Source: a virus. Taken from it: 31,536 nt of DNA. Below the pieces are notes generated by a model, which saw only the letters and a list, made by a program, of their open reading frames with translations, was not told the DNA's origin and made no database searches. Shown here one piece after another: positions 1 through 31,536 of this stretch (position 1 is its first letter; every line of letters starts with the position of its first letter). Made by a program: the position numbers and the translations under genes. Location: the IMG/VR virus record IMGVR_UViG_3300009702_001272, positions 1 to 31,536 of that record. One strand, given 5' to 3'.

Positions 1-10
1 GGTGATGTCC

Positions 11-1873
11 TTATCCGAATGTCAATCCGTTGACTCGGGCTTGCTCCAGGAGCCGCTTGGTGTTGCGGGCCGTCTGCTCGGTGGCCTTGGCCGTGCGCTC
101 CGCCTCGGCGCCGCCGCTGGCCAGGCCCTGCACGGCGGCCGCGTTGAACGTCCCGCGTGTCTCGATGCGCCGTGCGATCCCCTCGCCGATAGCGCCGAGC
201 TGGTCTTCGAGGTCGCGGAAGCGGTCGGTGAAGGAGGGCGCTCCGGAGCCATCGGCGCCGGCGGCCTCTCGCTTGTTGCGCGCATCCTCGATCGCCCGGT
301 CCAGTTCGCGCCGTGCGTCTTCGAGCGCCTGTCTCCGCTCATCGAATCGCTCGCGGGATGATTCGAAGACGCCTGCTTCATTCCGCTTGCGGTCCGCCTC
401 GATCTTGTCGAGCGAGCGTTGCTGTTTGTCTTCGATGCGCCGCAGGTTCGCCTCCGACTCCTGATCGAGCTGCCGGTTGGCGGCGGCAACATCCAGCGAC
501 GAATCGAAGACACCCAGGACCACGGTGACGCCCTTGGCCACGGCGTTGACGGTCTTCTCCCAGACGGACTGCACGCCCGACGCGAAGCGCGTCCACAGCC
601 TCGACATGACGCTGACCGCGTCGAAGAAGGCGAGCTGCATCGCGTCGAGTCCGACGTTCAGGGATGAGCGGATGTCATCCGTGCCTTCGAGCCAGATCAA
701 CCGCAGCCCGTTCCACAGAACACGCGCAGCCAGTTGAATCTCCCCGGCACTGAGCGCATCGCGGATGCCGCCAAGTGTCTTGGTCACGATCCCGCTCAAG
801 GTTGCGAACCGCTCGGCGAGGAACTCCAGCGCCGAAGATCCGATCCCGCTGAATCGCAGCAGCGCGACGCCCGCGCCGACGACGGCGACGGTCACCAGCC
901 CGATGGGCGAGAGCAACGCGCCCAGCGCCGCCCCGATGAGGCCCAGCACGGTTGACACGCCCGCCGCGATCGTGGCCAGCCCTCCGAACGCGGCGCCGGT
1001 GAGCGCCAGCAGTAGGCCGGTGGTGATCAATGCTGCGCCGATACCCGCGATGCCGATCGCCACCTTGGCGGCGGTGAGGACGAGTTGCTTGTTCTGTTTG
1101 ATCCACTCGTTGGCCGCGACGACGATGCGAGTGACATGATCGGCCAGCGATTTCAGCGCCGGCGCCAGCGCCGAACCGATCGTGATCGCGGTGATCTTCA
1201 TCACGCGCCGGACAATGTTCATCGCGTCGGTCAGTTCCGCCGCGTCCTTGGCCGTCTCTGTCGAGATCGTCAGCCCGAGCCTGCGGGCCTCCATCTGCAA
1301 CGCCTCGATGCCCGCCGCGCCGTCCTGCATCAGCGGCAGCAATCTTGTCCCCGCCCGCCCGAAGATCTGCTGCGCGATGGCGGCTCGCTTCGAGGCGTCC
1401 TTGACCCGGCTCAGACTTTCGGCGATCCGCTTGAACTGTTCCTCGGGCGACAGGCCATCGAGATCCTCGATCGCCAGCCCCAGGTCGCCGAAGGCGTCCA
1501 CCTGCGTCGAGAGCCCCCGGCCCAGATCGTTGACGGCGCGCTGCATCGTGCGTACGCCCTTCTCCAGGGTCTCCAGATCAGCGCCCGATTGCTCGGCGGC
1601 GAAGCCCAGCTTGCTCAGCGCCTCGACAGTCACCCCGGTCCGCCTCGACATCTTCTCCAGGGCGTCGCCTGCGCTGGTGAAGATCTTCACGCTGGCCGCC
1701 AAGGGTGCCGCGATCACGCCGCCGAGGGCCGCGACGCGCAGGCCGAGTGATTTGATGCCGGCGCCGAAGGCTTTCAGTCGCCGCTGGGCGCGCTTCAGCC
1801 CGGCGCTGAGGCGGTCGCGCACGCTCAGCTCGACGAAGGCCCGTCCGGCCCGGATGCCGCGTGAATCGCCCAT
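11..1873 (-). CDS. Phage tail tape measure protein
   Basis: This 620-residue protein probably sets tail length and fills the tail tube before DNA ejection. The N-terminal part is rich in alanine, lysine and arginine helices, followed by a glycine/alanine-rich hydrophobic stretch near residues 45-65 and an EKMSRRTGVTVEALSKLG segment typical of tape measure proteins. A long hydrophobic region lies around residues 265-345, and a charged coiled coil (about 480-560) rich in Glu, Arg and Lys closes the protein. It starts 3 bp after the gp10-like gene and is the last complete gene of the late operon, as expected for a tape measure. By the usual ruler rule (about 1.5 angstrom per residue) the tail would be near 90 nm, which is inference. 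Fibre and lysis genes are not in view and may lie to the left of the window. Confidence 0.9.
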   Translation of the reverse strand: MGDSRGIRAGRAFVELSVRDRLSAGLKRAQRRLKAFGAGIKSLGLRVAALGGVIAAPLAASVKIFTSAGDALEKMSRRTGVTVEALSKLGFAAEQSGADLETLEKGVRTMQRAVNDLGRGLSTQVDAFGDLGLAIEDLDGLSPEEQFKRIAESLSRVKDASKRAAIAQQIFGRAGTRLLPLMQDGAAGIEALQMEARRLGLTISTETAKDAAELTDAMNIVRRVMKITAITIGSALAPALKSLADHVTRIVVAANEWIKQNKQLVLTAAKVAIGIAGIGAALITTGLLLALTGAAFGGLATIAAGVSTVLGLIGAALGALLSPIGLVTVAVVGAGVALLRFSGIGSSALEFLAERFATLSGIVTKTLGGIRDALSAGEIQLAARVLWNGLRLIWLEGTDDIRSSLNVGLDAMQLAFFDAVSVMSRLWTRFASGVQSVWEKTVNAVAKGVTVVLGVFDSSLDVAAANRQLDQESEANLRRIEDKQQRSLDKIEADRKRNEAGVFESSRERFDERRQALEDARRELDRAIEDARNKREAAGADGSGAPSFTDRFRDLEDQLGAIGEGIARRIETRGTFNAAAVQGLASGGAEAERTAKATEQTARNTKRLLEQARVNGLTFG

Positions 1874-1876
1874 CGC

Positions 1877-2341
1877 TTACGCCCCCTTCACACTGTTGCG
1901 CCACGCCTTGGGCAGTTGCGAGATTTCTCTGGCCAGCGCCGGCGCCATGAACGGCCTCGGCTTGATGCGCACTCGCCGAGATGTGATGATTCGTTTGCCA
2001 TTGGCGCGTCGGCGCCGCTGCTTGATCGTCACTCGCCCGCCGAACTCGAGTGTGCTTGGCGCCTTGCTCTTACGGAACCCGACAGGACCCACGAAGACCG
2101 ACTCCGATCCCCGGTCGTAGGCGAAGAAGACCAACCGGCGCAGCGATCCCTCGTGGGCATAGGGTGGCTTGCCGGGAGGCGCCGAGCCCTTGCGCCGGCG
2201 CATGCTCGTCCGGGCGCGCTGGCGCACGAAGGCGCCGGCGCGGGAGAGCGAACGGCGTCTGGCCCGATCAACCGACCGCCGCACGGCCTTCCGATCGAAG
2301 AAGAGCCGCCTGATCCGCATGTCAAATTTCAGCGGGGTCAC
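1877..2341 (-). CDS. HK97 gp10-like tail completion protein
   Basis: A 154-residue very basic protein. The segments STLEFGG and, near the C-terminus, KPRPFMAPAL match the pattern of the HK97 gp10/minor tail family, whose members sit at the head-tail junction. I chose the GTG at 2341 because it forms a GTGA overlap with the stop of the lipoprotein gene and has GGGAG about 10 bases upstream; an open frame extends further upstream but runs antisense-like through the lipoprotein gene. Placement directly before the tape measure is unusual for gp10-like proteins, which more often precede the major tail protein, so the exact role is uncertain. Confidence 0.7.
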   Translation of the reverse strand: MTPLKFDMRIRRLFFDRKAVRRSVDRARRRSLSRAGAFVRQRARTSMRRRKGSAPPGKPPYAHEGSLRRLVFFAYDRGSESVFVGPVGFRKSKAPSTLEFGGRVTIKQRRRRANGKRIITSRRVRIKPRPFMAPALAREISQLPKAWRNSVKGA

Positions 2342-2796
2342 GTCGTCACGACTCCCGGCGCCGCCACCCGGCCCTCCTTGAGCCCCTTGTTGAAGGAGGA
2401 TTCCTTCTCCTTGCGCAGCCGACCGGCGCCGAGGAACAGCCCGGCCAATCCAGTCAGCGCCGGCAGCGCCGGACCAACAACAGGGACGCCGGCGAGCGTC
2501 GGGCCGAAGTCGTCCAGCGCTGACAACGAGAGCTGGCTCAGCAGCGATCGGACCTCGTTCGACCGCTCGATGTTCGCCTTCCAATGGGCGCCGACGCGCT
2601 GCGTATCGGCGAACCACGCCTGGTACTCCGACTCCGCTTCGTTGAGCGTCAACGCCTGCGGCAGCCCGGTCGTCTGCTGCACCGAGTTGGGTGTCTTGAC
2701 TCGGACGATGTCGCCGAGGTCGATTCCCGTGCAGGCGACGAGCGCCATGCTGAGCATTGCAAGTCCGAAGATGTAAACGAGTGTCTTGCGATTCAT
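2338..2796 (-). CDS. Phage-encoded lipoprotein with second hydrophobic segment
   Basis: A 152-residue protein with a clear bacterial lipoprotein signal: basic MNRK, a hydrophobic core, then the lipobox LVAC with the acceptor cysteine at residue 22. A second hydrophobic stretch (GVPVVGPALPALTGLAGLFLGAG, roughly residues 105-127) is followed by a positively charged tail, so it may be anchored by lipid and by a membrane helix. The ATG at 2796 overlaps the stop of the chaperone extension frame (ATGA), which places it in the tail operon. Function is unknown. Superinfection exclusion, or a role at the cell envelope during lysis or ejection, are possible inferences. A longer open frame upstream in the same phase is shadow sequence of the chaperone gene. 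Confidence 0.75.
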   Translation of the reverse strand: MNRKTLVYIFGLAMLSMALVACTGIDLGDIVRVKTPNSVQQTTGLPQALTLNEAESEYQAWFADTQRVGAHWKANIERSNEVRSLLSQLSLSALDDFGPTLAGVPVVGPALPALTGLAGLFLGAGRLRKEKESSFNKGLKEGRVAAPGVVTT

Positions 2797-3098
2797 GCCT
2801 GTGCCTCCGTGCTTGTGCCTGTACCTATGTTTGGATTCCGTCCCTCGATGAAGATCGTTTTCAGCGCCCCGATCCCGACCTTGACCACTTCCTCTGTACG
2901 CCCGGCGAACGGGTCGAAGTCCGCCGGCTTGAACGCCCGAGACTTCTTCGCGTCGCGGTGCGCGTTGGCGACCAGCGCCATCAACGCCGAAGTACGCAGC
3001 CAATCCGATCGCTGCTTCGCCTCGGCCATCTCGACCAGCTCCCGCAGCGTCAGGGGTCCGGGGTCGATGCCGACGATTCCGGCGCACCGCCAGATGAG
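2793..3098 (-). CDS. Chaperone C-terminal extension read by -1 frameshift (gpT-like)
   Basis: This frame has no plausible start of its own: no ATG, GTG or TTG precedes the protein-like sequence IWRCAGIVGIDPGPLTLRE. It lies in the -1 phase relative to the gpG-like gene and overlaps its last 16 or so codons. The product continues through LVEMAEAKQRSDWLRTSALMALVANAHRD and FKPADFDPF, then stops in an ATGA overlap with the lipoprotein ATG. The simplest reading is a gpGT-like fusion made by ribosomal slippage. One possible site is C-CCC-TGA at 3056-3050, where the proline tRNA could re-pair on CCC beside the stop codon. A slip further upstream (3085-3100) would keep more of the conserved-looking sequence; I see no canonical heptamer there. 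Confidence 0.6.
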   Translation of the reverse strand, partial: LIWRCAGIVGIDPGPLTLRELVEMAEAKQRSDWLRTSALMALVANAHRDAKKSRAFKPADFDPFAGRTEEVVKVGIGALKTIFIEGRNPNIGTGTSTEAQA

Positions 3099-3538
3099 TC
3101 GATGGCAATCGTCAGCGCTCGCTCGACGGCCTGCTCCATCGCGCCGCTGTCGATCCGTTCCTCCACCACGTCCCGCGCCCGATCCATGTACTTCCGCGTC
3201 GTCGTCAGCACCCGACCGGCGGCGGCGCGGTCCCGCCGGTTCGGGCAAAAAGACACAGTGTCGTCGAGCAAAGCCTCGGTCGCCGCGTCGATCGCATCGC
3301 CCGCCAGCGCCCTGCCGAAGTCCTCATCGCTGATGTTGCGCGTGTCCGCCTCGTCCTTGCACGCGGCGTAGACGCAGTCGCACAGCAACACCGGATCCTG
3401 ATACAGCCGATCGATGAGTTTGCCGCTGACGATCTCCATGAGGTCCACGCCGGTGAGCGCGCGGACGCGCTTGAGCGTCGTCTGGTTGATGTCGATGAGC
3501 CACGTTCGGCCCTCGTTGTCTTTGAAGGATTTCGCCAT
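3050..3538 (-). CDS. Tail assembly chaperone (gpG-like)
   Basis: A 162-residue acidic protein located between the major tail protein and the tape measure, the conserved place of the lambda gpG-type tail assembly chaperone that binds the tape measure during tail assembly. The N-terminus (FKDNEGRTWLIDINQTTLKRVRALTGVDL) looks like the short domain found in such proteins. The end of the gene, an SSGGAPESSASTPDP tail, is low-complexity and overlaps a second open frame in -1 phase that carries the better conserved sequence, which suggests programmed frameshifting as in lambda gpG/gpGT. No sequence search was possible, so the assignment rests mainly on order, length and the overlap. Confidence 0.7.
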   Translation of the reverse strand: MAKSFKDNEGRTWLIDINQTTLKRVRALTGVDLMEIVSGKLIDRLYQDPVLLCDCVYAACKDEADTRNISDEDFGRALAGDAIDAATEALLDDTVSFCPNRRDRAAAGRVLTTTRKYMDRARDVVEERIDSGAMEQAVERALTIAIDSSGGAPESSASTPDP

Positions 3539-3541
3539 CGG

Positions 3542-3973
3542 TCAAACTCCTGTCACCCACGACGGGGCCGTCGCGCTGAAGGTCACCTTCGCCGTCACCG
3601 ACACGCTGATCGCCTCTTCGAGCGCTTCGTTCCGGCTGAAGGACGTAATCATGAAGTCGGCCTGCAACCCCTCGCCCGGGTTCCCGTCGAGGATCTGGAA
3701 GCCGATGACGCCGTTGGCCAGGAATGCGTCCTTGATGACGGCGAACCCGGCGTCCGCCGGCTCCCACACCATCTCGAACTCGACGCTTGCGTCGCGCAAT
3801 GTCGCGGCCGTCGCCCGCCAGCCGTTGTTGGCGCGCGTTGTCACGTCCGCCTCGCCCGTCTCCAGGCTGAGCGTCACGTCCTTGACATTCGTGAGCTCAA
3901 TCCATGAGTTGAGACTGTCCTGGCCGCCATCCTTGTAGTTGATGACGGCGTCCATGCCGAGTTTGGCTGGCAT
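3542..3973 (-). CDS. Major tail tube protein
   Basis: A 143-residue protein with the pattern of the phage major tail protein (TP901-1 type): MPAKLGMDAVINY at the start, then LTNVKDVTLSLETGEADVTTRANNGWRATAATLRDASVEFEM, alternating beta strands with a threonine-rich loop, and a C-terminal SVSVTAKVTFSATAP strand. It is expected to stack in rings to form the tail tube. It lies directly upstream of the chaperone gene (3 bp gap) and after the tail terminator candidate, the standard siphophage order. Confidence 0.8.
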   Translation of the reverse strand: MPAKLGMDAVINYKDGGQDSLNSWIELTNVKDVTLSLETGEADVTTRANNGWRATAATLRDASVEFEMVWEPADAGFAVIKDAFLANGVIGFQILDGNPGEGLQADFMITSFSRNEALEEAISVSVTAKVTFSATAPSWVTGV

Positions 3974-3993
3974 TGTGGGGCTCCTAAGAAGAG

Positions 3994-4425
3994 TTACCGC
4001 TTCACGCGGTAGGTGATGGTCAGGACGCTTGTGAAGATCCGCAGTTCTTCGAGGTGCTCGCGGGCGACGATCGGCTCGCGCTCGATGGAGAAGAACGCCG
4101 CCGTCGGGAATCCGGCCAGTCGCGCGAGCCGCAGCGCATCGGCGACCTCTTCCGTGAGTGTGTCGAGCGCGTCGATCTCAGAGGGATCAGGATCAGCGCC
4201 GAGCTTCTTCTGCACGCCGACATCGATCGAGTAATCGAAGAAGCTGTGCTGCCGCGTGGCGTTGATGATGCTCAGCGATCGCGGCACGACGGTGACCTGC
4301 AGCGAATCCACATCCCCCGGTTCGAAGACCGGCTGCCAGGCGCGCTCGGCGGTGAACGTCTCGCTGAATGAACCCGCATTCAATGTTGCAGCAAGTGCAT
4401 CGGCGATCTGTGCGATCTCGCTCAT
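3994..4425 (-). CDS. Tail terminator / minor tail protein candidate
   Basis: A 143-residue protein with an alpha-beta pattern: an N-terminal helix (AQIADALAATLNAG), a central strand region (DSLQVTVVPRSLSI), SIDVGVQKKLG, a second helix around DTLTEEVADALRLARL, and a final strand FTSVLTITYRV. Such features, the length and the position just before the major tail protein suit the tail terminator (gpU-like) or tail completion class. Its ATG overlaps the stop of the preceding small membrane protein gene in an ATGA. The family was not identified by a diagnostic motif. Confidence 0.55.
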   Translation of the reverse strand: MSEIAQIADALAATLNAGSFSETFTAERAWQPVFEPGDVDSLQVTVVPRSLSIINATRQHSFFDYSIDVGVQKKLGADPDPSEIDALDTLTEEVADALRLARLAGFPTAAFFSIEREPIVAREHLEELRIFTSVLTITYRVKR

Positions 4426-4646
4426 GGCGTGAATCTCCCTTCCAGGAACGACACGCGGCGCTCAAGATCCGCGAAGGCCGCCCGGGTCATGCGTGTTTCG
4501 ACGATGAGCTCATCGAGGCGTTTCTCGACGTGGTCGAGCTTCGTGGTCACGACGCCCCACTGGACGGTGACGGCCAACAATGCGACGGCGCCGGTGGTCA
4601 TTGCGCCGATCCATCTCGGGGGCTTGGTTGATTCGTTCCTGGTCAT
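4422..4646 (-). CDS. Small membrane protein with coiled coil
   Basis: A 74-residue protein with one transmembrane segment (about residues 14-34, AMTTGAVALLAVTVQWGVVTT) followed by a heptad-like helix (LDHVEKRLDELIVETRMTRAAFADLERRVSFLEGRF). The chosen ATG at 4646 overlaps the upstream stop in an ATGA. The shape resembles small phage membrane proteins found near head and tail genes, such as haemolysin XhlA-like or holin-accessory proteins, but no specific family can be named. Its position among connector genes, away from any visible endolysin, argues against calling it a holin. Confidence 0.6.
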   Translation of the reverse strand: MTRNESTKPPRWIGAMTTGAVALLAVTVQWGVVTTKLDHVEKRLDELIVETRMTRAAFADLERRVSFLEGRFTP

Positions 4647-5029
4647 GGTGTTGTTTCTGTCTTGATGCGTTTGGTGTGGATTCGCAGGGCGATGCGGTGC
4701 GGGTCGCTGAACCGCCACGGCGGCTCGCCGCCCGGGGCGTTGACCTCGTAGGTGTGCACGAGTGATCCGTCGGTTTCCGTGATCCGATCGCCGGCCCTCG
4801 GCGTCGTCAGCACGCTCGCGAGGATCAGATCGGAAACCCGGATCAGGAAGTCCCTCGACTCCGTCCGATGGATCACGCCCAACTCGTCCGCCTGCTCGAA
4901 GACTGTCCGACCGACCGTGGCGTTGATCGCGACCGAGTCAGCCCCGCGCGCAAAGACCACGCCGAGCGACATGTGCTTGTGCCGCTGTTCGTCGAGCCAG
5001 GACAGGCCTTTCTGGAGGAGGTTGGGCAT
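4643..5029 (-). CDS. Putative head-tail joining protein
   Basis: A 128-residue protein beginning MPNLLQKGLSWLDEQRHKHMS and containing a strand-rich body (VAINATVGRTVFEQ, FLIRVSDLILAS, GDRITETDGSLVHTYEV). The motif of a short domain with GDRI followed by a beta hairpin is what head-closure or head-tail attachment proteins commonly show. It sits between the DUF2190 protein and the small coiled-coil membrane protein, where connector genes are expected. I assign it by size and position only. Confidence 0.5.
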   Translation of the reverse strand: MPNLLQKGLSWLDEQRHKHMSLGVVFARGADSVAINATVGRTVFEQADELGVIHRTESRDFLIRVSDLILASVLTTPRAGDRITETDGSLVHTYEVNAPGGEPPWRFSDPHRIALRIHTKRIKTETTP

Positions 5030-5038
5030 CGGTGATCC

Positions 5039-5374
5039 TTATTGACTCAATCGCACGCGCACGGTCGTCTCCGCGTCCGTCGCGGCACGAACAACCTTGC
5101 CGATGAGCTTGTTGGCGCCGGTGGCCGAGTCGGTTGTCGCCTCGTCCGCCGCGTCGTCCCAGTAGATCTGCACCCCGGCGGCGATGGTCGTGCCGACGCC
5201 CGTTGCCTTGGTGAAATCGAAGACGCCCTCGACCGCCAGCGCCCCGAGCATCCCCGCCTTGATGTCCAGGCTCGCCACGCCGACCAGCTCGCCCTGAACG
5301 ACCACGTCGCCCGCCGCGATGTCGGCGCCCGGGGTGTGGTCGATGCGTGCGCCCTCGTGGATGAATGTCGCCAT
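5039..5374 (-). CDS. DUF2190 family capsid-associated protein
   Basis: A 111-residue protein matching the DUF2190 pattern: MATFIHEGARIDHTPGADIAAGDVVVQGELVGVA, then a second half with GVQIYWDDAADEAT and KLIGKVVRAATDAETTVRVRLS. Members of this family lie next to the capsid gene in many phages and are thought to be capsid cement or decoration proteins. Here two small genes separate it from the capsid fusion gene. The GDVV...GVA and IYWDD segments are the features that give the call. Confidence 0.8.
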   Translation of the reverse strand: MATFIHEGARIDHTPGADIAAGDVVVQGELVGVASLDIKAGMLGALAVEGVFDFTKATGVGTTIAAGVQIYWDDAADEATTDSATGANKLIGKVVRAATDAETTVRVRLSQ

Positions 5375-5394
5375 TGCTGAATCTCCTGTGTTGC

Positions 5395-5709
5395 TTAGAA
5401 CCTGATCTCTTCGACGCCGCCCGTGGCCGCGTCCCCACCCCCCACAGCACCGCGCATCTGCACGTGCCGGATGTGTTGTGAATCGCCGACGAGGCGCACC
5501 GCCTCACCGGGTTTGAGCTCCGCCTGTTCGCTCAATGGGTCCCTCGGCGCCTCGACGCGGTACTCGAGCGGGACCGGTGAGTCCGCAGCGCAAGTGAGCA
5601 GCAGCTCCCGCGCGCCGAAGCCGTCGGAACCGCCAGCGCCGTCGGCACGGAACACGTCCGTCCACGATGGACCCGTCGCGATCGTCAGCCTGTTGTTCCG
5701 CCTGGCCAT
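5395..5709 (-). CDS. Small virion-module protein of unknown function
   Basis: A 104-residue protein of unknown family, mostly predicted beta strand, with the segments RELLLTCAADSPVPLEYRVE, LKPGEAVRLVGD and a glycine-rich tail. It lies between the capsid-proximal 193-residue gene and DUF2190. A GGAG sequence is found about 11 bases before the ATG. It could be a head decoration or fibre-like accessory protein, but nothing in the sequence fixes that. Confidence 0.55.
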   Translation of the reverse strand: MARRNNRLTIATGPSWTDVFRADGAGGSDGFGARELLLTCAADSPVPLEYRVEAPRDPLSEQAELKPGEAVRLVGDSQHIRHVQMRGAVGGGDAATGGVEEIRF

Positions 5710-5725
5710 ACCTATGCCGTCTCCT

Positions 5726-6307
5726 TCAGATCGCCGAACCGAGCACGATCGCTCGGCGCGACCGCGAGCGGCCGAGCGACGAGCCCGTCGCCAACCCGTC
5801 CCAATGGAACCGCCACCGGATCACGTCGATGAGCAATGTGTTGCCGTTGAGATGCTGCGAGGTGCTCGAGCCGACGACTTGGAATCCGAAGGCTGGGTCG
5901 AGCACATCCGTCTCGCTCAACCCCATCGTCTCCGTCGGACTGCCCTTGACGAACGAACTGGTCAGGTTTAGCGGCAGCGATCCGGTCCCGAGGTCCATCC
6001 GGACCACGCCCCCGACATGCGCATCGACTTGCACCGAGCGCGTCCCGTTGGCGTTCCCCGACCACCGCCCGCGCACCTCGAGCTCGACACCCAGCAGTGT
6101 GAACCCTTCCGGCGGCGGTGAACCGATGACCGAGTCGCGCAGCCGAAGCGTGCGGGTGTTCGGATTCGGTGAGAACAGCCCGACCGGCCCGCTCTGCGCC
6201 GACGCGAAGTCCTCGACCAGCGCGCCCTCCGGCGTTGTCCAGATGGCCCCGCCGGTGTTGATGTCCTGCGCCGTCTGGAAGAGCAGCAGCGGTGTGACGT
6301 TTGACAT
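5726..6307 (-). CDS. Beta-rich structural protein of unknown function
   Basis: A 193-residue protein starting 6 bp after the capsid gene. It is rich in Gly, Ser, Thr and alternating hydrophobic residues (FTLLGVELEVRGRWSGNANGTRSVQVDAHVGG; DVIRWRFHWDG), which suggests a beta-sandwich. The position right after the major capsid protein suits a decoration protein or another exposed virion component. I do not recognise a family. Confidence 0.55.
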   Translation of the reverse strand: MSNVTPLLLFQTAQDINTGGAIWTTPEGALVEDFASAQSGPVGLFSPNPNTRTLRLRDSVIGSPPPEGFTLLGVELEVRGRWSGNANGTRSVQVDAHVGGVVRMDLGTGSLPLNLTSSFVKGSPTETMGLSETDVLDPAFGFQVVGSSTSQHLNGNTLLIDVIRWRFHWDGLATGSSLGRSRSRRAIVLGSAI

Positions 6308-6313
6308 CGCGCA

Positions 6314-8431
6314 TCACGCCTCGCCCTTGCTCTTCACGCCGCCGCGTGGGTCTTGCAGGTTCACGCCGAAGTCGTGGTACCCGCGCATCTGCACGCCCAA
6401 GGCATTGAAGTCCGCCTCGGCCGTCTCGATCGTGGGCGCCTCGCGACCATTCAAGAACGCGACCTCGATCACCGGCAGGTCCGTCGGATCCGCCAGCAGG
6501 TACCACGCCTTGTTGGAGTTGCCGGTGAACTGTGCGTTGCCCAGGTAGCGGCTGACCTCCACACCGAACTTGCCCTGGTGCGGGTTGGCGGTGGGGAACT
6601 TGGTGTTGCTCGTCGTGTCGCGGAGTTCGAGCGACTTGAAGAGCTGTGTCCCGATGGCCGACAGCCCCGTCGGCACAAGCAGGACCGAGGGCATGATCCC
6701 GATCGGCTTGCCGTCGGAGTCCACCTGGTCCAAGAAGGCGGTCTCGGCGTTGGTCAGCCCGTCGATGGAGAGAGCCGTCTGCGCGCCAATCAGGAAGTTG
6801 TTGTTCCCGGCGGTGAAGAAGGCCGCGTTGTCGAGGAAGGTCGTCCAGAAGACATCGTTGATCTTCAGCCCGCTGCCACGGCCGAGCTTCCGGGGCACGG
6901 TGGTGATGGCGCCGAGATCATCGTTGATGATGTCGCGGCGATCGATCGAGAGCAGCAGGCCGTAGGTGTCGGCCTTGTTGGAGTAGGACTCCTCGCCCAA
7001 GGTCCCGTGCTTGAATTCGCCGCCGGGAGCAACCAGTTCGTACTGATCCTTGCCCACCAGCCGGTAGCTGGTGACAGTCTTGAAGTCGCTGACGTTGCGG
7101 ATGGCCGTGATGGTTCGCCAGGTCCGCTCGACACTGAAGAAGCCCTCGAGCATGAACTTGTTGGCGACGTTGGAAATGATCCCGCCAATGTTGATGGTGG
7201 ACAATCCCGCCGCCGCGATGTCCATCCCGAAGGCGCTGCGCAGAGCGCCGCGGCTGTCGCGGAAGGATCGCCCGGTGTACCCGTTGGCCCACGCGGCTTC
7301 GAGAATGAGTTCCTGAAGCCCGATGCCGCCGCGGAATCGCTTAGCGGCCACATCCAGCGCCCGGGGTTCGTAGAGCGTGTCCAGTTCACTCAGCCCGGAG
7401 GTCATCATGCACGCCGCCTCGAGGACGTGGCCATTGATCGAGTTGTCCGGGACATGGACAGCAGGGGCGCCGGTGAGTCTGGGCCGGTCGGCGCGGAGGA
7501 TCTCGAGCTCGCACTTCATGGCGTCCCAGCCCTCGGCGATCGCCTTCGTCTCGATTTCGACGTGCTTGCTCGCGCAAAGCCGGCGGATGTCGGCGATGCG
7601 CTGGGTTTCCTCGGCGGCCTCGGCGCGGATGTCGGCGACCATGCTTTGAGCGTTGATCCGACCGGCGATGGAGGGATCATCACCAGTGTTTTCGCTATCG
7701 TCGTTGTCCGGCGCAGCGGTTGCCGTAGCGGTAGGGCTTGCCGGTTCCGGCGCCCGCTCCGCCTCGTACATCGCCTTGAGGCTGGCCAGCTGCGCATCGC
7801 TCAGCCCCTGCGCATCGAATCCCTTGTCTGTCAGCCATGCTTCAAATTCCATCTCGTCTGTCTCCTTGCTGGTGTGTTCTTTGGCCGCAACCTGCGCGCT
7901 GGTGTCGTCGTCGGCGCCGAGCGCCACGAACGAGACCTCGCCCAGGCGCGATCGCCGCACGATCTGCACGGGGCCATCGATCTTTTGGCCGTTGACCTGG
8001 GCGCTCTTCCCTTTGGGGACCAGTTCGATGTTCTCGGCGCTGGCGCCGATCGACGCCTGCCACGGAAATCCGCTCAGGCTGCTCTCGACGATCTCGCCGG
8101 CGACCGCGCCGGCGCCGCTGATGACGCCCGCGATGTGCAGGCTCGAACACTCGACAAGCACGGACTCGGTGTGCCCGACGATGAGCGACGGGTTGTGATC
8201 TTTCAGGATCGGGCGGCTCTTGGCGCTGACCTGCATTCCGGCAAGGTCGACGACGACCGGGTGCGCCCAGCCCGCAAGGCGCATCGCGCCGCCGGTGTAG
8301 GCCACCATCTGGAAACGCCGCGGCTGTGGGCGGTCGCCGTCAGCGCCGTCACCCGCAGCCGCGACAAGCTCGCCGACCGGTGCGCACAGGCGCAGCTCGC
8401 GTATTGAACTATTCGTCGTCATCTTCGGCAT
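6314..8431 (-). CDS. Prohead protease / major capsid protein fusion
   Basis: A single 705-residue frame holds both functions. The first 190 or so residues look like a prohead (U35/U9-type) protease: the conserved region around ILKDHNPSLIVGHTE supplies the histidine and FPWQASIGAS the serine. A linker rich in Ala, Glu and Pro follows (about 230-270), possibly a scaffold segment, and from about residue 330 the sequence is a capsid-type protein (GIISNVANKFMLEGFFSVERTWRTITAIRNVSDFKT, LVAPGGEFKHGTLGEESYSNKADTYG). The protease would cleave the linker in the prohead. The start overlaps the portal stop region; an ATG three codons later (8422) has AAGGA 8 bases upstream and is an equally good start. 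Such fusions are known in some phages, so this is a variant of an established arrangement. Confidence 0.88.
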   Translation of the reverse strand: MPKMTTNSSIRELRLCAPVGELVAAAGDGADGDRPQPRRFQMVAYTGGAMRLAGWAHPVVVDLAGMQVSAKSRPILKDHNPSLIVGHTESVLVECSSLHIAGVISGAGAVAGEIVESSLSGFPWQASIGASAENIELVPKGKSAQVNGQKIDGPVQIVRRSRLGEVSFVALGADDDTSAQVAAKEHTSKETDEMEFEAWLTDKGFDAQGLSDAQLASLKAMYEAERAPEPASPTATATAAPDNDDSENTGDDPSIAGRINAQSMVADIRAEAAEETQRIADIRRLCASKHVEIETKAIAEGWDAMKCELEILRADRPRLTGAPAVHVPDNSINGHVLEAACMMTSGLSELDTLYEPRALDVAAKRFRGGIGLQELILEAAWANGYTGRSFRDSRGALRSAFGMDIAAAGLSTINIGGIISNVANKFMLEGFFSVERTWRTITAIRNVSDFKTVTSYRLVGKDQYELVAPGGEFKHGTLGEESYSNKADTYGLLLSIDRRDIINDDLGAITTVPRKLGRGSGLKINDVFWTTFLDNAAFFTAGNNNFLIGAQTALSIDGLTNAETAFLDQVDSDGKPIGIMPSVLLVPTGLSAIGTQLFKSLELRDTTSNTKFPTANPHQGKFGVEVSRYLGNAQFTGNSNKAWYLLADPTDLPVIEVAFLNGREAPTIETAEADFNALGVQMRGYHDFGVNLQDPRGGVKSKGEA

Positions 8432-9887
8432 CCTTGCCCCCTGTGCGGTTGAGCGCCGGCTGCGCTTCCTCTGTGGTCAGCCCGAGCTCGGCCATGAGCG
8501 ATGTTTCTTTGGCGCGCTGGCGCAGCTCCGATTCCCAATCACGCCCCTGCCTGGCGTACTCCCAGGCGAGCGTGGTGGTGTGGTTGGTCAGGTGCGTCGC
8601 CTGGGCTTTGGCTTCCTTGAGCGGATCGACCTCGCTCTGGCCATCCCAGAACCACTGGTGTGATGGGAGGTCGCCGGTGGCGACAAGCGTGCGGGTGCGC
8701 AGCGGCAGCAGGCCGCTGACGAGCACCGCCTCACGCAAGAAGGCCGCGAGCAGGCGGTCGAGGACGGCGCGCCCGATGTGCTCCTGCTCGACGCGGATCG
8801 ACTTGAAGTAGACCTGGTGGTCGAGCTTGCCGCTGGCGAAGTTGTAGCCTGACGAGTTCCCGGCGGCGACGTTGAAGGGCATGTTCAGGCACCGCGCGAT
8901 CTCGTTGAGGATCTCGTGCTTGAACTCGGCGTAGCTCGTGCTCGGCTGCTCCGCCCGCATCTGCTCCATCCGCCAGCCGCCGGGCATGGTCAGCAGCGCG
9001 CGGGCCTCGAGTTCGATGGCGTCCATCGGTTCGACGGCGTCGGCTTCGCCCGATGCGGGGGCGTCCGTGTAGAGGATGCCCGCGAAGTCCGCCGCCGTCT
9101 CGGCGGCCCCGAGCACCGCCAGCGTGTACCGCCGCAGCTGCGCAAAGAGCGGCAGCGCGGGGGTGATGTCGGGGATTCCACGGTGCTGGCCGGGCCGGTC
9201 GGCACGGAAGTAGTGGATGACGGATTCCGCCGGGACTCGGTCGAACTCGTCGCTGAGCGAGAACCGGGTCGCGGCGCCCGAGTCGCCCGGGTGGCGCCGG
9301 AGGACGTGGTACTCGACCGGGTTGCCGAACGAGTCAAAGACGACCCCGTCGATCGAGTTGTTCCTGAGAGAATCAACCGTGGGCGTAGCCACCTGGTCCG
9401 CCTCGACGAGGCGAATGTCGAGCGTGACTGGAGTATCGAGGCTCGGGTTGCTCGCCAGGATCCCGAAGACCTCGCCGCTCTCGGCCCGGGCCATCCGCAT
9501 GGCGCGGAGTTTTTCGGGGAGGCCGATGGCCTTGCACCAACTCGCAAAGGCGGACTCGATGACGGCGTTGGCTTCCGCATCATCCGTAAGCATCTGGAGC
9601 CGTGGGCCGGTGCCGACGACGTCGTTGGCGAGCGTGAGCACGATGCCGCGTGCGTAGGCGTTGTTGGCGGTTTCATATCGAGCCCGGTTGCGGAGTGTGC
9701 GACGGACCTGCGGCGAGGCCGCCGCATCGGCGCTGAGGCTATCGGCGCTGGCCCAGTGGCGCCGGTTGGCGTCGTTGGTCGTCGCCGCGTCGAATTTGGC
9801 ACGGACCATCCGGCGGAGCAGCCCGCCCTTGGTCGCAGGGTTGATCCGCTTCGGCCCGCTCGCCTTGGCGCCCTTGAACCAAGCCAT
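8409..9887 (-). CDS. Phage portal protein, lambda type
   Basis: A 492-residue portal protein. The N-terminus contains RRHWASADSLSADAAASPQVRRTLRNRARYETANNAYARGIVLTLANDVVGTGPRLQ, the pattern of the lambda gpB-like portal family, followed by NAVIESAFASWCKAIGL and a C-terminal region with the FNVAAGNSSGYNFASGKLDHQVYFKSI segment. It forms the ring through which DNA enters and leaves the head. I chose ATG 9887, preceded by GGGGAG at 8 bases; a GTG codon just upstream overlaps the gpW-like stop. It is followed directly by the protease/capsid gene. Confidence 0.92.
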   Translation of the reverse strand: MAWFKGAKASGPKRINPATKGGLLRRMVRAKFDAATTNDANRRHWASADSLSADAAASPQVRRTLRNRARYETANNAYARGIVLTLANDVVGTGPRLQMLTDDAEANAVIESAFASWCKAIGLPEKLRAMRMARAESGEVFGILASNPSLDTPVTLDIRLVEADQVATPTVDSLRNNSIDGVVFDSFGNPVEYHVLRRHPGDSGAATRFSLSDEFDRVPAESVIHYFRADRPGQHRGIPDITPALPLFAQLRRYTLAVLGAAETAADFAGILYTDAPASGEADAVEPMDAIELEARALLTMPGGWRMEQMRAEQPSTSYAEFKHEILNEIARCLNMPFNVAAGNSSGYNFASGKLDHQVYFKSIRVEQEHIGRAVLDRLLAAFLREAVLVSGLLPLRTRTLVATGDLPSHQWFWDGQSEVDPLKEAKAQATHLTNHTTTLAWEYARQGRDWESELRQRAKETSLMAELGLTTEEAQPALNRTGGKDAEDDDE

Positions 9888-10105
9888 CACGCCATCTCCC
9901 CGGCGCCAGGTGGCGCGAGGCGCGACATCCGCAGACCACGGTCGCGACGCTTGGCGGCAGCCTTGGACGAGAGGTACCGGTCGGCCTCGATCTGGTCCTT
10001 GAGATTGTGCTGTTCGACTGATCCCGCGTCGCCTTGGGCGCGCTTGGGTCCTGCGGCGTTGTCGGTGATCTGCTGCGTGAGATCGTTGGGCGGGAGAGGG
10101 TCCAT
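9887..10105 (-). CDS. gpW-like head-tail connector protein
   Basis: A 72-residue protein located directly before the portal, the place of gpW in lambda-like phages. The centre, GPKRAQGDAGSVEQHNLKDQIEADRYL, is compatible with the gpW pattern of a short hairpin followed by a helix, and the tail is basic (SSKAAAKRRDRGLRMSRLAPPG). gpW closes the portal after packaging and allows tail attachment. The call rests on size, order and weak pattern similarity. Confidence 0.6.
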   Translation of the reverse strand: MDPLPPNDLTQQITDNAAGPKRAQGDAGSVEQHNLKDQIEADRYLSSKAAAKRRDRGLRMSRLAPPGAGEMA

Positions 10106-10275
10106 CTCCCTCTACCTATCTGCGGCATAGATCATTCTGTCGCGCAGGATTTGAGTACAACGCTTTTTCTCTGCTGATCAGACGCTCAAGAAACACCAAT
10201 TTATGTTGCCACAGATGGCGGGTGGTGGAGTATGGGGGTGTTTGGTGGCGGAAACACACGGACCGCCGCACCAGA

Positions 10276-11031
10276 TCAACCAAGTCGATACACAGCATTC
10301 AGTGTTTCAACCGACTGCTCGAATGACACGCCCTTGATTCCGAGAGTTTTCAGATCGGGGGGCTCCGCCTCGACCTCTTCGATGAATCGCCGCATGTCGT
10401 CGCTGATTGTTTCCGGAATCGACGCTTTGTATTCGGGGTCGACGATCTGTGTCAGCCGAAATACATCGTTCTTGTGCTTCTTGATTGTCTTGCTATCAAC
10501 TCGATCGCCAGCCTCTCGACGCTCGCGCAGATCGAGCCAAGCCCGCGCCTTAAGCGGGATCAACCGCTCCGCTCCAAGCGCTGGAATACCCTCGATCTCG
10601 GTCTTTCCCTCGTGAATCCAGCGGTAGTAATCTTCGTCCAGCAGGATCGCCGAGAGGCTGGACACCTCGTCATCGATCGGGATCGGCGTCAGCACACTCT
10701 CGCCTGTGATGACCAGCGCGTCCGGCACACGGGAAAAGAGTTCGAGCATCTCCGGATAGGAATCATCCGTCGGCCTCTGAAACCGGTAGAACCGTTTCTC
10801 GCCCGTGGAGGTCTCATTGATTTCGTAGCCCCCTGCTTTCACGAACGACCAGAACTCCTTTGCGAACTCTTGATCGAGCGCCTCGACACACAACACGATA
10901 TCGAGGTCGCGCGTCACCCTGAAGTCGAGCCCAGCGTCGGTCATCGCCAGGTCGCACGCGGTCCCGCCGATCAGGACGTACCGATCGCCGAACGCGCTGA
11001 AATGATCTCGGAAACGCTCCAGTCCTCTCAC
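10276..11031 (-). CDS. AbiEii-like nucleotidyltransferase toxin
   Basis: A 251-residue protein with a nucleotidyltransferase core: the GG motif in VLIGGTACDLAM (residues about 20-30) followed by TRDLDIVLCVE, which gives the paired aspartates D42 and D44. This matches the AbiEii/AbiGii nucleotidyltransferase toxins, a class known to block growth by modifying RNA (tRNA in studied MenT/AbiE-type toxins). I placed the start at GTG 11031, which overlaps the stop of the upstream antitoxin candidate (GTGA). It is encoded directly downstream of that gene and in the same direction. Codon use and base composition look less GC-rich than the neighbouring virion genes, consistent with an acquired insert between terminase and connector genes. 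Confidence 0.82.
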   Translation of the reverse strand: MRGLERFRDHFSAFGDRYVLIGGTACDLAMTDAGLDFRVTRDLDIVLCVEALDQEFAKEFWSFVKAGGYEINETSTGEKRFYRFQRPTDDSYPEMLELFSRVPDALVITGESVLTPIPIDDEVSSLSAILLDEDYYRWIHEGKTEIEGIPALGAERLIPLKARAWLDLRERREAGDRVDSKTIKKHKNDVFRLTQIVDPEYKASIPETISDDMRRFIEEVEAEPPDLKTLGIKGVSFEQSVETLNAVYRLG

Positions 11032-12014
11032 CAAGGCAGGGTCTCCAGCATCTGTTCTAGCGCCATCTCGACCCGCTCATCCGACTCACCTCGGAGAGTG
11101 AGGTACAGCGACAGCGGATCAACGGTTTCGTCTTCGCTCAGGATCCTAGGAGGATACTTCCAGATCTCGACATCGACCACGCCGATATCGCGCATGGGAA
11201 CCCGTTCAATCACCCCGCTCCGTTGGGCCGACCTCCAGTCATCCCGGTCGGCCGCGATAACGGGGATGTTCGGTTCGGCCAGCATCGATCGTTGAGCGAG
11301 CGCGCTGACGCCCGCGGTCAAACCGTGCAACTCCTGAATCTCTCCCCGAACGTGAAACAACCGCTGAACCGGAGAACGAAGCATGGGGAGCGCCTTGTCC
11401 CAGATCACACGCTTGGGAGCCGTTAGGCAAACCTGTCGTGCTCGATCTACCGTTCTGGATTCTGCAAGTTCGGCGTTCTCAAGTTCATCGAACGCCCGAC
11501 TCAGCGTAATAGGCGCATATTGCAGCTGTGGGCCAAGCTGGCTCGCGGATGTGGCTGCCATCTCGTCCAGCTGCAGCAGCATGTAGATCAACACCGCCTG
11601 TGTAGACGGAGCGAATGCCTCTATCTCTGGCTCAAGTGGCCTATAGATTTCGCTGAAATCAATCCCCAACGGCAGCAAGTACATGTGCTTCCTGGGAACG
11701 ATGAACGGAATTCGGTGATCTATAAGCCGCTTTCGGTTGTACGACGTGATGGAATCACGCACGTACACGACCGGGTTCTCAAAGATTGCTTCTGTCTGTT
11801 CGAGGTGCTTGCTGATCGTCTTGGGCGTCTCCTCCTCCGACCGCCTTGCCACCATGAACAGGAGCGGGTCCCCGAAAAGCCGACCCTCGTAGAACGAATA
11901 CCGGTCCCGAAGAAACAGAGGCAGTCGCCTCGCCCCCTCCCATCGCCACAGCATTGCGTGGCCACCAAACGCGTCCTCAAGGTATCCGGCGATATTCCGA
12001 GTGATCCGCTGCAT
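11028..12014 (-). CDS. Antitoxin / transcriptional regulator of AbiE-like pair
   Basis: A protein of about 328 residues from the ATG at 12014 (340 if the longest start is taken). A helix-turn-helix-like segment lies near the middle: AFAPSTQAVLIYMLLQLDEMAATSASQLGPQLQYAPITLSRAFDELENAELAESR, which reads as a winged helix (MarR-like). The gene precedes the nucleotidyltransferase toxin and overlaps it by 4 bp, the order of AbiEi-AbiEii pairs, where the first gene represses the operon and neutralises the toxin. Upstream ATGs at 12050 and 12023 lie within or before the predicted promoter, so the leaderless 12014 start is preferred. The inverted repeats in front of it would be the natural operator. 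Confidence 0.72.
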   Translation of the reverse strand: MQRITRNIAGYLEDAFGGHAMLWRWEGARRLPLFLRDRYSFYEGRLFGDPLLFMVARRSEEETPKTISKHLEQTEAIFENPVVYVRDSITSYNRKRLIDHRIPFIVPRKHMYLLPLGIDFSEIYRPLEPEIEAFAPSTQAVLIYMLLQLDEMAATSASQLGPQLQYAPITLSRAFDELENAELAESRTVDRARQVCLTAPKRVIWDKALPMLRSPVQRLFHVRGEIQELHGLTAGVSALAQRSMLAEPNIPVIAADRDDWRSAQRSGVIERVPMRDIGVVDVEIWKYPPRILSEDETVDPLSLYLTLRGESDERVEMALEQMLETLPW

Positions 12015-12021
12015 CAGGGTC

Positions 12022-12050
12022 ATTATACCAGTATTTTTGCACATTACCAA
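12022..12050 (-). promoter_or_regulatory. Predicted promoter of the toxin-antitoxin operon
   Basis: On the minus strand a perfect TATAAT (-10) is at 12027-12022 and TTGGTA (4 of 6 matches to the -35 consensus) at 12050-12045, with a 17-bp spacer. A start about 7 bases downstream of the -10 falls on the ATG at 12014, so the message would be leaderless. The site is AT-rich, in contrast with the neighbouring coding sequence. Confidence 0.6.
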
Positions 12051-12080
12051 TGTAAATGGTATCGTGCAAAAATATTGGTA
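12026..12080. promoter_or_regulatory. Nested palindromic operator of the toxin-antitoxin operon
   Basis: A 55-bp near-palindrome centred on position 12053. Outer arms 12026-12042 and 12064-12080 match 16 of 17 bases. Cores TACCA at 12026 and 12045 are mirrored by TGGTA at 12057 and 12076, all on the same two-fold centre with 19-bp spacing on each side. The left arm overlaps the predicted -10 and the inner sites cover the -35, so a bound dimer pair would block transcription. A fifth TGGTA occurs at 12105-12109. Confidence 0.75.
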
Positions 12081-12127
12081 AAGACGAACAAAAGCGCCTC
12101 CTTTTGGTAAATACAGCCATAAAAAAG

Positions 12128-14437
12128 TTATCGGACGATTCGTCCTTTACGCCCACTCTGGAGAGATGACAGCCGAACACGGGGCTTGTCAGCCACCTTG
12201 GCATCCGTCCCCAAAAGCACCGCCCCCCCCATTGATGCCGCGACGGCGGCGCCGACCAGGCAGTCCAGCCAGTGGTTGTCCAGCCCATCAACACGGATCT
12301 TCCACTCGTCAACCGTCCGCCCCCGCCCTTCGGTCTTGACCCGGTATTCGCTCGTCAGGTGCTCGGCGAGCAGCTGATGCCGTTCGGGCTTGTGCCCGAA
12401 GAGCGAGAGACAACCCGGATCCCCCATCGGGACTGCCAGCCGGGCGTGAACGAACGACTTCCAGTAGTTCGTGTCGAAGACGACGTGCCGCACGGCCCGC
12501 TTGCCGGTGACGACGGGCACGCGCCAGTTCAGGCCCAGACGCTCGCCGCGCTTGCGCTTGTAGTCGCTCAATGGCATGCTCGATGCACCGACATATCGAC
12601 CGTGGCTCGGCGTCAGCGCGCTCGCGTGGCCCGACTGACGGCAGAACTGGTACACCACATCGGTCGATGTCCCCCAGTTGGCGTCGATGAGGCAGCGGTC
12701 GATCCTGACCATCGCGCCGTCGTCACGCCGCCACTCACGAGCCATGTGCGATTCGGCCAGGCGCTCGAGCCCCGCGTAAATCGCTCCCTCCTGCCCCGCC
12801 CTCGGCGCAGCGTGCGCCAGCGTCCGACGAATGTCGCGGAGGGTGAAGTGCGCTCCGGGCGCCTGCTTCTGATCCGGCTCGACGCCGTAGTCAACAACGT
12901 AGCCCGTAAAGTCGTCCTCCCACGCAGCCACGAGCCAGAAGAGCGCCTTGCCCTGCACGTCGATGAACATTGTCAGGCGCGTGGCGCCGATGGGAACCTC
13001 ACCGCGCCGATGGCCGTTGGTCTTGGCCGCGATCTGGTCGGCGCTGAGCAGCTCCTCGTCGGGCTCATCTTCCGGCAGCGGTTCGTTCTGGTACTCGGCG
13101 AAGAAGGCCGCTTCGTTCTGGAGGCGCAGGTTCATCGCGTGCTGGAGCGCGCTCAGTTCATCGTGGTTGAAGCGTGACGCCCAGGCGATCTCGGACCCGG
13201 CGTCCATCGCCTCGCGGTGGTCCCGGTAGAACCCGGTCGCCTCGGCGATGCCACGGTCGCTGCGGAGGCCGTCGGCGCGCAGTCGGGCGTACTCGTCCCA
13301 CAGCTTCTCGTTCTCGGGGAACGCGTACACCATCTTCGTCCGCTCACCCTGCCACGCCGGGTGCTTGTCGCGGTCGAGCAGCCGATCGGCGAGATCGTCA
13401 GGACGAACCACCGTGACGGTCATCAGCCCGGCGATCTTCTGGCCCGGGCCTGCGAGCCCGAGGATCGCACCGGCGAGGATCCGCTCGCGGTTGGCGCATT
13501 GGCTGGGCGAGCGTGCCGATTCATCCGTCTGCGGGTCGTCGATCAGAACCAGCGATGGGCGCACAGACGATCCGTCCGCGCGTTTGTGCTTCATGCCCCG
13601 GATGCGCCCGGTGATGCCGGCCACACGGATAATCGCTCCAGACGCCGCCGATCCCTCGATCGTCGGCAGCACGACCTCCTTGGCCGTCCATCCGATGAAC
13701 GTCGGCTTGCCGCCGAGCAGCTGACCGGCGGCGCGCTGGTGGATGCCCTCGAGCGCCCGCACGGGGAAGCACACCTCCGGGAAGTCGACGGCGAGCGAGT
13801 CGCTGTTCTCCAGCTCCGCCTTGATCGAATCGAGCATCTGCGCGGCGTGGTCCTCGTCCGAGCCGATGAGCGTGACGAACTCGCGGTGTCCGTACGCGAG
13901 CGCCCACAGACAGGCGGTTTCGCAGAGGCTCGTCTTACCCGTGCCCCTGGGCATCGCCATCGCGAACAACCCACCCTCGAGCACGGCCCGTTCGATCTTG
14001 GCAATGACCTTCAGGTGATCCTCCGACCAGTCCATGTGAAACGTCAGCGGGAAGTACTTCTCGCAAAATGCACGGAAATCCCGCGCGCACGCCGCGCGAC
14101 GCTCGGGGTTGGCGACCTCGGGCAGCGGCCCGATCTCTCGTCCGGTCTTTGACAGCTCCCTGGCCTCGCGCGCCTTGCGCTCCCGGTACGCCTCGTAGCC
14201 ATCTAAGCCATCGGGCCGCTCGGTTTCCTGCCGGATCCGCTCGTGCCGGGTCGCGGTCAGCCACGCGACGTAGCGGAGCAGATCCACGCGCTTCGGGTCG
14301 TCGCCCGAAACGATGCGGAACCCCGCGCGCGTGCGGTGACGATGCAGCTGCCGCTCGCTGATGACCTCGCCCAGCGGGGTCGAGTTCAGCAGGCGGCACA
14401 GCTCGCCGGGCCGGAGTTGCCTGGGGTCAATCGCCAC
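12128..14437 (-). CDS. Phage terminase large subunit
   Basis: A 769-residue protein that packages DNA. The ATPase domain has a Walker A PRGTGKTS at residues 163-170 and a Walker B LVLIDDPQ at 296-303. The nuclease domain follows, with acidic residues in FIDVQGK (D493), LIDANWG (D585) and DNHWLDCLVGA (D725), the pattern of RNase H-like terminase nucleases. The first 60 residues (RQLRPGELCRLLNSTPLGEVISERQLHRHRTRAGF) look like a DNA-binding helix-turn-helix similar to small-terminase or excisionase motifs, which is unusual in a large subunit. The GTG start has GGAGGG 4-5 bases upstream and overlaps the preceding small gene by 11 bp. The toxin-antitoxin operon follows. Confidence 0.93.
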   Translation of the reverse strand: MAIDPRQLRPGELCRLLNSTPLGEVISERQLHRHRTRAGFRIVSGDDPKRVDLLRYVAWLTATRHERIRQETERPDGLDGYEAYRERKAREARELSKTGREIGPLPEVANPERRAACARDFRAFCEKYFPLTFHMDWSEDHLKVIAKIERAVLEGGLFAMAMPRGTGKTSLCETACLWALAYGHREFVTLIGSDEDHAAQMLDSIKAELENSDSLAVDFPEVCFPVRALEGIHQRAAGQLLGGKPTFIGWTAKEVVLPTIEGSAASGAIIRVAGITGRIRGMKHKRADGSSVRPSLVLIDDPQTDESARSPSQCANRERILAGAILGLAGPGQKIAGLMTVTVVRPDDLADRLLDRDKHPAWQGERTKMVYAFPENEKLWDEYARLRADGLRSDRGIAEATGFYRDHREAMDAGSEIAWASRFNHDELSALQHAMNLRLQNEAAFFAEYQNEPLPEDEPDEELLSADQIAAKTNGHRRGEVPIGATRLTMFIDVQGKALFWLVAAWEDDFTGYVVDYGVEPDQKQAPGAHFTLRDIRRTLAHAAPRAGQEGAIYAGLERLAESHMAREWRRDDGAMVRIDRCLIDANWGTSTDVVYQFCRQSGHASALTPSHGRYVGASSMPLSDYKRKRGERLGLNWRVPVVTGKRAVRHVVFDTNYWKSFVHARLAVPMGDPGCLSLFGHKPERHQLLAEHLTSEYRVKTEGRGRTVDEWKIRVDGLDNHWLDCLVGAAVAASMGGAVLLGTDAKVADKPRVRLSSLQSGRKGRIVR

Positions 14438-14660
14438 GCGTCCCTCCGGCTCCCATCTCGCGCACCAGCCAGGCGGCGTAGTGCACGAGGTTGATCGTGC
14501 CGTCGGTGTTCGTCGGGGCGCCGGACTCGATGTCTGCGCGCAGCATTGCCTCGGTGATCGGCGAGCCGCCCAATCGCGACAGCGCCCGCGCTGCGTCCTC
14601 GATTGGAAGCGCCATTGGGTTCAGCGATGTTGGGGATTTGCTAGGCGCGTGTCTGGCCAT
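14427..14660 (-). CDS. Small protein before terminase, possible small terminase-like DNA-binding protein
   Basis: A 77-residue protein starting at ATG 14660 with GGAGG 7 bases upstream. The core (PIEDAARALSRLGGSPITEAMLRADIESGAPTNTDGTINLVHYAAWLVREM) resembles a small helical DNA-binding domain similar to the N-terminus of the terminase. It overlaps the terminase start by 11 bp. By order it may act as the small terminase or a packaging accessory, but the short length makes this tentative. It is the first gene of the minus-strand late operon. Confidence 0.65.
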   Translation of the reverse strand: MARHAPSKSPTSLNPMALPIEDAARALSRLGGSPITEAMLRADIESGAPTNTDGTINLVHYAAWLVREMGAGGTRGD

Positions 14661-14682
14661 CGACGCCCCTCCATCTGGAACA

Positions 14683-14704
14683 GTTGCCCACTTGTTGCCC
14701 ACTT
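14683..14704. repeat. Two abutting 11-bp direct repeats in the divergent gene gap
   Basis: GTTGCCCACTT occurs twice with no spacer (14683-14693 and 14694-14704). The second copy runs into CCCAC-TTC-GTGGG, a 5-bp inverted repeat at 14698-14710. This lies between the start of the late operon on the minus strand and the plus-strand small gene operon, a natural place for an operator. Confidence 0.55.
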
Positions 14705-14811
14705 CGTGGGATTGTCATGGATTCGCCTTGATGTTCTGCGCGCATCTTGCCCTTGTGTGAACAGCGCCGGGGAACACGCCACGGCGCACGCAACCCGAAG
14801 GAGCAACCAGC

Positions 14812-15066
14812 ATGACCAATCGCACGACCACGAACGAACCCACCGCCGCCCAGATGTACGCCGAGCAGCGGAACAACATCGCCCGGCTGCTCGACGTGCT
14901 CGCGATGGAGCTCGATAGCCGCGACGAAGAGGCCAAGGCCGACCCCGGCAACTGGGGCAAGGCGTGCGACCTGGCGCTGGTCCGGACCGACCTGACCAAC
15001 ATCGTCGCCTTCGTTAGCCGGATGGAGCGCGAGGACGTCGAGCGCTTCCTCCGCGAGGCCGAGTGA
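14812..15066 (+). CDS. Small hypothetical protein, first gene of plus-strand operon
   Basis: An 84-residue, mostly helical acidic protein with no recognised family (MYAEQRNNIARLLDVLAMELDSRDEEAKADPGNWGKACDLALVRTDLTNIVAFVSRM). GGAG is found 8 bases before the ATG. It opens a plus-strand group that runs against both flanking minus-strand modules. Confidence 0.8.
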   Translation: MTNRTTTNEPTAAQMYAEQRNNIARLLDVLAMELDSRDEEAKADPGNWGKACDLALVRTDLTNIVAFVSRMEREDVERFLREAE

Positions 15067-15096
15067 ACGGACACCCCAACCACGAAGGAGACCGCC

Positions 15097-15366
15097 ATGA
15101 CCAACGACCATGAAGCGTTCCTGAAACGCCTCGACACCAAGCGCTCGCAGGACATCGCACGCTGGGCGGAGACGCTGATCGAGTGCGACCCGGAAGACCT
15201 GCCCGAGCGGGCGAACGAGATTCTCGACCTCGCTTACTCGCGCGGCTTTGAGAGGGCGTGCATCGTGCAGGCCGCCGCCGACGCGACACGATCGCCATCG
15301 CCGCAGAAACCGCTGCGGTGCCAATGCCCGGCGTGCGGCCGGGACATTGAGATCCGACCCATCTGA
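15097..15366 (+). CDS. Small hypothetical protein with cysteine cluster
   Basis: An 89-residue protein. The N-terminal two thirds are helical and charged; the C-terminus carries CQCPACGRDIEI, a Cys-rich knuckle that may bind zinc. GGAG is 6 bases upstream of the ATG and the gene follows the previous one by 30 bp. An intrinsic terminator begins 2 bp after its stop, so the first two genes may form a unit. Confidence 0.78.
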   Translation: MTNDHEAFLKRLDTKRSQDIARWAETLIECDPEDLPERANEILDLAYSRGFERACIVQAAADATRSPSPQKPLRCQCPACGRDIEIRPI

Positions 15367-15367
15367 C

Positions 15368-15406
15368 GCCCGCCCCTCAACCGTTGAGACGCGGGCATTT
15401 TCATTT
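15368..15406 (+). terminator. Intrinsic terminator after the second small gene
   Basis: A nested hairpin: GCCCGC (15368-15373) pairs with GCGGGC (15391-15396), and inside it CTCAA pairs with TTGAG around a CCG loop. ATTTTCATTT follows directly on the plus strand. Confidence 0.75.
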
Positions 15407-15432
15407 CCACGCCAACCCGAAGGAGAATCGAA

Positions 15433-15798
15433 ATGGCAACCAAGACAGCGAAGAAGACGACGAAGAAGAGCAGCAAGAAGACCACCAAGAAAACCGCACC
15501 GAAGCGGCCCGCCCCGAAGAAGGCGGTGAAGATGACCCCCGCCAAGAAGCCGACCGGCGCCAAGCGCGTCAGCCTGCTCGACGCTGCGGCGACCGTGCTG
15601 GCGTCGGCGAAGGAGCCGATGCAGGCCAAGGCGATCGTTGAGCAGGTCGTCAAGCGCGGCCTGTGGAAACCGGGCGCCGGCAAGACGCCCCACGCCACGC
15701 TCTACGCCGCGATGACGCGGGAGATCACCGCCAAGGGGAAGGACGCCCGGTTCGAGAAGGTCGAGCGGGGGCTGTTCGCCGCCGGGAAGGGCGCCTGA
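15433..15798 (+). CDS. Lysine-rich protein with HARE-HTH (HB1/ASXL) domain
   Basis: A 121-residue protein in two parts. Residues 1-45 are a histone H1-like tail of Lys, Ala, Thr and Pro repeats (KKTTKKSSKKTTKKTAPKRP). Residues about 46-118 match the HARE-HTH domain (VSLLDAAATVLASAKEPMQAKAIVEQVVKRGLWKPGAGKTPHATLYAAMTREI...RFEKVERGLFA), known from HB1, ASXL and restriction-linked proteins. It probably binds DNA and may compact or mark phage or host DNA. GGAG is 7 bases upstream. It follows the terminator above and may have its own promoter. Confidence 0.88.
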   Translation: MATKTAKKTTKKSSKKTTKKTAPKRPAPKKAVKMTPAKKPTGAKRVSLLDAAATVLASAKEPMQAKAIVEQVVKRGLWKPGAGKTPHATLYAAMTREITAKGKDARFEKVERGLFAAGKGA

Positions 15799-15801
15799 TT
15801 C

Positions 15802-16152
15802 ATGCTCGACGAATCCTTCGTCATTGAGAACGGCGTCCTCATCCGGCGCGTCGCTCCGCGGCGCGGCACGCCCTACGAGCACACCTGCTCGAAGCGAGTG
15901 TACGACGATGTCGCCTTCGCCATTGAGCAGATTGGCGCCGCCACCTTCACCGGGGAGGATGTCCGCGAGCGGATCGAAAAGCCGTTGACGATCCCATTCA
16001 CCCAGGTCTACACGGCCCTGGCCTTCCTCAAGGAGCGCGGTTGCATCGTTCCCGCACACGGACGGCGCCACCGGGCTGCATGCGATTTCGTGTACGAGGA
16101 CGCGATGATCGAGTGGCACGCCCTGCGTGAGGGAGCGCCCGGCAGCAACTGA
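15802..16152 (+). CDS. Putative winged-helix protein
   Basis: A 116-residue protein that starts 3 bp after the HARE-HTH gene. The middle (VYDDVAFAIEQIGAATFTGEDVRERIEKPLTIPFTQVYTALAFLKERGCIVPAHGRRHRAA) reads like a winged helix with recognition helix and wing. It is probably a DNA-binding partner of the preceding gene. No family is named. Confidence 0.72.
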   Translation: MLDESFVIENGVLIRRVAPRRGTPYEHTCSKRVYDDVAFAIEQIGAATFTGEDVRERIEKPLTIPFTQVYTALAFLKERGCIVPAHGRRHRAACDFVYEDAMIEWHALREGAPGSN

Positions 16153-16157
16153 GGCCA

Positions 16158-17519
16158 TCACGCCCCCGCCCCCTTCGCCCCGACCCAGGTCGGGGCTTTC
16201 TCTTCGGCGTCAGCGCTACAGCTGATCCGCTCGACCTTCTTCCCGGTGAACTCCTCGTATCTCTGGCAAATCACATCGCAGTACGCCGGATCGATCTCCA
16301 TCAGGAACGCGCGCCGGCCCGTCTGCTCAGCGGCGATCAATGTCGAGCCGGAGCCGCCGAAGAGATCGAGGATGTTCTCGCCGGGGCGCGATGAGTACTG
16401 CATCGCGCGCACCGCCAGCTCGACCGGCTTCTCCGTCAGGTGCACCATGCTCTGCGGGTTGACCTTCTTGACGTGCCAGAGGTCCGTCGCGTTGTTGGGG
16501 CCGAAGAATTTGTGCCCGGCGCCCTCGCGCCAGCCGTAGAAGCAGATCTCGAAGGCGCCCATGAAGTCCTTGCGCGTCAGCACCGGGTGCTGCTTGTCCC
16601 ACACGACGCCTTGGCTGAAGTAAAAACCGCACGCCTTCAATGGCGCCGGGTAGTTGCCCAGGTTCGCGTATCCGCCCCAGATGTAGAACGACCCGCCGGG
16701 CTTGAGCACGCGCGCCATGTTGCCGAACCAGGCCAGGAGCATCTCGTCGAAAGCCTCGTCGGTGACGAAGTCGTTCTCGAGGGGCCGGTCCTTGGCGCGC
16801 ATCTTGGCGTGTGTCGCCTTGGCCTTCTCCGGGTGGCGGGCCAAGTCGAACTTCTGGTGGTGCTTACCCTTCGGCGCAGCGAACGATGAGTTCCCCGCCG
16901 CGATGGCGTTGTTCGATCGAGGCTCGACCTTGACGTTGTACGGCGGGTCGGTATTGATCAGATCAATGGTGGCCCCGTCGAGCAGCCGGTCCACGTCCTC
17001 GACACTCGACGAATCCCCGCAAAGCAACCGATGCTCGCCGAGCACAATCAGATCACCCGGCTTGGTCACCGGCTCGTCCGGCGGTTCGGGGACCTGATCC
17101 GGATCGGTCAGCCCCTCGGCCACATCCCCGCCAAGCATCTTCGCCAGTTCGTCCTCGTCGAATCCCAGCAGCGACCAGTCGATCCCGGCGTCCTGGAGTT
17201 CGGCCAACTCCAACGGCAGCAGTTCCATGTCCCACGACGCGAGCTCATTCGTCTTGTTGTCCGCGATCCGGTACGCCCGGATCTGCTCGGGCGTCAGGTC
17301 GGTGGCCACATGCACCGGCGCCTTCTTCAGCCCGAGTTTCAGCGCCGCCTTGAACCGCGTGTGGCCGCAGACGATGACGCCAGCTCCATCGACCACGATG
17401 GGCTGGCGGAAACCGAACTGCTCGATGCTCTCGGCGACGGCATCCACCGCCGCATCGTTGTCGCGCGGGTTCTTCTCGTAGTGGGTGATGGCGCTCAGCG
17501 CGCGTTGCTCAATCTTCAT
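16158..17519 (-). CDS. ParB-domain DNA methyltransferase
   Basis: A 453-residue protein. The N-terminal third is a ParB/sulfiredoxin-like domain (residues 5-90, with GHTRFKAALKLG at 52-64); the rest is a beta-class DNA amino-methyltransferase with DPPY (191-194) before the SAM-binding motif DLFGGSGST (385-393). Such phage enzymes methylate adenine-N6 or cytosine-N4 and often protect phage DNA from restriction. No partner endonuclease is encoded nearby. The start has GGAGG about 7 bases upstream. Convergent with the plus-strand operon. The target sequence cannot be read from the protein. Confidence 0.93.
   Translation of the reverse strand: MKIEQRALSAITHYEKNPRDNDAAVDAVAESIEQFGFRQPIVVDGAGVIVCGHTRFKAALKLGLKKAPVHVATDLTPEQIRAYRIADNKTNELASWDMELLPLELAELQDAGIDWSLLGFDEDELAKMLGGDVAEGLTDPDQVPEPPDEPVTKPGDLIVLGEHRLLCGDSSSVEDVDRLLDGATIDLINTDPPYNVKVEPRSNNAIAAGNSSFAAPKGKHHQKFDLARHPEKAKATHAKMRAKDRPLENDFVTDEAFDEMLLAWFGNMARVLKPGGSFYIWGGYANLGNYPAPLKACGFYFSQGVVWDKQHPVLTRKDFMGAFEICFYGWREGAGHKFFGPNNATDLWHVKKVNPQSMVHLTEKPVELAVRAMQYSSRPGENILDLFGGSGSTLIAAEQTGRRAFLMEIDPAYCDVICQRYEEFTGKKVERISCSADAEEKAPTWVGAKGAGA
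16177..16205 (+). terminator. Intrinsic terminator of the plus-strand operon, inside the methyltransferase 3' end
   Basis: GCCCCGAC (16177-16184) and GTCGGGGC (16189-16196) form a perfect 8-bp stem around CCAG, followed by TTTCTCTTC on the plus strand. It lies 25 bp after the last plus-strand gene but within the last codons of the convergent methyltransferase gene, whose APTWVGAKG end is encoded by the opposite strand. Confidence 0.8.
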
Positions 17520-18034
17520 CAGTCATCCTCCGTGATGCGGGTTGGGGTGGGTGGGTTGGAACGGGGTGGCCCAGGTTGGCCCGTGTGGCGTTGTGCGCAA
17601 GATCTGGCCCCGGTGTCGCCCGGATCGACAGGGGCGCAATGTGGGCCGACGTGTGGGGCGAGGGCGGGTGTCCGATGGGAACCGGACACCTTGAAGTAAG
17701 TCAGATGGATAGCGTGGCTGTTCCCGCGGGCGTATGGCACACGGTTTGCACCGAAGGAACCATTGCGCTCCGCACACTTTTCACGTCCATGATCGAGTCT
17801 CGTTTCCCCGTTCACCCCTTCACCCCCCTCACACACGTGCGCGGGCTCGAATCCATCTGCGCAAGGGGGTACGGGTGAATGGGTGAAACCAGAGGAGTAG
17901 AGAGAGAGAAGTTGTTGTTTTTTCTATACTTACTACACATCTCACGTTTCACCCCAAGGCGGTGAAACCAGGGTGAAGCGAGAGAACCCTGACCGGCATT
18001 TCCGCCCCACGTTTCACCACAGTTCACCCACGTT
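17520..18034. other. Non-coding region between methyltransferase and primase genes
   Basis: No convincing gene is seen here. The left half is GC-rich and contains a perfect 8-bp inverted repeat, GGTGTCCG (17667-17674) and CGGACACC (17683-17690), with an 8-base loop; no T-run follows it. The right half contains the TTCACC repeat cluster and an AT-rich tract near 17911-17939. Confidence 0.6.
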
Positions 18035-18041
18035 TCACCCC
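17811..18041. repeat. TTCACC/GGTGAA iteron cluster, candidate replication origin
   Basis: Ten copies of a TTCACC core occur in 231 bp. Plus-orientation copies begin at 17811, 17819, 17948, 18013, 18023 and 18034; inverted copies begin at 17874, 17882, 17961 and 17972. Three are the longer ACGTTTCACC and two read GGTGAAACC. An AT-rich tract (17911-17939) lies between two groups. The last copy covers the stop codon of the primase gene. The arrangement resembles iteron origins next to replication proteins; an operator array is the alternative. Confidence 0.6.
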
Positions 18042-20449
18042 TCATCGGCGCCCCCGATCAGCTCGTACTCGACGAGCGAACTGCCCGCGCGCGGGGTCGT
18101 TTTGACCAGCACATCGCCGCGCTGCGCGAGCGTCTCGATCAGGTCGCGAAAATCTTTCGCCTTGAGTTTCATCCGCTTAAGCAGCACGGAGTGCGGCAGC
18201 CGCTGATTGGGCGACTCGCGCAGCTTCTTGGTCAGCCGCAGGCACTCGGCGTGGAACGGGTTTTCCGCCACGTGGCGCTCGGCCATGCACAGCATCCGCC
18301 GCGTCTGGTGCATCACCAGCCGCGCCGCCCACCGCACGGCGTCCGCGCCGATGACCGGCGAGCGGTGGCCCTCGCTGATGGCGTAGACCAGGGCGAGCTT
18401 CCGCACGTGCTCGCTCACGCGGCCCCAGACCGTCGTGCCGACCGGGTCCTGCGCCGCCTCGGCTTTGGCGTACTCGGCCTCGGCCTCCTCGCGGACCTCC
18501 ACCACGAGCCGCCTTGCCTCGTCGGTGTGCTCGACGATGCGCGGCGAAGGATGGCTCGAACCGAGGTTGCCAGGGCCCGTCCGCAGGTCCGCCCACCACT
18601 GCGCGGTCTCGATCACGCGCGCCGGGATCTCGCGGATCGACGGCTCCTGGCCGGCGCTGCGCTGCCCCGCCTCGAAGATCAGCATGCGGGCGAAGAAGCC
18701 GTTGGTGAGCATCCGCTCCGAGAGCGCTTCGTAGTAATGGTTCGGGATCGCGGTGCCCAGAAGCACGAGGCACGGCTGGTGAATCACGCCCGGCGCCTCC
18801 CTGCCGGCCTTGCGGCGCATCGGGAAGACGCTGTTGGACGACGAGTAGAGCGTCAGCAGCGTGTTCATGATGCTCTCGTGCCGGGCGTCGCGGGCGCGGT
18901 TGATCGACTGGAGCATCCCGTCGATCTCGTCGGTCTGGAAGAGCATCGCCGGGTCGGCGAAGAGCGCGTCTTGCACGCCCTCGCCGGAGGCGAGCCGGTC
19001 GCCCAGGCAACGCTCGTGCCCGACGGCGTGGACGATCCGCGTGTTGAGCTTGCGGGGCCAGTCCTTGCCCGCCGAGGAGTGGGCCAACCCCAGGAGGTAG
19101 AGGTTGGTGCGGTTGTCGCCAGGATCGCGCACCTTGCGGCCAGCGAGAAACGCCTGGAGCGCCAGCGCGCCGCAGAACGCCATGACCGGGTTCGGGTACG
19201 GCGCGGTTTCGAGGCAGAAGTCCATCAGCTCGCTGATGAACCCGGGCACGCGCAGCGCGTCATCGGGGATCACCCCCGGGTCGTCGCGCGCTGGCGCGAG
19301 GGAAGCCGGGCGCCTTGGATCAACCCCGGCGCTGACCGCTGTTGAACCGAGCAGCCCCGACAGATCGACGCCGGGATCGGGCGATGGCCGCGCGGCGTAG
19401 TCGGGGTCAACCGCGCGCCGCAGATCGTGCCATTGGTAGCCTTGGCCCCGGTTGTGCTTGTTGCAGTAGGCGAGCTTGCCGTCGTCGCCGATGAGCACGG
19501 CGATGTCCGAGCCGCCGGTCGAGACGATCTCGGGGTCGACCGGGCACCGCTCGAGCAGCAGCATCGTCTTGTCGCTGTTGCGGCGCTCGCCCGCGACGGT
19601 CACGCCTCGGGCCTCGAGCCACGCGCGCACGCCCGCAGGGTCGGTCGGGAAGCGACTATCACTGTGTGCGGACTGGGCGCGCGGAGGAGGCGGCTCACCG
19701 GCGAGCGATTCGAGTTGTTCTTGGCTGACGGGTTCGACGGTGTCCGGCGCATCGAGCAGTACCGATCGGCGGTGCGGCCGGTCGGCGATGCCAGACTGCC
19801 CCCGGAGATCGTCGCCCTTGCGCGCGACCGTGCCGACAGCCTTGACGATCCGCGCTGGGTTGAAGACCGATCGGTCGACGGAGACCGCGTCGTCGCTGAA
19901 CTGATCCGCCATCGCCGCGAGCACGCGCTTGACGAGACCTCCGTCGTCCCCCGGCAGATCAACGCGGTAGAGCAGGTGGTGGCCGTTGCCCGACATGGCG
20001 TTGATCGGCGCGGGCCAGCCGATCTGGTCCAGGTACGCACGAACGGATTCGGCGCGCTCCTCCGCCAGCTTGAGCTCCTCGTCGGTGGCGCTGACGCCGC
20101 TGGGCCGGGCCGGATCAACATCCACGAGCAGCCACCGCCGCCGGGGCACATCGCCGTCGGCGGTCGTCTGGGCGGCCTTGGGCCGAACCCGGTTCGCGGC
20201 CCGCGCCAGCAGGTCGGATCGGACGGGGTTGAGCGTGACATAGATTCCCGGGGCCAGGCCGGACGCCTCCAGCCTCGCGATCGCGTCTGCGGCTGCGTCG
20301 AGATCGCTGAAGTAGCCCGAGACCGTGGACGTAAACGACGAGCCTACGCGCTCGCGGCACTTGGGCGCGCGCACCTCGAGCACATCCCCGGACTCAAAGA
20401 GCATGCCGAGGAATCGGCGCAGTTCGACATCGGGCGTCGTCTCGGTCAC
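18035..20449 (-). CDS. Primase-like protein with DUF3987-type helicase domain
   Basis: An 804-residue protein from GTG 20449. The N-terminal part has primase-polymerase (AEP-like) signatures: hydrophobic DVD in LLVDVDP (108-113) and the SGNGHHLLYRVD motif (153-164). The middle contains a Cys/His cluster (C302, C329, H332). The C-terminal half resembles DUF3987: a P-loop variant HSSAGKDWPRK (about 457-467) and a Walker B-like FQTDEIDGM (504-512). It likely primes and unwinds phage DNA. The start chosen makes a GTGA overlap with the upstream gene and has GGAG 9 bases upstream; an ATG at 20479 is the alternative. The stop codon lies within the repeat cluster. Confidence 0.85.
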   Translation of the reverse strand: MTETTPDVELRRFLGMLFESGDVLEVRAPKCRERVGSSFTSTVSGYFSDLDAAADAIARLEASGLAPGIYVTLNPVRSDLLARAANRVRPKAAQTTADGDVPRRRWLLVDVDPARPSGVSATDEELKLAEERAESVRAYLDQIGWPAPINAMSGNGHHLLYRVDLPGDDGGLVKRVLAAMADQFSDDAVSVDRSVFNPARIVKAVGTVARKGDDLRGQSGIADRPHRRSVLLDAPDTVEPVSQEQLESLAGEPPPPRAQSAHSDSRFPTDPAGVRAWLEARGVTVAGERRNSDKTMLLLERCPVDPEIVSTGGSDIAVLIGDDGKLAYCNKHNRGQGYQWHDLRRAVDPDYAARPSPDPGVDLSGLLGSTAVSAGVDPRRPASLAPARDDPGVIPDDALRVPGFISELMDFCLETAPYPNPVMAFCGALALQAFLAGRKVRDPGDNRTNLYLLGLAHSSAGKDWPRKLNTRIVHAVGHERCLGDRLASGEGVQDALFADPAMLFQTDEIDGMLQSINRARDARHESIMNTLLTLYSSSNSVFPMRRKAGREAPGVIHQPCLVLLGTAIPNHYYEALSERMLTNGFFARMLIFEAGQRSAGQEPSIREIPARVIETAQWWADLRTGPGNLGSSHPSPRIVEHTDEARRLVVEVREEAEAEYAKAEAAQDPVGTTVWGRVSEHVRKLALVYAISEGHRSPVIGADAVRWAARLVMHQTRRMLCMAERHVAENPFHAECLRLTKKLRESPNQRLPHSVLLKRMKLKAKDFRDLIETLAQRGDVLVKTTPRAGSSLVEYELIGGADEG

Positions 20450-20778
20450 CCGCACGGGGCTCCGGTTCGCGCATCCCACTGCTCGAGCACGGTCCAGACA
20501 TCACCCTCGGCTTCAACCGATGCGCCGAACCGGCGGCGGCCGTCCGCCCACGCCATCTCGATGGCCCCCTTGTGCGCGGAGACGGCGACAAGCTCCTCGC
20601 GGACATACTGAGCCAACTCGTCGATCCAGGTCAACACGCGTGCGTCGTACCGATCCGTCCACAGCACCAGCGCGCCGCGATAAATCGAGAACGGCCCGAC
20701 ACCCATCAGGAGGTCGGACTGCGTAGGCAGATGAAAGACGGGCTCCGAACGGGTGACTTGTTGAATCTTCGCGGTCAT
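20446..20778 (-). CDS. Small protein between helicase and primase genes
   Basis: A 110-residue protein of unknown family (KIQQVTRSEPVFHLPTQSDLLMGVGPFSIYRGALVLWTDRYDARVLTWIDELAQYVREELVAV...). The ATG at 20778 overlaps the helicase stop by one base. It ends in the GTGA overlap with the primase gene. Translational coupling with both neighbours suggests a role in replication. Confidence 0.7.
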   Translation of the reverse strand: MTAKIQQVTRSEPVFHLPTQSDLLMGVGPFSIYRGALVLWTDRYDARVLTWIDELAQYVREELVAVSAHKGAIEMAWADGRRRFGASVEAEGDVWTVLEQWDARTGAPCG

Positions 20779-22475
20779 CAAAACGGTATCTCCTCGTCTG
20801 TGATGCAATAGTCCACCCCGGCCGCGCCGAGGGCTCCGGCGGGGTCGGGCAGGTTGTCCGGGTCATCCACCCGGGGCGGCTTGGGGCCGAGCTGGTGCGC
20901 GATGATGCGGTCGTACTTCTCGCCCGCCTTGCGCTCGACGGTGATCGACAGCGTCTCGGCTAGCGCGCCGGCGGCGGCGAGTTCGACCGCCTCCTCCACG
21001 CTCGACGGGAACGGATCGTTCGACCGCGCTTGCCACCACTGCGACGCCTTGGACAGCGCGTACCCCGTGTGCTCGAAGCACACCCACTCACGCATGTACT
21101 TGTTCAGACCGATTCGGTACTCGACGCGCATCGTCGGCGGAGCGTCAGGGTCGCCGCGCTTCTGGTGAACGTGACACGTCGCGCCGCTAACGCGGTGTTC
21201 TTCGCACGCGCTCTGGCCTGAAAGGATGCCCTCCGTGCAGGCCTTCGCCTCGTGCCTGCCCCTATCCGGCTCCGGGAACTCGTGTCCGCACTCGGGACAC
21301 GCCGCGTAGGCAGCGTGGATCAGCGCCAGGCACCCAGGGCACTCCTTCGCCGGCGCCTCCCCGTCGCTGCGTCCGGGCTCACTGATACGGATATCGTCGA
21401 CCGGGCCGTGGCGCAGCACGTTGCCGCCGAAATCCAATACGAGGCAGTCGACCTTGCCGGACGCCAGGCGGAAGCCGCGCCCGACCATCTGGTAGTAGAG
21501 CCCCGGCGACATTGTCGGCCGCACGAGCGCCACGCAGTCGATGTGCGGTGCGTCGAACCCCGTCGTCAGGACGTTGACGTTGCACAGGCACTTCAGGCCG
21601 CCCGCGCGGAACCGCCCGAGGATCTCGGAACGCTCATTCGATGGCGTCTCGCCGCAAACGAACCCGCACTCGACGCCGTGCCGCTCCTTGAGCGTCTGCG
21701 CGATGTGCCGACCGTGGCGAACGCCCGACGAAAAAATGAGCGTCGCCCGGCGGCCCCTTGTCTGATCGACGATCTCGGCGCACGCCGCCTCGACGAGCGC
21801 CTCATCATCCATAAGATCCTCGAGCTCGCCGGAGATGAACTCCCCCGCGCGGACGCGGATGGCGCTCGTGTCCGCCTTCACGCCGCCCGCCTTCGTCCGC
21901 AGCGGCGAGAGGTAGCCCCGCGCGATCAGCTCGCGCACGCCGACCTCGTAGCAGACGTGGTTGAGGATGTTCTCCGGCCCGCAGATGGAGCCGGATTTCA
22001 TCCGGAACGGCGTCGCCGTCAGCCCGATGATCCGGACATTGGGATTCACCGCCCTCGCGTCGGCGATGAACCGGCGGTACATGCCGTCGTCGTCCGCCGG
22101 GATCATGTGGGCCTCGTCCACGATGATCAGGTCCACCGGCCCTAAGTCGCACGCCCTCTTCCAGATGCTCTGGACGCCAGCGACGGTAACGGCGTAGCCG
22201 AGGTCCTTGCGCTTGAGACCCGCCGAGTAGACGCCGAGCGGCAACCCCGGCGCGATCGCAGCGACCTTCTCGACCGCCTGCTCGAGCAGCTCCTTGACGT
22301 GCGCGAGGATGAGAACACGACCGATCCACAGTTCAACAGCATCGCGGCAGATCTGCGCGAGCACGGGCGTCTTGCCGCCACCGGTCGGAATCACGACGCA
22401 GGGATTGCCGTCATGCTCGCGCAGATAGTCGTACACCGCCTCGACGGCCCGCAGTTGGTAGTCGCGCAGTTGCAT
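20778..22475 (-). CDS. DEAH-box superfamily 2 helicase with zinc ribbon
   Basis: A 565-residue helicase: Walker A PTGGGKT (about 30-36), DEAH (120-123), LTATPF (152-157), the TTGFDAP motif (304-310) and QMVGRGFR (329-336). A zinc ribbon follows (CPGC ... CPEC, about 379-396). The C-terminal 150 residues (MRVEYRIGLNKYMREWVCFEHTGYALSKASQWWQARS) hold a domain common to phage DEAD/DEAH helicases of this type. Probably unwinds DNA in replication or recombination. It begins in a stop/start overlap with the RusA gene; ATG 22475 was preferred to the GTG one codon earlier. Confidence 0.92.
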   Translation of the reverse strand: MQLRDYQLRAVEAVYDYLREHDGNPCVVIPTGGGKTPVLAQICRDAVELWIGRVLILAHVKELLEQAVEKVAAIAPGLPLGVYSAGLKRKDLGYAVTVAGVQSIWKRACDLGPVDLIIVDEAHMIPADDDGMYRRFIADARAVNPNVRIIGLTATPFRMKSGSICGPENILNHVCYEVGVRELIARGYLSPLRTKAGGVKADTSAIRVRAGEFISGELEDLMDDEALVEAACAEIVDQTRGRRATLIFSSGVRHGRHIAQTLKERHGVECGFVCGETPSNERSEILGRFRAGGLKCLCNVNVLTTGFDAPHIDCVALVRPTMSPGLYYQMVGRGFRLASGKVDCLVLDFGGNVLRHGPVDDIRISEPGRSDGEAPAKECPGCLALIHAAYAACPECGHEFPEPDRGRHEAKACTEGILSGQSACEEHRVSGATCHVHQKRGDPDAPPTMRVEYRIGLNKYMREWVCFEHTGYALSKASQWWQARSNDPFPSSVEEAVELAAAGALAETLSITVERKAGEKYDRIIAHQLGPKPPRVDDPDNLPDPAGALGAAGVDYCITDEEIPF

Positions 22476-22852
22476 CACGCCTTCAACTCAGTGATTCTGA
22501 CATCGGCGCGGCCGCCGCGCACGATATCGTCCCGGATCACGCGCAGATCAGTGATCTGACCATCGTCACAGAACAGATGGCCATGCTGCATGGCGTCCAG
22601 GATCGCCTTGAGCGTGTTGTCGACATCGCGCTTCCGCCGATCCGGCGGGTGGAGTGTCACGACAACGCGCAGCGGACCTATCAGGCATCTCTGCTCGAAC
22701 GGCACAACAATGCATCTCGCCTCGACCGCGTCGCGATAGGCATGCGCTTGGCGGCTCAAGATCACTCGGGTTGCCCTGCCGACACGAACATACCGCCAGT
22801 AGTGATTCACACTGGGGGGGTAGGGCAGCTCAAGTGTGATCGTTGGACTCAT
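22475..22852 (-). CDS. rusA: RusA-type Holliday junction resolvase
   Basis: A 125-residue protein. The segment HPPDRRKRDVDNTLKAILDAMQ carries the catalytic pattern of RusA (D76, D78 and K82, with a further D at 97 in FCDDGQI), spaced as in the E. coli enzyme. It resolves Holliday junctions by symmetric cuts. The start is ATG 22852 in an ATGA overlap with the DUF669 stop; a GTG three codons upstream is an alternative. Confidence 0.92.
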   Translation of the reverse strand: MSPTITLELPYPPSVNHYWRYVRVGRATRVILSRQAHAYRDAVEARCIVVPFEQRCLIGPLRVVVTLHPPDRRKRDVDNTLKAILDAMQHGHLFCDDGQITDLRVIRDDIVRGGRADVRITELKA

Positions 22853-23301
22853 CGCTTCCACGGCGGCGTGCTCCCCGCGGCGGCCGTTGGGGCAACAGGC
22901 GCAGCGCCATTGACGCTCTCGAACCCCTTGATCTCATTGGTGATCTCGCCCGTGTCATCGCGCTTCTTGCACGCGACGCGGATGATCAACGGCGTGTTGT
23001 GCAGTTCGAGCGAGTCCTTCGGCGCCATGACGCCCACCGCCCGGCAGATCGACGACAGCTCGGCGCGGGCGATCTTGACCGCCATTTCGCTCGGGTTTTC
23101 AAGGTTGAGCCTGGCCCAGACTTGGCGGCCCTTGCAGTCGCCGTCGATGATCTGGAAGGTCAGTTGCAGGTACCGACCGTTGTTGGTCTTCGTCGGCTTC
23201 ATCTCCGACTCGGTGATGATCGCGGTGTATGCGCCTGCGGGGATCGGATCAAACCCGACGGCGGGATCGACCTCGTTGGCGTTGAAGTTCAATATGGCCA
23301 T
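22849..23301 (-). CDS. DUF669 family protein (putative ssDNA-binding)
   Basis: A 150-residue protein with the DUF669 pattern: FNANEVDPAVGFDPIPAGAYTAIITESEMKPTKTNNGRYLQLTFQIIDGDCKGRQVWARLNLENPSEMAVKIARAELSSICRAVG. Members usually occur next to Sak4-type ATPases and are thought to be single-strand DNA-binding proteins. Here the Sak4-like gene is directly upstream. The C-terminus is a short acidic-free tail (STPPWKR). Confidence 0.88.
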   Translation of the reverse strand: MAILNFNANEVDPAVGFDPIPAGAYTAIITESEMKPTKTNNGRYLQLTFQIIDGDCKGRQVWARLNLENPSEMAVKIARAELSSICRAVGVMAPKDSLELHNTPLIIRVACKKRDDTGEITNEIKGFESVNGAAPVAPTAAAGSTPPWKR

Positions 23302-23332
23302 TGTGTGGGCCTCCTTTGTGTTGGGGATGGAT

Positions 23333-24064
23333 TCAGTTGGTGGGCGCAGCGCTGGCCATAGCGTTCATGAGCGACGTCCACGAAAACTCCAGCGGATTGG
23401 GCAGCGAGTACCGGTTCTTGGCGCACACCGTCGGCGACCACTCGGTCGTGAGCGCACGAACGCCGTCGTTGCCGCGCGTGGCGAAGAGCACGGCGTCGGC
23501 CCACTCTGTGAAGATCGGCGTCAACCAGACAGGCGTGTCGGGCGCCGCCGTTCGGATGTCGTACCCCTCGGGCAGCGTCATCTTGGTGTTGGCCGCGTGC
23601 GCGAGCAGGAGGACAGCGACGCCGTGCTCGCTGATCGCGTTGAGCGCCGGCAGAAGATCGCGGCTGACGATGTTCTGGACGATCTCGCGCGCCTTGTAGT
23701 AGCCGCCGTGCGCGCTGCCGATGGTGTTGGTGATGTCGCCCTGGGATTTCGGGTCGAGTTCGATCACGACATGCTCGACGATCCGGTTGCACATCCAGTC
23801 CAGCGTGTCGATCGCCACGACACCGACACCCTCGGGCGTGCCGCTGATCGCCAGCTCATCGAGCCACGCCTGCATCTCGTTCCACGTCTTGAGGTACGGC
23901 GTGCGCGTCAGCCCGGGGATCGCGCCGGCGCCGTTCTCGCAGTCGATCAGCAGCGCGCCCGCCTGCGCCGCGAAGGTCGTCTTGCCGACGCCCGGCTGGC
24001 CGTAAACGACTATCTTGGGCGGCGCCGGCGTGGTCGTGGTGATGAGCGAATCGGTCAGCGGCAT
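23333..24064 (-). CDS. Sak4-type RecA-like ATPase
   Basis: A 243-residue ATPase with Walker A GQPGVGKTT (22-30) and a Walker B-like VVAIDTLDW (about 82-91). This is the pattern of Sak4 single-strand annealing or recombination ATPases, which pair with DUF669 proteins. The ATG at 24064 has GGAG 7 bases upstream; longer frames upstream to 24205 give a low-complexity proline-rich extension not expected in the family. First of the tightly packed recombination genes. Confidence 0.88.
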   Translation of the reverse strand: MPLTDSLITTTTPAPPKIVVYGQPGVGKTTFAAQAGALLIDCENGAGAIPGLTRTPYLKTWNEMQAWLDELAISGTPEGVGVVAIDTLDWMCNRIVEHVVIELDPKSQGDITNTIGSAHGGYYKAREIVQNIVSRDLLPALNAISEHGVAVLLLAHAANTKMTLPEGYDIRTAAPDTPVWLTPIFTEWADAVLFATRGNDGVRALTTEWSPTVCAKNRYSLPNPLEFSWTSLMNAMASAAPTN

Positions 24065-24248
24065 GGGATGGCTCCGTGGTTGGGCGGGATCGGACTCGTC
24101 GGGGAAGAAATCGCGCATAAACGCCCCTTGCCCCAGCCGGACGAGCGGGACGCGGTCGGTGGTGTGGAGGTCGGACGGGTTGGGCGGCGATTGGGAGAGG
24201 GGCACGCCTGTACCCCTCTGCCCGAGCCGCCGAACTGTCGCGCACCGG

Positions 24249-24803
24249 TTAACAGAGCAGGGATTTCGCCGGCGCCAGAAGCTCGCGCAATTGCTTCACA
24301 CGTCGGTAACCCGTTCCGCGATGCACGCCGCAGTCGTCCGCGATCTCGGCCACGGTCTTGGACTTGAGCTGGTCGGCCAGCTCCCCGAGCTCACGCGGCA
24401 GCGCCTGAAGCATGGGCTCGAGATCCATCCGCAGGTCCGATTCGGCGACGTGGTTTGCTCGGCGGTCCTCGATGTCCGGCGACTGGCTGACCCGGTCGGG
24501 CAGCGGCACGAACACCGGTGATCGCTTCCGGCGAGAGCGGAGCTGACGGGCGGTGTGCTTGTACCAGCGGTCCATGACGCGCCGGGAGAAAGTCGCCGCC
24601 GAGGACCGCGCGGGGTCGTGCCGGCCCATGGCGCGGATGACCTCAAAGGAAAGATCCTGGGCGAGGTCTTCCCGATCCTCGATGGAAAGGCGGAAGACCC
24701 GGGCGAGGCGGTCGGCGCGGTAGCGGATCCGGCGTTGGGTCAGGGAGTCGAGGTTGGTGGGGGCGGCGGGTTTTGTGACGATCGGGTTGGTAGCAGCGGC
24801 CAT
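24249..24803 (-). CDS. ECF-like sigma factor
   Basis: A 184-residue protein from ATG 24803, which has GGAG 6 bases upstream; 11 residues further upstream would start inside a hairpin. Region 2 is visible in LARVFRLSIEDREDLAQDLSFEVIRAMGRHDPARSSAATFSRRVMDRWYKHTARQLRS, and region 4 in MLQALPRELGELADQLKSKTVAEIADDCGVHRGTGYRRVKQLRELL. It would redirect RNA polymerase to phage promoters, probably late or early genes. It lies at the head of the replication genes. No anti-sigma gene is seen next to it. Confidence 0.85.
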   Translation of the reverse strand: MAAATNPIVTKPAAPTNLDSLTQRRIRYRADRLARVFRLSIEDREDLAQDLSFEVIRAMGRHDPARSSAATFSRRVMDRWYKHTARQLRSRRKRSPVFVPLPDRVSQSPDIEDRRANHVAESDLRMDLEPMLQALPRELGELADQLKSKTVAEIADDCGVHRGTGYRRVKQLRELLAPAKSLLC

Positions 24804-24827
24804 TGTGTGCTCCGGTGAGGTGACGCT

Positions 24828-24846
24828 GCGACGCACATCGCGTCGC
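24828..24846. promoter_or_regulatory. Perfect 7-bp inverted repeat in the sigma factor leader
   Basis: GCGACGC (24828-24834) and GCGTCGC (24840-24846) with a 5-base loop, 25 bases upstream of the sigma factor ATG on the minus strand. Could be an operator or a leader hairpin. A weak TTGTTT...ATACTT promoter candidate lies further upstream. Confidence 0.45.
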
Positions 24847-24903
24847 GTTCACCAGCCGGGCGGCCTTGCAACTGACCGCGAAGTATTCTGCCACCATCAG
24901 CGC

Positions 24904-24933
24904 AAACAACAGCAAACCCGCGACTTGCGCGGG
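24904..24933 (-). terminator. Terminator-like hairpin after the unknown two-gene unit
   Basis: On the minus strand CCCGCG and CGCGGG (24933-24928 and 24922-24917) pair around a 5-base loop, followed by TTTGCTGTTGTTT, a T-rich but interrupted tract. It lies 35 bp after the stop of the 333-residue gene and separates it from the sigma factor gene. Confidence 0.55.
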
Positions 24934-24967
24934 CTGAAACACGGGCTTGCACTTGCGCCAAACGGGT

Positions 24968-25969
24968 CTAACTGCAAGACGGCGTCAAACGCCGGTGGTT
25001 CTCCCACCAGCGGAGCAGGCCGTCGGGGTCGCACAGGAGGTCGAAGATGGGTTTGAGATCGGCCCCCGCATCATCTTTGAACGCCCGGGAGAGGTCGTAG
25101 TCCCGGCAACCCGCTCGGAGAGCGATTTCGATTCTCGTGATTGGAGGGAGTTGAGGCGTGTCCCCGCACTCATATGCAAACTTCACGATGTTCACCCGCG
25201 ACTCAGCCTCGAGCACGAGCTCCCGCCGAATCGCCGCGATCTTGCTCAACCGCTCGCCACGTCGACGGCGGGGACGCTTGTTCTGCGTTGCAGACGGGAA
25301 CGACACGCCCGCCCGCTTTGCGAACGAGCCCAGGAACTGCGGCCACAACTCGGACGCGACGATCATCCCGTCATCGTCCGCTTCGAGCACGTCGTGCAAC
25401 GGGACGAGTGTGCCCTTCCGGGATTCCACCCATCCCCGCAGTTCGTCCGTCCACCCGTCCGCCGTCGGCGTCAGCACCAGCGCCGGGCGGTCTGATTCGA
25501 GGACAGCGCCACGAATCAGGCTCGCGAGCTCCGTCACTTTCGAGTGGGCAGCGAGAACTACAGGGAAGGCTGTTGAGCGCTGCGGCTCCCATGTTCCGAT
25601 CCGCAGGACCCCGGGCACCGATGCGACCGGTGTCGTTGACGTGCAGATCCCGAGCGCGTGCGCGATCACGAGGCGAGCGTCTCGCCAAGAAACCCGGTGG
25701 AGCATGGCCTCATCGGCGCTGAGATCGACGCGCGGCGAGACGCCGGCGTCGCACACCGCACCCAGCGAGCCGTCCCGGTAGTGAACCACTCGCAGATCAG
25801 GCGCATTAACAAGATTCGATGGATATGTCGGCGCAATCGCGCCGGCGGGCTCCAGCAATGCACGAGCCGGCCCGAACGCATCCCCGCAGGCGGCTTCCCA
25901 CGCCGAGCGCGTCTCCCCGCGCCCCGGGGCAAACTCAACCTGTCGCCAGAAGGACTCGAGTGAGGCCAC
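24968..25969 (-). CDS. Unknown protein B of a two-gene unit
   Basis: A 333-residue protein that I cannot assign to a family. The N-terminal two thirds look like a mixed alpha-beta domain (RVVHYRDGSLGAVCDAG, ARLVIAHALGI, AFPVVLAAHSKVTELASLIRGAV). A basic linker (NKRPRRRRGERLSKIAAIRRELVLE) precedes a C-terminal helical part that may bind DNA or another protein. The GTG start has GGAG 9 bases upstream and overlaps the upstream gene by 35 bp in a different frame, so the two are likely coupled. A terminator-like hairpin follows. Confidence 0.75.
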   Translation of the reverse strand: MASLESFWRQVEFAPGRGETRSAWEAACGDAFGPARALLEPAGAIAPTYPSNLVNAPDLRVVHYRDGSLGAVCDAGVSPRVDLSADEAMLHRVSWRDARLVIAHALGICTSTTPVASVPGVLRIGTWEPQRSTAFPVVLAAHSKVTELASLIRGAVLESDRPALVLTPTADGWTDELRGWVESRKGTLVPLHDVLEADDDGMIVASELWPQFLGSFAKRAGVSFPSATQNKRPRRRRGERLSKIAAIRRELVLEAESRVNIVKFAYECGDTPQLPPITRIEIALRAGCRDYDLSRAFKDDAGADLKPIFDLLCDPDGLLRWWENHRRLTPSCS

Positions 25970-27110
25970 GTGTCGCTACTCCTCGATCTCGGAGGAACCC
26001 GCGCAACGCGAGCCACCGTTGGAACACTTCGCAATCTTCACCCACGATGTCGTTGGGCGGGACGACCCGACGCGTTGTTTCGCGCCCGTCTCGATACATC
26101 AGCCGGAATGTTGCGCTGAGCAGGACCGCGCCCGCAGGGAACGTGTCGCCCTCATCTGACATTCCCCGAAACACGTCGTCGAATGGCCCGAGCCGTCGCT
26201 TCATCTTCGATCCGGGGTGCCTCCACTCCAGTGCGATCAGACGCACGCGCGCAAGCTCTGGCACGTCCCCGCAGTCCAGGCATCGCGTGCCCTGCACGAT
26301 GATGGGCGTCAGCGAGTACCGGGCAGGGAGCCCCTCGGAGAGGAACAGCGCCGTGTTGCCGAAGATATGCTCTCCGACGTACCCGAGGTATGCCCTGGCG
26401 TCGGCGTCTGTCTTTGCGTTGACCAGGAGTTCGCCATCGCCGCACGTGTAGATCAGCGCATCGAACCGCTGCGGCCTGAACGCGATGTGCCTCGTGCTCG
26501 CGGTCACCGGATCAACGACCGCTTCTCGGTGGAGCACATCACCGCGGCGGATCAGCATCCGGAACCCATCATCCGTCATGACCGGATAGACACGAACACC
26601 CCCGCCCCGACGACGGTGGACGAAATCCAGATCGAGCGCGAGCCGGAGTTCTTCGATGTTGTGATCGGGGATCGATCGGACCTGCGGCGGTTCGTCGGTG
26701 AGCGCCAGATGGCTGCGGAACTTCCTTCGTGCGATCAGGAGCTGCTCCGCGTAGATCCGTTCAAGGGATTCAGCGCCGTCGAGCAGAAGCAGGACGACCA
26801 GGTCGCCGGCGCTGGCGTCCTCTGGCACATCAAGGTCAAGGCGTGTCGCCTCCCCAAGCAGTTTGTCGAAATTCGACGGGCGGGCCATCTCGTCGATGAC
26901 CCCGATCTGATCGATCAAGTCGTCGGGGAGGTCCGGGCCGAGGTCGCTGAAAAGTCGCGCAACCGCGTCCTCATCGAGGCCCGCAGCAATAAAGACGCCC
27001 CTCGGTTCGAGATGTTTTCTGAACTGTTCAAGGAACCGCAGCAGGAGCTCGGGTTTGACCCCGCTGACTGATTCCGGATTCGCCAATCGACCCGACCGAA
27101 CTCTCGCCAT
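25935..27110 (-). CDS. Unknown protein A of a two-gene unit
   Basis: A 391-residue protein of unknown family. It begins with a helical region (KPELLLRFLEQFRKHLEPRGVFIAAGLDEDAVARLFSDLG), then beta-rich parts with clusters such as HRRRGGGVRVYPVMTDDGFRMLIRRGDVLH, RFDALIYTCGDGELLVNAKTDADARAYLGYVGEHIFG, and IIVQGTRCLDCGDVPELARVRLIALEWRHPGSKMKRRLGPFDDVF. A CLDC motif might bind metal. The ATG has GGAG 6 bases upstream. It is followed by protein B in a 35-bp overlap. Preceded by its own promoter and two hairpins, so it looks like an independent cargo or regulatory unit. Confidence 0.75.
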   Translation of the reverse strand: MARVRSGRLANPESVSGVKPELLLRFLEQFRKHLEPRGVFIAAGLDEDAVARLFSDLGPDLPDDLIDQIGVIDEMARPSNFDKLLGEATRLDLDVPEDASAGDLVVLLLLDGAESLERIYAEQLLIARRKFRSHLALTDEPPQVRSIPDHNIEELRLALDLDFVHRRRGGGVRVYPVMTDDGFRMLIRRGDVLHREAVVDPVTASTRHIAFRPQRFDALIYTCGDGELLVNAKTDADARAYLGYVGEHIFGNTALFLSEGLPARYSLTPIIVQGTRCLDCGDVPELARVRLIALEWRHPGSKMKRRLGPFDDVFRGMSDEGDTFPAGAVLLSATFRLMYRDGRETTRRVVPPNDIVGEDCEVFQRWLALRGFLRDRGVATRGLTRVLLATG

Positions 27111-27126
27111 CCATATCTCCGTGAAT

Positions 27127-27169
27127 CCCCAGGTCCTTCTGGGGCGCCACGTCCACGTAAATCGTGGCG
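27127..27169 (-). promoter_or_regulatory. Tandem hairpins in the leader of the unknown two-gene unit
   Basis: Two perfect inverted repeats abut: CCCCAG/CTGGGG (27127-27132, 27139-27144) and CGCCACG/CGTGGCG (27145-27151, 27163-27169). With transcription starting near 27173 on the minus strand, the 7-bp hairpin would sit almost at the 5' end of the message and the other 16 bases before the ATG, near the ribosome site. They could stabilise or control translation. Confidence 0.5.
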
Positions 27170-27179
27170 ACCGATGGAG

Positions 27180-27208
27180 ATTCTACCCGAGATGCAAAAA
27201 CTGCGCAA
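27180..27208 (-). promoter_or_regulatory. Predicted promoter of the unknown two-gene unit
   Basis: On the minus strand TAGAAT (27185-27180) is preceded after 17 bp by TTGCGC (27208-27203). The -10 matches the consensus at 5 of 6 positions; the -35 is weak. The site lies in the gap between the HTH gene of the recombinase cassette and the unknown gene. Confidence 0.5.
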
Positions 27209-27235
27209 CCCATCCACGCAACCGACAGTTATTTG

Positions 27236-27655
27236 TCAGGATGTGGGGATTCCGTTGGATCCGGCGAGGTCTCGCCAGGCCCCCCGCTGCCGCCCCCAAT
27301 CGACCTCAGCCGCGATCGGCCGCAGATCCCGCTCCGTGATCGGGTCCCTGCCCTCGGTCACCGGCGGCAGGAAAAGGACGGCCTCCTGGATGTCCGGAGC
27401 AAGGTGCACGAGGTTCATGATCTGTGTCACCCGAGCGCGGGTGACGTGGCCGATACGGGCCAGTTCGGCTTGATCTGTGATCGCGCCCTCGCCCAGCAGC
27501 CGGTCAAACTTGATCGCCAGCGCCATCAGGCGGGCCACGCGCGGGATTCGGCCTCGGGCATCAACGGATGCTCCAGGCTTGGCGCCAATCCGCAGCTCGC
27601 GCCGGCCGCGGCCTCCGACCGCGAAGTGAACCGTGCTCGTGATCGTCGCGCTCAT
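27236..27655 (-). CDS. HTH protein of the recombinase cassette
   Basis: A 139-residue protein. Residues about 60-85 (AITDQAELARIGHVTRARVTQIMNLVHL) form a clear helix-turn-helix of ParB/KorB-like type. The start codon overlaps the recombinase stop (ATGA). In other genomes small HTH genes often follow DUF2924 and a serine recombinase; this is family knowledge, not seen here. It probably controls the cassette or assists recombination. Confidence 0.8.
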   Translation of the reverse strand: MSATITSTVHFAVGGRGRRELRIGAKPGASVDARGRIPRVARLMALAIKFDRLLGEGAITDQAELARIGHVTRARVTQIMNLVHLAPDIQEAVLFLPPVTEGRDPITERDLRPIAAEVDWGRQRGAWRDLAGSNGIPTS

Positions 27656-29037
27656 GCGGCTGCTACCTCCTCAGCGCCCTCGGAACGAACACCCTCCCGG
27701 AACGTCACGCTGATGGTCCCGTTCGGGGCGTCCCACTCAACCCGGGCGACGATCGCCCTGATCAGTTCTTCGCGCTCGCTCTGCGTCATCGCTTCCCAGA
27801 CCGGATCGAATGACTCCGCCGCTCCAACGAGCTCGTCAGGATCCACAACAAGATCCGGCTGGCTCTTGGCAAGTAGTTCGATCGCTCGTTTCGTGACGGC
27901 GTCTACGGTCGAGTCGCGCGTGATCACATCGCGGATCCGCTCGAGCACAAACGATTCGAGGTCGCTCGCGGGCAAGGATGGCCCCGGGCATGACGCCCAG
28001 CCCTGCTTCTGCGCTTTCATGCAGACGTAGTAGCGGTACCGCTTGGTCCCGTTGCCCGTCTTCTTGCTCGCGAAGTGATGGATCATCCCGCAATCACACG
28101 CTGCGCAACGCACCAGGCCCTTGAGCAAGGCGCCGTGCGCGTTGCTCAGCCGCGATCCCCCGGCGCGGCCGTTGAGCCGCATCGTCGCCTGGACACGATC
28201 GAATACGTCCGCATCCACGACGCCATCGTGCACGCCCTCGTAGATGTTCTCGTTGTGCCGTACTTTGCCGATGTAGACCGGGTTGATCAGCATCGCGTAG
28301 ACGGCTCCCTTATCGAGCGCCCGCCCGCCCATCGGTTTGCCGGCCTTCGTCGTCCACTTCTTTGTCGTCCAGCCTCGCCGTGCGCATTCGGCGACAACGG
28401 GCATCAGCGATCCCAACTCCAGGTAGATATCGAATATCCGCTGCACACGGTCGGCCTCGCTGCGGTTGACCTCAAGTCTCCCCCCACCGGGTTTGGAGAC
28501 AAGGTCGTACCCCAGCACCGGCCGTCCGCCGGCCCACCGCCCCTTCCGCCGCGCCGCAGCGATTTTGTCGCGTGTCCGTTCTGAGATGATCTCCCGCTCG
28601 AACTGCGCGAACGAGAGGAGGATGTTGAGCGTCAGCCGCCCCATCGAGTGCGTGGTGTTGAACTGCTGTGTGACGGAGACGAATGAGACGCCGTGCTCCT
28701 CGAACGTCGCCATCATCCGCGCGAAATCCATCAGCGACCGGCTAAGGCGATCCACTTTGTAGACTACGATGCAATCGACCAGGCCGGCCTCGATGTCTTC
28801 GATGAGCCGTTTGAGGGCGGGGCGCTCGATGTTCCCGCCGCTGAACCCGCCGTCGTCATACCGATCCGGAAGGCAAGTCCACCCCTCGGCCTTCTGGCTC
28901 GCGATGAACGCCTCGGCGCTCTCGCGCTGCGCATCGAGCGAGTTGAACTCCTGCTCGAGCCCCTCCTCCGTGCTCTTGCGGGTGTAGATCGCGCACCGCA
29001 CCCGCTTGCGCTCGCTCTTTACGGCACGCTTGCTCAC
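27652..29037 (-). CDS. Large serine recombinase (putative phage integrase)
   Basis: A 461-residue recombinase. The resolvase domain has YTRKS with catalytic Ser22, VYKVDRLSRSLMDFARM, and FERE; the recombinase domain contains a zinc ribbon with CAACDCGMIHH and a later VCMKAQKQGWASCPG. A coiled-coil-like C-terminus follows. Large serine recombinases of this type integrate phages or act in site-specific excision. The GTG start has GGAG 5 bases upstream and overlaps the DUF2924 stop (GTGA). Its attachment sites were not identified. Confidence 0.93.
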   Translation of the reverse strand: MSKRAVKSERKRVRCAIYTRKSTEEGLEQEFNSLDAQRESAEAFIASQKAEGWTCLPDRYDDGGFSGGNIERPALKRLIEDIEAGLVDCIVVYKVDRLSRSLMDFARMMATFEEHGVSFVSVTQQFNTTHSMGRLTLNILLSFAQFEREIISERTRDKIAAARRKGRWAGGRPVLGYDLVSKPGGGRLEVNRSEADRVQRIFDIYLELGSLMPVVAECARRGWTTKKWTTKAGKPMGGRALDKGAVYAMLINPVYIGKVRHNENIYEGVHDGVVDADVFDRVQATMRLNGRAGGSRLSNAHGALLKGLVRCAACDCGMIHHFASKKTGNGTKRYRYYVCMKAQKQGWASCPGPSLPASDLESFVLERIRDVITRDSTVDAVTKRAIELLAKSQPDLVVDPDELVGAAESFDPVWEAMTQSEREELIRAIVARVEWDAPNGTISVTFREGVRSEGAEEVAAA

Positions 29038-29561
29038 GCGGTCTCCTTCCTGTTGGATCGCTTCCGGGACTTCGCCAACCCGAAGAAGTGGAACCCGTTC
29101 CAGTGCGACCCGCTGATGGCGTGCGCCGCCGCTGTAAGCGATCGGTGCACCTGGCCCTCGTGCTCGAAGCCGTCGGGCAGCACCATGACGCGGTGCTCCA
29201 CTCCTTTGAAGACCCGCGTCAACACCGTGCCCGGCATCGGGATCCGATCGTCCGTCCGGCGGACCATCCGGCCCGACACCGTCCGGAGGTTGGCGCCCAA
29301 CTCCGGTCCGCGATCCCGGGGCGGGCGAACCCGCAGATCTTCGTCCCGGGCAATCTCCTCGGCTCGCCGCCTGGCCCGCTCAGTCAGGTCACCCTCGGCT
29401 AGCGCCTGGAGCCGCCAGGCGATCCGCCGGATGAGCCACCGCCGATTGCCCGACCGGCTCGGCTCGCCAAACACCTCGGCGAAGCGCTCGCGGAGTTGGC
29501 CGACGGATAACCCGTCGAGTTCGTCAATCTTCTGTCGTGTATTGTCCGGCTTCATCATCAT
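29034..29561 (-). CDS. DUF2924 family protein
   Basis: A 175-residue basic protein. The pattern LSVGQLRERFAEVFGEPSRSGNRRWLIRRIAWRLQALAEGDLTERARRRAEEIARDEDL followed by GTVLTRVFKGVEHRVMVLPDGFEHEGQVHRSLTAAAHAISGSHWNGFHFFGL is that of DUF2924, which is coded next to serine recombinases in many phages and islands. ATG 29561 with GGAG 8 bases upstream was chosen over GTG 29567. Role unknown, probably in recombination. Confidence 0.9.
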   Translation of the reverse strand: MMMKPDNTRQKIDELDGLSVGQLRERFAEVFGEPSRSGNRRWLIRRIAWRLQALAEGDLTERARRRAEEIARDEDLRVRPPRDRGPELGANLRTVSGRMVRRTDDRIPMPGTVLTRVFKGVEHRVMVLPDGFEHEGQVHRSLTAAAHAISGSHWNGFHFFGLAKSRKRSNRKETA

Positions 29562-29563
29562 GC

Positions 29564-29821
29564 TCACGTCTCCACATCCCCGGCCCCTCCGCTCTCGGGC
29601 GGTGTACCAGTGGGACCACTGAGCCTCGGATCCGCCTGGAAATCAAGGGTGATTTCGGAGGATTGTGGGCAACTGACGCCGGTGGTCACGGACGCCTCGA
29701 TCACTCGGACGAGCCCCGCCGCGAGCGCGTCGATGACCGTGTTGGCACGCGGATCGCGCTGTGGCATGGCCGGGACGGCCACCGCCACGGAGTTGGGTGG
29801 GCGAGGCATGGGTTGGGGCAC
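29564..29821 (-). CDS. Small protein upstream of DUF2924
   Basis: An 85-residue open frame from GTG 29821 (ATG at 29809 and 29767 are also possible). The centre ANTVIDALAAGLVRVIEASV is helical; the rest is proline- and glycine-rich. The stop is 2 bp before the DUF2924 ATG. It could be the first gene of the recombinase cassette. No good ribosome site is seen before the start. Confidence 0.45.
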   Translation of the reverse strand: MPQPMPRPPNSVAVAVPAMPQRDPRANTVIDALAAGLVRVIEASVTTGVSCPQSSEITLDFQADPRLSGPTGTPPESGGAGDVET

Positions 29822-30260
29822 CGAAGTTCTGGAGAATTCACCTCAACCCCTCTGCAAACCGCCGGGGAGTGTCGCGCGCCCAACTATTTGGGGCATGGTG
29901 TTTGGCGATCGACGAACGAGAGGGATGACCAGCACTACTCATCTTGGTCGGCACATTCAGTCGTCCAGACTGCTCGTATTCGGCGGAGAGCGTGCCAGCA
30001 GAGGTCCGCGACTACATTGCGACGAGTGGGACCTTGCACTTGGCCAGTTCGGATTGGAGTTCGGTGAGGGTCTGGGGCATACCCCCAGCGTCCCAATGCG
30101 CCCCCTTAAAAACAGTGGATCTTATTTTCTTGGAGCAATCTGATGCAACATTCCAGAGCAGGGCACCGGGCTAGTGCATAGCATCCCGGCGACAATCCAT
30201 CCGGTGCTACAGTCGGCATCGGGGCCAACCTGACTCAATCGCTCGAAAGGATCAGCAGCC
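29822..30260. other. Non-coding gap between recombinase cassette and TIR operon
   Basis: No convincing gene is seen. It contains a hairpin, CCGGG and CCCGG (30166-30170, 30185-30189) enclosing GCTA/TAGC with a 2-base bulge. A 22-codon open frame on the minus strand (30012-30080; MPQTLTELQSELAKCKVPLVAM) may be chance or a gene remnant. Promoters for both flanking operons and possibly the recombinase attachment site would be expected here, but I cannot place them. Confidence 0.5.
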
Positions 30261-30674
30261 ATGAAGAACCGAAACCTGTTCATTAGCCACTCATGGACCT
30301 ATGGGGACGCCTACGAAAAACTGGTCGGCCTGCTTGATGCGGCGCCACGATTCGAGTACAGCAATTACTCAGTTCCAAAGGATGACCCGATCCACAATGC
30401 CCCGAACACTACGGCACTAACCGCAGCAATAAAGTCGAAGATGTCATTCTGCCATGTTGTCATCATCGTCGCAGGCGTATATGCAACCTATAGCGATTGG
30501 ATCGATCGAGAAATTCAACTCGCCAACTCAGGATTCAGCACCCCAAAGAAAATCCTCGGCATCAACCCCTTCGGGAGCGAACGAACATCCACTGTCGTTC
30601 GAACCAGCGCCGACCTGATGGCGAATTGGAACACCAACTCCATCGTGAGCGCCATCCGGGAACTCTCACCGTGA
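30261..30674 (+). CDS. TIR-domain protein (MTH538/ThsB-like)
   Basis: A 137-residue protein that is almost entirely one TIR-like domain: NLFISHSWTYGDAYEKLVGLLDAAPRFEYSNYSVPKDDP, then FCHVVIIVAGVYATYSDWIDREIQLA, where E84 is placed like the TIR catalytic glutamate, and ILGINPFGSE and NWNTNSIVSAI near the end. This is the MTH538-type (DUF1863) group that includes ThsB of Thoeris. Such TIR proteins make NAD-derived signals or degrade NAD on infection. AAAGGA is about 9 bases before the ATG. It is followed by a membrane protein gene in a GTGA overlap. Confidence 0.85.
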   Translation: MKNRNLFISHSWTYGDAYEKLVGLLDAAPRFEYSNYSVPKDDPIHNAPNTTALTAAIKSKMSFCHVVIIVAGVYATYSDWIDREIQLANSGFSTPKKILGINPFGSERTSTVVRTSADLMANWNTNSIVSAIRELSP

Positions 30675-31210
30675 CTGATTCAGATGACGACCAGAGACCC
30701 AGCCTGATATCAACTTTGCCAGGTGTCTCAGAGAATGAATACGGCCCGCTCTACAGAGACCATGTGCTCGACATCTACAAGCTGTACCTTGGGATGACGG
30801 ATCGAATCAGCGACCGCAGGGAGAAAGCAAACTCTTTTTTTCTGGCCGTCAACACCGCGATCATCATCGTCATGAGCAAGGGACTCCTCGGTGATAGCGA
30901 AGGCCTGATCGCCCTATCGTCGTTAGTATCCATTGCCGGCGTCACTATCTGTTACATCTGGCACCGTATGATCAGGTCGTACCGCCAACTGAACTCTGCG
31001 AAGTTCAAGGTTGTCCACTCGATCGAATGCCAGCTGCCGCTCCGACCATTTGATGCGGAATGGGAAGCCGTTGGCCGCGGGGATGATCCGAAGCTCTACA
31101 TCCCATTCACACATGTCGAGAAGTGGATGCCCACTGTGTTTGCCGCGATGTACGTTGTCGTACTCTTATCGAGTGTCCAGTGGGGACAGATCCTCAACGT
31201 GTTCTGCTGA
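30671..31210 (+). CDS. Membrane protein paired with TIR gene (RipA/SLATT-like)
   Basis: A 179-residue protein from GTG 30671, which overlaps the TIR stop. It has a cytosolic N-terminal helix (YRDHVLDIYKLYLGMTDRISDRREKANS) and two adjacent membrane segments (FFLAVNTAIIIVMSKGLL; IALSSLVSIAGVTICYIW), then a cytosolic part and a third hydrophobic segment near the end (MPTVFAAMYVVVLLSSV). The first part resembles SLATT or RipA-family membrane proteins, often effectors in bacterial defence islands. A pore or membrane-disrupting role is inference. Confidence 0.78.
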   Translation: MTDSDDDQRPSLISTLPGVSENEYGPLYRDHVLDIYKLYLGMTDRISDRREKANSFFLAVNTAIIIVMSKGLLGDSEGLIALSSLVSIAGVTICYIWHRMIRSYRQLNSAKFKVVHSIECQLPLRPFDAEWEAVGRGDDPKLYIPFTHVEKWMPTVFAAMYVVVLLSSVQWGQILNVFC

Positions 31211-31236
31211 CGCTCACCCGCATCACCCCTTCTCCC

Positions 31237-31536
31237 ATGAATAAACCCAAGATCACGTTCCAGGACTGCACTGCCGCCATCAGGGAGATCGTTGGCCACT
31301 GGAAAGCCCTTGGGGGAGCCACGCTCGTCCTTGGCGTCGTCCCAACCATCCTCGCGATGCGAGGCGGTGTGCCCAACTCTACCTACCGGACAATCATCTT
31401 CTCCGTAGCCACTGTCGCCGTCATCGGCACATGTGTCTATACCGTCTCGTGCCTTCTCGCGTCCAAGCGGCTAACCGATGAGCATCGCCATGACGAACAA
31501 CTCGCACTGGCTGTGGATCGTAACGCCCTCAGCTAG
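31237..31536 (+). CDS. Small two-transmembrane protein
   Basis: A 99-residue protein that ends exactly at the window end. Two hydrophobic segments (GGATLVLGVVPTILAMRGG; IIFSVATVAVIGTCVYTVSCLLA) are separated by a short loop; the C-terminus is charged. It starts 26 bp after the previous gene and has no clear ribosome site. Third member of the TIR operon by position. Confidence 0.6.
   Translation: MNKPKITFQDCTAAIREIVGHWKALGGATLVLGVVPTILAMRGGVPNSTYRTIIFSVATVAVIGTCVYTVSCLLASKRLTDEHRHDEQLALAVDRNALS

Follow-up and report, generated by a model that had tools for sequence, protein, structure and literature searches.

A phage gene pair combining an RdgC-type fold with a helix-turn-helix partner, and its putative DNA site beside the early region

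In phage lambda, the cI gene precedes rexAB, and RexB is a membrane protein. Phage repressor-operator modules such as those of CI and ImmR consist of a helix-turn-helix (HTH) protein and its own inverted repeat beside the early operon, with exchangeable specificity. The fold of lambda RexA is of the RdgC/Iml3/Chl4 type; the protein binds DNA and tips the balance between lysis and lysogeny (PMC11077077).

The gene pair A-B, found in a 31.5-kb virus record (the whole stretch of DNA analyzed, hereafter the window), recalls both systems. As in the CI and ImmR modules, an HTH protein (B) and an inverted repeat tied to it by sequence association (O1) lie beside the early operon, and specificity likewise appears exchangeable. 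Unlike in those modules, B has no S24 peptidase domain and has a partner, A; the unit comprises two genes with a fixed overlap, and the site lies after the regulator gene. The predicted fold of A may link it to RexA by way of RdgC/Iml3/Chl4, and A lies directly after a repressor-type gene in several relatives. However, no sequence relation between RexA/RexB and A-B was found, A carries a further helical domain at its N terminus, B is predicted to be soluble with an HTH and a cognate site in contrast to the membrane protein RexB, and A-B heads the early operon.

The A-B gene pair and its genomic setting

An earlier note on this DNA had described an undescribed two-gene unit of 391 and 333 residues with a 35-bp overlap, and the open reading frames agree exactly (Table 1). 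Neither A nor B matched Pfam, PHROG, NCBIfam, PADLOC or PDB sequences, as its statement of no recognisable family had implied. Direct searches with the two window proteins found nothing in viral contigs, genome contigs, isolate phages or the PDB, and A of a relative had no match in isolate phages or plasmids. The family was reached through a search of genomes with related integrases. Among 298 genomes from the bacterial class to which a Phycisphaeraceae MAG belongs, A was present in 22-25 and B in 21, mostly those with A; A also occurred in two further phylum-level samples, and a seven-sequence profile recovered 52 proviral contigs. Hosts were identified for a minority of the proviral loci.

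Table 1 Features of the A-B region in the window (nucleotide positions; domain limits in residues)
Feature	Position	Strand	Description and basis
Protein A gene	25935-27110	(-)	ORF, 391 aa, start ATG
Protein B gene	24968-25969	(-)	ORF, 333 aa, start GTG
A/B coding overlap	25935-25969	(-)	35 bp, conserved register, translational coupling (putative)
A domains	25935-27110	(-)	N-terminal helical + RdgC / CENP-N / CENP-L-like (RexA-type) alpha/beta; AlphaFold2
B domains	24968-25969	(-)	Soluble alpha/beta 1-225; long helix + C-terminal HTH 235-328; AlphaFold2
Two leader hairpins 5' of A	27127-27144, 27153-27167	(-)	Sequence, fold z -2.2
O1, putative B site	24947-24977	(-)	31-bp dyad TTGCAGTT-N15-AAGTGCAA overlapping the B stop codon
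Terminator-like hairpin between O1 and sigma-like gene	24915-24935	(-)	Sequence scan
O2, half-site-like CAGTTGCAAGG	24864-24874	(-)	In conserved CGC-N-CTGCAA block; B-to-sigma intergenic alignment, weaker than O1
Leader RNA hairpin of sigma-like gene	24828-24846	(-)	7-bp stem, 5-nt loop, covarying
Sigma-like gene	24249-24803	(-)	Probable ATG at 24803, GGAG upstream; first early-operon gene after O1

B lies directly 3' of A at nearly every locus where the pair is complete or the contig continues. The overlap measures 26-50 bp and is 2 mod 3 in nearly all loci, its register is retained even at 25-30% identity, and the first conserved residues of B fall at one fixed offset from the A stop in most loci. 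In several lineages (at least six genomes; L074-L077, L170, L171 and L173), A and B are fused as a single ORF. These comparisons support a conserved A-B unit well. Conservation of the N-terminal residues of B could by itself account for the fixed overlap register. Some paralogues of B occur without A; at L147-L152, several prophages per host genome retain B with swapped C domains and have lost A.

In the window, A-B is preceded by a DUF2924/serine integrase/ParB-HTH-like cassette (27236-29567) and followed by the sigma-like gene and then by genes for an AAA_24/Sak4-like ATPase, DUF669 (identity read from the sequence), a helicase and a primase, a site between integration cassette and replication genes that the earlier note had recognized. 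The survey took in 83 loci, with some overlap or repetition among them. In 73, nearly all of those extending that far, the sigma-like gene is on the same strand about 2 kb downstream of the A centre, and the order that follows is AAA_24, DUF669 and helicase (recombination and replication). A-B is divergent from the integrase cassette at L097, L098 and L100, and the same cassette is also found in elements without A-B, beside restriction-modification or other cargo (gene identities read from the sequence). Since A-B is fixed in position by the early genes and the cassette occurs without it, the pair travels with the phage early region and not with the integrase. On sequence grounds, A-B is a core, position-fixed early-region unit of a large, poorly catalogued temperate phage group.

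This setting bears on the suggestion that the pair represents accessory defence or immunity genes at a common cargo site. No PADLOC model matched the window A and B, 41 A relatives or 38 B relatives, and an accessory defence cassette was rejected on this null result together with the fixed core position and the absence of A-B from cargo-bearing cassettes. A survey of gene neighbours, which the note had directed at defence islands, placed the homologues in the phage early region. Immunity is plausible in the sense of lysogeny control and not of accessory cargo: immediately 5' of A, several relatives carry a LexA-like S24 repressor or an Xre and ImmA-type (M78 peptidase) pair. Of the expression signals proposed for the unit, the two leader hairpins are present (196 of 200 shuffled versions fold less well than the 70-nt leader of A, z -2.2), as is the terminator-like hairpin after O1. 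The unit's own promoter was not confirmed, no sigma-70-type site being recognisable in 24700-27700. Terminator-like sites numbered five in the region, against 1.8 expected.

Several observations concern other genes. The DUF2924/serine integrase/HTH cassette at L002, L004, L005, L007 and L012 lacks phage genes and lies beside restriction-type genes, and thus seems to mobilise defence-island-like elements too. Very distant A-B pairs occur in other element types (L155, 6904-9038; L157, 5344-7288), one of them adjoining a restriction-methylase-like gene and an AlpA-like/primase pair. Where the phage record ends, the window encodes a ThsB-like TIR protein of 137 aa (Pfam ThsB_TIR, E 1e-10; PADLOC ThsB, E 2e-11; PHROG 6988) followed by a probable membrane protein (30261-31210, + strand), a candidate TIR-based defence pair. 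Between portal and terminase, two overlapping genes of 252 and 340 aa (10276-12050, - strand) look by eye like a nucleotidyltransferase toxin and antitoxin (AbiE-type), with weak CARF-type PADLOC matches and no NCBIfam match.

Predicted folds of A and B

The AlphaFold2 model of A (pLDDT 85) gave E. coli RdgC as the top Foldseek match (E 9e-5), followed by inner-kinetochore proteins. VIA likewise ranked RdgC first (Z 11.3, rmsd 6.0, 224 aligned residues), with CENP-L at Z 10.0, Iml3 at 9.4 and CENP-N at 9.0; the best 16 rows were all RdgC or CENP-L/N/Iml3/Chl4 (Z 8.1-11.3), and the next unrelated row scored 6.6. A RexA entry was absent among the VIA matches listed, and the relation to RexA runs through RdgC/Iml3/Chl4. 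An RdgC-type fold of A is thus well supported by the predicted structure. RdgC, a recombination-associated ring protein, is 8-12% identical to A, and the two differ in that A lies in a phage early operon, has the constant partner B and has no match to Pfam RdgC (or to any Pfam family) at E<=10; none of 41 relatives matched Pfam RdgC. With the eukaryotic CENP-N/CENP-L (Chl4/Iml3), A shares the fold (Z 8-10) and no sequence similarity; the CENP-N/Chl4 alignment takes in part of the N-terminal helical domain of A. This is a relation of fold only, and function is not transferable. Through A, the RdgC/RexA/CENP-N fold would gain a prokaryotic branch that has its own dedicated partner. A CLDC motif pointed out earlier is present in A at residues 277-280 and is not a family motif, only its second Cys being common in relatives; a zinc motif was rejected for lack of conservation.

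B was modeled as a compact protein (AlphaFold2, pLDDT 91.5) with an alpha/beta domain and a C-terminal HTH whose helices lie at 279-298. Relatives of B gave LacI/Crp HTH matches at the same place (E about 0.01, below the Pfam cut-off). The basic linker noticed earlier corresponds to a basic stretch, RPRRRR, at residue 232, which runs into the long helix before the HTH. Foldseek returned nothing significant for B against the PDB and BFVD. The structure prediction proposed in the earlier note thus yielded a fold for A and no significant match for B, and the resemblance to phage replication, repressor or metabolic proteins that it held would contradict its reading was found in part, in the fold of a recombination protein for A and a regulator-like DNA-binding architecture for B. 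The weak best matches of the alpha/beta domain were all PD-(D/E)XK nucleases (Z <=7.2, within the usual noise range). No conserved D...(D/E)xK active-site residues occur in 38 B relatives, and an active nuclease was rejected, the similarity (Z 7.2) being weak and of fold only.

The two parts of B have separate histories. Its relatives share a common N-domain and carry at least three different C-terminal domains. In one host genome, two B proteins have N-domains with 77% identity and C-domains with 23%, a further pair shows 80% and 31%, and the reverse also occurs (N 38%, C 77%). Judged from these identities, the N and C domains of B recombine independently. An OmpR-type winged helix for the alternative C domains was a pattern only, unsupported by two sequence searches; a family search also gave no support, at a threshold too strict to inform.

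Given these folds, A-B could be a RexAB-like exclusion or abortive-infection pair of the lysogen, with A as the counterpart of RexA (a DNA-binding trigger) and B as its partner. The RdgC/Iml3/Chl4 fold of RexA is consistent with this, as is gene order: in the lambda immunity operon the repressor gene precedes that of RexA, and A follows repressor-type genes in several relatives. Nevertheless, we consider it quite improbable, because RexB is a polytopic membrane protein, whereas B is compact, has no strong membrane segment (maximum hydropathy 1.48 in the window protein) and ends in an HTH tied to a site, and because A-B is core to the phage rather than accessory and has no PADLOC match.

The O1 dyad and the leader of the sigma-like gene

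We found an inverted repeat, O1, at the end of the B gene; the earlier note had missed it, as it had the leader hairpin of the sigma-like gene. For the HTH type of the window the consensus is TTGCASTT-N15-AASTGCAA. The window copy is exact, and allowing up to 3 mismatches uncovers no further match in the 31.5 kb (0.09 expected). The dyad was seen in 20 inspected loci, -7 to +34 nt from the B stop, three of which have altered letters with unchanged spacing. Relatives have one O1 per locus after B, with two overlapping registers at one locus. Six of the eight inner pairs are invariant, and even very divergent phages keep the 15-nt spacing; the outer positions vary freely yet stay paired, and T's follow in many relatives.

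The letters of the dyad in the B-to-sigma interval track the C-domain of B and not the N-domain, and homology resumes after the dyad. TTGCAGTT is found in L059, L149 and L151, TTTCACTT in L152 and GCTACG dyads in L147, and other C-domain types have other dyads at the same place (e.g., AAACCGCCG-N15-CGGCGGTTT). We also scanned 2.9 million viral contigs for the O1 pattern using DNA only, with no protein input. At least 119 loci were listed, 40 of them with the site positioned -7 to +43 nt relative to a B-family stop codon, including a few contigs already known from the protein search; the other 79 are probably mostly chance matches. The B genes of the 40 often score 25-85 bits, many being too divergent for protein search, and some share mainly the C-terminal HTH with B. 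A sigma-like gene comes next in 39 of the 40 and an AAA_24 gene is present in 36. In many of them the gene 5' of B is a far relative of A (profile-profile probability 98.8%, 365 columns, 14% identity), against 0.1% for the same relatives compared with B as a control. The pairing of B with O1 is well supported by this association, and O1 is proposed as the binding site on which B very probably sits.

Three other readings of O1 were weighed. In the first, O1 serves mainly to end transcription of the A-B operon as an intrinsic terminator, and B leaves it unbound. A hairpin with a T-rich tail is present in more than half of the type-i loci and the outer stem pairs covary, yet terminators do not need fixed arm letters, the invariant inner pairs or a constant 15-nt spacing, a clear T run is missing from the copies in the window, L055 and L056, and the letters change with the HTH of B. 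O1 as mainly a terminator is therefore very unlikely. Since the outer stem varies with pairing kept and T's follow, O1 also looks like a terminator, and it probably doubles as a terminator stem in many phages.

A partition or segregation complex, corresponding in phages to CENP-N/L and using O1 much as a centromere, would accord with the CENP-N/Chl4 alignment of A and with the single site per locus. It is scarcely credible, given that the elements carry a serine integrase, that no ParA-like gene was seen beside A-B and that the genes conserved alongside the pair are early lytic ones.

Exchange of DNA-binding domains also occurs among the origin-binding proteins of phages, and the domain exchange in B parallels theirs. 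A-B might be a replication or recombination initiator pair, in which B marks an origin at O1/O2 and RdgC-like A manages strands for the Sak4-like ATPase, DUF669, helicase and primase; the best fold match of A is a recombination protein, and the operon downstream serves recombination and replication. We regard this as unlikely, as the site consists of one dyad and a half site, with no iteron array in 24200-27700, and O1 keeps a near-fixed distance to a structured mRNA leader, which fits a promoter better than an origin.

That leader belongs to the sigma-like gene, so labeled from a PHROG match (PHROG 1740 sigma factor, E 2e-11) together with a Pfam match below threshold (Sigma70_r2), and found at the same position and strand in nearly all relatives. 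In its hairpin, 99.1% of cells are paired, compensatory changes occur in five of seven pairs and 0 of 500 shuffles did as well, statistics computed on the same sequences from which the structure was read. The covarying hairpin lies at a near-constant distance after O1 in relatives, which suggests a transcription start between the two.

A proposed role in lysogeny

We lean towards A-B as the regulatory head of the early region in a large group of temperate phages, with B on O1 and A as its partner. B would bind O1 through its C-terminal HTH, probably as a dimer on arms two helical turns apart, and may also bind the weaker O2 in the B-to-sigma interval. From O1/O2, B would control the sigma-like gene and those for recombination and replication, most likely keeping their expression low in the lysogen; we infer repression rather than activation. 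The overlapping reading frames would tie the amount of A made to that of B in a fixed ratio, and A, as a DNA-clamping partner acting with B on DNA, might stabilise, loop or relieve the B complex. Since some members of the group have an ordinary repressor 5' of A, the main repressor is not necessarily A-B.

Differences in HTH and site among prophages would then set which related prophages coexist, a presumed immunity role; close paralogues in one host genome have different HTHs and sites, as expected under such a system. More tentatively, and at somewhat less than even confidence, A-B-O1 may be an undescribed type of lysis-lysogeny switch in several bacterial groups, in which an RdgC/CENP-N clamp works with an HTH partner and domain and operator are exchanged together, setting immunity groups among prophages resident in the same host. 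For two families that no annotation library tried contains, in a phage group scarcely sampled by isolate collections, the analysis offers a functional hypothesis and a defined DNA site. Specificity can be tested directly through the swapped HTHs and the sites that match them.

The leader of the sigma-like gene also contains a CCTCC/GGAG pairing besides its hairpin, and the two together make translational control of this gene possible.
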